Below are positions 1 to 64,000 of a stretch of 64,000 nt of DNA, in pieces (positions within the stretch are counted from its first letter, which is position 1; each line of letters begins with the position of its first letter). The stretch is taken from positions 11,208,694 to 11,272,693 of the forward strand of contig NC_089285.1 in NCBI RefSeq assembly GCF_963678975.1, given 5' to 3'. The position numbers and the translations under genes are program-made. The notes below the pieces were generated by a model. That model was given only the letters and a program-made list of their open reading frames with translations. It was not told the origin of the DNA and ran no database searches. Source of the DNA: Dysidea avara. Taxonomy: Eukaryota; Porifera; Demospongiae; Dictyoceratida; Dysideidae.

Positions 1-984
1 ACCCATTTCATCAACGTTTAGATTAAACGAAAGGGCTAATGTGGGCTCTTTGGTTATACATCATGTGGATTACTTGCCTCCTTAATGGGTGTCCCAACAA
101 ATGCAAGTCAGGGAAAATAGCAAGTTAGTTGTGATTGAAGATCCTTATCTAGGCATCTGCAAGTGGAACATTATATTTTAAAAATGTAGCTATACTGATT
201 AGAATGGCAGGTCTGGACTTGATTCTGCCCAACAAACCTTCATAAAGACTACAGTTATTAGCTAGTTTCTCTAGCTGATAATTGCAGTAAAACCTTTATC
301 TAGAGTAATACTGTAGAGCACTATGTGAACAGGATATATACCCAACTACATTACTTTCTGCAGATCGATACTCTCTAATAGAACAGTCACTATCTGCAAA
401 TGCTGTAATAGAGCATTCACCAATTTATTATAAATACTGTGCATGAGAACTGAAGAGCAGAATAGGTGGATATATAGCCAACAATCATGGCTGGTATATT
501 TTAGGACATAATGTCTAGACTTGTTATTTTTAAAAAATCACTAGTGTTGTAAACGCTACAAACAATTATTAGTGCCTGAATGTATTGGAATATTATTTAT
601 AAGTTACATCTTAATGTTAAATTACTGCATGCTTGTTGTGACACAAGTAATTTTATATTATTTTCTACCACTCAGTAAATATTCTAATAGAACAGTCACC
701 ATGTGCTCTAATAGAGCAGTCATACTAAATTACTCTAATAGAACAATCAATACCTTGATATCCATGAATGGCAATGCGAGGCAGACTTTGATTAATGCCA
801 ACATACTAGCCAGAATAATGCTAAGCTTTTGTGACTTTTATGAGCTCATGTTCAGGACAATCCCATGCATTAGCTGCATGATGCATGTGAGTGACTATAT
901 ACATATGAACCCAGCTGCAGTATACACATCACTTGACATAATGCTTAATTGTTCTTTAAATAATGTCATATCCTCAATTGTAAA
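1..984. other. Gene-poor AT-rich stretch with a dispersed short motif
   Basis: No credible coding exon is seen. A motif close to CTCTAATAGAACAGTCAC recurs at about 370-412 and three times at 683-748 with small variations, and again near 22215-22336. The long open frame from 572 lacks an ATG at its start and runs through repeat sequence, so it is not called as a gene. Confidence 0.5.
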
Positions 985-1290
985 ATTAATATCCACACAT
1001 GCATGCATGCATATGGTATGGTATGTATATCATACCATGTATGCTAGGTATGTAACTCTTGCATGCATGAATGTGCAAGCAATGCAAGCAATAATAGACA
1101 TGCATGCATGCCTGTGCTATCCATTATATATGTATGCATGGGTATATAGCCTCAGTATATGCAAGGAAAGCATATACTCTATTAAAACAATTAGCTATTA
1201 AGGGTATGTATTGCATACCACACATGCCAAAGATATGCCACTCATCAATATTCATGTGCAAACTATTAGGCATGCATTCATGCATGCTTG
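985..1290. repeat. CATG/GCATGC-rich simple-sequence region
   Basis: Alternating purine-pyrimidine sequence rich in GCATGC and in the palindromic pair GGTATG/CATACC. It makes long stop-free frames that look artificially coding. Confidence 0.5.
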
Positions 1291-1396
1291 TGGTATCATG
1301 CTATGGATGGGTGTGTTGTTTAAGTTTGGAAAACTACAACTATATATTTACTATAATATTTCATACCATTATAAAGTGTGTTACGCACTCCAACTG

Positions 1397-1462
1397 TGGT
1401 ATGTCAGCGTGACATACCATTGGTATGACCCGCTAAAAGTATGAAATGCATACTTTCGCGGG
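1397..1462. repeat. Two adjacent hairpins
   Basis: A perfect 10-bp stem with a 3-nt loop lies at 1397-1419 (TGGTATGTCA/TGACATACCA). An almost perfect stem of about 14 bp follows at 1429-1462 (CCCGCTAAAAGTATG pairing with CATACTTTCGCGGG, one bulge). They probably mark the end of a foldback element. Confidence 0.55.
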
Positions 1463-1619
1463 TGTAATACATACTTCGTTTTTAACAGTGCATGGATAGT
1501 TAAATTACATTCTCCACATCATTAGTTATGATCAAGCAGAAACTGTCAATGATTCTGTATTATATGTCTAAGCCTATGGTTTGACTCCATAATAGTAAGG
1601 CCGAAATGAACACTGCAAA

Positions 1620-1793
1620 TACAGTAGATTGCAAGACGGTTGTCAATCATAAATTTCTTTGCTGGTGATATCACACCATTCGGATACTTCGTAAGAAATT
1701 TGAAATAGGCTTGCCGCCTATCATTGGTTGGTTTTTACATGAGTCCTGTTCAGAATTGCTGTACGACTGACAACCGACTTCCAATCTACTGTA
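1620..1793. repeat. Possible 174-bp MITE at the left end of the Tc1-like element
   Basis: The arms TACAGTAGATTGCAAG and CTTCCAATCTACTGTA are inverted with few mismatches and extend about 30 bp each. This is either a separate MITE or duplicated subterminal sequence of the larger element. Confidence 0.5.
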
Positions 1794-2241
1794 CTCAAGT
1801 ACTTGCTAAGAGATCACATCATTCACGTGATGCATTTGTCATCAAGGAGTGACACAATAGAGACTATAGAGATTGATTGCCATAATTTCTTTGTCGAGAT
1901 ACTAACATTAGCGCTTTCATGCAGTGTGTAAAGCTTGTCAAATGGGTATATTACTACAAGCAGTTCAGTACTCAAGCGTTAATTCTAGATGGTACTTGAA
2001 CAATAAAAAAACTATTATCAGCCCTGCATAAAAGTAATGCTTTCAAAAGTAACCTATGGAAAACACTCTATGGTTAGAAGAGCTATATACTTAAGCCTGA
2101 TTCTGTTTGGAGGACAGTTTGTTGTTGCTGGAACAAGGAATTGAGTTTTGTGTGTTAACTATTCTGTTAATCTTTCACAAGTTTAATTGTTTGTATACTT
2201 TAGTGTGTAAAGTTCATAGTGTTTGATTTGCTTTCTTTTAG

Positions 2242-2590
2242 ATCGACGACTGACCCACCCAATATTCCTGCTTTTACTGGTAACAGAGTACGCAAATCAA
2301 AGCCGATAGAAGCTCTAACATCTGCAATTACACATATGGCACAGGTGTTTATTTCTAATGCTACTACACCTACTACTACTACTGTTAGTGCTGGGACTAT
2401 GAGTGCTGGAAGCGACACAAATACGCTTACAGGGATTTCACCAGCCAAACTGGCAGGTCTGAGGAGCAGCTACTTGGTACAGTTAAAGGATCTTCACTCT
2501 CTATATGAAAGTGGAGCTATTTCTGAAACTGAATTTCAAGAGCAGAAGGCTCCAATCTTGGATCACCTGAAGCGACTTGTACCAGAGTAA
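2242..2590 (+). CDS. Terminal exon of an unrecognised protein with SHOCT-like tail
   Basis: An acceptor-like CTTTCTTTTAG ends at 2241 and the frame stays open to a TAA at 2588-2590, with AATAAA at 2624-2629. No ATG is available at the start of the frame (it opens on GTG), so I treat it as the last exon. The product has a Thr/Ser-rich middle and a helical tail of about 35 residues containing LYESGAISETEFQEQK, which resembles the SHOCT short C-terminal domain pattern (Gly, then Ile-Ser/Thr-x-x-Glu-Phe). Function unknown. It converges on the transposase, whose stop lies 66 bp downstream on the other strand, and both lie inside the same TIR-bounded unit. It may be a second gene of the transposon or a captured exon. 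Confidence 0.5.
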
Positions 2591-2623
2591 CATGATGCCA
2601 ACTACAGTGTATTATTGGTTTAA

Positions 2624-2629
2624 AATAAA
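2624..2629 (+). promoter_or_regulatory. Polyadenylation signal AATAAA
   Basis: Perfect hexamer 34 bp after the stop of the plus-strand exon. Confidence 0.5.
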
Positions 2630-2656
2630 AGATGTGATTAAAACCCTGTATGTTAA

Positions 2657-3647
2657 TTAGACAATGTAACCTGCATGTTCAATGTAGCTTAGACAGTTAT
2701 CAACACTAACTGAGTGGTATGCTGATAGTATAGCAGTTTTGGGTGATACAGCAGAGGTGTCATTTGCTTCCAGATAATGTTTAACTTCAGCAAACACCTC
2801 TTCTATAGGGTTCAGATCTGGAGAATACGCTGGCAAAAATTTTACAAGGGCTCCAACAGCTGTGAGAAGTTCGAACACTGGATCGATGTGGTGTATAGAA
2901 GCGTTGTCCATTACTACAATTGAATTGGGGTTTGTACCATTGAACGGCATAAGTAGTGGGAGCATACACCAACGAACAAAGTCCAAGAACACATCACCAT
3001 CTACTGAACTTTCTGTAATGTATACATCCTCTACTCCATTTGTAGTAAGTACAGCTATGGAAGTGTAGCGTTTTCCACGTAGTGTGAGGGTGTAGTTTCT
3101 AGGGGGTTGTCCACGAACTCCATATCCATATTTTCTAAGGTGGTTCCTCTTGTCAAATCCGCTTTCATCTATCCATAGCATGAAGGATGGATCAAAAGCA
3201 GACATTTCAGCAATGAACTCTGCTCTTAAATTATCAGAACGTAAGGATGAAGTGATTTTTATCCACTGCCTACTGAAACCAAGGCAATGCAATGCCCTGC
3301 AGATAGTGGAGACGTGAACAATACGACCAGTATAATCAGCTAGCATTTGCTGTACTTCTTTGAGATAAATTCCAGGCTTAGAGGAAACGAGACTTATAAG
3401 GTACAGCTCTTCAAATTCACATAATACATGCAAACTCTGGACCATTTCTTTTCTCCATAGGCCGTACATCACCAGTTACGCGAAAGCGTTCAGCAAATCT
3501 GTACACCGACCTCTCACTGATCTGGAAGATTCTGGCAACCTGGCTTGTGGTAAAATTTAAAATAACGTTGAGCCAAACTATCCTCCACCTCAAGTCAGTG
3601 GAATATGCTTTTGGCATATCTATCCGGGCCAACTTCTTACTGTACAC
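2657..3647 (-). pseudogene. Tc1-like DD34E transposase, frameshifted
   Basis: Cut-and-paste transposase of the Tc1/mariner (DDE_3) superfamily. The N-terminal part (3647-3417) holds a helix-turn-helix with TSQVARIFQISERSVYRF. The catalytic part (3472-2657) has D102 in IDESGFD, D189 in VVMDN and E224 in SPDLNPIEE, giving 34 residues between the second D and the E. The two parts are in different frames and overlap at 3417-3472, so one indel separates the DNA-binding and catalytic regions; an intron is less likely because homologous sequence runs up to the shift. All three catalytic residues are intact, suggesting recent inactivation or an assembly indel. Confidence 0.85.
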
Positions 3648-3760
3648 AATTTACGCGCGCAGTGTTTAAACTTGCATGTGTAAAAATTGATTTCATTGGC
3701 TAAAGCTTACGTAATGCAAGCTTATTTTTTGGACTGTCAACCGACTTGCAAAATACTGTA

Positions 3761-5500
3761 TCTATATAGCTAACTACCAGTGATACAGAAAGTTGAGGTA
3801 TGAAAATAAGCCTATAGCTATATATAGCCATATTGACCCGCATGCCGATTTCTGATGAAAAAAAACAACAGAATATCACAAAAATTAATAATGGCCTAAT
3901 AAGTCTACTCAATATTTTAAATTATTTTTCTCTAAATCTGATAAAGCAATCAAGTATGATAATTGAAAATTTCCCCTTATGTATGTTAACTTGTGATCAA
4001 CCTCACAAAGAAGAAGCAAGCTAAGTGTATAAGCCCTAAAGGTAGTCATATATAAGCTGGTTGCTGGGGACTCGCTAAATATGGTGGAAGCATGAAAATA
4101 TTGAGATATTGAGGTATTTAATTGACAGGTTCACTTGCAGGTTACACACTGAAATGAGCTCATAAATGCTTACTAAGCTGTGCCACGCTTTAAGGCATTG
4201 TAGTAGTACACATGTACACAGTTCATTCTAAATGCAAGAACTGTCATAATTATGGTATACATTCGGCAGTTTTTAAAAGTTAAATTATTTCATAACAGTG
4301 GTCAGTCAATCATGGACTCATATATAGCTTGTGGGGAGAAAATTGTAAAAGGCTGAAAGACTATTGCTAAAGAAATTGTTACTGAGAAAGCATGGCACTA
4401 TTCAAGCTATTTCAGGGGCTAAAAAAGAGGCTAGTTGTGGCTAAAAAGCTAGTTGTAAATGACTTTTGGCTAGTTGTAAATAGTGATTTGGCTAGTTGTA
4501 AAAGTCAGACCAAAAATAGCAAGCTGTGTTAAAGTCAAAAATTACATACATGTGCTGTGTATTTTTAGCTACAGGGATTTGACTAAAATTACCTCAAGAT
4601 CCAGTCTTGAGATAGCCATTTTCAAAACTTTCCACTTGTGGTCCAATAAATTGCGACTTATAGTTATGGTCATTAATTTTCCCAGTCCACTACTGATATA
4701 AAATCATAGCCTTAAAATCTTATAAAACAGTAGTTTGACCTAAAGAATTGGCTTGTATATGTCACTGTAAATTTGTTTGCTATTTCCTAGTTTCAGGTCT
4801 CAGTCACTTATCTCAAATTGCTTCCAGATTTGATCTTGCCACAATTATGTTTCAACTAGGTAAATATGCTTCCACACTTCCCTGAAATCCCTTTAATCAT
4901 TCCCTTCACTGAATCATAATTGTAGTGCATATTTCAGGTCATTGATTGCCTTGGCTTTTACACATACAATGCAATAGGACGGTACGTAGGAGTCTTTGGT
5001 TTGCACACTAAATTAGCGAAATTAACTAGTCTCGATTATAAAACCTTGGATTATTTTCAGTGTACAGCTAGAGTGATACAATGAACATTATAACATTCAT
5101 TTGTTTAACAGGGGAACTGGTATTAAATTGTGAATTTTTTTACAAAATTATGCACAACAGCCACTGTATGTGCACATCTGATATTGGGTGCGATCAGCTA
5201 ATTGAAAGGGAATAATTATACAAAGTATAATGTACAATTTTAGTACACAGTTAGTGACCCTATATATTGTACTGTCATTTGAGCAGGCATTCATCATCAG
5301 GTGCAGTGGTAATCCCAACACAATTCCTAATGTAATTTGAATGTATATGATATTACAAATAAATTCTTATTATCCTTACCAGTGATACCACAGATTACAT
5401 TTTTCACAGCAAATCATGTCAACATTTGCACAGACAAAAGTGCAAGCATTACAAAACCACTCTATCCTTTTCCTATGAACTACACGAGTGCATATAACAG
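3761..5500. other. Gene-poor stretch with GCTAGTTGTAAA repeats
   Basis: No coding exon is supported. Between about 4425 and 4505 the motif GCTAGTTGTAAA (and GGCTAGTTGTGG) recurs four times in a short imperfect tandem array. Confidence 0.4.
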
Positions 5501-5535
5501 TCAACACAAGAAGTGATAAGCAGGCTGATAGTTAC

Positions 5536-5703
5536 CTATCATTTCCAGATGTTGCCAAGCTTCGACTGAACACAAAGATTTCAACAATACTAATCCAGCA
5601 CAATGGTCAATGATATAGTCTGGTATATAAGTCTTCAGATCTTGCAGCTGAATTTCATTGATATCTTTAGTTGGCTTTTTATTTAAGATCAACTCTAGGA
5701 CAT
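5536..5703 (-). CDS. Possible internal exon, product not recognised
   Basis: The minus strand has an acceptor CTTACAG at 5710-5704, an open frame of 56 codons and a donor GTAACT at 5535. The product contains QLQDLKTYIPDYIIDHCAGL and AWQHLEMI. Composition is protein-like (balanced charge, no simple repeats) but I do not recognise a domain. Neighbouring exons were not identified. It could be host or mobile-element derived. Confidence 0.35.
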
Positions 5704-6181
5704 CTGTAAGACACACACGGTTGACTATTTGTGTTGTATGCATATTATACCCACCCTCACATTTATGTGTATACAAATCCACAAAGCTATACAACCACCA
5801 TTATTGTATGCGTATTATTGAACACTATGTATACACACATGGGTTTTGTTATGTACATACATGCATCTACAGTAGTTTGTCTTCACTGAAGAGTACAAGT
5901 AACAGTTCACAAGTGGGCTAACTATAATATAGGAGGCAAAGTATCAAATAATCATGGTTGCATATGTATACAACAGTGAGTTCACTGAGTTGTCAGTACT
6001 GATTGCATCCATGCATATACTATAATATTGCATGGTTTAGAAGGAATTAACAGGCTTCGTTGATCATAGATATCATTTGTATAATCACATATCACAATAA
6101 TTATTATCATTGATATCAATAACATCATTGATATGTGATACTGACCCCTTCTGAAATATAAATAATGCTATTTACAAAAAA

Positions 6182-6908
6182 TTATATTACATTCTCATCC
6201 TGCTTGCATTTTTCTTCTGATGTCATCTCACTATTGACAAATAAAGACTGTTGTATTAACATTTTCTTAATTGAACTGGGTTTAGCTAGTTTAACAGTAG
6301 ACTTCCTGGGACGTTTGCGTTGTGAATGAAATGGATTTTGTGGGATAATTTGTGACCGGGCCTGCGAAAACAGGGCATGTGGGAACAAACTACACCCCAT
6401 CACACTATAGGTTATATTTCAGTGTAGAAACAGAATATTTGCATTCTGTAACTTGCATCATAAAGCCAAATAAATGCTTACTAAGGACTGAAACTTTCAT
6501 TGCCATAGCATAATGGTATAAAAAGTTAAGAGTCAAAGACGTTTGAAAAAGTAGGCAAAAATCATGTGCCCACATGCCCTATTTTCGCAGGCCCAGTCAC
6601 ATTTTTGCTGTTACTGGAGTATTATTGATGTAGTGCATAGTAGTTGGAGATTTCATATAAATAATATTAATAGCTCTGCAAACATAGTTATTAACGGTCT
6701 TCAATATGTTAGTATCATTGCAATGTGATGCAAGTGACTGTAAAGTGGCAATATTCTTATGAGCATGTGATGCTGATGATGAAGTCTGATGTGTCAGAGA
6801 AGTCATTTCTTGTAATATTTTTGTGGTCTCATTCTGCTTCAGTTGTGCATCACTTGTGATAGTATGAGAGGTATTGTGTACATTATACATATTATACATA
6901 TACATCAT
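6182..6908 (-). pseudogene. Unrecognised coding frame split by a MITE
   Basis: Two minus-strand frames flank the MITE at 6351-6601. The upstream one (6908-6602) is Ser/Thr/Asn-rich with QLKQNETTKILQEMTSL, perhaps a short coiled coil. The downstream one (6350-6182) is basic with SQRKRPRKSTVKLAKPSSIK and ends in TAA. The upstream frame hits its TGA inside the MITE terminus. Removing the MITE plus one target-site copy (253 bp) puts both frames in register, so this was probably one exon before insertion. Function unknown. Its 5' end overlaps a 62-bp tandem duplication. Confidence 0.45.
6351..6601. mobile_element. MITE family member 1 (TGTGACTGGGCCTGCG termini)
   Basis: Terminal inverted repeats of about 37 bp start TGTGACYGGGCCTGCGAAAA at 6351 and end in the inverted copy at 6601. 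A 4-bp duplication (ATTT on plus, if the outer base belongs to the target) flanks it. The body shares about 150 bp with the partial copy at 17299-17451. Confidence 0.75.
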
Positions 6909-6968
6909 CGATCACTTGTGATAGTATGAGAGGTATTGTGTACATTATACATATACATCACTTGTGAT
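6847..6968. repeat. 62-bp tandem duplication
   Basis: The unit ATCACTTGTGATAGTATGAG and its continuation occur twice, starting near 6849 and 6911, followed by a third partial start (CATCACTTGTGAT). Confidence 0.8.
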
Positions 6969-7061
6969 CTTCTGCCAACAACTTTGTATCAAAAGAACTA
7001 GTGATGAATTTAGGTAATGAAACTGTAAAGCTCAATTCATGTTTATTCTTGATATTTACAG

Positions 7062-7433
7062 TTTCTGCTGCTGGTCCAGCAGCGCATCCAATTGATAGAG
7101 AGAAGAAAGATTTGGTTGTTGTTGACAAAACGAAGCTGTTAGATCCTATGACTGTCGTTTCAAATCATGGTAAACTGCAATGTTTTTGGTAAAATTTCAC
7201 GCCTAGCTGTAAAGTTAGCTAAAGAAGCTTATTTCGGCCCTGAAGTTATGAAAAACTGTACCATCAAAGGCAAGTTCAATGCTTTGCCACAAGAGGAATT
7301 ATCAGAGCTTAAACAGTTTTTAGAAAACCTTTGTATTCCTCGTTTATGTAGTTCCAAAATAGTATTTGAGTCATTATGGAAGACCTGCTGTAAAAGCATA
7401 GGACAGGCCTGCAAACAACTAAGAAATCCATGA
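7062..7433 (+). pseudogene. BEN-like domain terminal exon with one-base frameshift
   Basis: An acceptor GATATTTACAG ends at 7061. The exon reads through VDKTKLLDPMTVVSNHGKLQ, then a run of five T at about 7182-7187 shifts the frame and the sequence continues KISRLAVKLAKEAYFG, a Cys-rich middle and CKSIGQACKQLRNP before a TGA. The second part has the helical layout of BEN domains (a start like KLAxxLxxxxFG, then a basic Gly region, a Leu-rich helix and a terminal Arg/Lys helix). BEN proteins bind DNA or act in chromatin and also occur in transposons and viruses. The shift at a homopolymer could be an assembly error. Family assignment is by pattern only. Confidence 0.5.
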
Positions 7434-7583
7434 TATTAGAGTACAAGAAACATTAACTACTGTATTATAATTATCTATTCGTTATTATCCTGGAACACAG
7501 TTGTACATGTTTTATTGTTGACTAATTATAATGTTACACTTTCTATAATGTATTGTTCAGTTTTGTATGTCAATGACAGATGG

Positions 7584-7818
7584 CATGACGCCTGCAAATA
7601 CAGGGCATGTGAGAACATAAAATTTGTACGTTTTCAAACTTTGATGGTTTATTTCATCACACTAAAGCCACCAGTTTTCAAACACATTTTCACATTTGTT
7701 TTGTTTTATAATACAGGTTACAGAATCCAGATATTTCATCCTAGTGTTGAGATATAACCCATTATGTGACCAGATGTAGGTTGTGCCCACATGTCCTATT
7801 TTTGCAGGTCCAGTCACT
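7584..7818. mobile_element. MITE family member 2
   Basis: The degenerate left end (CATGACGCCTGCAAATACAG) and right end (CTATTTTTGCAGGTCCAGTC) match the termini of the MITE at 6351-6601. It is about 235 bp long. Confidence 0.65.
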
Positions 7819-7829
7819 TATTGACCATT

Positions 7830-9800
7830 CGTGCATTGCTTAATGTATTGGTTGTACAATAACATTATCTCCTGCTTTGACTATTCAATTAATTTAACCA
7901 TACGTTCAAAAATGCATGTTTGATTGCCATTGTATATCATACATAGCTTTTTAAATATTGGTAGTTCTTCCCATGTACTTTGACTCTGATTCCAGACCAC
8001 ATTTGTTGAAGATTTCTTGTGACAGCTGCAATATTATGTAGTCATTGTATGTCACTACAAGTCATAGTTACAGAGGTTTTAATAGTTCTTATGCAACAAC
8101 AATAACAAGTGAAATCATGTGCACAAGATTTCAACCAATCAAATCAATTCATTTTTTGAACTTCAAACTAATTACCACAAGTGACTTCTGCTTTAAAGTT
8201 GTTGATGCACAAGAATTGTTAGAACCTCTGTATGAATATTGCACTCTATATACCTGTCACATCTTTGTCTTACCACATAAGCAATGGTGACTTCCATTGC
8301 AGTTGTACATGTTCAATCCAGACCAGCATATATGCATGTCACATGACTTGGAGGTAATTCTTGAGTCTCACATATGGAAACTGGTGAGTAGGATTCAAGA
8401 ATGGAGATAAATACTTTAGTTTCACCTTCTCAAAAATTCTTGAATCCTTTTGAGGTGACTGTATCTTCTATCAGGCTCTGGGTTGTCCAACCACATGACA
8501 AAAAAATATTAGTATGTAGCTAGTTGCTAAGGCTAAAAGCTGCTGATGATTTTAGCTACGCCAAAATGTGTAGAAATATCAATAGGTATTCAGCTGAAGC
8601 TTGCCACAGCTGATAAGTAGGGTAAATAGCTCTGCTTCAATTGTAGTTTCTTCATTCTGATGAGTTGCTATTATCCAAGTCTCCTAGTACAGTATTCCAA
8701 ATTCTCTTGCAAAGTAACAAATTATTTTCACTTCACAGAGTTCAAGTTGCCCTCAACTATGCATGATAATACAGCAAAGAAGTATATAAGAAGTATATAG
8801 ACTATGTATGTTACATGTGACATTCTAAAGCCTGGTTACAATTTCATGTATAATTAAATATAATTTCATCTTAATAATTCCTTAGGAGATGCGTTATTCT
8901 TTTTAAAGACACTTATAAATAGGTTACCTTTCACAAGTGTGCAAACATGTACACTGTTAAAAAGGAGTAACCATTATTTCATGCCCTAGGGGAGTTCCAG
9001 TGTAGGGAGGATTTAACAACCCTGAATTTTAGTGGAGAGTAAGTAACACCATAAAATAGTAACAGCAATACTTTCCTTTACTCTATGTAATATGATGCTA
9101 TCCCACCATAAACAGCTGGTAATTAAATCTCAAAAGGTGTACAATGAATGCAAAGATGTACATACAATTGCAAAAGGCTATAAACAGTATCCCTATAGTC
9201 TTTGCCAGCATATCATGGCTTGTAAAAATGAGCAGCCATGTGACTGTTTTTCAACTGCTGCATCCCTCATTGTTGACTATAATTTTGTTTCCAACTGTGC
9301 ACATCTTTGATGAAAATGACAGTCTAATCTGATGTATAAATAGCATCACAATAAATGACCGTTGTGTAGTTGGTTACTTGTATCAACCGAAGCATCATAG
9401 CATGTCACAAATAGCTGAGCAAATATCACATCACTGATATTGTTGCCAACTGGTATAACTTTGTTTCCAACTGTTGTAAATGGTAGAGCAATAAAGAAAT
9501 GTATGGTTAGTTACCTGTATCCACTGAAAGTACATCCCATACAGTTTTTGTCAATGCTGTTACAGTAATTGTTTTGAATTCCCCCAATGCCAGCATCATT
9601 GGTAACTAGTTGCAATCAACAACAGTATCGCTCATTATACCAGTAAAGCTATATTCACTTTGTAGTCAAAGTTAACTGATTTCTTGTGGCACCAGCAACA
9701 TTTTTTCTACTAATCACATAGTGGTTTAATTTGCCATACATTAGTCCCAATAGTAGGAGTGCAATTAATCCCAAATCGCACGGCCTTGTTTCTGTAATTG
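7830..9800. other. No supported gene
   Basis: Open frames here are short and lack coding character. A weak degenerate repeat links about 9240-9400 with 9430-9570 (TTTGTTTCCAACTGTGCACA versus TTTGTTTCCAACTGTTGTAA). Confidence 0.4.
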
Positions 9801-9810
9801 CACTGTAAAG

Positions 9811-9996
9811 TAGCCAATAAAATAGCAGAATAACAGAAGCCTTTTAAGTGCAACAAGAAAGTGATATAATGAATAGCCAATCAAATAAGCTGACAATAGA
9901 AGCCTTTTAAGTGCAACATATGTAGACATTTTGAATAGCCAATCAGAATTGCTGACACGTGAAGCCTTTTAAGTGCAACAACAAATGATGTAATAC
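9811..9996. repeat. Three-copy tandem repeat of about 62 bp
   Basis: The block GAAGCCTTTTAAGTGCAACA occurs three times at about 62-bp spacing, each followed by AATAGCCAATCA or a variant. Confidence 0.7.
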
Positions 9997-10094
9997 AAAG
10001 ATGGATGATGCAATCACCTGGTAGAAGTGAATGGCCACATAGAACTGGATAGGTGTGTACTACAAACCACGAAGGGTGGTCACTATGTGATTAG

Positions 10095-10237
10095 TAGGCA
10101 ATCACACGCATTTTCGTGCAATTATGGAATAATTGTACTCGTAACAGCCAAAATTGCACTCGGCTTCGCCTCGTGCAATTTTGACTGTTACTCATACAAT
10201 TATTCCCTAATTGCACTCAAATGTGTGTGATTACCTA
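10095..10237. mobile_element. 143-bp foldback element
   Basis: The left arm starts TAGGCAATCACACGCATTTT and the right arm ends with the inverted TGTGTGTGATTACCTA. The arms of about 70 bp pair almost throughout, closing on GGCTTCGCC. TA lies at both tips, consistent with a Tc1/mariner-type or palindromic MITE. Confidence 0.7.
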
Positions 10238-10439
10238 TACAAATTGATGACCAGTCACTGTATGGTAATGCACTCAACTTTAAAAAAAATAATTTTCAGT
10301 GACATTGATTATCTGTGCTAGCACACTTACATAAAGTTCTCACGCTTTAAGAAGTTGGCTAGTAGTAGCTGGCTTTAGTTTCTTTTTTTTCAAGTCTACA
10401 GAAAGTGATAGTACTTGTGATAGTAGTACTTCCTGCTGG

Positions 10440-10725
10440 GAACACCCAACGCTGCACTGGGTAATAATAAACTATCAATCATCATTATGATCAATCTAAA
10501 GTCCGTAAAATGATTATGATTATATTATATTGGATAGACAGCAATGTGCTGATATACATCCAATAATATAAATTGACTTATAAATGTTGGTCCAGGAGTT
10601 CGTCATAACTAGATGGTGGCAGCTCATTCCATTCTTTAGTAGTTCTGTAAAAAAAGAATTCTTGATAATGTTGGGTGTGTGATGGTGGTAATATAAAATG
10701 TAGTTGGTGGAATTGTCTGGTGGTG
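10440..10725 (-). mobile_element. LINE 3' fragment (reverse transcriptase C-terminus)
   Basis: The minus strand encodes a histidine-rich YYHHHTPNIIKNSFF and, one base shifted, YRTTKEWNELPP followed by a TAA at 10580-10578. The KEWNxLP motif is characteristic of the extreme C-terminus of animal non-LTR reverse transcriptases. The shift lies in a run of T. Only the last 60 or so codons and the 3' UTR are present. Confidence 0.65.
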
Positions 10726-10789
10726 GAGGTCTGTGGCAAAAAGTATTGTGGCATTTGTATGGCTGGCTCTTGATGGTGAACAATTCTAA

Positions 10790-12050
10790 TGTTGTACTCT
10801 TCTACTCACGTCTGTTCCTCTGCCATACCACAATAAGACACCTAAGTATCCACAAGCAATGGCGACTTTTGCTGGGAGTCGTAGTGTCGTACAGGTCACC
10901 CCGGTAGTACGTACAGCCCGGAATGTCACACGACTAGGAGATAACCGCTTCACCTGAAGAAACAGGCAAGCACGAGTAAACACAAAACGAGAAACACCTT
11001 TAGCACTACCTCTTTAGTTAAACATTTAGTAGAAAAATAAGGCGTTCTAGACTATACTCCACTGTACTCCGTTGTTAAAGAATACATCCTATGGTACTAA
11101 TATTCTTAATGATGCGTTTACTTCAGTGTATATAATAAGTTAGATTGTATTTCAGTATTCTTGGATGACGATTCGTGACTCTGCAACTTCTGGCTCTGCA
11201 GGGTTGTGAGACACCTGTATGAAAGCAACAACAACATGTGGACACCCCAACAGATTAAGAAAGCTGCTGCTATCTATAGCTGTGTTCATATTGAATTTAT
11301 TTGGTTAATAATCAATACATTAATTTTGAAAGGGACACGCCCCAAAAAGTACGTAAATGCTTAAAATGGTGTAAAACCACAGTGATTTTCGTACATTTTG
11401 AAGCACCCACAAGATTACGTAGTGATACCATTAATTACAGCAAATGCTTATTCTGGCTGCGATGTAGGCTTTGCTTTTCATTGTTAAGATCTGCAGTGAT
11501 GTATTTGAAGGGTCATCGCTCTTCAGTTGGTCGTCCATCAACTACTAATATTGATCTGGCCTACTCCGAGGGTTGCTTGGAGCCTGGCGGCCTTGTTTGA
11601 TTGCTGGTATTTCCAGCTGTCCAGCACTTTAACACCTAGTGCTGGGAGTGGTGGCAAGGGCAGTCCATCTAGCCCGGGAAAAAAATTACATAGTGATACC
11701 AACAAAAAACGGTCTGCTAATTACTCACATACCTCTAAGGAATACTCCACCTTATTTTCAAGACTGTAGCTGCAGCGGATACGTGGACCCAGCACTGTTT
11801 CTGAACCCGGTTCGTCATTTTGCCCAACGCGTAATGTATTGTGGGATTCACCCGTTACCAAGACTACCTTAAACTAATTTGTGTACATAAACAGTACTTC
11901 TGTAATTCAAGGGAATTGTACGAAGAGTTGTTGCCCCTCGAGCGGGCCATTCAGTACAAAGGCAAAAGTTTAGGAAAGCCGCTTCGAGAAAGTGTCGCAT
12001 GAGTAACTTAGTTTAAAGCTGACTCACAAACGTATTCAGTGGCTATAGCC
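10790..12050. other. No recognised gene
   Basis: Several overlapping open frames occur at 11301-11872 but none has a recognisable domain or convincing splice sites. Confidence 0.4.
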
Positions 12051-12108
12051 TCATTCATACAGTGTTTATAAGAATGCATATGCATGCATTACTAAGCTGA
12101 AACCTGGT

Positions 12109-13543
12109 GCATTTGGCTACATCCACAGTCTTCCAGAAAGGCTTTATGCCTTCCACCAGTTGTTCCTTTGTTGTAGGCTTAGCTTCACGTCGCATATATT
12201 CCTTAAACTCATGCCAGAGGCATTCAATTGGGTTACAGTCTGGAGACTCTGGTGGGGTCTTCCACCAGTTAACATCATTGTTAGCCATGAATCCAGCTGC
12301 ATGCCGAGAAGTATGCTTCGGATCATTATCCTGCATGAATCTATGACCACCAGGATATTTGTCAGCAATAAATGGCAACAATGTGGAACTTAAGATTTGT
12401 ATGTAAAGGTTGGCATCCATAATGCCTTCAAAATGCAAATCTTAGTAGGACTTTTAAGGCTAATCCCAGCCCACACATGCAGCTTCAAGGGATGTTTAGG
12501 TCTACGGGAAAACAAGCTGTGTACACCAAAGTGAAAAGTATTATACGTATTTAATACCTTGGTTTACTCTTTGGAGGACAATGTTGTTTGCGGTGACAAA
12601 AGCGCTTATGTGTTTCCAGCTGGACTGAACATTCGTCGCTCCATATAACATTCTAAAAATAGGTATATGGAAATCTACTATATCTGGATATATCTATACA
12701 CAAACTCCAGTAAGTTTTAATATTCTCAATTCTAAATTCCTGGGTAATTTATCTGCATGCATGCAACTTGGGTAGCCAATTTTATATGAAAATACCATGA
12801 TAAAACCTATAGCTAATTTTAAGTGTGTTACTATATGTGTTCTGTAGGTTCTGTTTCAGTAGCTCTGTAGGTGTAGGGATAGGCTAAACTTATTTTATAG
12901 AACATCTTAGAGTGTGGTGGATGGGAGCTGGTGCCAACTAGGGCTGGTTCTTCTTCCTTTTAAATAAAATAAGGTATACAATGTATAATTATTATACTAA
13001 GACATTATAGCTATAAGTAAGCTGCATATTATCAGGTATATAGTCACATTCTTATAATGTTAGCACCAGCTACGTACGTACGTACGTATATAGCTACACC
13101 TCAAATCCATCCTCTGCTTCATCAATGTTAGTAAGTGCCCATCGCAATCTTTTCTCCTTGTTCCTATCCCTTATCAATTGGCAGTACGCACTGCCGCGGT
13201 ACGTCCATCCCAATTCCTTTCTGCATCGTATGATTGTTGATAAGGACATTAGGTGTCCTTCGCTTGCCAGCAAAACTTGAAGTTGGGCCGCCGTAGTTTC
13301 GTCATCTTCTTGCATTCGCTGCTCGGTCATCCTCCTCGAGTTTTCTGAGATTTTTGATGGTCTTCCACTCCCTTCTTGCCTCCCCAGGCATCCACTGGCT
13401 GTATATCGCTTTAAAAATCTCCATATATTTACTTGGTGAACAAGCAATCCCTCAGCTGCAAGTATCTTCTCAATTGTTGGGGCAGCATATCCACTTTGCT
13501 AATGGGCAATAATTCGCTGCTTCTCGTACACGGTCAACACCAT
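12109..13543 (-). pseudogene. Intron-containing Tc1-like transposase
   Basis: The ATG is at 13543. Exon 1 (to 13100) has two HTH-like regions (VHQVNIWRFLKRYTASG, GRQEGSGRPSKI) and an in-frame TAG at 13501-13499. Intron 1 (13099-12653, GTGTAG...TTTTAG) and intron 2 (12557-12502, 56 bp, GTATTA...CCGTAG) both restore the frame. Exon 2 carries the first catalytic Asp in VIWSDEC. Exon 3 carries WAGIS, FMQDNDPKHTS and PPESPDCNPIE. A missing T near 12430 shifts the frame. The coding match ends at KCTR, where a donor-like GGTTTCA may start a further intron; no C-terminal exon was found. Spliceosomal introns in a Tc1 gene are uncommon. Confidence 0.75.
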
Positions 13544-13599
13544 TCCTTATACTCCCGCCAAATCACTGATTCCAGGGAATCCCCTAGGAATTAGTTTTA

Positions 13600-15150
13600 T
13601 TACAGTGAGGCAGACATAGCTAGCTACTATGTACGTATATTCGTATGTAAGCAACTCTATAATCTACTGATGAACAAAGGCAGTTAAAGTGCGTAAATCA
13701 GATTTACACATGGTATAACAATAAAAAGTAGCTATGAAAGTTCTGTTGCGCTTCGCAGGGCCGGCACGCGGTGAGCTTGCACATAATCGGTGAATAGTGT
13801 AGTGACCTGCAAGGAAAAAAAAAACAATGTAACTACTAAGCATTTAAAACTGCTATCAAATAGTACATACGTAGACTATACATACAATGAAAGCGAATAA
13901 CCAACAACGTAAATAAATGAGCAGCTACGTGCGTACGTGAATAATTACGCATCGCGTAGCTACCTACGATTATTTACGTAGGTCGTAGTCATCAACTAAA
14001 TCGCATACTTTATTACACAAGTAGTACGATCCTGAATACAGATGCTTGTTGTCGTTTTACAATTGTAAAAACGCTACAACGTGATTACAAAATGTTGCTT
14101 TTTTTTACGCATACCGTATATATACACCGCAAAATTTCAATGGTGAAATGTGTAGATAAATAATTTATTGGAGGAAATTTCTGCTTTTAAATAGCCTCAA
14201 AAGTCAAACAGAAAATAATTGTGGTTAACACACACTCCCATAATGAATAGGTGTTAAATCATTTCATAATTACTTGCTGGATTAATTTCAATTGTTATTA
14301 ACATTCTAGCCACCTATACACTAACTCTACAACAGTGTACTGAGTGTGATAAAAGGAGAACGTTTTTTTTTTTAAATATATATATATATAAAAATTATAT
14401 TATATCCTGTATACCACCCTCTACTATGCCAAAACTTGGAGAGTGATACTTAACCATCAAATATCAGTGTTACAGGTTTGCTATACAACAACCTCTTGTT
14501 ATTATAAATTGTCCATGGCGTATTTCAAAGAATTTCCAATGGTGATTTTATTCTACTAGTTCTGCCTACTAATTGACATTCCTGAACTTCTAGAGGAAAA
14601 TTGCTTGTCTTTAAATTCTGTTGATTAGCACCTGAGCAATAGCAGGATAGTCAGCACGTTCTCTGCATACAGAGTGCCATAGTATTTCAGGCTCTAAATG
14701 TCTGTGTATAAAAATGAGACCATGGAAAGCATTTACCAATGAGATGCCCTGAATTCAAGGTGTGGACAAGTGTCTTGATTATAAAGGTGTTATGATTTTA
14801 GGGTGGTGTGTGCATAAAAATGGGACCACAGACAGTGTCATCTCAGCAGATAACATGTGCATACCTTAAATTTAAGCACATGTAAATGTAAGCACACATA
14901 AAAATACAAATGGGACCACAGACAACATACATATGTGACAAGGTAATAATAATAACCAGCAACTAAACACAGTGGAACCTATTCTATTATGAAAGGCCAC
15001 CTATCTATAGTGTCCAATCTCAACTTCTTCAAAAAAACATAGTCTAATGCAGCCACCAGTTTATTAAATTGTGAACCACCTTAGACAACACACATAGAAG
15101 TTAAAGAGAGTTCATAAAGTACTGTAGAAAGATATGGAGTAGTACTGTAA
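13600..15150. other. Gene-poor stretch with simple repeats
   Basis: It holds a poly-T/TA microsatellite at about 14364-14400 and a loose repeat of AAAATGGGACCACAGACA near 14818 and 14908. No coding exon is supported. Confidence 0.4.
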
Positions 15151-15157
15151 AACTCTA

Positions 15158-15487
15158 TCTAATCCAAAACAGCCAAGCTGTAAAAAAACAGTACGGCCCT
15201 CAAAAAGGCTATGGTGAAAAAAGATGTGAAATCCAAGGTGGTGGCCAAGAAATGGCTGTGATGGTAGGTTAATGGTAAAAATTTTAATAATGACAATTCA
15301 GATGAATTTTTGTGCCACTTGGTCTTGGCAAAAAATTCGCCTAAATTGCCGTTATTAAAATTTTTACCATTAACCTACCATCACAGCCATTTCTTGGCCG
15401 CCACCTTGGATTTCACATCTTTTTTCACCATAGCCTTTTTGAGGGCCGCGCTGTTTTTTTTTACAGCTTGGCTGTTTTGGATTAGAT
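15158..15487. repeat. Large inverted repeat with arms of about 130 bp
   Basis: The left arm 15158-15291 (ATCTAATCCAAAACAGCCAA onward) pairs with the right arm 15351-15487. The loop is about 59 bp. It forms the left part of a composite repeat that continues into the minisatellite. Confidence 0.8.
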
Positions 15488-15659
15488 TTCATTTCTTTTT
15501 GTATTTGTATACCCCAAAGCTGGCCTATGGCCAGCTTTGGGACTTTTTTAACCTGTCTTTTCTTTCTTTACCACAGGAAGAAGAAAAGGTGAAGCAGATG
15601 TACTTTAAATATTTCTGATTTTATCAGTAAATGTACAAATTATATATATAATACATTTA

Positions 15660-16330
15660 TTTATCACAGAACTCTCCATGGTGGTTTCTTTGTAACTGAA
15701 CACTCTACAAGGTGACTTTTTCTTGCTGCTCTCTCTACAGGGTGAATGTTTGTAGCTGAACAATCTACAAGGTAATTTCTTCTAGCTGATCTCTCTACAG
15801 GGAGATTTGTTTGTAGCTGAACTCTCTACAGGTGATTTGTTAGCAGCTGAACTCTCTACATGATGCTTTCTTTGTAGCTGAACTCTCTACAAGGTGACTT
15901 CTTCTAGCTGATCTTTCTACTGGGAGATTTGTTTGTAGCTGAACTCTCTACAGGTGATTTGTTTGCAGCTGACCTCTCTACATGATGGTTTCTTTGTAGT
16001 AGAACTCTCTACAAGGTAACTGATGAGACACAAGGTCACTGGTTTGTAGCTGAACTCTCTATATGATGGTTTCTTTGTAACTGAACTCTACAAGTTGACT
16101 TCTTCTAGCTGATTTTTCTACAGGTGATTTGTTTGCAGCTGAACTCTCTACATGATGCTTTCTTTGTAGCTGAACTCTCTACAAGGTGACTTCTTCTAGC
16201 TGATCTTTCTACAGGGTGACTTGTGTGTAGCTGATCTCTATACAGGTTTCTTGTTTCTAGCTGATCTCTTGAATTCTTTTCAGGGTGACTGTTCTATTAG
16301 GATGACTTCTCTATTAGAGTATCTCAATCT
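15660..16330. repeat. Minisatellite of 33-36 bp units
   Basis: About 18 imperfect copies built from GTAGCTGAACTCTCTACAAG and the alternating TTCTTCTAGCTGATCTTTCT variants. A higher-order alternation of the two variants is visible. Confidence 0.85.
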
Positions 16331-16421
16331 TGCACTTGCTGCACCAAGTTGGATTTCGTGTTATAACTCCGTGGCTTTAAGTCTGATTCTTCTACACCAT
16401 TGAAGAGCCTTTCTAAGATGA

Positions 16422-16970
16422 TTACTCCATCTGTACAACGATTTTCAAAGCATTATCCCAAGCTGTTTTTCTGGTAGGCATGGCAAGTAATCGTTTTTTA
16501 TTAGCTAATCTTGATTGCGTAATTGTTACACACTGTTGGTTTTTTTGTTGTATCTTCCTGGTTTTTAGCTCTATTTCTTTCAAACCACAAAAGGTTTGAG
16601 GTTCAATAGTTAACCTATTCACCCACCGATTTTCAGCTTCTTCCCATATGCGGTTTACCCTGTAGGCGTGACAACATATTGGTGTTATTTTTCGTGAATA
16701 ATCGATCATAACTCTTTTCCTGTTTATCGTATCCGAGCCAAAGTTGGTACAGAGATGCGCCTTTATACCCCGCTTCAGTGTTCCAAATTTCAAGGCAATC
16801 GGATATGGCGTTCGCGTTTTATAGCAGTTTTTGTAAGTGTGCGAAAAGAGGAAGAAAAATAAGAAAAAAAAACAAACAAAGAAACTAAGCCAATTTTTGA
16901 AGTCGCATATCTCGTGAACGCTTGAAGTGATTTCGCTAAAATTTGGAATGTAGCTATGCTCTGGCTTCAC
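16422..16970 (-). other. 182-codon open frame inside a composite repeat
   Basis: This frame has an ATG start but encodes an odd product: a Phe-rich low-complexity block from a plus-strand A/G-rich tract, then segments such as NRWVNRLTIEPQTFCGLKEI and a Lys/Arg-rich tail. It follows the minisatellite and inverted repeat directly. I do not recognise a domain; more likely it is a stop-poor repeat than a gene. Confidence 0.25.
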
Positions 16971-17298
16971 TCCATCTCTAAGCAGTTGTCACTGAGGGAA
17001 GCTAGTCTGGTCTTATCCTTTCCTCTAAGAAGGGTTCCACTGTACTGTATATACAAGCTTACGCAAGAAGTTAAAAGATACAGAAGATGTACTCTAATCT
17101 CTTGAGCCTGCCTGGCATGATTTTGGTAGGCATCTCCCACTACCACCCAGCAAAGATCTTACTCTTGTACTGAAGATGAATCGTCGTTGCATTAGTTGCT
17201 TGAAGAATAGGCTTCTTTAAGGTGGTGAGAGACCTTGCTGGATGATAGTAGGAAAGACCATTCCAATCACAAGCCTTGGTGATGCTGGGATGAAGATC

Positions 17299-17451
17299 TA
17301 ATATTTGCATTCTGTAACTTGCATCATACTGCCAATTAAATGCTTACTATTGCTATAGCTTAATGCTACAAAAAGTTATGTACGGTGAAAGTTTGGAAAA
17401 GTAGGCAATAATCATGTGCACACATGCCCTATTGTCGCAGGCCCAGTCACA
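17299..17451. mobile_element. Truncated MITE family member 3
   Basis: Matches the inner and right-hand part of the MITE at 6351-6601 (TTTGCATTCTGTAACTTGCA through CGCAGGCCCAGTCACA). The left end is missing. Confidence 0.75.
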
Positions 17452-17637
17452 TTTAAATAGTATGACGGTGGTCAAACAACATGTATAGGCCAGCGCCACC
17501 TTCTGGCCAAGTACACCGAGATATGTTTAAGTCATTAGCTAAGATCCATTGGTCACCTATCCTATGCAGGCTTGTGTAGTGACCACAAAGCACTAGAACC
17601 ATGGTGATGAATAGTGCTATGTAATGTGTACAAGTAG

Positions 17638-18137
17638 CTAATTAACAGTTATAGCTGAATCCTGTACATGAGACACCTGTATGACTTTTTTCTGGAAAGC
17701 TCCATCATCTGAAAATGCAAAAATTTTTAATGCTACTACTATGACTTCACTAGCTGAATAAAGTTTTTCCCTTTGTTTCATTTGCCCTCCACAAGTGTGG
17801 TATAGGAAGCCTGAGGGCATATCCCATTCCTCAGCAATTGTAAACAATGTATTCAAAGAAATATTCATTGTATCATCTGGAACAGGCAAATGTAAGACAT
17901 AATTTTGTTGTCTTCGTGAGTAATTGTAATCACGTGAACAACAACGATAATTCCACTGCATGTTTAATACAGTTTTGATATCAACTTCAGTGCATACGTT
18001 TGCTAATTTATAAAGAATTCACTAACATCCTGTTGAGCGGCACTAAATTGGTCATCAGTCGCCCTCCTGACATCTAAAGATAGCAAGTTGGTTTTGTACA
18101 ATAATCAATCTATAATTGCTTAATAGGAATTAATGAA
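17638..18137 (-). pseudogene. USP (peptidase C19)-like region fused to helicase tail
   Basis: Directly after motif VI, in the same frame, come GIF, a TAG and FINS at 18155-18126, aligning with the USP Cys box (GxTCxxNS) with the TAG where Cys is expected. Next is QQDVSEFF at 18035-18012, matching the conserved USP QQDAxEF. After a one-base shift the frame continues with LPVPDDTMNISLNTLF, YHTCGGQMKQREKLYSASEV and VVALKIFAF, matching the USP segment in which a Cys pair and K..Y precede LxxLKRF. The product would be a deubiquitinase-like domain. The copy is dead (three in-frame stops plus a frameshift). Confidence 0.5.
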
Positions 18138-18731
18138 CTAGATTGCAAAGATACCCTCAATACACGACATTGTAACAAGCACTGTAGTACAAAGTTTGAA
18201 GTCGATCACAGCAGAACTTAAGCTTTTGATTCCTCTGGGATCAAAATTTATCAAGTGAAGACCTGACAGCTTAGTTACTCTAGACATCGCAACATAACTG
18301 TGACCGCAAGTAAAAATAGTGTTACCAATGTCTCATGATATCGAAAGGCATCCAATAGGTCATTCTTGGAAGCATTGAATGCATTCATGTATGTTTAATG
18401 ATCTCCAATAAGACTAGCAGTGTCTCGCCAGGGTTTAAATAACAACAGCATGGCATAAAAATATTTTTCTGGTTCTTGTTGAGGGTTGTATCTAAAGCGA
18501 TTGATTAAATAAGGCTTTTGGCATTTTTTAAGAAAACAGTCAAGCATGGGGTAACATAATTATGTTGTCACTTGGCTGTTGTTTGACCATATCGTGCCAT
18601 GCAAGGAAGTCGCTGAGGCTCATATTTTCTAGTTTGGCAGGCCTGTTAGGGTAATATGTGTGGCTAAAACAGAGTTTCGTAGATGATATACATGAAAACT
18701 CTGGTAGATCCAGGCATCGCTTGTAGTACAC
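18138..18731 (-). pseudogene. Helitron-type helicase remnant with core deleted
   Basis: The block begins after an acceptor-like AACTTTTACAG near 18733. It has YYPNRPAKLENMSLSDF, then PYLINRFRYNP, EKYFYAMLLLFKPWRD and a stretch resembling the sY.eaF motif with a TAA inside, as in Helitron RepHel proteins just before the helicase core. Immediately afterwards (18302-18276) comes HSYVAMSRV followed by GLHLINFDPRGIKS, which is SF1/Pif1-Helitron motif VI. The roughly 300 residues of motifs I-V that should lie between are absent. The two blocks are in frame with each other (429 nt apart). Confidence 0.65.
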
Positions 18732-18788
18732 TGTAAAAGTTAATTTAAATTGTTCAAGAATTTTTGTTTCATCTATGTTACCTTTACA

Positions 18789-19313
18789 TTAAACTTTTCT
18801 AAAGCAAGATGGTCTCCTAATTGTAGTTCCCGGTCTACAACTTTGGTAGACCATGTTAACTAGTTGCCTAATATTTGGACAGTGAGAGGAAAGTTGACAC
18901 AAATAAAGTAAAATGGAGCCACACGCATTTGTATCTACATGACATTCTCTATGGTGATTCAGTAATTGGGGATCATGACTTTCCGGCTTTGTGCAATCAT
19001 CTATGTGATGTATGTAGTGTCTAGCCTGCTCAGGAGTAATTGAACCTATGCTCGTATACCTGTTGTAATTTCTCAGTGACCTCAGTTGCAGGCGACAATT
19101 TAAAAAGATCCGTTGAACATTCCCAAGTAGTCCCCTTGTTGTCACTGTAGGTATATGATGGAAATTTACTGTGTAACAGTTTTCCATCATTATCAAAAGC
19201 TTCATGTTGATATGTGGTTTCAGGGGAAAAGGCTTCAGTGTGGGTAGTATGCAAATCCTGTCCAACAAATAATTGTAGCATTTCATCACAAGAATGCACA
19301 TCATCCATTTCAC
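18789..19313 (-). pseudogene. Mid region of the Helitron-like protein
   Basis: Two overlapping frames are homologically continuous: 19308-19060 (AFDNDGKLLHSKFPSYTYSD, CSTDLFKLSPATEV) and 19060-18800 (ITPEQARHYIHHIDDCTKPE, NACGSILLYLCQLSSHCPNI, RQLVNMVYQ). A frameshift near 19060 separates them. I do not recognise a named domain. Its place between the Lys/Arg repeats and the helicase block suggests it belongs to the same large protein. Confidence 0.4.
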
Positions 19314-19570
19314 ACAGAAGTGCTAAAACATGATCTCGAAGTTTTACAAAGGTGTTTATAAACTGTTTTTATGTACATGTAAAGACTGCTTAACCATGTG
19401 ATCTGCAGTGGCATGCTTAAAAGCAAAATTCTTTCCAGGAAGCTTTTTGATTAGCTTAGAAACAAACACAGCAATGCTGGAAGGTGTTTGGTTTCAGAAT
19501 TTATTGTATTATTTGGTGATGGCACATGCAACTAATCTGGCAATTTGACGCTTACCAGCATGCTTCCTGT

Positions 19571-19755
19571 ATAACTGACAACGCCTAACTTTGTTTACTT
19601 CATGGTTTCAAAAATACAACTGACAGAGCCTGGCTTTGTTTACTTCATGATTTTGATAGTATAACTGACGGCACCTTGCTTTGTTTACTTTATGATTTTG
19701 ATAGTATATCTGACAGCGCCTGGCTTTGTTTACTTTGTGATTTTTGAAGTATCTA
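19571..19755 (-). repeat. Four 45-bp repeats encoding a 15-residue Lys/Arg-rich unit
   Basis: Each unit reads YYQNHKVNKARRCQI or a close variant on the minus strand, with conserved Tyr, Asn-His, Asn-Lys-Ala-Arg and Cys-Gln. One copy has an in-frame stop. Such basic repeats sit N-terminal to the helicase or OTU regions in some invertebrate mobile proteins, probably for nucleic-acid binding. Confidence 0.7.
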
Positions 19756-19880
19756 AATAAATTTTCACTTTTACGAGCAGAAGTGTTGGAATGATACCTA
19801 TTGCGTGCTTTTCTCTTGCAAGGAGAATGATGGGAATAATAATATCTTTGGCTTTTATGTTTTTGAGCTTGCTTGTATTC

Positions 19881-20216
19881 TTATGCTTGAGATAGAGGTT
19901 CAGCTATAGAGTAGTACTGCGAAGGTGTTGGATGGTGAGACATGGGTTCACTATCACTACAACACTGCGAAGGTGTTGGAGGTTGAGACATGGGCTCACT
20001 ATTGCTACAATACTGTGAAGCTGTGAGAGTTTCAGATATGGGATCACTATTACAATACTGTGGGGTGGTTGGAATTTGAGAAACAAAATGGTGTGAAAGT
20101 GTTGTACCCACACTACATGATTTAACAAATGCTTTGCTCCTTTTGCGCATATTGTGGCCACAAGAACAAATTTTCACTCTGATGGAGACTTGTTTTAGAC
20201 AAACTGGACAATGCAA
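19881..20216 (-). pseudogene. Cys-rich N-terminal segment of the Helitron-like protein
   Basis: HCPVCLKQVSIRVKICSCGH followed by NMRKRSK: four cysteines and a His arranged like a small zinc ribbon. Ser/Pro-rich imperfect repeats follow (PTPSQYCS, PTPSQCCSDSEPMS) and then a TAA. One T in a run of seven at about 20214-20220 separates this frame from the 2A segment upstream. Confidence 0.5.
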
Positions 20217-20221
20217 AAAAA

Positions 20222-20427
20222 GGTGTGGATGGGCCTGGATTTAGTTCCAAGTCACCACAAGCAAAAAGGACCAGAGCTATAAATGGCACAAATAACAAGA
20301 TATGTACACAAAACATATTTATCAAAAAAGTAATCTTCAAGTAGACTGCTGTGTTCAGACAATCCATTTCATATCCGTCTTTCTCAAAGGTAAATGGGTT
20401 TTGGCAAGAATGCCTCAGAGTGAACAT
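20222..20427 (-). CDS. Signal-like segment ending in a 2A peptide motif
   Basis: ATG at 20427 (other in-frame Met codons at 20367 and 20313). A hydrophobic stretch (MFCVHILLFVPFIALVLFAC) leads straight into GDLELNPGP at 20256-20230, matching the 2A consensus D-x-E-x-N-P-G-P. 2A motifs make the ribosome skip the last Gly-Pro bond; signal-like 2A starts are known from sea urchin and sponge genes and from some non-LTR elements. Here the downstream sequence is the Cys-rich start of a Helitron-like protein, one T away from being in frame. Leu instead of Val/Ile before Glu is a minor deviation. Confidence 0.7.
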
Positions 20428-20429
20428 TC

Positions 20430-21890
20430 AAATAATGTGATTATTACTGGTTTTCTCTTCCCAACTTGATGTTTGGCTTTATTTTGTACGGTTAGTTATT
20501 CATCACATAACAATTCCTCCAATAGGCTGTGTATATTGAAACTGAACCACTGGGGTTGAATGCACCGTTGAATTAAGCATAAGAAAAGAGTTAGATCGGC
20601 ACATATGTTTCATTGATAACCCCACAAAATAGTTTCCCTGTACAAAACATATGCGCTCACGTGTGCGAGTCATACGTCTAGTACCCAGATTTTAAGTATG
20701 TTTTTAAATTATGGCATATCAGTGTGGACAGTGCAACAGTAAGCCTTCTGTGCTGTAGTAACTATTTGTTTCATAATTATGCTGTTGTCCTAGAATGGCA
20801 CAATTTTCAGGCAACCAGCTGCAGCATGAATCCAGTAGCACAAACAATGTAGCTATGAAACTGGTGTTGCGACCGATGTTTCACGTTAGTGCATGTTTGT
20901 TTAATTGAAGGTTAACTTCAGTGCCGGCTTATTCTTTTACAGGTCTCAGTATCATCATGCTGACATACAAGAAATCATCACTATTTTTAGTAATGATAAC
21001 ATTGTTGTATGTTTACCATATGGCAAGAAATTTTCATGGCCATCTTATCAGTGAAATTTGAATATTGTGTAAGTTGTGTTGAACAACCCCAGCTCATATA
21101 CGTGGTCACTGGCAAACCACGAACCACATTCGAGCAATCCATTACAAAATTTTGTTGCACCATCTATGTGAGCATAATACTTAATGAAAGCCACAACACA
21201 ATGTAGGTGGTAGGTGGTAACCCCTAAAAGCTTGTTACCTTTTGTATTCACCTTACCATTGTGGTTCATCTATTAAAAATTAAACAGAGAATTGGTAAAG
21301 CACCTTTCGCTAGTGACTTTGTTCTTCACACTTTGTTTATAAGGCGTCTGGCGATTTATTAATGCACGTATGGGGTGTGGCACTAAATGGAATCTAAAAG
21401 ATTTCTGTTTAAAATGCCAACCCTAGGGTCTGCACGCTGTCACATCTTGTTTATCATACATTATAGTTTGTGTCCACATTGTGTCTTTAAAAGTTATTGT
21501 AGGGATTAGAGGTTTGGTCTAGGAAAATACGCGTATGGGAAAACTAGAATTGAATGTCAGTGATAGATGGACTGTACAAACAGGGCTATTTTGACCGGTA
21601 TAAAATGACAGTAGGTGTAGCATAAGGAGAGAAATAAAGTGAAATACGCCAATTTATTTTGCGAGGCCTACTTTTTTATTTTAGCCGAGGTCGCAAGAAA
21701 ACTATGATGATGACGACTCCTAAAGATTTTTATATCACATAATGCAACACAAATCTATTGAGAGATGTTGCATAATCCAGAACTAATATTGCAAAACCGG
21801 CGCTACACGTAAATAACTCACAGCAGTGGCCGCACGTCTTTTAATTGGGCGTTTTCTTTTCTCCTTCTACCTTGTGAACAATTGCCAATC
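20430..21890. other. No supported gene
   Basis: A short plus-strand segment near 20945-21035 ends in VVCLPYGKKFSW and faintly recalls a helicase P-loop, but it is too degraded to call. Confidence 0.35.
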
Positions 21891-21898
21891 CATCAACT

Positions 21899-22114
21899 AT
21901 GCAAGCAGATGACAAAGAGATGAATTCAGATGCTGGAACATTCTTTTGTCATTCTCTGGATAGTATGGACTTTGCTGTTTTCCTAGGTAAACCATCAGTT
22001 GTACCAAAAGACTATGACAAGGGACCTAGCAGAAACTTTCATGTCAAGTTGTCTAGTCTGAGTAGGGATGCGCCGATTTTGCCAGCAAAATATTTGGAAA
22101 AATATGTTGGTTAA
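21899..22114 (+). CDS. Small open frame, not recognised
   Basis: ATG start, 71 codons, acidic N-terminus and a segment KPSVVPKDYDKGPSRNFHVK. It may be a first exon or chance. No domain recognised. Confidence 0.2.
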   Translation: MQADDKEMNSDAGTFFCHSLDSMDFAVFLGKPSVVPKDYDKGPSRNFHVKLSSLSRDAPILPAKYLEKYVG

Positions 22115-22204
22115 AGCAAAAAGCAAAATGCTGGAAAAATAGGTGGGAAATTGGAAAAATGGGCACCAAGGAATGGCAGTTTAGCACATTTTGTATGAAA
22201 AAGA

Positions 22205-22336
22205 TCGAGATACTATAATAGAACAGTCACACATAGTATTAGGACAACATATGCTCATAGGAAATGGTGACTAAAGATACTCTAATAGAGCAGTCACTAT
22301 GTACGAAATATTCTAATAGAGCAGTCACACATGCTT
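22205..22336. repeat. Three copies of the TCTAATAGARCAGTCAC motif
   Basis: The same motif seen near the start of the window recurs here at about 55-60 bp spacing. Confidence 0.6.
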
Positions 22337-22493
22337 GTAAGCTTGAGATATTGCAATTAATTTTTACTGATGCTCAGCAAAATAGAAAAATTTCGAGCAA
22401 AATATTGAGCAAAATAGGTAAGAAATAAAAATTGCTGGAAAGAATAATATAGGACCTGTGCACTCACCCGGAACATAAACAGGCAATGGATCT

Positions 22494-22727
22494 TCATCTA
22501 ACGTTAACTTCTCTTCTTGTCTTTCTGAATAGCTGGGCACAGTGGTTTGTTTGGCTCTGGTCCAAACATCTTTGGTTGAACAATGATGCCATTAACTCTG
22601 TGAAGTTGTACCTTCTCCATATTTTCAGGCAGCATAACTTCATCTGTCGCACCAGAAATCTTAAGCAGACACAGAGTAGTTTCATTTTCTTCGACTTTGG
22701 TGTATGACATACCATGCCCAAGCCTGT
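22494..22727 (-). pseudogene. Exon fragment of a repetitive invertebrate protein
   Basis: After an acceptor-like TTTTAAACAG the frame reads LGHGMSYTKVEENET, then VNGIIVQPKMFGPEP, and closes at 22494. The LGxGxSYxxVxE pattern recalls uncharacterised proteins that accompany mobile elements in sponges and cnidarians. No enzymatic domain is visible. Confidence 0.35.
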
Positions 22728-22996
22728 TTAAAATTTTGTATTCAATACCACACCTCGTCACATATAATCTGATGCCATAGATTTATTGTAAGTAAATAAA
22801 TAAATAATATACATATTATGTAAATAAACTTCAACTGTAGTTTAAAAATTTTTTTGTCAGTACGACCTGACATTCATGACATTGCAGACATGATGAGGAC
22901 ACCATTTGTCAAGAAAATGTCAAGCATTCCAGCTATAATGGTGTATACTAGAACTCAGGTGTACTCAAATGTGCATATAGCTAGGTAGATGCTTAC

Positions 22997-23093
22997 CTCC
23001 ACAGCCGAACACAGCTAATAGATATGGCAACATAATTATTACTCTGGGATCATTATTTGTTGACAGTAATTCAAGCCAGATTATACCTAACAT
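22997..23093 (-). pseudogene. Integrase-like domain fragment
   Basis: The minus strand encodes IIWLELLSTNNDPRVI and AVFGCGG, ending at a strong donor (GTAAGC at 22996). WLxxxxTNNDP-x-V resembles the start of an integrase-core (rve-like) domain common in repetitive sponge and cnidarian proteins. Only about 32 residues survive. Confidence 0.4.
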
Positions 23094-23099
23094 AAGACA

Positions 23100-24200
23100 T
23101 GATATATATAAGAACCTTGCCATGCTCTTTCCTTATGTCACTATAATGGAAGAAGTTTGTGGCGGCAGGGAACTTCAATAGTCAGCCATACTTACAGTAC
23201 TTGAAATATATTAACGATTTAATGTATCGCACGTGTATAAAAATTATACAAACTGTACAGATATAATGAGCGTATATAAGGAGAAAAGAGTTGTAGTGAA
23301 GGCTAATGCAAACAGTCAGAGACCCGTAGTATTACTATTGACTAAAATAGTGCTCTAACAGCAAACGCATCTCTGTGTTTGCACATCTTTGAGAATTCCA
23401 CAGAAACCATGATCAAAAGAAGCGGAACATATGCATAAAACTCTAAAGTTAGGCAACTGTAAATTTACACCTACGTACGACAGATAAATGCAAAGGGTAA
23501 AACCTGTTAATCTTCGTCTTTTGACTACCTATCAATCAATTAATATACAAGTAACTCGGGAGTCCCTGTATGTCTTTCTGAATAAAATAGAGCATTCATT
23601 ACCTATTTTGCAAGATTAAGGTGCTACTCATCACATGAACATAATTAATATTTGACTCAACCCTGGTTTTCAATATGGTACATTCACTTAACACGCTAAT
23701 TAAGCTTCAAAAACGTAGCAGTCTTGTATGTAGACTACCCAACACACAGCTCTCGGCGTACGGCTCAGCTTTAATTAATCTGGGTCAAATCTAGGTCTGG
23801 ATTGCTATCCGGGTCACCAGGTCATCCGGGACAGCAATAGTTACCCAGTTTCAATGCTGTAATGCACCAATCAACGGTAAGCCTTAATACCCACCAGGAC
23901 TAATATTTGAGGATAAAATTAAGGATTTGACATTTTGTAAGCCCCAGTACTGGGTTTGCCCTATTAATCCCCATGTGTTAACAGGCAATTTACATCACAT
24001 GTACAAGCTTTGCTAGCACATCTAGCCTATATACTTATGAATTAAATCCCTGAGTCAAAAGCATCAGCACTAGGGGAAACTATATAATTTCCCTATTTAT
24101 TCCACACTGCGGGTTAGAATGACAGTTGTATATAAATTTCATTGTGCACTAAATATAGGTACCAAGGTAGTCATAAAATAATACCAAATACCTTCTGACT
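23100..24200. other. No supported gene
   Basis: AT-rich sequence without a recognisable exon or repeat structure beyond short direct repeats. Confidence 0.35.
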
Positions 24201-24203
24201 GTT

Positions 24204-24366
24204 AGCTTGTATTTCTGCTCTCGCCAAATAGCTCAATGTATAAGCATTCCAAAGAGTAGATATCTACAGCAGTGTCAATATACGACTTATCGAACATTTC
24301 TGGAAGCATATAAGGATACGTTTCCACCACATGTGTAGTTGCGGTTGTATGCAGATCATTCGTCAC
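24204..24366 (-). pseudogene. Protein kinase domain exon (activation loop to subdomain IX)
   Basis: After an acceptor-like CGTATAG the frame reads TTHVVETYPYMLPEMF and DTAVDIYSLECLYIELFGE before a TAA. This matches kinase subdomain VIII (GTxxYMxPE, with Glu for Gly) and IX (DVYSxGCLxxEL, with Glu for Gly in SLGC). Two conserved glycines replaced by Glu and a stop soon after suggest a pseudogene fragment. No other kinase exon was found nearby. Confidence 0.55.
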
Positions 24367-24377
24367 CTATACGATGG

Positions 24378-24745
24378 AGTAAAATATATATATATATATA
24401 TATACCTATATATGGATACTTAATATACACACATATATATGTATTAGTATTAGATTTACAGGTAAGGAGGCTCAAGGAGCCTGTAAAGCCTGATCTTTGC
24501 AAACATTATAGCCTATTAATAATTACAACATAAAAACTATACAGATTATACAACAAGAGTTAGCCAACTAATTAGTATTCATACAATATAAAGTAGACCA
24601 GCTACAGTCAAGTAAATTTTTAAAATCATTACGAGGTAGCATTAACTATGTGATGAGGTAGGTTATTCCAATCAGTAATGGCTCTCACAGTAAACAATGA
24701 AGATCTCACTGGTATATGGTTGTGGCTTATTTGACGAAATGTCCT
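24378..24745 (-). mobile_element. LINE 3' end with hairpin and TA microsatellite tail
   Basis: Minus-strand RTFRQISHNHIPVRSSL and FTVRAITDWNNLPHHI (24745-24632) match the C-terminus of non-LTR reverse transcriptases (WNxLP). The 3' UTR contains the stem GGCTCCTTGAGCC and runs into a TA microsatellite at 24384-24405. Confidence 0.65.
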
Positions 24746-25137
24746 GATTTTCTTTAGCAGAATAAAAATTTAGTAAATTGCTCAGACTCTGCAGTCCTTT
24801 GTAATTTATGAAGCATGCACTACAAAGGGTAACAACAGCGTAAAAATGGCATGTTTTGCATGGAGATAAGGTTACATCTACAATATAAACAAAAGCATTG
24901 TGAATTAGCTATGCAGGGTAAATTGAGAAATTTAGAAAACCGTCGATATCCGCATAATTTTCAAAATGTATTTAATTTGTTCTTTGTGTTCTACAGGGAC
25001 AGAAGAATGGACTAGCTAAGTTTCAGTTTCATAAGTTAAGCAGCGTAGGAAATACAGCACTAGACAGCCGGACGAGCAAATAAATTGATATGTGCAGAAG
25101 CTATCTAGAAAAGAATCTACAGGCGCTTACATAAACC

Positions 25138-25890
25138 ATCATAACTTACGGATACAACATCTTTGTGGCTCTGCCCACTGGTTACGGGAAATCAGTGATA
25201 TTTGATGTATTGCCTCTGGTTTTTAATTATATGCTTGGTAAGGGTGGTAAACTTTTACTAGCTGGCAAGCTTAATCATGCTATTTCAGGTGTCACTGATT
25301 GTATTGTGGTTGTTGTAACCCCACTGATATCGCTGATGATTGACCAGAGAGAGAAGTTTTCCCATAAGGGAATTGTGGTTGACTTTGTAGGCGATGCACA
25401 GAGGGATTAAGAGATAATTCAGAATGCGATTGGTGGGAAAATCCAGTTGCTGTACATTAGTTCCAAGAGCCTGATCAAGAACAGAATTTTCCATGACATG
25501 CTTCATTCTGATGTGTACAAAGAAAATTTGAAGGCAATAGTCGTTGATGAGGCCCATTGCATTAAAAAATGATAAGAACTAGTGTACACGAGATAAAAAA
25601 TTGCATCATTTTCTGGGACTTTCTCTACATTGGGGTGATGAATTTAGAAGAGCGTATTCTGAAATTGGAACTTTAAGAAGCATTATTCCACGTAATGTTA
25701 ACCTTTTAGCACTAACTGCTACAGCAACACAAGAGACTTTGGATGTCGTCACAGACAGGCTTTCACTTAAAGAACCATTGGCTTGCAACCAGACAGAGAT
25801 AACATTAAGTACTTGGTTAAGCCATGTCCAAGTGTGGGTGACATTTGTTCAGCCTTAGCTGATGAACTAGTGATATGACACCTGAAGAGT
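25138..25890 (+). pseudogene. RecQ-like helicase fragment
   Basis: ATP-dependent DNA helicase N-terminal half: motif I ALPTGYGKS (25168 on), motif Ia VVVVTPLISLMIDQ, motif II VVDEAHCI near 25541-25561, motif III LALTATATQET near 25710. Defects: TAA at 25408-25410, an insertion of about 60 bp after the DEAH box, and a frameshift near 25790 after which DRDNIKYLVKPC and DICSALADELV continue to a TGA. RecQ-like copies of this type are dispersed in sponge and cnidarian genomes and are probably mobile. The C-terminal helicase lobe is missing. Confidence 0.75.
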
Positions 25891-26232
25891 GTCCATCTTC
25901 TAGCATTGCACTGTCCATAAGCTGCATACACATGGCAAAAGTGATATGACTGTTGTACGATCTAATCTTTGAAAACTACGCCTAAAGTTCATGTCAATGT
26001 TGTCAATAGTTAAAGTATAACCATAATGGGGTGGTTTGATTGCTTGACAAGGGCCTGTAGGGACTCCGAGTTTATCTGCTTGATTACCTTGACCATATGA
26101 CTCATTTGAAACTGATGGGCTTAAAATTTCACTATTTCCACAATCAATTTCCCTGTGATCTTCAATTTGAACTCTCTTCCTGTCTACCTGTTTGGGTTCC
26201 ATTTGCATCGTATTCACCATGCTCTTCATCAC
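25890..26232 (-). pseudogene. Fragment of an uncharacterised repetitive protein
   Basis: Contains GYTLTIDNIDMNFRRSFQ followed by RLDRTT and, one base shifted, SYHFCHVYAAYG. The pattern DNID...R...RxDxxTxSxHxxHxYA recalls a repetitive protein family of invertebrate genomes without assigned function. Upstream residues are acidic and basic low complexity. Confidence 0.4.
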
Positions 26233-26658
26233 AAAATGTACCTTTTTTAGTTTTTAAGCACTGTACATGCCAAAGTAGCTAATTCCAACCCAACAAACTA
26301 TATATTTCTGAGATCGGCAATCAATACTCTATCCATTGAGCATATATAAAGCCCATTTTTTCAAAATTTAAAAATCAGGCTGGAATGTCTACCTATAGTT
26401 TTTAAATGCGTTTTATTACAAAAGTACTATTGTGCGTATATTGACGGTCTTCCAAAATTCGGTCATATTACATTTGTAATTCAATATAACTAGTAATATA
26501 TTACATACTACTTTTTACATAATCATCAAATTTCATACAAAAATTAATAAAACTGCAGATCAAGTAATATAAATAGCTGTTACAACCAGCATGTCAATCT
26601 CTAAATGTCCAGAAAGTCTTTATTATATTGCATTAGCAACAGCTTTTCAAATCTTGAA

Positions 26659-28480
26659 TCAGTCAGCCTGATTCGCTTTGGTATAAGCACTGCACCTCCC
26701 TCCTAAACTGAAAAGTCTTTCAACTGGAGCACTCGAAGGTAACACAGTATTGTACATAAGAAACAGTTTCCTTATGGCTGGGTACTTGTAAAGGAATTCA
26801 ATGCTTTTGGCACTCTTCAAATATTCATTTGCCTCTTCTTCAATGCAGTTGGCTTGTGAGCTCCCTTCATCATCATTAAAATCATAAAATGAATCCTCTT
26901 TCTTGTTCCTTGATCTTTGCAATCTTTCTTGACTTTGTGGTGTAACCTCTACTTCATCATCAGTCTGCTCTTCCATTTCATGTAAAAGCATTTGCTTGTA
27001 TTCATCTTTCAAGTTTTAGATTCTACCCACTTCTGTTTAAATTTGGGCAAAACTACTGCAGCTAAAACAGGATCTTCACTTTCAAAAAACACTTGGAAAC
27101 GATGTTTAATTGCATTTTCTATGTAACAAGCCCCATGGCCGCAGATGATAGGTTAGGTTTTACTGCTTTAATCTTCTTGATTATGGCTTTCAAAGTTGGT
27201 AGCAGTGTGCCAAAGTAGCAGTTGTCCTCACCCTGTAATATATCTAGGCCCTTAGTAAGTGGCTTGAGCACATCACAGTATTCCTTCAAAAAAGTTAATT
27301 TCTTTGTCATTGAAGCAACGTAGTCCCATTCCGGTACACAATTTGTTTAGCTCAGTAGAGGAATTTTCGGTGATCCATACCACAGCATCGTAACATGAAT
27401 TCCAACTTGTAGGAGTGGGCACCATTAGCTTTCTTTTAGCTACCTCCTCTACTTTGTCAGCAGCAACTGTAGATCTGCTTGCTTTGTTCTGTAATGCCAC
27501 ACTCTTGTCAAAGGAACTTTGGTACACACTTCTTGATAATGAAGATGATGACAATTATTTATCAACATATGTGCTAGCAATCAGGTTTAATGTGTGGACA
27601 GCACATCTCTAATGTGGTGGAAGCTCATAATGCACCTGTGTGAGGTCCTCTGTGCTTCCATCATCAACTCAAAAACAAATTCATCCTCTTCTGCATTTTC
27701 TGAATGTTCTGGTATAGCAACCTCAGTAGACTCTGGTGGTGAGATTGAATACAATGAGAACACTTTTACAAAGTTAGAGCCATTGTTGGTAATTGTACCA
27801 ACCACTTTTCCACTCAACCCATAGCTTGCATGAATGTGCTCTATTTTTGAAGCCATAACATCATAGGTGTGGCGCCTGGTTATTCTAACACAAGCAATTG
27901 CAGCTTTGCATCGCTTCAAGGTATCTTTGTCAATCCAGTGAACAGTCATTCCCAAGTAACTGCGATGGTGGACTGTCCACACATCAGCTGTTGTTGAAAC
28001 TCCATTAACTGCTTCCAGTACCTCTTTCACCTTCTTGACCATCATATCATAAATCTTTTTCAAAAGTTGGGTAAACGACTTTCGATCTGGCAACTGATAA
28101 GGGCAGACGCTGCCAATCAGTTTACAAAATGCAGGGGATGCAACTGTGGTCAGTGGCTGCAACATATTTAGCAAGTGCATTACATAATTTTGTAGAAGAA
28201 ATATCTTTCAACATTGATGGTAACGTGCACTGCCTCTTCAGTGGCTGATTATCACTGTCACCATCATTATCAGCCATTGGCCAATTATCTTTTCTCTTTG
28301 CTCCTTCAACTTGCTTTGACTCCAGCTTTACATTTTTATGAACATTCTCCAAATGCTTTATTTAAGTTGGAGGTAGTGTTCTGAGCAAATGAGAGGGTCT
28401 TGTTTCCGATACTTAACTTACAACGAACTCTGATATTCTTTTTACTTTCCTCCACTATCACGAAATGTGACCCAATTTCG
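26659..28480 (-). pseudogene. hAT transposase with BED zinc finger, frameshifted
   Basis: Cut-and-paste transposase of the hAT superfamily. The N-terminal BED finger lies around 28460-28340 (RVRCKLS, then TTSNL and HLENVH, separated by a frameshift). 28180-27587 carries SVCPYQLPDRKSFTQLL, STTADVWTVHHRSYLGMTVH (the hAT D-x-W motif) and GTITNNGSNFVKVF. 27554-27119 contains PTPTSWNSCYDAV. The C-terminal dimerisation segment (27012-26659) ends with [20 protein letters not shown] and VERLFSLGG. At least four frame changes separate the parts. Order and spacing match ZBED-like hAT proteins. Terminal repeats were not found. Confidence 0.85.
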
Positions 28481-28740
28481 GAAAATCACCTGTATGGGCA
28501 CAAATGAAAATGTTCAGGAGAAGCATTTGAAAAAAAACCATTAATTAAAAAAAGTGATTTTATTGCATTAACATATAGCTATATCACACCTTTTACGATG
28601 CAAAGGATAGCTGTGCTATTACACTTCTTCTTCGAGTTACAGAGACTTTTAATTAGTGCTGTCAGAATCTATTCCATGTGTTACACGGAATCGCTAACAA
28701 ACTGTCCGATTTGTTCTTCTTGGTGGTAAAAGTAGCTGTA

Positions 28741-30770
28741 ATGGCGGCGACGAAATCGTCTGGGAAAGGAGGACAAAAGCTTTTAGCTGTGCTAAAAATT
28801 CTATAGCTGGCAATGGGTTGTCTCTTCCATCTGAAGACCTTCATCAGTTTGAGGCACTTATTGATGACTACTTTGATGACAACAGCGGAAGCGAATCGGA
28901 AGTGAATGGGCGGAGGAAAAGGTAAATTCCTGGCAGTATTTCATTACATGGTTTATTTAAAATACAATAGAATACAGTGCAAAGTATTACTGATGATTAT
29001 GTTGAGGAACATGAAGTAGATGGCTATGATAGTGACGGTATAACACTATAAGAGACGTGCATACAGTGTGTATTAAAATTATAATGAAACTTTTAATGTA
29101 GCAAGTTTATTTTGAAGAATCCGTTGATACCTTTATGCCTACACCATCAGAGGTGCGGACTTCTGTTGTGTGCCGTAAGAGTAGCATCAGGCAGCCACCA
29201 TTACAGCCACGGCCACAGGCTAGAGGACAATCTGTTGAGCCCACTGAACACAACATTGTTCAAGAGTCCGTCTTGATCATTCAATACTTGAACAGTATTA
29301 CTGTAAGGAGCCATCTCTTCTCAGCCATTTGTCATCTGATGAGCATGTTCAGGTAGAGATGCACTGCCTTCTGGCACAATCATGATATTCTTTTTTGTCA
29401 ATCAACAGGCTCCATTTACGAGTGATCAGATGGACACTGATGTAGCTGCTAGTGATGGAGAAGTACAAGAGCACAACATCTCCATAGCAAACAACATCAC
29501 AGCAGAGAGCAACACAGAAAAGCAAACAAATGCGACACAGACATCCACTGAAAACTGATCATGAATTATGTGTCGAGTTTTATGAGAATACCTGTGGATG
29601 TTCGAAGGCTGACGGCAAGCCATGCAGCACGCTGTTTCACCATTATGAGGAATTGCGTGCCCAGTCCTACATCATGACACACAATGAACTTGATCTTGCA
29701 TTGAAGAATCCCTCATGACAACGATGCACAACCAGGACACTGTACTCGTAGTAGGCACAAATCTGTGAAGAGACAACATGTGACATCTTGTTTCATGCAT
29801 CATGGCTATAGTGTATGTATGGCAACTTTTGGTTTCCTCTATGGTGTTGGAGAGAGTAAGCTTAAAGCAATTAAAAAGCATTATCTACAAATTGGAATGG
29901 AGCAACGCATTCATAAAAACACAAAAAGGCTTCCACCTAAGGCAACATCTTGGGAGGATAATGTAAACATTCCTAAAGTTCATGGAAAATTATGCAGAGG
30001 CCAATGCTACGCTATTACCTGGAAAAATCCCAGGATACAAGCGTGACGACCTGAAGCTCCTTCCATGTGACTTGACTGAGAAGGTTAGCAATTATATCAG
30101 CTATAACACAATGGAAATATTACAGTATAATGTAGAACACAAAGTTCAATGTTACATGACCTTGATTACTTCAAAACTGCAGATAGTGAACAAGTTGGAA
30201 TTCCTTTCAATATGGTACAATAGACAGGAATATCAGAAACCAAGCATTCTTTCACATAATAGAAAATTGTTACATGTCCTTTGCTATTTACTAAAGTACA
30301 CAATAAGCAACTTCATCAACAGTGAAAACTCCACTGAACGGATGGGAACACTTTTAAACCAAATAATAAATCAACACAGCTATTTAACAACAAACTTTGT
30401 ACATACCCTCACTTTATTAGGAGATATGGAGAGTTTACAAGGTGTCATGTGAACAGACTGAATCTCATTACATCGACTATCCCACCTTTTGCTCATACTG
30501 GAGACAGCTGCTGCCGCACATATTAATCACGAAGCCCCTTACAGATCTCTGCTGGCAATGTCAGCAAAATAGCACAATGATCATTAAGTCCGTGAACAGG
30601 TCTGCTGAAGAGAAATCACAGGTATAAAATTAATAATCATGTATGTTTTACTTACCATTCAATTCCCTTTAGGAATTAAGTTGGCAGAAAAACACCTTAA
30701 CAAACACGTTAACTTAGTGAAGCAAGAGAGGGCTCACTATCGACAGTGCTGCAAGAAAGCAGTGACAACC
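28741..30770 (+). pseudogene. Multi-exon transposon gene, C-terminus missing
   Basis: The ATG at 28741 opens an acidic N-terminus (ALIDDYFDDNSGSESEVNG). Exons with GT-AG borders: 28741-28921, 28985-29037, 29102-29302, 29409 onward. The conserved part includes CGCSKADGKPCSTLF (29600), a region with GESKLKAIKKHY, LLPGKIPGYKRDDLKLLP (about 30010), then after an insert of about 350 bp YPTFCSYWRQLLPHILITKP, DLCWQCQQNS and a final exon IKLAEKHLNKHVNLVKQERA. Several frameshifts. The layout matches a repetitive sponge/cnidarian protein family in which a DDE-like C-terminal domain should follow; here the match stops near 30770. Unclassified. Confidence 0.5.
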
Positions 30771-30929
30771 TGAAAGCATTGTATCTCACTTGTAGTAGCT
30801 TGTTCACAATGGATTATCGCCCAGCTCTTCCTTTTCCGTGATCCGTACTCTACCATTGTTCCGGGTGATTGCGATCTCTTGCTGTCTTCTCTCAGTGTTA
30901 CGCTTGGTGCTTGAATGATTTATGAACCT

Positions 30930-31145
30930 GTTAGATAGCTACTTTTTGCAAAGTAACGCATTAGCTAGCTACTCCGTTACCACTTTTCGAAAGTAATATT
31001 ATTACAGCAAGGTGTTTCTTACGTAACACGTTACTTTAGCGAAGATAACTTCTGCTACATATTAGTTCTTAATTGGCATGTAACGCATTATATTACTTTG
31101 TTACGTGAAAAATAATATTATTACAGCGTTACCCCCATCTCTGAC
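30930..31145. repeat. GTAACG-rich imperfect palindromic repeat
   Basis: Repeated variants of AAAGTAACGCATTA and AAGTAATATTATTACAGC in both orientations, ending at TTACCCCCATCTCTGACTAC. This is probably a MITE or satellite-like element. Confidence 0.55.
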
Positions 31146-32160
31146 TACAGCTTGTTTTAGACTTTATCCAGAACTTCAGCATCTCCTCTGTTGGTGGCAC
31201 ATAGAAAGGTACTGTAAGTAATAAATTATTGAACTGCAATATACATGAGAATCTCAGCACAAATACACAAATGCATAACCAAATCACATTGTGTTAATGA
31301 ATGACACATCACATACCACATTCACATACATACACTTCCACACAATGGTTGAAGAATGTGGTATAGTTACTTACTGAGACTGCAAGGTCCAGTTTCTTTA
31401 AAATGTATAGTTTTTTGAGAGCATGCCCTCAGACCCCCCTAGAGGGCTCATGCTCCGCATTTCACTGAGTGCGCAAGCACACTGCGGTGACTCCACTGTG
31501 TCACCCTTTTCAAATCACCGGAAACCACTCAGCTAAATCTCTAGAATCGCCCCTGTCAGAGTCTAAATGATGCTGCTGCAATTGCTGGCGACCATTATAA
31601 TCATTCAAGTGTTGTTGAATCTGATTCCAGTAATGGAACATCATCTATATGCAGATTGTAACACAGAAAAATGAATAGAACTGTACTGCAGGTACAAACT
31701 CAATGCATAGAGTACTGTATGTACAAAGCCTATACATGACTTGGATACAAGGTAATAAAAAGATATAAGGAGGAAGGGGACAAACATAACAATAACTTTA
31801 TAACATACTGTACTGGCAAACATAACATCATATTTCAAATGCTAACCAGACCATTATATGTAAAGGTTATTGGATATGCAAGTATATTATGAGTTAATGC
31901 CTACTAGTTTTGATGTCTGCACCTACCAAAGTGAAACAGGACATTCTATCTATTGATCAATCATGAGCTAAAAATTTTCATCAGGAGGAGGTTGGACACA
32001 CATCATCAAAAATATCAACCCATTTAATCCTGACATCTTAAACTATATGATTTTCAATAATATCAGTTGTGATAATTATACATTTCTACGTTATATTCAC
32101 CTTGTGCATATAAGCAGCATTCAATATAAAATACAAACTTTTCATCATCCCCTCCTGCCT
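31146..32160. other. Gene-poor stretch with one hairpin
   Basis: At 31419-31456 GAGCATGCCCTC pairs with GAGGGCTCATGCTC across AGACCCCCCTA. No exon is supported. Confidence 0.4.
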
Positions 32161-32194
32161 CAATAAATTGAACCGCCTCGACATAATTTTTTAT

Positions 32195-32478
32195 TTAAAG
32201 ATATTCAAAGGATGGTATGGTTATACTATACCAGATGAAAGTTCGTTAGTTGACATTTATGTTGAGCACAACTCCGGGTCAATAGACCATAGTTTCGCTA
32301 TTCCTGACGAGTATCACAGCACAGGAACTTGTGAAAGCAAATTTGGCTTGCAGCAATCCCATAGAGATATCATATTATTCTTCTGGAAATGATGCGATAT
32401 ACTACTTCTATGGAACTGAAGATGATATAGTTAGTCCAACTCTAGTTACAAAATCGACTGTAACTCACACTGTGTAAA
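32195..32478 (+). CDS. Possible coding block, product not recognised
   Basis: The frame from about 32195 encodes GWYGYTIPDESSLVDIYVEH and IDHSFAIPDEYHSTGTCES; after an acceptor-like TTTGGCTTGCAG or a frameshift near 32353 it continues SYYSSGNDAIYYFYGTEDD and ends VTHTV with TAA. Protein-like composition rich in Tyr, Ser and Asp, no known domain. It may be the last exon(s) of a host gene. Confidence 0.35.
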
Positions 32479-32479
32479 T

Positions 32480-33990
32480 ATTTTTAAATACAATGTTCAC
32501 TGATAAAAGACTGTTGATTGATTGACCTTTCCAGTGATCCCTAAATTATGGGATATCTACTTAACTATGGTTCAAATATAATTTATTGAAAACTTTAATC
32601 CTTTATATTTCAAAAAAGGCTGCTTGAAATTCTTTGAATTTTTTTTTGTGAATGATGATTGGGTCATGGTCTATGATTGATAAATTTTTTGTGATGGAAC
32701 CACAATGGGCTCAGAGATATAATGAATTATGTTGTGGTGTGTAGTGGAATTATTGCTGTATGGGAGTGTACACCTCCAATAGCCAGGCCATGCCAAGTTT
32801 GTCTTACAGAGTGAAGGTGTCTAGGTACAGTGCAACCTGTATTGGTGACCACCTGTGTGAAAGGCCACCTATGTGCTGCAGGACATTAATGTGTAGCATC
32901 AACCCATTCTATCAAATCCAAAAATGGTCCTTATTGGAAGGTGGACTTTAAATGAGATCAGCATGTATTCATAAACATGTGAATGCTGTACCATCTCTTC
33001 AGAAATACCTTATTTATTAAGTCAAATCCCACCATATTGCACTTACATATGCAGCTCCACTCCACACTATTTAAGTTACCCTACATGGTTGCATAGATGC
33101 AACAGACCTCCTCAAAAAGGATACCCAGGCTGTATAGCCACTTGAATCAAAGAAGTCTGTGGTTTCTAAAAAATGAACACTTTCAATGGGTCCAGGGGAA
33201 TAGAAGAGTCACACTGTATGCAGTAGATGCACTACTTGTACCAAGAGTCTTTTTTTATATTATTAACACTTGCTTGCACCGAAATGTGTGACTAATAGTA
33301 CTGCCATTACTAATTGAATTTCAAAGTATTTTGCAATTACACTTTGAAAATCAGTACAGGCAAATGTTTAATACGCATGAAAATGTGATCAACATGTTTA
33401 CCTATTGTGTGAGTGTGTACATTAATTTTTGTCTTGATCTTCAAAGTGGTCATAACTATAAAGTAATTTAAAATTTTATTTTACATATTGAGGTGCTAGT
33501 AATGCATTTATATGGTAAAAACCCTTCCATTCCTAGAACTATAATAAAGTGGTCATATTACATGGGCCACAGAAAGTATCTTGGTTCAAAGGTATGTGCA
33601 CCACTAGAGTGGGAGTGGACGTGACTAAAACGTGGAACGGACTGGAAAACGGACTCGCAAATGGACTGGAAAGCTCATCGCCATTGTATTGCTCTAGCGA
33701 CCAGAACTTATTAAACACGGTAAACAAAAGACTGTAGGTTCTCTGAGCACTACTGGTCAAGCGTAGCTAGCTGCCACACTTAATAAAACACTAAACTTGT
33801 ATTGATAATTGTACACTTGGACAATTTATAACTCACTATTTCCATTTCCTTGTGACGATGTAAACTCACAATTTGGCCACTGGTGCATCTACACTCGTAC
33901 CTACAGTACAGTGGAGTAATTCCAATTAAAGAACAGTAGAGTTCCCTATGCATGAGCACAAGTGATACCTGGAGTCGCCTTGTGTTACTG
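32480..33990. other. No supported gene; repeat shared with 39.9 kb
   Basis: At about 33605-33680 the sequence TGGGAGTGGACGTGACTAAA and repeated CGGACTGGAAA units match, inverted, 39935-39990. Confidence 0.45.
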
Positions 33991-33992
33991 AT

Positions 33993-35695
33993 ATGGACTC
34001 TGAGGTTAACGACTCTGATATGGAGGAAGACGTTATTGTGATATCAAATGGAGATAGTGAGGAGGAAGGTGATATTGAATAAGGTGTTGCTGGAGGTAGT
34101 AGTGAGAGTGAAAGAGAACAGAACTCAGGCGAGAGTGAGGTGGGAGATGATGCACCTGTACACAAAAAGAATGCCAATGTTACAAAGATGGTGAGTTATA
34201 TGTATAGGAACTACTGTGTTTGTACATATTATACTATATAGCGAGTTTTTCTCACTGTAGCATTTTTTTTCTCACTGTAGCGTTTTTGCACTTCGCAACA
34301 ATTAACATTCGCGACATGTATCATCGTGTGGAGTTTGTTTATTGTGAGTTTTTACCTGCAATGCTGAAACATTCAACAACAAACCTAGTGCTTGTTTACG
34401 TACTTATGTACATTACAGCTTGTTGATTATTTATCTTCCCTACACAACACATGTTTCTTCAAACATCACTGCTGCCCTGCTACCTTGTTTTAAATATCAT
34501 TGTTTTCAATTATAATGGGCAATAAATTTCTGAGGAATTTCATGTTCCACAAGATTTAAGTGTCGCATGATTTCATTTTCACAAGTAAAATTTGTCCAAG
34601 TGAGAATATCTCACTATGCAGTACTTGTGAAAGAACCCCACATGTTAATAAATTTTTAAATCTTGGAAGCCAAAGGAGTGGTAAACCTGAAGCTATAGAG
34701 CTACGAAGTGGTAGCAACAAAAAGATCAATTTGTATAGTGACAATACAGATAGTAAACCTAAAGGTGCTTGATTAGACGGTCATAACTTATGAATGCAGA
34801 CCTCTGCGGAGATTCATCTTACGATATCACGTTTTCCAGAAGCAGGCAAATTCATTGTTGGGGATAATTTACGTGTTTCTATTTCCATGGTGAAAAGTGA
34901 AAACTTGAAGGGGTAAGTAATCCACTCATTTAATATGAGCTAATATCTTTCATCTCCTTGGGAACACTAGTACAAAATAAAGATCTTTGAACCCCTCTTG
35001 TTTTGGGAATATTATGCTGCTAAGGTTTTTACTTGTTCCAGAAAACTTATAGGTGGCAACACATTAGTCACCGAGTAAACTTTCTATATTATCAGACATG
35101 CAACTAATGCATGAGTCACACCCTTTGGCTAGTAATCTCACGCCTAACCTTCTGTTTCTCACTCTTTCAGCTTAGTTCTCACGCATTTATCACGCCTGAT
35201 CTGCTTCGTAATTAGCCCTTTGCTTACAATTCGACAGACCTGTGCTTATTTTTGTACTTTGAGCATGCAGCAACCTTTTTTATTTGGTCTTCACTACCAA
35301 ATATCCTGGAGCTGCACTTGAGTCTGGTCCACATTGCTGGTAGTGTTTGAAGTCTCACTCCTAAACTTGTTCAGAGGTTGGCATCTCTGACTTATGTTTT
35401 CTGTACTGTTTCAGAAAACCAAGAGAAAAATTTTAATAGTCATGTTAGTTTTACTGTTGAAGAGGCTGTGAGATGTCTACTTGAGGCAGAAAGGGAGATG
35501 TGCACAGAACAGCCTATTGGATGTTCTACTAGTGGGACTTTTTTAGTTGATCTGTCTATACTTGATCATCCAAGATGACATCAGGGCCGATGCTTAGGTG
35601 TATGGATTAATAAAGGAGTGAAGACGTCCCATTGTGTTGTAAAGTTCTGTGGTGAAAATGTCCGCAGTGTTATAGTATTAGAATGCAAGCCAACA
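33993..35695 (+). pseudogene. Fragments of an unclassified multi-exon repeat gene
   Basis: Exon 33993-34190 (ATG, acidic: MDSEVNDSDMEEDVIVISNG, TAA at 34080-34082, donor GTGAGT). A middle block at about 34590-34772 contains NKFLNLGSQRSGKPEAIELR. Exon 35415-35695 (acceptor CTGTTTCAG, donor GTAAG) encodes HVSFTVEEAVRCLLEAERE, GTFLVDLSILDHP, DDIRADA and GVWINKG across two frameshifts. The LDHPDDIRADxxGxW pattern is typical of a repetitive transposon-linked protein of sponges and cnidarians. That the three blocks form one gene is inferred from strand and order only. Confidence 0.4.
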
Positions 35696-36643
35696 GTAAG
35701 ATCCAGTCTTTCCTACCGAATATAATGTACATATTGGGTACATTCAGATGATAAGGAAGTTAGGCTTCATCTGTTGAGCTTGAAGGTACTATTTGACTTA
35801 TATATATATGTGTGTATGCATCAGAGGGCTCTGAGCCTTTAATGTGATCAATGAAGAACTAGTGATCAGGAGACATGTGCATGCGTTCAGGCAAAATAAT
35901 TTATTTTACATGACTTCATTGCCTATAGACATCAATGGATGGAGGAGATAAAAAAGCATCATTTGGGTTAATAAATTATGTACTTGTAAAATTGTAAGGT
36001 GCTATGAGTTACATGACTTAGAGTATTGATGACAGTTTACAGTCGCTGACCTCATTTAGAATGTATTCTTTAAACTATACTCCATGTTTGATACATGTGG
36101 TTTACACACATGAAGTTATATAATGTTCATTTGTGTGAAGCCCTTAAACTCCCCCTAATCTTTTTTTATGACAGCCTGTCTTGTTGGTATTTATCAGATT
36201 CTTGTTATAGATTGTGAGATTGCTGATTTTAAACAACAAACAGTGATGTCTTTGAATCATGCATGGGTAACATTAGGCCACTGTAGTTTCTCGTCCTATG
36301 ACCGTATCATGTCTGGGCACTCGCATTGCATGTTATTATTGTCATTATTTTTCAAAACCGTTTATAGAAACTTCCCATGGAGCCTTCTATTTTGCATCGC
36401 TAAGCCTCCTGCCCGCATCAAATTTTAAAACATCAGGATTGGAAACTAAAGTCTCATATGGAGTGGCCTTACTGGTATCAATGTGGTGTGTGCGTGTGTT
36501 TCAGCAGTATCTACGAAGGTTTGTCGAAAACCTACTTCAACAACTGCTTGACCAAAATAATATTGACGAAATTTAAATTTGGCGGTTTAGTGATGAATCG
36601 CCAATTCGCCAAATTTAGTTCACTGCCGGGTTGCCGACCCTAT

Positions 36644-36684
36644 CCCCCCCCCCCCCCCCCCCTACACATACACACACACACACT
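36644..36684. repeat. C19 homopolymer followed by CA microsatellite
   Basis: Nineteen consecutive C at 36644-36662, then alternating CA to about 36682. Confidence 0.95.
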
Positions 36685-36702
36685 ATAAACAGTAGTAAAC
36701 AT

Positions 36703-38470
36703 ATGGATACCACAAATTCCACTGTACAACTTCCTTTGTGTCACACTTCAACTGACAGTATGCGTCACTCCTCAACTCTCCCTTTGTGTCGTGATACTAT
36801 GTGTCACTCTTCCACAATGCCATATCCACCTACACAAGAGAAAAACCCTAAGAAGAAGTCCGTATCTGTGACTGTTCGTGTCAAAGGGAAGAATAAAGGT
36901 ATAAAAATAATAGTATAGCATGATATAATAACATCATGTTCCTCAATGATAGCAACACAGACTGACACTTATCCTCAACAAATCAGTGTTGGCACACAAT
37001 GCAACTTGTTAAATGCCCCACCTCTGCAAAGGCTTCCACAGGTGACATCACTTGACGATTCCTTTGTCACTGAAGAGGAAACAGATCTGGACACATCATT
37101 TTTGTCAAACCAAGAAGACTACACCACAGAGTAAGCGCATATAATAGCAACACAAAAATTGAATAATACACCTTTGTGATGTCGTAGGGATGACACACAA
37201 GAGCTACCACCTCAGGATGAAGTCAAGTTCCTTGTGTATAGGTCCCATCTGTTAAGCCTATTCACAGCTTGCAGATCATGCCACCAACTATGTGACAGTG
37301 AGGTTGCCAACCTGAAGGGTACTTTTATCAGCATCAGACAAAGCTGCCATCACTGTGGATAAAGTTTTACATATCGAACTTGTACAGGTATATAGTGAAT
37401 TGTCAAGCATACACTTTAATGTTTCAATTAAATTTCTGAATTACTTACAGAGCATGAAGTGAAATCCAGTAATTATATGGAGAAATTTGGATTGGTAAAT
37501 GCTCTTCAGATTTTGGCCGACAACTCATTGCAAGTGACAACTATAGTAACTGATCGTCACAAGCAAATTGCCAAGTACTTGGCTGAGGAAAAGCCAGATA
37601 TTGAACATTGTTATGATGTGTGGCACATATCCAAGGTATATATATATACACCTACATAATAATTAATATCATTGGTTAACAGGAATTAAAAAGAAGTTAG
37701 CATACTTAGCAAAGACCAAGCAGTGTGACCTCATTGGAGAGTGGATCAAGTGCATTACCAATCATTTGTATTGGTGTGCTGCCTCTGCTCCAGATGGTGA
37801 TGGTGATGAGATAGTGAAGTAGTGGAAGTCCTTGATGTACCATGTTTGCAACACACATGAAGATTGTTACCAAGACCCTCTAAATAGCCTAGAAGAGAGA
37901 CGAAAGAAATGGTTTATACCAGGTCAGCATTAACTCTACTTTTTTTAACATGTGGACAGTTGTTGTGCAGGGAGTAAGGCAAGCGAGAAGCTTGATGATG
38001 TGGTGACCAACACCAGATTCTTGCAGGACATGAAGAAGCTGTCACCATTATACCAAACCAGTAGCTTAGAGGCTTACCACAGTGTGATCAACCACTTTGC
38101 CCCTAAGCTATTGGCATTTTCAGATAAGGTGACTAATGTACAATTGAGCTCCACTGTGCATACACTTCATATTAGATTACTGATATAGCAGCACTACACT
38201 TTAATGAGAATTTTGGGAGGGCACAAGCTACTACTGCAGCTGGAGCAGAATGAAACAGAATCTGTTTTCCTAAACCTAAACAGGGAGAATTTACACAAAG
38301 CCAATTCCTGTTCCTAAAACCTACAGTTAGTTGTGTATATTTGTTTATTGTTAGATTAATGTATGCATTATATAGAGTATGTTGATGAACTAACTGAAAA
38401 GACCATACAATACTGCATGAAGGATGATGATGATAATCCCACACTACCCCCTCATAAACCATTATTAGCG
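36703..38470 (+). pseudogene. Multi-exon DDE-type transposase gene (Kolobok-like guess)
   Basis: Eight short exons with GT-AG borders: 36703-36898, 36953-37130, 37188-37387, 37451-37635, 37683-37922, 37971-38128, 38189-38255, 38376-38468. Landmarks: CRSCHQLCD and CHHCG (zinc pairs, exon 3, followed by a TAA), VTDRHKQIAKYLAEEKPDIE and YDVWHISK (exon 4), KCITNHLYWCAAS (exon 5, TAG at 37820-37822), LSPLYQTSSLEAYHSVINHF (exon 6), AALHFNENFGRAQA (exon 7). The combination VTDRH...H.D.WH...NHLYWCA...T..LE.H is that of a DDE transposase family widespread in fish, corals and sponges; the Kolobok label is uncertain. Exon 5 also appears one base short. Confidence 0.6.
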
Positions 38471-38865
38471 AGTGACTTGATATTAATGTAATTTATAGAC
38501 ATGTCATATATACATACATCACTATGGTGCAAAGGAACATTGCGATTGCTGGACAACGCTTTGCCATCACCACCAAATGATGATAGTTGCTTGTGCCGAG
38601 AGCCGCCCTTTTGTTGCCCCTGACGGGAATACAAAAATCCCAACAAAGCCTAGTGTCTACCACAATCATTTTAAGAAAGAGTGTATAGAAGCCACAGGTG
38701 TTAAGTTTGACCCGTGTACAATTGTATAGCCAGATGATGTCAAAGAGAAGTTAACAATTGAGCATGTCAATATGCTTTCTTGTCATGGTGAATCCCTTGG
38801 CGAAGGGACTGAGCTATGTTGAAAAACTTGACCTTCACTTGTGTTAACTTGACCTTGATCTTCAC

Positions 38866-38945
38866 GTGTGATCCCACGTGTGAGTCCACGTGTGTTTGAT
38901 TGTGAGTCCACATTCCTCACACGTGTGGTCCCACGTGTGAGGAAT
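38866..38945. repeat. Cluster of CCCACGTGTGA repeats in both orientations
   Basis: Five CACGTG-containing units within 80 bp, including an inverted pair (ATTCCTCACACGTG and CCCACGTGTGAGGAAT). Another copy lies at 39432. Confidence 0.75.
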
Positions 38946-38949
38946 GTTT

Positions 38950-40790
38950 TTAGCAGGTTTGTTTTCTATTCTTTGTTAAGCTTGTTTCTTTGTGTTGTAA
39001 AAGAGGTGAGCTTATTAAAGATTTTGTAATACCTGCTTTTTCTACCACTTAATAACAAATCAATATGATAAAGAAATGAATTACTGTAACTGGTATAATG
39101 TGGTTGAATTAACATCTGCATACTTGGCACTTTTGGTAGGAAAATTTTAGTGTGTTTGATTTGATTGCCACAAAATCTTCAACAATGGACATGCTCACTA
39201 GAGACTGTAACCTGCTGATTTCCTATAGTAAAAAGAAACATAATATAGATTACTGTGTTGCATTTTGACAGCTAAATTAACACAAGTGCAATCTCCATTT
39301 TCTTGGAAAAATTTTACGTGTGATATAATGACACAACATGAAACTGTATCTTGGCTCAATCAGACGAACAGTGCATGGTTGAACTCAGCAAAGTTGTTTA
39401 ATTGTAAACCACACCTTCATTCATATTTGTGGTCCCACGTGTGAGGACTTGGTCATGATTACCTATCTTATTTTAAATGCCCCTAAAAAGGTGTTTATAG
39501 GTGCCTAAAAGGTTGGCTGCGCCAGACTAGTATGATATATAGCCATAGCCGGTTTTGTTTACAACAATTGAAGGATAGCATTTGAAGTCATCACCTTGTC
39601 CACTGAATTCGTCCCCACCTTTGGAATTAGCGTGAATTCGCCTTCGTAACAATACTGACAGCTGGAGAAAACACAAGACAGGGGCATTTTATACCACAAC
39701 ACCTTGTGCAGGTATTAAGCAGCTCAGGCAATAGTTCTTCCACACAGCTTGCAATTGCACTCCCCAATCTGCCATTGACTAGTGATGGGCGTGGTCACTT
39801 TCGAACAAACTAATTAACCTGCCAGATAGGTCTACACTTAATTACCTTCTAGTAGTAGTATCTCAAGCCGGTAGCCAGCTCCAGCTCCATGGCGAAAAGT
39901 AGCTAATGATTCACTCTTGTTTATAGGCGTGTATCACGAGTCCATTTTCCAGTCCGTTCTGCATTTTAGTCATGTCCAGTGGGAGTAAATACAGGTGTCC
40001 TTGTTATCAAGGTCTCCAGGTATATACCCCTTTTGAGCAGTTCTGTTAGGTTTACACTAATTTCACAACACTTCATGCCCTCAGGCGCCCCCACGTGTAT
40101 ATATTGATATATTATACCACAATTGGTTTCACAAGGTTTCAAGATAGTAGAGGGTGCTAAGCACTCTCTACTATCTAAAGAATGATTTCTCACGATCAGT
40201 AGTCCAAAGTTAGGGTTAGGGTTCAGTATAAATCCAGTGCAACCTGAATTATAAAAATAAATAGAAATACAGAATTTTTGAATTATAAAAAATAAAATCC
40301 TCCCTCCCTCTCCAGTTTTTTGATTTGGGTTGGATGATAAACAAGCAATTTATTTTATTCAGCCTTACCAACCTTGCCTACATACACAGGTCAACACATC
40401 ACAAGGTATGGATGATTCCAGGCGTGATCTAGTTACCAGGCAGACTACAGGTGTACAGTATGTAAGATATTACTGCAGGTTAGTAGTATATACACACAAT
40501 GCTGTATGTTGAAAATAACAGTACATTACAGTATGTTTTATACATTGAATATAATTATTCTTGTTGTATATGGTTAGTTAAAGAAGGAGCTGATGATAAT
40601 TCTTGTAAAAACATACTGATGTCTGTGACATAGTATGGCTTAATGTACACTATAAAACTTTTGCCTTATGTAGCACCAAACAAGGTTTGGATTGATGTGT
40701 CAATATTTCTGGAAGGGTTGGGAAGAGGAATTAAAGTAACATGGTGATGGAAACTACCTATTTCCATCGATATCAATAATCAGTTTATCC
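38950..40790. other. No supported gene
   Basis: Contains the inverted copy of the 33.6-kb repeat (39935-39990) and a short interstitial telomere-like TTAGGGTTAGGGTT at about 40211. Confidence 0.4.
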
Positions 40791-40794
40791 ACAG

Positions 40795-41131
40795 AACACT
40801 AGCAACATTCTGTACTCATAATCAGAGCCTATTTCAGCATTTCTGTCACCCAACTCCCATTACACACCATATTGATGGCATGATGTTGAATAGAATTTGG
40901 GGAACAGATCTCAAAATCCATGTGGCTGCATCACTATGGCAGGTCAAAATGTACACATGTCAGCCTAATATCTCAGACTCATCATACTCAAGGATTTGCT
41001 CACAAAAAGAGCTAGTATGCCATGAAGAATGTTTACAAATACCATGTCCACCAGTTTTATATGACTATCCACCAAGCATGCCAGAACAAAATGAAGCATA
41101 TGTTGATTTAATGCAGAATGCTGAATGGTAA
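40795..41131 (+). CDS. OTU-like cysteine protease domain exon
   Basis: After an acceptor TTTATCCACAG the frame encodes RTLATFCTHNQSLFQHFC, IDGMMLNRIWGTDLKIHVAA and LWQVKMYTCQPN, matching the middle of OTU domains, where W-G-T-x-x-E-I-x-A-A and a following beta strand ending in Tyr are conserved (here Lys-Ile replaces Glu-Ile). The catalytic Asp-Gly-x-Cys box upstream and the final His region were not found, so this is partial. OTU proteases cleave ubiquitin; OTU domains are common in Helentrons and other animal transposons. A donor-like GGTAATTG follows at 41127. Confidence 0.55.
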
Positions 41132-41224
41132 TTGTGGTATGCTGTACAGTTTGTTGTAGTATGTTGTTAAAACTGTTCATTAATTAGAATATGGAATGCT
41201 CTTTTCAAGTAGAGGTCTGGCTGC

Positions 41225-41415
41225 GTGAGACTACCGTATACATACAAATTTTCAAGGGACGTTTATTTTTGTGGATGCTTCATTTTCCATGAAATTTTCA
41301 TCCTTGAAAATTAACAATTATTAAGGTTAGCTATATGCTTTCTAATAGAATACCTCAGTGAAAAATGACCGATCCTCGAAAATAAAACCACGAAAATCCT
41401 GAAATTTGTCGATTC
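41225..41415. repeat. Repeat with TTTTCGTGG/CCACGAAAA-type arms
   Basis: Plus-strand ACCGTATACATACAAATTTT and CCACGAAAATCCTGAAATTT flank short inverted segments, resembling a short MITE. Confidence 0.4.
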
Positions 41416-41428
41416 ACCAGCATTACGT

Positions 41429-41810
41429 ACTAAATTGATGAAGATGTGCCAGTCACAGCATTGAGTGAATATGAAATGAATGGAAGAAAATAGTTGAAGA
41501 ATATGAGACAGTTTGAAAAACAATTTGCAAGTCTTAAAAAGAAAACAACTAAGGTACAGTATATGTTTAATGAATTACCAACACTTTAAACTATCCATCT
41601 TTGTTATTTATAGAGGCTAAAGAGAAGTGTTAATGTCAACCATGGAGACTTCATCACTGTGCAATGTAAAGGAAGGGACAACGGCAAACCTGTAGTTTTT
41701 TCTCAGACAATAAAGAATGAGGACATATTGAAAACAATTGTCCTGACGAAAGGCATGAGGCTTCAACCTCAAACAATTAAAGACTTGAAGGATATCTACT
41801 CCTCCATTTA
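41429..41810 (+). pseudogene. Two possible downstream exons of the OTU gene
   Basis: Exon 41429-41552 encodes DEDVPVTALSEYEMNG, a TAG, then FEKQFASLKKKTTK, ending in donor GTACAG. Exon 41614-41810 encodes RSVNVNHGDFITVQCKGRD and TIKDLKDIYSSI with TAA. Spacing and strand fit continuation from the OTU exon. No domain recognised. Confidence 0.35.
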
Positions 41811-42104
41811 AGACTTTGGATATATACATGCATGTACGTATCCCAAAGGTACACGTAAGGTGTATATTTGTCTGTATTTGAGTAATTCAATGAAAGGTCT
41901 AAAAGAACAAGTTAAAGGAAAAATTAGAAATTTTAAGTTTGATTAGGAATCATAGAAAAAAAAGTAAGGAAACAAGGGAGATCGCCTACACCTGCAGATA
42001 CACTAGTGAACATTTAATCCCTAATTCAGTCCAAGAACTTGTTTGCTTACTTTTTTTGTAACATTATTATGACTGGTGAACCCATGCATACCGCATCAAA
42101 AGAA

Positions 42105-42247
42105 ACATTACCATGATCACGAAGGATACAAGTATACACGTTTCGTTAACAAACCAACTAAACTCTTATTAAAGCACACTCACATGTGTACATCACAGGA
42201 TATATACGTAATCTTATATTACATAACATATTACACAGTCTGTCACA
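42105..42247 (-). repeat. 3' LTR of retrotransposon 1
   Basis: About 143 bp, starting TGTGACAG on the minus strand next to the polypurine tract. Its distal end diverges from the 5' LTR. Confidence 0.85.
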
Positions 42248-42256
42248 TCTCCCCTC

Positions 42257-43396
42257 TTAAAATCTTAATCGATCAGGGGCTCTAATCATCACTCCTGACT
42301 GGCTTCGGGCAACAACTCTGTCCTGTGATTCCTCCACTCTATTTGCTGGTTCTTGTACACTAGTCTCAGGTATTCTGTTCATTCCCTCCACCATCTTTCT
42401 TCCAAGTCTAGGTCGCAAATTTATACGATTCCTTCTCAACTGTCCACTGGGAGTTGACACTATATAGGATCGGGGAGTGGCTGCTTGGTGAACAATAGTT
42501 CCATGCACCTGGGAATTCTCTGTCTGAACCCACACAGGGGTGTCATCTGGTAATTGGGGCAGTGATTTGATGCGGTGTCGGTTATTGTAGTATTTACTCT
42601 GATCAGATTTGTATTTGCTGTGCAATTCATTGAGGTGCTGAGTATGATTCCACTGTGGTTTCGGTTGTGGGAGATCTGTTCTGATCTGACGGCCTTGCAA
42701 CAACTCTGCTGGACTAAGATTGCACCATTGCAATGGAGTAGCATGGTAACTTAGCAGCGCCATGTAAGGATCTTTTGCATTTGTAAGTAGACTTTTAATA
42801 GTACGAACTGTACGCTCTGCTTGACCATTGGCTTGTGGGTAGTACGGGCTCGTGGTGACATGGTCAAATCCATAGGCTTCAGCAAACTGTTTCATTTCCA
42901 CTGAGGCAAGACCTTCAGTGCTGGTCACTGTAAAGTACTACTAATAATAAATACTTAGGTTTAAAGGAAGAAAATCCGTCCCTCCTGGAGGAGACTGAGT
43001 GTGGCGCTCGACTAGACATTGGGTGGCCTGCAGTTCAAATCCTGGGATAGGAGGGATTTTTTTCCTTTCTTTGGCCCTTTTCTGTTTCACCTTATTATTA
43101 GCTAGGTTAAGTAATCATTTAAAGTCTCCAGTTCTTGTTAGGTTAGGTAATCCAAAGGCTGCAGCACATGTTGCTGTCAGACCTTCAGTGCTGGTCACTG
43201 TAAAGTACTACTAATAAAAAAAACTAATAAAAAATTGTTGCCCATTATCACTGATTAGTGTAGACGGGATGCCATATCTAGCAAAGATTGGCTTGAGAAA
43301 GGAAATGACACTGGACATTGTTGTGGACTGTATGTAGCTGTTGAACCTCAACAAATCATGAATAGTATTTTTTCCTTTCATGTCAAATAAATCCAT
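42257..43396 (-). pseudogene. Integrase of retrotransposon 1, split by a SINE
   Basis: DDE integrase. The upstream part (43396-43218) has MDLFDMKGKN and ISDNGQQF; the downstream part (42908-42257) has EMKQFAEAYGFDHVTTSPYY, PQANGQAERTVRTIKSLL and a C-terminal basic region with GRQIRTDLPQP. The SDNG Asp and the Q-A-N-G-Q-A-E Glu of the catalytic set are visible. A 270-bp block with a SINE separates SDNGQQF from the rest. Confidence 0.85.
42909..43217 (+). mobile_element. tRNA-derived SINE flanked by 39-bp direct repeats
   Basis: The identical 39-bp sequence (AGACCTTCAGTGCTGGTCAC onward) occurs at 42909-42947 and 43179-43217. Between them is a polymerase III-like region: A-box-like TGGCGCTCGACTAG (43002-43015) and B-box GTTCAAATCC (43033-43042), then a T run. 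This fits a tRNA-derived SINE. Confidence 0.65.
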
Positions 43397-44342
43397 TGCA
43401 ACTTTTTCCCAGGGATGGTTTGGCAGTGGGGTACTTAGGAGTGGTTCTCTCTGTGACGGAATTGTTTGTTGGCATTCTGGACATGCTTTGATAAAATTTT
43501 CAAGTGCTTTGATAATTCCTGGCCACCAAACTGCAATTATTACTCTGGATCTGCATCTCTGAAAGTCTTGCCCGTATGGATCTTTCTTAGTGTCTCAGTT
43601 TTCATGGCTGCAGGTACAACGATTCTTGAGCCAAATAATAGGAGATTTTCATTCACAGTAAGGTTAGCACGAACCTGCCAATACTTGTTTAGCTATCCAG
43701 GTAATCCTTTGTAGCTGGCAAGGCTGAAATGACAGATTGCATAAACCTCTCAGTATCAGATGTAAGTTCTTGTGTCACTGCATTTACTGGTGCTCTCGAA
43801 AGAATGTCTGCCATATACAGTGTTTTCCCTGGCACATGAGTAATTGAATATTGAAATCTCATGAGTCGTAAACGGAAGACTCTTGGTGGAAGGGAATCTA
43901 GCCATTTGTTGCCTAGTAGTGGTACTAGCGGCTTGTGATCAGTTTCAAAGAGAAATGGCTTCCCCAGCACATAATCAGCAAACTTCTCACAGGACCAAAC
44001 TAGGGCTAATGCCTCCTTTTCGATCTGTGCATAATGGCTTTCATTGTCACTGAGGCTACATGAGGCAAATGCCACTGGTTTCCACTCACGATTGTCTTGT
44101 TGCTGTAAGAGCACAGCTCCCAGTCCATGTGACGAGGCATCGGCACTGATCTTTGTCTCAGCATCAAGGTCATAATGAGCCAGAACCCGTGATGAGGAGA
44201 CTTCATCTTTCAGTTTACGGAAAGCTTCATCATGGCTTGAAGTCCACATCCAAGTAGTATTCGATTTCAACAGTTCTCGGAGAGGTTGGCTAAGCTGGGC
44301 TATATGGGGTGAGAATTTGTTGAGTTGATTAATCATACCCAT
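43397..44342 (-). pseudogene. RNase H and integrase zinc region of retrotransposon 1
   Basis: RNase H (44342-43800): ADASSHGLGAVLLQQQ, EKEALALVWSCEKFADYVLG and FETDHKPLVPLLG give the D-E-D-like residues expected. The downstream zinc-binding region (43690-43397) is broken by shifts but WWPG, CPECQQ and NHPWEKVAMD can be read in separate frames. Confidence 0.8.
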
Positions 44343-44962
44343 AAATCTCCTCAGTTCTGGGAGGTTTCATCTTTCTAATAGCCTCTGTCTTTTGGGGGTC
44401 GGGGGATATACCGTTGGCATCTATGACATGACCAAGGAATACAATTTTAGAACAGGAAAATTGACATTTACCTCTGTTAAGTGTGAGTCCAGCTGCTTGG
44501 ATCTTTTGTAAAACTGAATTGAGACGACTATCATGCTCCTCTTGGTCTTTCCCTGACACCAACACATCATCCACATGACACACAACTCCTGAAAGGCCAT
44601 CTAGTATCTCACTCATGCGACGCTGGAAGTGTTCAGGAGCGATGGTGATTCCAAAGGGAAGTTTATTGAAGCAGAACCGTCCTACTTTGGCACCATTCAA
44701 CTAGGCCATTGTTACATCAACTTTTGGCATGGGGTGTACTTCCCTCATGACATTTTCGCTCAGCGGTTTCAAATCGACACATATACGGACTGATCCTGTG
44801 GGTTTGGGTACTACCACCATAGCAGCACACCATGGTGTTGGATCATTCACTCTGGATATCACTCCTATGCCCTCCATTCGTTGTAGTTCTTGTTTTACTT
44901 TTTCCCGAAGGGGAATCGGCACATTTCTTGGGGTAAAGAGAAAGGCTTTGCAACAGGCTTAA
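44329..44962 (-). pseudogene. Reverse transcriptase of retrotransposon 1, motif A deleted
   Basis: The fingers region has GVISRVNDPTPWCAAMVVVP and GSVRICVDLKPLSE up to PKVDVTMA, then a TAG (44703-44701) and at once FCFNKLPFGITIAPEHFQ, VVCHVDDVLVSGKD (motif C, VDD) and FLGHVIDANGISPDP. The 30 or so residues with the LDxxSGFWQ motif A are absent, so the first catalytic Asp is gone. Confidence 0.85.
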
Positions 44963-45021
44963 GTTTGATGGTATACTCTCCATTGAAGGTGCCCAAACCA
45001 GTAAAAAGGGCTGGGTACTGA

Positions 45022-45310
45022 TCAAGAATGCTGAGTGATGCCTGTGATTATCCCTAGGTCTCTAATAGCTGGTAGCCCCAAAAGGTTATGTTGTAGGTCT
45101 CGAACAACAAATACTTGCTGTGTAGTAGACTTGGCATTGTAAGAAAGCTTCATTTGAGCTTCACCTAACACATCCAGAGGAGCACGATTAGCTCCCCGAA
45201 ATGTGTGTGGATTTCTGAAGCCGTGGTACCGAATCATGGAAAAGATGGTATGTCTTCTCTGAAAAAGCTGTTACCTCTGCTCCAGTATCCACTTTAAACA
45301 AAACTGCATG
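45022..45310 (-). pseudogene. Aspartic protease of retrotransposon 1
   Basis: FKVDTGAEVTAFSEKTY around 45297-45250 contains the DTGAE active site; a C-terminal LLGLPAIRDLGI follows near 45060 in another frame, as usual for Ty3 proteases just upstream of RT. Confidence 0.75.
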
Positions 45311-45373
45311 TACTCCAACTGTAACTGATATTCCACTGGGAAGAATTAGTTTTGTTTACAGCATCGACTTAAA

Positions 45374-46096
45374 CTACATCAGCACTAAGGAAAACAGTGT
45401 CAGCGTATGGGTCATCGTCTGGTATGTCACTATCAGTTTGCTGGTAGGGTGGGGTATAGATGTTTTCCCACACCTTCTGCAGATTTTTGTTTGGGCAGGA
45501 ACTGTAACTGGATCGGTCGGCACTCTTTTTGGGACTTTTCCTGACATCACATTGCGCTTCATGTACATTGCATCAAGAGTATCGTTCTGTGTATCCTTAT
45601 TACCTTTCGGTATACTCTGTCGCTGCTGGATTGCCTCTCTTTGTCTTATGAACTTCTTAGCTTTTCCAGAGTGAGATTAGATACATTTTGCAGCCGTTCT
45701 GAAAGCGATTCATCTCTGATGCCGACCACTAATTGATCACAAATTAATTCTTCGGTCATTTCGCCATAATTGCATCCTTGTGCTAGTTGATGTAAAGCTG
45801 TGATATAATCTTCCGCTGTCTCACCAGGATGTTGGTTTCTTCGGTTGAAACGAGCTCTTTCAAAAATAAACCTTTGCGAACTTTTTCTTGTTCTCATCAG
45901 TGATCCGGGTGGTTGTCAAAACATCTTCTGCATCAACCCCTAAGCAATAAAGAAGTGTGCTGGCTTGGATTTCATCTTCTTTTGCTGACAGTCCAGAGGC
46001 CACGCGGTACTGTTCGAACCTCCTCTTCCATTTTGGCCACTCGTCTGGTTTACTGAAACAGAATGGTGTTGGAGGTTGTAAAGGAGCAGTCGCCAT
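45374..46096 (-). pseudogene. Gag of retrotransposon 1
   Basis: ATG at 46096. The capsid-like part has FCFSKPDEWPKWKRRFEQYR, ASTLLYCLGVDAEDVL and ITDENKK, then after a frameshift near 45880 FERARFNRRNQHPGETAEDY and LVVGIRDESLSERLQ. A partial zinc knuckle CRRCGK is at about 45480; the second half is missing. It resembles the gag at 54120 but is clearly diverged. Confidence 0.8.
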
Positions 46097-46120
46097 TGAT
46101 CTATCTCACTTTTGACACCA

Positions 46121-46280
46121 TGTAATGTCTATCATTACCACGATCACGAAGGATATAAGTATACACGTTAAACTAACAAACCAACTAAACTCTTATTAAA
46201 GCACACTCACATGCGTACATCATCACAGGATATATACGTAATCTTACAATATTACATAACATATTACACAGTCTGTCACA
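46121..46280 (-). repeat. 5' LTR of retrotransposon 1
   Basis: 160 bp, TGTGACAG...TTACA on the minus strand, containing TTTAATAAG (TATA- or polyA-like). Confidence 0.85.
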
Positions 46281-46309
46281 GAAAGGATGGCGCCTTAATT
46301 AATGTTTTC

Positions 46310-46570
46310 GTCTGAGCACGCGCCCCAGCTATCAAAACTGCTTCGAAAGTGCAGTGGCCATTACGCTTCGCTTTCAGCTGTGTTAGGCCCTATCCACAGC
46401 GCTACAGACAAAAAACAGTAGAAGAAGTGCTTCTGCAAGAATCCAGTCACCTCGAAAATATGACGATTCGCGTGCCCCCAATATCAGCTACTGCCTTGAA
46501 AGTGCAGTGGCCATTACTCTTCGCTTTCAGCTATGTTCAGCCCGTTACACAGCGTTACAAGCAAGAACAG
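46310..46570. repeat. Two-copy tandem repeat of about 150 bp
   Basis: GAAAGTGCAGTGGCCATTAC followed by CTTCGCTTTCAGCT occurs near 46348 and 46498. Confidence 0.7.
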
Positions 46571-47037
46571 TGTTAGAATGGTCTCTGCAATCAGTCTGTT
46601 CACCACAGAAAATACGGGCGATTCCCGTTTACAAACTTACTGTAGGGAAGCTATGCATCATGCTACCGTGAATCAACACTTTAGGCTGTCAGCAAAAAGA
46701 AATGGGACACAAAGGAGGACAAAGGTAAGTCCATGATGCATGCATTGTACGTCCAAAAGGCATGGAATTCACACCATTTTAATACAATGTTTGTGCATAT
46801 TTTATCCATGAAATATCATGCAAATAATCCAACATTTTCTGATGGATTTTCATACACTTTTCATACAGTTCCGTATTGTAAATGTGGTCTTTCCGATGTC
46901 AACATATCCATTCCCAACATTGTTACTTTGTAACTTACGACCTAACTATTTATACCAATATTGTAATTGTCTTTCTGCAGTATAATGTGAAATTAAATAT
47001 AGTATATGTACGTACATGTTAGCATATACATACTTAG

Positions 47038-47193
47038 TCAGAATGTCTTCTTTTTACTTGTTAGTGGTGCTGACTTTGATGGCTCTTTATGAAGCTCAAC
47101 TGTTCCACTGGCAGTGCTTTGGCCAGCAGAATAAGAAAGTGCAACTTTTGGCACTGTTACAATTATCTTTCTCTCCTCACAAGAGTGCAAAGA
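47038..47193 (-). CDS. Possible terminal exon, not recognised
   Basis: An acceptor CAGCTGCAG precedes an open frame encoding CEERKIIVTVPKVALSYSAG, ELHKEPSKSAPLTSKKKTF and TGA. The basic C-terminal tail looks natural. An upstream minus-strand segment near 47397-47340 encodes TDEPMHTASEMALRTPAIPI and may belong to the same gene. Confidence 0.35.
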   Translation of the reverse strand, partial: SLHSCEERKIIVTVPKVALSYSAGQSTASGTVELHKEPSKSAPLTSKKKTF

Positions 47194-47432
47194 CTGCAGC
47201 TGGCCTTGGGTGATCTCGTTAATAAATTTCGGTATTCATGAATTGCAGCGATGCTTTTCAAACAGTTCTTGATTTGAAATGCTATGTAACGGGTTGAACA
47301 TAGCTGACAATGGATACTTCACTTTTCAGACAATAATTGGTATAGCTGGGGTGCGCAGTGCCATTTCAGATGCAGTATGCATGGGTTCATCAGTCATAAT
47401 AAAATTATTTACAAAAAAGTTAATAAACAATT

Positions 47433-47691
47433 ACACGAACAAATTTGGAATTTTCAACTACAGTAGGGACCATAGCACATCGATAAAAGTACTGAAACAT
47501 TGGAGTAGTCCATGATATTAAATCACAGTAAAACAATAAGAAGTGTCTTATTGTTTTACTGTGATTTAATATCAGTGTCTTATTGTTTTACTCTGATTTA
47601 ACATCATGGACTACTCCAACTTGTTTCAGTACTTTTATTGATGTGCTATGGTCCCTACTCTAGTCGAAAATTCCAATTTTTTCGTGTACTT
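47433..47691. repeat. Foldback repeat with arms of about 110 bp
   Basis: Left arm 47433-47540 and right arm 47579-47691 are inverted copies. The loop holds an extra perfect copy of the arm tip (CTTATTGTTTTACTGTGATT at 47547). Confidence 0.85.
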
Positions 47692-47818
47692 GTGATCAAT
47701 GAAATACCCATGAAAAAATGATCAATAAAACACCCATGAAATAATGGTCAATGAAATACCTATGAAAAAAATGATTAATAAAACACCAATGAAATAATGA
47801 TGAGTAGAATACCCATGC
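47692..47818. repeat. Tandem repeat of about 32 bp
   Basis: Four to five imperfect units of TGATCAATGAAATACCCATG separated by A-runs. Confidence 0.75.
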
Positions 47819-47824
47819 CACAGT

Positions 47825-50090
47825 GTGCGAAATAACAGTCGGTCACCAGACAGTTTCCGGAGATTTTTGGTACGTGTCCGGATAAACTCTGATTTGTTCG
47901 GAAATTATGTCAGGACAAACAAAACAAAGAGTTTTAACAAGAAGAACTGTAGGATTGTCGAGAATGACAAAGACTTGGACACAACTGTTTGGCTGAAGTA
48001 CGATGTCATCAAAGATGACCGCGAGCACATGTCAAATCTGAAGTGTGCCGTCTGTATTCAGTTTAGCAAATGGTTAGTTTCACTTCGAAATTACAACCCA
48101 GCGTTTATTAATGGCTCCAAGAACACTAGAACATCAGACTTCAAGGACCACGCAGACACGGAGATGCACAAGCACGCGATGTCCTTGTACCAGAAGCAGC
48201 ACTCAAAAAATATTTGTGATTACGTGCCAATTGCTAAAGTATTGTTGCAACCATCGATGGACGAAGCCACCAAGCGTAAGTTGAAGAATAAATTCGAACT
48301 AGCTTATATGGTAGCGAAAGAAAACTTATCTTTAAAAAGATGAAGCCTCTATGTGATATTGAGGAGAAACACGGAGTAGAGAATGAAGCTAGCTACCGGA
48401 ATGATCATGGCTGTGCCTCGTTTGTGGAAACCATCGCTGCAGATCTACAAGGGAAACTGAAAGAGAAGATGAGTAATGCTATGTTTTTCTCGTTGCTGTT
48501 GGATAGTAGCACTGATTGCAGCAGTGTGGAAGAAGAGTTATTTTAGCTCTTTTCTTTGATCCATACAGCAGTGCTGAGGAAGGTACAGTGCATGTTAGAG
48601 ATGAGTTTTTTGAAGTACGTCACCTTGCATGTGGGACTGGAGAGGGTTTGTATGGCTGTGTGAAGAAACCTCTGATGTACATGGGAGTAGAATGGAGGAG
48701 TAAGATGGTAGGGCTAGGATGTGATGGCACCAATGCTAACATAGGAAGTGATAGTGGTCTTAAGAGTTACCACCTGAAAGACATTCCATGGTTAGTTGTT
48801 TCCTGGTGCTTTGCCCACTGGCTGGAATTGTCCATTAAAGATGCTTTGAAAGATACTTAATTCAAAGAAATTTATCAGCTGTTGTTGCAGATTTACTATG
48901 TCTATGAGAAGTCACCTAAAAAGTGCCATGAATTGAATGAGATCGTCGACAACCTGAAGGAGTGCTTGACAGAAACAGAGATGCCTACGAAAGGAGGTAC
49001 TAGGCCACTCAGAGCATGTGGAACAAGGTTTGTTTCTCACAAAGTGGCTGCATTGGCATGGTTAATTGACAGATACGAATCACCTAACGATGTTGTCACA
49101 AGACAGAAAGTCAGGTCAGCTGATTGAGAAAAATTAGAGAGCTACATTTTACGATGGAGAAAGTCAAAGGTTTTTGTTAGCCTGTGCATTGTTTCACGAT
49201 GTTTTAAAGCTTATCGGAATACTCAGCAAAATATTACAAGAGGAGGAGCTGTGCATTGTAAGGGCTATTGAAGCATTCTTAGGAACAAAGAAGAGTCTAG
49301 AGGAATTTAAAGTGAAGAATTTCCAAGACTTTCCAACTGTCAAGAAAGTTCGAATTGAACAAAAAGAAGCCTCCAGTGGCAGCAGTACAACTGTCACATT
49401 CCAGGGTACTGATTTGCACTTGCACCCACAAACACTTTCATCTTTGAGTAAAGATTACAAAGTCTGGTTCAATGATATAGGTAAGTGTCTGGTTAGTAGG
49501 ATGAAAGCTCAAGATGAAGAATTGGTCCTTTACACACATGCTACACAAGGCTGGGAACGAATGACTTCTTTCGGGTATAATTTATCAGGGGCATTTTGCC
49601 ATCGCTTTAGTATGCCTTTAGAGAAGGCAGACATTGATGTTTCCACTGTTCAGGATGAATGGGATGACATGGTCCTGTACAGCAAGCAATACCTAAACCT
49701 TGTACAAAATGACTACAAGGTTATCTGGTGGAAGTTGCTTAATTCTGTTGATGCGAAATGCTGGTGTAATGCATTAGGCGTTGTTGAATTATTGTTTTGC
49801 CTTCCTGTCTCAAATGGTCACCTAGAAAGCATCTTCTCACAGTTGAAGAAAACAAACATGACTGCCGTACTCATCTATCTGAAGACCGACTTGATCAATT
49901 TGTACGAATCAAGGTTGACAGCCCACCTGTTGAGAAGTGGGATGCCTCCAATTCCCTAAACATCTGGTATAAGGAGAAATCTAGAAGAGTGACCGCTATA
50001 CCAAGAACTTCCACTAGCAATGCATCAGCACATCAGTCAGCCTCAGGTGATGATGATGACCATTTTCAATGGATTAGTGGAAAAGCATGA
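47825..50090 (+). pseudogene. hAT-like transposase of the ZNF862/KIAA1586 type
   Basis: The N-terminal zinc-finger-like region has CAVCIQF and FKDHADTEMHKHAM. The catalytic region has SLLLDSSTDCSSVEEELF (about 48490), MVGLGCDGTNANIG (48700), VSWCFAHWLELSIKDALKD (48800) and LRACGTRFVSHKVAAL. The C-terminal part ends GHLESIFSQLKKT and, shifted, EDRLDQFVRIKVDSPPVEKW. Reading changes frame at about 48340, 48535, 49130 and 49850, with a TAA at 48858-48860. The arrangement matches hAT-derived zinc-finger 862-like proteins, which are repetitive in many invertebrates. The first codon of the open frame is GTG, so the true start is not defined. Confidence 0.75.
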
Positions 50091-50159
50091 CCTGGACATT
50101 GACCTGTCTCTATTTGATGCCTCCCAGTCGTCATCTGACCTCTCACTTCCTATCGATTT

Positions 50160-50577
50160 GTTTCAGGGATCCTGTGATGGCGTTCAAATTATTCACCATA
50201 ATGTTCAGGGATTGAATAGTAAACTGATGGAGATTTCCCAGTGGCTTCACGCTGGATACCAACTTCCCATTATTTTATGCTGTTCTGAGACTTGGCTCAC
50301 TGACAATGACCCAGTACCAAAATTTAATGTATTTGATTCATTTTGTTCACCTATGTTACAACGCCCTGTCAATCCAAAGAAGTGTTTTCCTGGTTCATGT
50401 ATGTTTGTATCTAAGTCCTTGTGCCCAGAGAATTCTCCAGTTTGTGAAGAAGTCGAACAGTTACCTTCCTCAGTTAATGTATGTTGTTGCTTTGTGACTG
50501 TAAAACACCATCGTATTGCTGTTTTGTCAGTATATCGTTACCTTCCATGCGGTGTGCTGAGTCTGGATTTTACCTGA
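50160..50577 (+). mobile_element. LINE endonuclease-domain fragment
   Basis: IIHHNVQGLNSKLMEISQWL and LCCSETWLTDND match the start of the apurinic-like endonuclease domain of non-LTR retrotransposons (N-x-x-G-L, then S-E-T-W-L), followed by a strand region RIAVLSVYR. It starts almost immediately after the hAT gene and ends at 50577. Confidence 0.75.
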
Positions 50578-51500
50578 GATTTTAACTTCAAATAAAGCTC
50601 AGCTCATTAAGTGTGACAGCATAGTACAGTAGGAAAGCACCAAAAATTCCAGCTCAAAATACAGAGGTGCCCCACTATTCTAATTAACTGATCATGTGAT
50701 ACCTGCTACAAGACGTTTTGGGGTGTGCCTTACGAAATTTTATTGAAAAAGTCTGATCAGCAGGCGGAAGGTTAGAGTTGAGAGGTCTGGTATTCACAGT
50801 GCATTTGCAATGTAATACTCTTTAGTTTTGCAGTTGTTGTACATTATTTGGATTGGGCCTTAACCTGCCGTATTTGTGCAGCTAAAGGCGTAGACTCATA
50901 ATGAAGCATTCATGTGGTGGGTGTTAAATAGAAACTACACATACTAACATGTCTGCCCCACTGTGCAAATCGTTTAAAATCATGTACAAGTTGTTAAAAA
51001 GCAGTTTTATAAGTTGGTGTGTTGTATATCTTCCCACAACAAATAAATACAGCCTCATTATATTATTACTAAGTAACACACTCAAATGAAACATTCATGT
51101 AGTGGGTGTTAAATAGAAACTACACATACCAACATGCCTGCCCCCAGAGGAGGGTGGTCATGTTCATGTGATGCATATTGAAATGTACGAGATACTGTTT
51201 TTGTAGCTGTGAAAGCAAATCAAACATGCGAACAGTCCAATGAATCGTTAAACCCCATTCAACCCCATAATAAATACCACTGCAGTGTACGTGATCACGG
51301 AATGGCTGACCGCAAGGAAAATGATGAGAAGTGATTCTAAGCAAAGACATGCTGAGGAATTTGGTTTCCAAGCATCCGAGAAGTTCACCAACTAAATATG
51401 CACCACATTGAGAGCAGAAGAGAGTTTCATTGTGCCAATATGAGCACCAAGATGTTTATACACAAGTGTGGACGAAGGAAGTAGTAATGTGAAAGAGATG
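50578..51500. other. No gene; 65-bp direct duplication
   Basis: CATTCATGTGGTGGGTGTTA through AACATGTCTGCCCC at 50904-50964 recurs at 51089-51145 with few changes. Confidence 0.6.
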
Positions 51501-52449
51501 TGGTACAATGATGAAATTAGGGCTCTGTTGAATTTATGCTGTTTCATTCATCTGGTGAGCAATGGCCATCTCATAAGCAAACAGTATTTTGGAATACTGC
51601 TGGGGAGCTTGTGAAGGAAAGATCAGGAAGCACTCAGTGTATGCTTCTGTGTATATCTTGTAGTCAGATGGTTAGCAAAGAAATACAAGACACCAAGAGA
51701 AGCTAAAATTGTCTATTTTGGACATCAGTCATCATTTCACTGCCACACAGTCAGTGATACTCAGACTGATTCATCAGATGTGTAAACAATAGTCCATCTC
51801 TTTAAACAATTGTCATTAGAGTTACAGCTGCAGGTATTGTCAAGTTTATTTTTGGATTATGTTTCTTCTAAGTTCAGATTTTCTGTGCCTGATGATGTCT
51901 ACAGTATAGTGCAAGTGCAATGGCAAATCTGAGACATAATTCCTGTAGCAACATTCTTTATAATCTTGCCAAGGGTTTGGGGACTCCAAGAACAGATGGC
52001 AGTGACTCTAGGTTTCATGTTAAAAGGATGCCTATAGGTTTAATTGAATACACAGCAAAATTGTTTTCTTTTTATTATAATTTGCAGTCGGTAAGTACGC
52101 ATATTGTTAATCTGTATAGCTATACAGATGGTAACTTTTGCAGGTTTCATGTCCATAAGATTATTGTTTGTCCATGTATTGCCATTTTGGTCAGAAGTGA
52201 ATACATTCCGGCCCTGTAAAGGGAGTGGTGCATTCTGTCCAGGAACGTAGCAACAAGCAATTTTATCCACACTAGAAATACACAGTGGAGGTACACAGGG
52301 CAGGATGCATAGCTGTAAATATAAGTCTATTTTTATTAGTAGAATCACCATTACATTTGATATTCAAGTGCATATTATAGCACCATGTTACTGCTGGTTT
52401 TATTAATGGAATAATTGAATAGGTAACTGTCATTGAAGAGGCAGCAAAG

Positions 52450-52517
52450 GCCCATCCTAATTTGTAGTGGTGGCTTAAGGGATCTCCCTTAAGCCACCAC
52501 CACAAATTAGGATGGGC
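52450..52517. repeat. Near-perfect 68-bp palindrome
   Basis: GCCCATCCTAATTTGT and its continuation pair with the inverse ACAAATTAGGATGGGC, closing on GATC with one mismatch. The arms are exon sequence (NLWWWLKG) duplicated in inverse orientation. Confidence 0.9.
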
Positions 52518-52767
52518 GATCTCAATAAAGGATTAAAGGAATCAGCTAGGGGTCAGTGGAGTGGAGATGTAGATTTTAATGATGGTAGTCTGCATATGCA
52601 ATATAAGAGCTACAGGACCAGACTAGAAGTTGCTGCAAATGTTGGCCTGAAAGGAGGGTGCCTTGATGTGGCAAAAAATGAAATATCAAAGGATCTACAT
52701 ACAATATGTAACATCAGGTTAGAGGAAATTTGCATAAATGCATATCATTAATATTGTTGCTTGCCAA

Positions 52768-53250
52768 CACAGAGTACTCAGAGAAGGTACAATAAGATGT
52801 GAACAGGCAAAAGGATATGGCTAGCTTAGCATGGAAAATCAAAGAGCTCAGCGAGTTGAATGAACAAATAAGAACCTTGCATTTAACAACTGGTGTTCTC
52901 TCTGCAAAGCTTACCATAGAGTGCAGGTGGATCGAAGACAACATTCCCAGTCTACTAATGGACATTCGTAAACAGCTGGCTGTGTTTATCAAGGGTGTTA
53001 CTCGTCATCACAGAGTACTCAGAGAAGGTACAATAAGATGTGAACAGGCAAAAGGATATGGCTAGCTTAGCATGGAAAATCAAAGAGCTCAGCGAGTTGA
53101 ATGAACAAATAAGAACCTTGCATTTAACAACTGGTGTTCTCTCTGCAAAGCTTACCATAGAGTGCAGGTGGATCGAAGACAACATTCCCAGTCTACTAAT
53201 GGACATTCGTAAACAGCTGGCTGTGTTTATCAAGGGTGTTACTCGTCATC
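52768..53250 (+). repeat. Perfect 241-bp tandem duplication of an exon
   Basis: Copies at about 52768-53008 and 53009-53250 show no differences by eye. The unit starts ACAGAGTACTCAGAGAAGGT and includes the whole KIKELSELNEQ exon. 241 is not a multiple of three. Confidence 0.9.
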
Positions 53251-53393
53251 AACATACCCCTGCAACACATGTGTTAGTTAGTGTTCATGATAAGTAATGA
53301 AGAGAGGGACAAGAAGCCAATTTGCACTGCCTGTCCAATACATACCATAAAAGGGTTTGTCAGACTAGATGGTTTGCCAGCTTGCTAACAAGA

Positions 53394-53960
53394 TTATTCA
53401 TGAAATGAATTCCAAAAATATGAAAGTTGCAGGTAACTGGTGGGTGGTCTAAAAAGACTAGAAAGATCTATAGAAATGCCCAGAGATGGTGTTCCCCCGT
53501 TAGGTCCATTATCATCACTTGCACTATTGTTACCATCGGCTGTCCCTGTCTCATCCTGGACATCAACATCAGCTGTCCCTGCCACGTCCTGGACATCAAC
53601 ATCAGCATGCTATTGAAAAACTGAATCAAAAACTGTTCACAAGCACAACTGGAACATACCTCCGTGCTCTCAATGTCAACATCAGCATCCTATAAGAATA
53701 AACTTATTTACAAGTGCTTACAAAACAATAGGAACATACCAGTTGCTGTATTTCACTACTCATAACACCAGCTTCTAGGGTTTCTTGGCAAACCTAACAA
53801 ATTAAGTAGTAGCTATATATGGTGAACAAACATATTATTCACATACATCGACATTAGCCATCTGTTCCACCTCCCTGTCATTGTCACTGTGGACATAGAC
53901 TGAATGCACACACGTGATTGCTGTACACGCTCACCTACTTATGCACGTTACACAGGTTTG
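53394..53960 (-). other. Possible minus-strand acidic exons
   Basis: The minus strand encodes Asp/Val-rich repeats (TADVDVQD twice, 30-bp unit at 53535-53600) and short acidic blocks (DNDREVEQMANV near 53880, ETLEAGVMSSEIQQL near 53775) separated by intron-sized gaps. These could be first exons of an acidic N-terminus. No domain and no downstream gene were found. Confidence 0.25.
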
Positions 53961-54119
53961 CTATACCCTTAGTTTGGGGCACCTGATTAGGCACATTCCA
54001 ATATACTGTAGTGTAACTAAGTTGTGTTGAGTTGATCTTATCACTGATCTCAATCTACCGAACCCGTGTGTATTATCGAGTTACCAAATATCACATGGTG
54101 ACAGGAGTGGCTCCTTGAG

Positions 54120-55202
54120 ATGGCAGCTATACACTTTCAACCTCCAGACACCTTCGACTTCAGAAAGCCTGATGAATGGTTACAATGGCGAAAACGCTTT
54201 GAGCAATTTCGAATCGCCTCTGGCCTTTCCATAGAGAGCAAAGCACGCCAAGTCAACACTCTTCTCTACTGCTTGGGGAAAGAAGTGGACGACGTATTGA
54301 ACTCTACCAACATCACGGATGAAAATCGAAAAAAGTACGAAGAGGTGTTAGCCAAGTTTGACTCCTTCTTTAAAGTTCAAAAGAACGTTACAATTGAACA
54401 AGCCCGCTTCAACAGCAGGTGCCAACAAGAGCGAGAAACCTCTGAGCAGTATATCACCGCACTCTACAACCTTGTAGAAACCTGTGGTTACGGCAATCTC
54501 AAGGAAGACATGATCAAAGATCGCTTGGTGGTTGGCATTAAAGATTAAGCCCTGTCAGAATGACTACAGTTAGATGCATCGCTCACGCTGGAGAAAGCGA
54601 AAACAGCCATTAGGCAGCGTGAAGCCGTCCAAGACAACAGAGGCATGTCGAATGGGTCGAGGTCCAACCCCATCACACTAGACGGATTGAAAGGTAGATC
54701 AAAGCATCCAAGTAGTAAGCCACCCCACCCGAAAAGATTCACCACACCTAGCCACAGTTATCAGAAAAGAGACAGTTACAAACAATGCACAAGGTGTGGG
54801 AAAGGAAGCCACAAGCGAGACAAATGTCCAGCACGAGATGCAACCTGTCATAAGTGTCACAAGAAAGGACACTACAGCTCTCAATGCTTTTCCAAAGTTG
54901 ATACTGTCACCACAGAGCACACACATCGTGAGGCAACACATGCCACTGACCTATCTTGTGAGGAATCATTCCTAGACACAATTGGAACTGAATGCTCTAC
55001 TGCCTGGATGGTAAAGCTGAAACTTTTTGACACAGAAACTCTGTTCAAGTTGGACACTGGAGCAGAAACCACAGCAGTGTCAGAGGAATGTTATCAAGCT
55101 CTGGGAGAACCACACCTCACTAATCCTTGTAAGATTCTACTATGGTCCAGGAAAGCAACACTTAGATGTTGTGGGTCAGTTAGAGACTACCTTGTACCAT
55201 AA
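54120..55202 (+). pseudogene. Gag and protease of retrotransposon 2
   Basis: ATG at 54120. The capsid part has KPDEWLQWRKRFEQFRIASG and TLLYCLGKEVDDVL; TAA at 54546-54548. After it, in another frame, two intact CCHC knuckles CTRCGKGSHKRDKC and CHKCHKKGHYSSQC (both CX2CX4HX4C), then the protease active site KLDTGAETTAVS at about 55050. The protease tail (GKSSKQLIFVVRGLKTNLLG) follows in a third frame. Confidence 0.85.
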
Positions 55203-55566
55203 GGGGAAGTCATCTAAACAACTAATTTTTGTAGTGAGAGGTCTCAAAACCAACTTATTAGGCCTTCCAGCGATAATAACTCTCAATTTGGCAGCCAGAG
55301 TTGATGCCACTACAGATTGTACTTCAATGATCCATGAGAGTTTTCCTAGTATTTTTGAAGGACTGGGGAACTTGGGAGAGCCATACTCTATTAAGCTTAA
55401 ACCTGACATGCATTGTTTACAGCAAGGAATATTTCACTACCACTCCAGACGAAAGTTCAAAGCCAGCTGGCCGCAATGGAGAAGCAAGGAGTAATCTCTC
55501 CAGTCACGGAGCCAACCCCCTGGTGTGCAGGGATGGTAGCAGTTCCCAAGAAATCTGGGTCAGTTC
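55203..55566 (+). pseudogene. Reverse transcriptase N-terminal part, retrotransposon 2
   Basis: QLAAMEKQGVISPVTEPTPW and MVAVPKKSGSV lead to the insertion point at 55566. A frameshift lies near 55430. Confidence 0.8.
55558..55566 (+). repeat. Target-site duplication, left copy (GGTCAGTTC)
   Basis: Identical to 59528-59536. Confidence 0.9.
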
Positions 55567-55767
55567 CAGAGGAGGACGGAAACTATCTCACATGACTCGA
55601 TGTTTTACATTGTGAACTTAAAACCTCTGTCTTATTACATAGAAGTAGCATAAACAGGAACATTGATTAATCACAAAACCAATCATACGATTATCCCCTT
55701 TCATCCCCAACATATAAAGGGTTAAATTGTCCGTTAAAGGTTTGTGGGATCACATGAGTGGGAATAA

Positions 55768-58753
55768 ATGGCTCAATTGAATTGCGCGAGATCTGTGACA
55801 CCAGTCCAGGATCACGAAAACTGTTGTGACGAGAGTTTGTCTGTCGGTAAACGACCTGGAGGTTCTCCTACAGGCTGTACTCCTATCAGGCAACAGAAAA
55901 GAATTCCGTTGAGACGCCTGGCAAACCATGAGACCCAGCAAGAAGCTCAGGAATCACCTCGAGATGAAATATCCCTGCAGTTTCAGTTGAATTCAGTAAT
56001 ATTGCAGCCAAGAACGCTGATCGGCTCTGTTCAAGGTGCTGCTAACACCACCCGTGACTCCAAAGAGAAATGGACGGAGAAAGAACTGAAGGCACTTGCA
56101 GAATTCATCCTGTTCCACAGCACACCAGGTGAAAAGTGGCCAGCAAACAAACACCAGGAGTTCTGGATCAATGCCAGTAAATTCGTGAAACAAAGGGCAA
56201 ACACACCAGGTGTACGCAGAAGTGGTACGTTGCAAACCTGACTGATCCCCAAAATTCACTTAAACATCTTTGTTACAGTTAATGCTCTTCGAAGCAAAGT
56301 TACAGGATGGCTGGCTAAGAGGTATTTGCAGTTCTGTTTATTCATATTCTAAGTTTATGTTAAAATAATATCCAAGGTACAAAACACCTAAGGATGCAGA
56401 AACTTGGTGCTGTGCAGAGTCTGTTACTATTGCACAAGTGTCAGCATCTCCAGCTCGTACGGTACAATCAGAAGGTGTACAGACAACTCCTGTCGATTTA
56501 GCTGTCACATATTCAACCAGCTACAAACAGAATGTCAGCTAGCAGCTTTATCAGAACTGTTCTCAACCTACATGAGTCAGTTTTCACTCACAGTTCCTGC
56601 TGACTTTCTGAGCAATGCTGCAAATGCAATGGTGCGGCTATCAGATGCTGGAAGAACAAATGTACTGTATAACCTTGCTAAAGGGATAGGAACCCAAAGG
56701 CTGGACAAAAGTGATTCCCGATTTCCTGTCCATCACATGCCCATGGGGCTAGTTGAATACATCACACAGTTTTTTGCTGCTGATAACTTACAGCAGGTAA
56801 ACTAATAACAGGATTGATGTTTTGCTAGATTTATATTAAACCCTGGTATCTTGCCCATCAGATTACCGTTTGTGGCAACAGACGATGTACAGCCACTTTG
56901 GGCAGAAATGGGTTAGACTACATCGTGGCCCTATGTGGTGTACAGTGCCATCAGCTCAGGACTCAGAAGGAATGTGTTTTAGTACATCTCGGAGTCAGAA
57001 GACTATGGAGGTATTGCCGCTTGCCCATATGGGATACATTCTTATGTGCCCATTTTGTAGGTTTTAGTTAATATACCTGCTGTTTCAGAGAGGTCCTTGA
57101 GGTACAATTTTTCAATGAGTGACACGACAGTAGACTCTCGAATACAGGTTTGTCGCACTGCTTGACCTGTGACATAATGACATATTGATTAATAGCTAAC
57201 AGTTCTTGATGAAGCTGCTAAATGTAATGTGGGGGCATGGTGGTGGTTAAAAGCAGACGGATGCGACATTGTTAAGGGACTGAAGGAATCCACCAAGCTC
57301 CAGTGGAGCGTAGATGTGGATTTAGCTGATGGAGCCCTTCAGAAGCAGTACAAAGCATACCAACAACGTTTAGATGTAACAAAGGCAATGGGGCTTAAGA
57401 GAGAAAGCAGAGTGCAGGATTTGACTACAGCTTTAAGCTCACTCAGTAAAGATCTGGAGTTTGTTCAATCTGGTATGCATTCTAACATGCATAGTACCTA
57501 ACCATTTAATCACCTCTTTTGCAGAGTTGATCAAATTCAATAATATATATTCAGAGAAAACTGTATCTCCAAGGAAGAACGAGAAGGAAATGGTAATTTT
57601 AGCCTGGAAAATCAAAGAGCTGACTGAGCTTAATGAGACAGGGAGGCAGTTGTTTAGTGAGATAAAACTTTTGAAAGATAAGATCCAGAGGGATAACCTA
57701 GAAACAGAAGGTAATATTCCAAGCCAGTTACAATCAGTACGGCAAAGGCTAGTCACTTTAATCAAGGGTGTGACTCGACATCAGCGTGTTGCAGCTTCAC
57801 ATATATTGGTCTTTATGATCAGCACAGAAGAAAGAAGCCATATGCTATTCCTGTGCAATGCATGCCTTACCATGGAATGACTGACTCTAAAGTGCGTGAT
57901 CTTGCCAATTCCATAATTAGTGAAATGGCCAAAAGAAAAATGAATGTAGCAGGTAGCACTGTATTTTCTGTACAACAGCTAGCAGACACATGCCTTTAAT
58001 AGGATTTACGACTGATGGCGAGTGGAATTCGTTGCGCACTAAGGGAAACTCAAGACCATTGTCTGTGTTCCAGATTTGTGCTGATGCTAGGTCAAAGTAC
58101 AGCCATATGAGTGTGAAGAGAATGGTCGAAATGATCACACCCATAGTAGTAGAGAAACTTTGATAGCTCTAGTAGCTATATAGAGTCTCGGGAATGGAGA
58201 AGAAATTTCAACATCATAAATGGCATACCCCCTGAGCACCCAAAAGCAAGCACCACCAATGACGTGGAATGTTTTTTTAGTCTTTTGCGGGATACGGTAG
58301 GAAAGGATTTCACTCTGAAAGAGGTATGTATAATATTTGTTTATTATGTAACTTTGTGTATAACAGTTGCAGCTCTACAAATTGTACAATTTTGACTTCC
58401 TTTTTTTTTACAATGGAATATAGGTTTACTATGGATGGAGAAAAGTGACTGAAGAGTTTAAGAAAAGAATTGACCCAAACTTGCCCTTTTTTTACCACAC
58501 CTCTACACACTCCAGATTTTATGAGGAGTTAATGCCGGATTTCAGTGTCCAAAATCCTAAGAAGGAAATGAAGCGATTACCCAGATACGAGCTGTTAGGA
58601 GCCAATGACAGTCAAGTCACTATGTCTGTGCGCGGTGATACTTCAATTCGCACAAAGTTTCATAATGTTCCTATTAATCTTCCACCACCACCAGGAACCA
58701 ATCCATGCCTTTATGAACACTCATATGCTCACAATTCTACAACAAATCAATAA
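55768..58753 (+). pseudogene. Plus-strand gene of the two-gene transposon, transposase-like
   Basis: ATG at 55768; first intron starts at 56227. Blocks in order: KALAEFILFHSTPGEKWPAN, WLAKRYKTPKDAE (exons 56278-56320 and 56378 on), VRLSDAGRTNVLYNLAKGIG with MPMGLVEYITQFF, QTMYSHFGQKWVRLHRGPMW (exon near 56870), WWWLKADGCDIVKGLKE, a coiled-coil-like LAWKIKELTELNETGRQL ending IKGVTRHQR, PYAIPVQCMPYHGMTDS, GFTTDGEWNSLRTKGNSRPL (58002 on), EHPKASTTNDVECFFSLLRD, and a final exon 58425-58753. The D in TTDGEWNS and D/E in STTNDVE could be catalytic; that is a guess. Frameshifts near 56500, 57830 and 58160 disable this copy. AATAAA overlaps the stop. Confidence 0.7.
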
Positions 58754-59394
58754 AAGATTTTACAGCAACATTACAAGTGTATACTTCAAACATATTCAGT
58801 GTGTCAACTGGGGGAACGGCAACTGCCTTTTTTACAACATATCCAATTCTTTTCCATTCTCCATCATCAATTTTACAAATAAATGCTATAGCAGGATTTC
58901 CATCCTGAAGTTTCTGTTTGGCGAGTTTTAACTGGTCCTGGTATGCTGTTTCTTTGTGCGCCCCAATACATTAAAAATCACAGTATGAGTGATGGCTGGT
59001 ATGTTATCATCCTCTGATTCTGAGGTGGTCTGTGATACAGAAATGACATCAGGAGTACAGCTGCTGCTGTGTGGGATTGGTGAGGGTGATGGGGACATAC
59101 TAGGAGTATCGTTAAGCCAAGTCCACTGCCACAATACAAACAGATCTACCAAATTCTTCCAAACTAACTTACATTAATTATAAAAGCACAGTCGTAGTTA
59201 AATGGCACATGGGCAATAGCAGGCAAAGGATGATCAATATTCGGACAGCTCCTAGCAAACCCATCGAAAACGTGGATTTCAGGGGGTAATCCTTCGCAAT
59301 ATTCTTCCCACTGTAGTTTAACCTCCACCAGCTCGACTTTAACGACTGGGAAGCTTGCAACAATGTAGTGGATGGTGTCTCCTTTCTTTAGCAT
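58737..59394 (-). pseudogene. Minus-strand gene of the two-gene transposon, HIRAN-like tail
   Basis: ATG at 59394. Exon 1 (to 59173) encodes MLKKGDTIHYIVAS and FDGFARSCPNIDHPLPAIAH. A 47-bp intron (59172-59126, GTAAGT...GGCAG) keeps the frame. Exon 2 begins WTWLNDTPSMSPSPSP, runs through an acidic Ser-rich linker, shifts at a GGGG run near 58955, and ends with PAIAFICKIDDGEWKRIGYV and a TAG at 58739-58737. The N-A-I-x-F...W-x-x-I-G-Y-V pattern resembles HIRAN domains, DNA-binding modules of helicases and nucleases. The stop overlaps the plus-strand gene's end by 17 bp. Confidence 0.55.
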
Positions 59395-59527
59395 CGTTAT
59401 TTCGACAAAGTCGTCGTGGTCACCGTCTTCACCACACAGCCCTCTGCTTCGGCCATTTTGGTATTCAAACTATTCAATTAACATTTATTAATTTTCGTAG
59501 CGCTTGTATCGTTTCCGTCCTCCTCTG

Positions 59528-59536
59528 GGTCAGTTC
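59528..59536 (+). repeat. Target-site duplication, right copy (GGTCAGTTC)
   Basis: Identical to 55558-55566; RT coding resumes directly after it. Confidence 0.9.
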
Positions 59537-60474
59537 GTATTTGTGTAGACTTAAAACGTCTTAATGAAAGTGTATTGCGTGAAGTTTATCCCCTACCAAA
59601 GGTAGATCACACCTTAGCTCAGCTCAGTGGGGCCACTATGTTCAGCCACCTAGATGCAAAGAGCGGATTTTGGCAAATCCCCTTAGTGATGACTCAAGGC
59701 TATTAACAACCTTTATTACTCCATTTGGCTGCTTTTGTTACAATAAACTGCCATTTGGCATTTCTAGTGCACCAGAACACTTCCAAATGATAATGCCTAA
59801 GATATTGAGTGGGCTCCAAGGTGTGGTTTGCCACATGGATGATGTGTTAATATTTGGGCAGGACAAAACAGAACATGACAACAGGCTAACAGCTGTTCTC
59901 ACAACACTTCAGTCAGCAGGGGTAACCTTGAACAAAGATAAGTGTTTGTTTGGCCAAGACAGGCTCACATTCTTAGGCCATGTTGTTGACAAGAATGGTA
60001 TTTCTGCAGATCCTGACAATACCAAGATGAAGTACCCAGAAATGTGTCAGAGCTCAGGCATTTTCTTGGCATGGCAAATCAGCTAGGGAAATTCTCTCCC
60101 ATCTGGCTACTATCACCCAAGTATTAAGAGAACTACTGAGTAAGAAGAACAGTTGGTGCTGGAACACAGAGCAAGAGGCTGCATTTACTGCTACAAAACA
60201 GGAACTTGTTAAGCCTACAGTCCTAGCTCTGTACAGCCCCACAGTTCCTACCAAAGTTTCTTCAGATGCCTCCTCTTTTGGAATTGGTGCAGTGTTACTC
60301 CAATATTACTCTAAGCAATGGAGACCTGTTGCATTTGCCTCTCGCTCCCTCAGTGAAGCAGAGCAATGCTATGCACAAATAGAGAAAGAGGCACTAGCAA
60401 CAACTTGGGCCTGCGAGAAGTTTGTGGATTACCTGCTGGGAGCCAAGTTCACCATTGAAACAGACCACTGATTA
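59537..60474 (+). pseudogene. Reverse transcriptase and RNase H of retrotransposon 2, distal part
   Basis: RICVDLKRLNESV, HLDAKSGFWQIPL (motif A, intact here), YNKLPFGISSAPEHFQ, VCHMDDVLIFGQD (motif C, MDD), FLGHVVDKNGISADP, then RNase H SSDASSFGIGAVLL and EKEALATTWACEKFVDYLLG to ETDH. Frameshifts lie near 59690 and 60030. The sequence stops at a TGA just after ETDH where other repeats begin. Confidence 0.85.
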
Positions 60475-60499
60475 AATCCTTGTGATGATTATTAAATAT

Positions 60500-60810
60500 C
60501 TTTATAGCAAAACACTTTTAGTTACTTTTATATACACTGGCAGATAGTAGCTGTATGTGCTACTACAATTTAGCAAGATACATGTAGTTTTAATTTTAAA
60601 CAATCAGAATAATTGTAGGTGGTAAGTACTTTTAGTTTTAGTTATTTGTAAACATTGAATGATAGTTTTACTATAAGTTTCCACATAAAAATGAGGTACT
60701 TTTAGTTTTAGTCGTTTGACAAATCACAAAAACTGAAGTTTTAGATAACTAAAAGTAAAAGCCGTAACTAAAACTACTTTTAGTTTTAGTTTCAGTTAAC
60801 TAAAACAACA
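60500..60810. repeat. ACTTTTAGTTTTAGTT-rich repeat
   Basis: At least six copies of ACTTTTAGTTTTAGT variants in both orientations; probably a MITE that truncated retrotransposon 2. Confidence 0.65.
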
Positions 60811-60844
60811 TTGACCCATTTTAAGGCTTATAGGAGAATAATGG

Positions 60845-61230
60845 TGCGCGTTTATACAAGCGTATCATCTACGGTGAATATCCGATTAATATGCGATTTG
60901 CACCATTGTCTTGGCAATGAAATAACCTTCAAACTACTATCAAAACTGTTAAATTGGGATGAAGTATGGCAGGGATAACATTGCTGGAACTGGCGAGATT
61001 GTTAGAAGAAGTCTTCGACTGTAACAATTTGAGGGTGCGCGTTTAAGCAAGCGTATCATCTATGGCGAATATCCGATTAATAAGCAATTTGTACTATTGT
61101 CTTGGCAATCGAACAGGCTTCCAGCTGCTACCAAAACGTTTAAATTTGGACAAAGTATGGCAAGGATAACGTCGCTGGAGCTGGGACGCATGTTAGAAGA
61201 AGACAGCAACTGGAACAACTGGAATGATTT
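60845..61230 (+). repeat. Two-copy tandem repeat of about 191 bp
   Basis: GCGCGTTTATACAAGCGTAT at 60846 recurs as GCGCGTTTAAGCAAGCGTAT at 61036. Both contain GCGAATATCCGATTAATA-like and GCTGGAACTGG-like segments. An open frame of 119 codons starts in copy 2 but shows no domain. Confidence 0.75.
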
Positions 61231-61739
61231 TGTAACCCTTTTGGCCATCGCGAAGGGACCTAAAACCTGCTGTAACATCAACAGGCAGTACAAAAATCTT
61301 TTTTTCTTGACATGCAGCCCTGCTACAATAACCAATCGCATATTTTACGCTAATACAGAGGTCTCCCTCACTAGTATACAAGAAAAAACTGACGCAGAAA
61401 GTTGTACTAACACTTTAGCATACCATACAAAACCACAAATGACGTGTGCCGCCTAAGTTTCGTGCGAACCACCCGAATCCCCGTGAACAATGCTTCTACA
61501 CTAGTCTACTTACTTTAGTGATTGTCTTCTTTAATAATACTCGCACAACAGCAACAAGTTTCTTCTTGTTACAAGGCAGTGGGCCTTAGTACGCGCAGCT
61601 GCCATTTTAATTATTACGCACACACTAATCACATGACGCAATAAATGAATTTTTGTGGCAGGACGTATGGCTTTGTTTGCAATGGCTTCAAAACCACAAC
61701 TTCCAGATAACCGCCACCTTAAGAGATCTTTATATAAAT

Positions 61740-61925
61740 GGTAAGGAAGCCTCTTAAGAGACCCTCTAAAAGCAGGAGAAACCTGTGAATATAATAAAGA
61801 AAGCCACCTAAAAGTAGGAGGGGGTCAGGAGGAATTTATGAATACAATAAAAGAAGCAGCCTAAAAGCAGGAAGGAGGCCATCTAAAAGCAGGAGAGATT
61901 TATGAATGCAGTTAGAGAAGTCACT
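61740..61925. repeat. Degenerate tandem repeat with CTAAAAGCAGGAG core
   Basis: Four or five units ending in ATTTATGAATACAATAAA variants, spaced about 35-61 bp. Confidence 0.65.
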
Positions 61926-61929
61926 TAAA

Positions 61930-63080
61930 GCATGAGCCATGTCACAGTCTCCATGAGCTACGTAGTTAGCTAGACAGCTACGTAGTTAGCTATCGGGTTG
62001 CCACACAACATCATGAAAACTCTCACGACTATAATACGGCGTCATCACTTAACTATAATGTAGCTCATATAGCTACTGTACCTGTGCGTGTAATATGCTA
62101 TTATTACATACTTTGTGATGCCTATAAACTAGCTGTATACTATACCTACAGTTATGTTTATCTACTTGTGATACTAGTATGCATGTGTCTATTTGTCATG
62201 ACTGTCCATGCACTATGCCTCCAGTGTAGCTACTTACTACGCGCGAGACGAATAGTGTGGCATGCATGTACAGCCATAGTTGGCTATGTGTATCATGCGT
62301 GCATAGCAGTATACTGTATATATAGCTTAATTTAACAAGACCAAAAGAAGAACTATTCGTTATATCTACGTGTTATATAAAACTAGAAAACGAAGAATTA
62401 CGGCAAGATTATGGGGTTGTGCTATATTTCAGATTTCAAAATTCCAGAGATTTCACAGATTTCAATTAAGATTTCGAGATTTCAATTAAGATTTTGAAAG
62501 GGTTGTACGAGATTTCGAAACAGTTGATGACCCCTCGGGTACTTCTTCATCTTGACTTGACACTGGTGCATGTGCACGGTCACGTAGTAGGTCAAGAACT
62601 TTTTTTCTCCTATCTCTTCAGCCGATTCCAACGGGATGACAAATACATACATAATGCTACTCCAAGTATTGATTCAAGCATACTTTTTTTTTTTACTTGC
62701 TTAAGAAAAAATAACAGAATGTTCCATCCTGTGGCATTCCTGGTTTTCTTTGTTGTACTATCTACAAGTTCCAGTTTGGTGGTCTGTATTTCCTCTTTGC
62801 CAGACCTAAACTATCTACCATCATGGAGATTGCTTTCAAAGCATTCATAGCCAGAATCTTCTACAATGGTCTTGTTGACAGTGAGTTAAAGGGGACAACC
62901 AATATGCAACTGTTATCCTAAAGTTATGAAAAAATTATTATATTAAATGTTAGAAGCTGTATTCTTACCAATCCATGTCTTCTACATAACACTGGCACAC
63001 ATGTTGGCATAAGACTGCCTGTTTTCATGTTTGCAGATATTGCACCATCATAAAGATTGATAACTAGCTCTGATATGTCG
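61930..63080. other. No supported gene; short tandem repeats
   Basis: AGCTACGTAGTTAGCTA is repeated at 61956-61991, and GATTTCAATTAAGATTT at about 62458-62500. Open frames lack coding character. Confidence 0.4.
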
Positions 63081-63445
63081 ACTTTAAGTTTGCTTTGTTT
63101 TTAGAAAAACTCGTTTGAGATATAGTTGAACAGGATGCTCATTCCATAAACCGTGCATTTGTTCCTTTCATGTAACGAGATATCTTGTGTACTCCAAAGA
63201 GTGCCAATACAGCTATTATTGCAGTTGGCTTTCCTATTTCTGAGGAAAGTCAACTGTCCTGCTGATTCACCACCCAGTTGAACGTGAGGATTGAAGCAAG
63301 CTCTCTCAAAAATTATGTTCCTTGTCACCTTGGAGGAGTCAAACTTCCCTATCACTGTGTTGTACACATTTGTCATCGTCAGTAATCTTAGCATATGCTA
63401 AAACTGTCTCAGCTTCTAGACCCATAGCATGCTCACTTGTTTTGG
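63080..63445 (-). pseudogene. Ty3 gag fragment
   Basis: AETVLAYAKITDDDK (about 63420-63376) and IIFERACFNPHVQLGGESAG (63330-63265) match the capsid region of the two gypsy gags in this window, in separate frames. Confidence 0.65.
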
Positions 63446-63599
63446 TACTGAAACTGATGAAAACGTTGTTTCTGTCATGGCCAGTCTTTGGGAGTCTGAA
63501 AGTTTAGTGGATCTGGCAGTTGGAGCAGTTCCTAATTATTTTGTCGTAATCATACACTTTATCAAATTAAACAATTATACTTATGTATATCTTATGTGT

Positions 63600-63690
63600 A
63601 TGTGTGATTTCTTTGGGGTGTTGATCGCCCCCTGGGTGCATCGGCAATTGCCGTCTGCCCAGTAACAATAAATAAAAATAAATAATAAAT
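63600..63690 (+). mobile_element. LINE or SINE 3' tail
   Basis: GGGTGTTGATCGCCCCCTGG, GGCAATTGCC hairpin and GTCTGCCCAGTAACAATAAA followed by an AAATAAATAAT tail resemble 3' ends of non-LTR elements. Confidence 0.5.
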
Positions 63691-63884
63691 GAACAGGATG
63701 CTATATGGATTTTCCATGAATGGATTACTGGTTACATTTGCTCATATCCCCACAATCAAAGGCAAAATCAATGAAAAAAGATAAATAAGCAAACACCCAT
63801 AATTTGCATATCCTTTGGTCTACTGCAATGAAACAGCTCCTTTTGAGTAGGCAGACAAGATGATATCTGAATTTTTTGTTACCC

Positions 63885-63975
63885 AGTAGAAACCATCTTG
63901 CAAGAACCTGCAGGATCCGTAGGTTACAGAATATTCTTGCAAGATCCTGCAATATATTCAACAAACTATTCCTGC
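63885..63975. repeat. Inverted CTTGCAAGAACCTGCAGGAT-type repeat
   Basis: CTTGCAAGAACCTGCAGGAT and ATTCTTGCAAGATCCTGCAA recur with both orientations; looks like the end of a short repeat. Confidence 0.45.
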
Positions 63976-64000
63976 AAAAATTTGATACACCATTGGAATT

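Follow-up and report, generated by a model that had tools for sequence, protein, structure and literature searches.

The 3961-bp element at positions 55567 to 59527 of the 64-kb Dysidea avara window (the whole stretch of DNA analysed here) is a genuine bounded DNA transposon that carries two genes and is now defective. It is probably a defective copy of a cut-and-paste DDE transposon whose RNase H-like core is related to that of the P-element/THAP9 transposases. The likeliest kin of the element is the P/THAP9 group, not Mutator, with several P hallmarks absent, and it is possible that the element represents a new transposon lineage.

Ends, insertion site and genes

A sequence-only reading of this DNA had reported perfect 17-bp terminal inverted repeats (TIRs), a 9-bp target site duplication (TSD) and an insertion point within a reverse transcriptase (RT) motif whose frame is restored on excision, and all three were recovered at the positions collected in Table 1. 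When the flanks of the element are joined with a single copy of GGTCAGTTC, they form one open frame that runs through ...VAVPKKSGSVRICVDLKRLNESVLREVYPLPKVDHTLA, which we take to be the RT motif of Gypsy-type elements. Downstream of the element, the host retrotransposon matches the RVT_1 and RT RNase H models in Pfam, and upstream it encodes a zinc-knuckle protein; the insertion target is an old Gypsy-type retrotransposon. Inverted ends, a target duplication and a clean empty site are consistent with a cut-and-paste mode of integration with a stagger of 9 bp. The TSD length of 9 bp is that of the family's single measurable insertion. An 11-bp pair, GCTGTACTCCT, lies 308 and 467 bases from the element ends, with ~0.09 such pairs expected by chance by our own estimate (4^11 possible 11-mers against 600 x 600 positions); the subterminal inverted repeats of the P superfamily measure 11-12 bp.

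Table 1 Features of the element, its insertion site and the second family member (positions in the 64-kb window)
Feature	Positions	Strand	Details
Second family member	51145..53435 (end approximate)	+	diverged and truncated; carries the same gene behind the 5' tip CAGAGGAGG; lacks its 3' end
Left target site duplication	55558..55566	.	GGTCAGTTC
Left TIR	55567..55583	+	CAGAGGAGGACGGAAAC
Plus gene, exon 1	55768..56224	+	starts at ATG, MAQLNCARS...; common to the second copy
Plus gene, exon 2	56279..56321	+	flanked by GT..AG introns (54 bp, 55 bp); both joins in frame
Plus gene, exon 3	56377..56796	+	frame break near 56530; join to exon 4 out of frame
Plus gene, exon 4	56862..57010	+	
Plus gene, exon 5	57061..57147	+	
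Plus gene, exon 6	57196..57472	+	KADGCDIVKGLKES...DVDLADG
Plus gene, exon 7	57525..57952	+	a stretch that looks helical by eye, followed by the beginning of the putative RNase H-like core; reading frame broken near 57835
Plus gene, exon 8	58003..58145	+	GFTTDGEWNSLR, within the PF21787 match
Plus gene, exon 9	58184..58323	+	STTNDVECFFSLLRD; join to exon 8 out of frame
Plus gene, exon 10	58424..58753	+	runs to the stop
Minus gene, second exon	58737..59125	-	frame break near 58961; stop 58739-58737
Minus gene, exon 1	59173..59469	-	donor at 59172
Right TIR	59511..59527	-	CAGAGGAGGACGGAAAC, perfect 17-bp inverted repeat of the left TIR
Right target site duplication	59528..59536	.	GGTCAGTTC

The plus gene was modelled as ten exons between 55768 and 58753, with canonical splice sites, the reading frames and the second copy as guides. 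Eight of its nine GT..AG introns are 48-100 bp long and the remaining one is 38 bp, and the frame is kept at seven of the nine exon joins, the out-of-frame joins being those across 56797-56861 (exons 3/4) and 58146-58183 (exons 8/9). Sequence may have been lost at 58146-58183, where the putative intron is the one of only 38 bp. The two out-of-frame joins and two frame breaks make this copy defective, and the plus gene of the main element cannot make its protein. The earlier description of a complete transposon therefore holds for the ends but not for the plus gene, which is broken by these frame breaks and joins. The same description was right in seeing a DNA transposon with defined boundaries and a multi-exon gene of unfamiliar kind.

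The presence of two genes, also claimed from the sequence, is supported, though the minus gene carries frame breaks as well. It lies tail-to-tail (convergent) with the plus gene and has a 47-bp intron after 59173; in its exon 1 the first ATG, at 59456, opens a different frame, and the ATG of the long frame is at 59394. No match beyond chance was found for it in Pfam, NCBIfam or the PDB. Its second half is, by our own impression, reminiscent of HIRAN domains; these three databases gave no match to support that identity, none is claimed, and the literature searched yielded nothing relevant on HIRAN together with transposons. The convergent minus gene might have an accessory role. Similar unnamed proteins may exist in marine animals.

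A second family member

The second member shares its 5' tip with the main element: the window has exactly three copies of CAGAGGAGG, two at the ends of the main element and one at 51145, and three or more were obtained in 0 of 100 shuffles. The left border of the second member is sharp, because its start directly abuts a 65-bp stretch (51080-51144) that is repeated with 92% identity about 185 bp upstream, at 50894-50959. The 9-bp left flank of this copy, GCCTGCCCC, has no downstream repeat, even allowing one mismatch. Its right end, the part that could have carried the minus gene, is gone.

Joined by hand, the proteins of the two copies are about 46% identical, which, with the same 5' tip on the same gene, indicates a long-standing association of gene and end. 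Across the ungapped blocks picked by the analyst (185 codons in all), the copies show 62 differences at first, 50 at second and 121 at third codon positions, and 60 of the changed codons are synonymous and 82 are not. In the three longest blocks (157 codons) dN was 0.38, and dS was not computable (returned as -1). Because the copies differ mostly at third positions in the compared blocks, they are members of a family with a real gene, the third-position excess being the mark of a protein once under selection. Within the second copy, a tandem duplication of about 250 bp (52755-53251; 98.4% identical, offset 241 bp) covers part of a transposase exon, and a 68-bp near-perfect palindrome (94%) lies at 52450-52517 in the equivalent of exon 6.

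Comparison with P-element transposases

The 451-residue middle of the plus protein, joined with X at the two frame breaks, matched PF21787 (TNP-like_RNaseH_N, the N-terminal part of the P-element/THAP9 RNase H) with an E-value of 2.5e-4 and 21.8 bits, below the cut-off of 24.6 bits. It was the only one of the five proteins given in the joined Pfam scan to match this family, and among the 24,736 Pfam models scanned PF21787 was the only one that the joined readings matched below E 0.05. A 116-residue core, which was trimmed after the first match was known, scored 24.8 bits (E=2.9e-5; profile positions 63-130 of 137) and passes the cut-off by 0.2 bits; an 88-residue subset of this core scored 16.2 bits (E=0.013), and these two overlapping proteins were the ones that matched PF21787 among the four given in that scan. 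The match spans a frame break bridged with X, and the matched core excludes the doubtful exon 3/4 and 8/9 joins. None of the ten controls (one reversed and nine shuffled cores) matched PF21787 at E up to 1.

The motif TTDGEWNSLR closes the matched stretch, at the place of the second catalytic Asp in these enzymes. The earlier reading had proposed looking for an RNase H-like core that contains the Asp of TTDGE, and the outcome is positive but marginal, TTDGE falling inside the PF21787 match; by these profile comparisons, a P-like core around TTDGE appears supported but marginal. The GFTTDGEWNSLR stretch of exon 8 holds the candidate second catalytic Asp, exon 6 may be the region of the first, and the DVE of STTNDVECFFSLLRD in exon 9, an exon with no Pfam match, might supply the catalytic Glu. 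The N-terminal domain encoded by exon 1 looks Myb/SANT-like by eye, and exon 1 gave no Pfam match beyond chance.

We read the plus protein as a DDE transposase because of the marginal core match together with the long association of the gene with the ends. By analogy, such a protein would bind the element ends through its N-terminal domain, a role that could fall to the product of exon 1, and its RNase H-like core would excise the element and join it to target DNA at positions staggered by 9 bp. Repair of this 9-bp stagger would leave the GGTCAGTTC duplication.

Several results speak against kinship with P. No PF21787 match was found in Pfam when nine pieces of the two genes were scanned one by one, a scan that left out exons 2, 4, 5, 8 and the first part of exon 3 and in which four other families appeared at E 0.017-0.042, taken as chance; nor was one found with the exon 6 piece alone or with the 404-residue joined protein of the second copy, which lacks most of the core. 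BLOSUM62 alignments to Drosophila P transposase, the residue letters of which were confirmed against 6p5a, did not rise above shuffles: among 1000 shuffles for each region, as high a score was reached by 162 for the core, 101 for exons 9-10, 39 for exon 6, 954 for the exon 8 tail and 937 for exon 1, and the best alignments miss the homologous sites. PDB searches at E up to 10 returned no P transposase, each giving a single chance-level chain (E 1.4 and 1.1) that is not a transposase. Nor does an E-value near 2.4e-4 settle identity, because the zinc-knuckle protein of the host retrotransposon reaches a similar, sub-cut-off value on another family (a zf-PHD-like model, E=2.4e-4). Of no weight for this question is that PF21787 was matched in two of 14 control genomes, never over the cut-off, and HIRAN in one, with 0 matches to either in a plasmid record. 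Viral and prokaryotic contig collections gave no relatives, which means little because they are unlikely to hold animal transposons.

The likeness of the element to the P superfamily (Drosophila P, Galileo, zebrafish Pdre2/THAP9) consists of a marginal PF21787-type RNase H-like core and, with Pdre2 (CATACCTGTCAAC), a short TIR starting with CA. Unlike members of that superfamily, the element has a second, convergent gene and, ahead of the core, roughly 130 residues that look helical by eye. Its N-terminal pieces matched no THAP domain in Pfam, and no Pfam match to the GTP-binding insertion domain was found; about 70 residues separate the candidate second Asp from the candidate Glu, in contrast to 228 residues in P (D303-E531), a difference that has perhaps come about through a deletion. 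The [C/D](2)H motif after beta5, a signature of the P superfamily (PMC8230255), was not found by eye in exon 8, and the TSD of 9 bp is outside the 7-8 bp range given for the superfamily in the literature. Because the THAP domain, the GTP-binding domain and the [C/D](2)H motif were not found and the TSD is 9 bp, we do not file the element as a P element.

These features could, tentatively, be those of a distinct lineage in animals that is the sister group of the P superfamily. It would combine an RNase H core of P-like type with an N-terminal DNA-binding domain other than THAP, a 9-bp TSD, ends that carry CAGAGGAGG and a second gene convergent with that of the transposase; we hold this to be possible rather than probable. 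No described P-like lineage or lineage with a 9-bp TSD was recognised as this one in the literature searched, and the passages of PMC5753468 consulted yielded nothing on P relatives with 9-bp duplications. P elements are unusual among transposases in that they need GTP and make long staggered cuts. If the sister lineage were real, the GTP-binding and THAP domains would not be basic to P-type chemistry. A relative that is P-like in its core, and in which neither a GTP-binding nor a THAP domain can be detected, would help to tell which parts of the machinery are original. The element would also help to classify otherwise nameless multi-exon animal genes.

Alternative readings and neighbouring elements

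The missing THAP and GTP-binding matches, the lack of a [C/D](2)H motif by eye and the 9-bp TSD, together with the marginal PF21787 score and the absence of a pairwise signal to Drosophila P, would also suit a separate DDE superfamily with no special kinship to P, whose PF21787 match would reflect the general RNase H-like layout of strands, a helix and a strand bearing the Asp. We consider this rather unlikely, in that the joined readings singled out the P-type RNase H, alone below E 0.05 in the whole of Pfam, and the reversed and shuffled cores did not match it. More doubtful still is a non-autonomous element that carries captured host genes and depends on a transposase from another locus. 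The presence of two multi-exon genes, broken in both cases, and the lack of a strong transposase match would suit it, but the second member shares both the 5' tip and the gene with the main element, at a protein identity of about 46%, and the core resembles RNase H. The sequence-only reading had been pointed to Mutator by the length of the TSD, and 9 bp is indeed the duplication length of maize Mu (PMC2774946). That length was the whole of the pointer; neither the separate pieces that were scanned nor the joined readings matched a Mutator or MULE transposase model, and the 17-bp ends are short against the ends of about 215 bp of maize Mu (PMC2774946), which makes a Mutator (MULE) element highly improbable. 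The missing matches to Mutator and other transposases count as a weak negative, because of nine other frames in this transposon-rich window four likewise went unmatched in Pfam at E 0.01, including two that look like hAT by eye.

Other known groups were compared with the element. hAT elements make 8-bp TSDs, and hAT was rejected on the lack of a Pfam match and the 9-bp TSD. The TSD of the RAG-like (RAGL) group is 5 bp, which differs from the 9 bp of the element, and no RAG model in Pfam was matched by the joined readings. The element is like RAGL in having two convergent genes, one of them a transposase in the RAGL case (PMC7204232). KolobokP was set aside because its TSDs, 3-5 bp long, are unlike that of the element.

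By its short-intron gene and its retroelements the window looks like animal DNA, perhaps that of a sponge or cnidarian. It also holds other sequences of mobile-element type. On the minus strand, 2657-3475 contains an open 272-residue frame of a Tc1/mariner- or IS630-like transposase (PF13358 DDE_3, E=1.3e-24). Transposase remnants that are hAT-like by eye lie at 27587-28207 (-) and 48600-50100 (+), where neither of the open frames given, 27590-28207 and 49138-49956, was matched in Pfam at E 0.01. What is left of a second Gypsy-type retrotransposon occupies 42257-44366 (-), with RT RNase H matched in Pfam and an integrase-like frame, recognised by eye, unmatched there. Long palindromic stretches at 15157-15487 and 47427-47693, 91% and 86% self-complementary, are possibly foldback or MITE-like elements.
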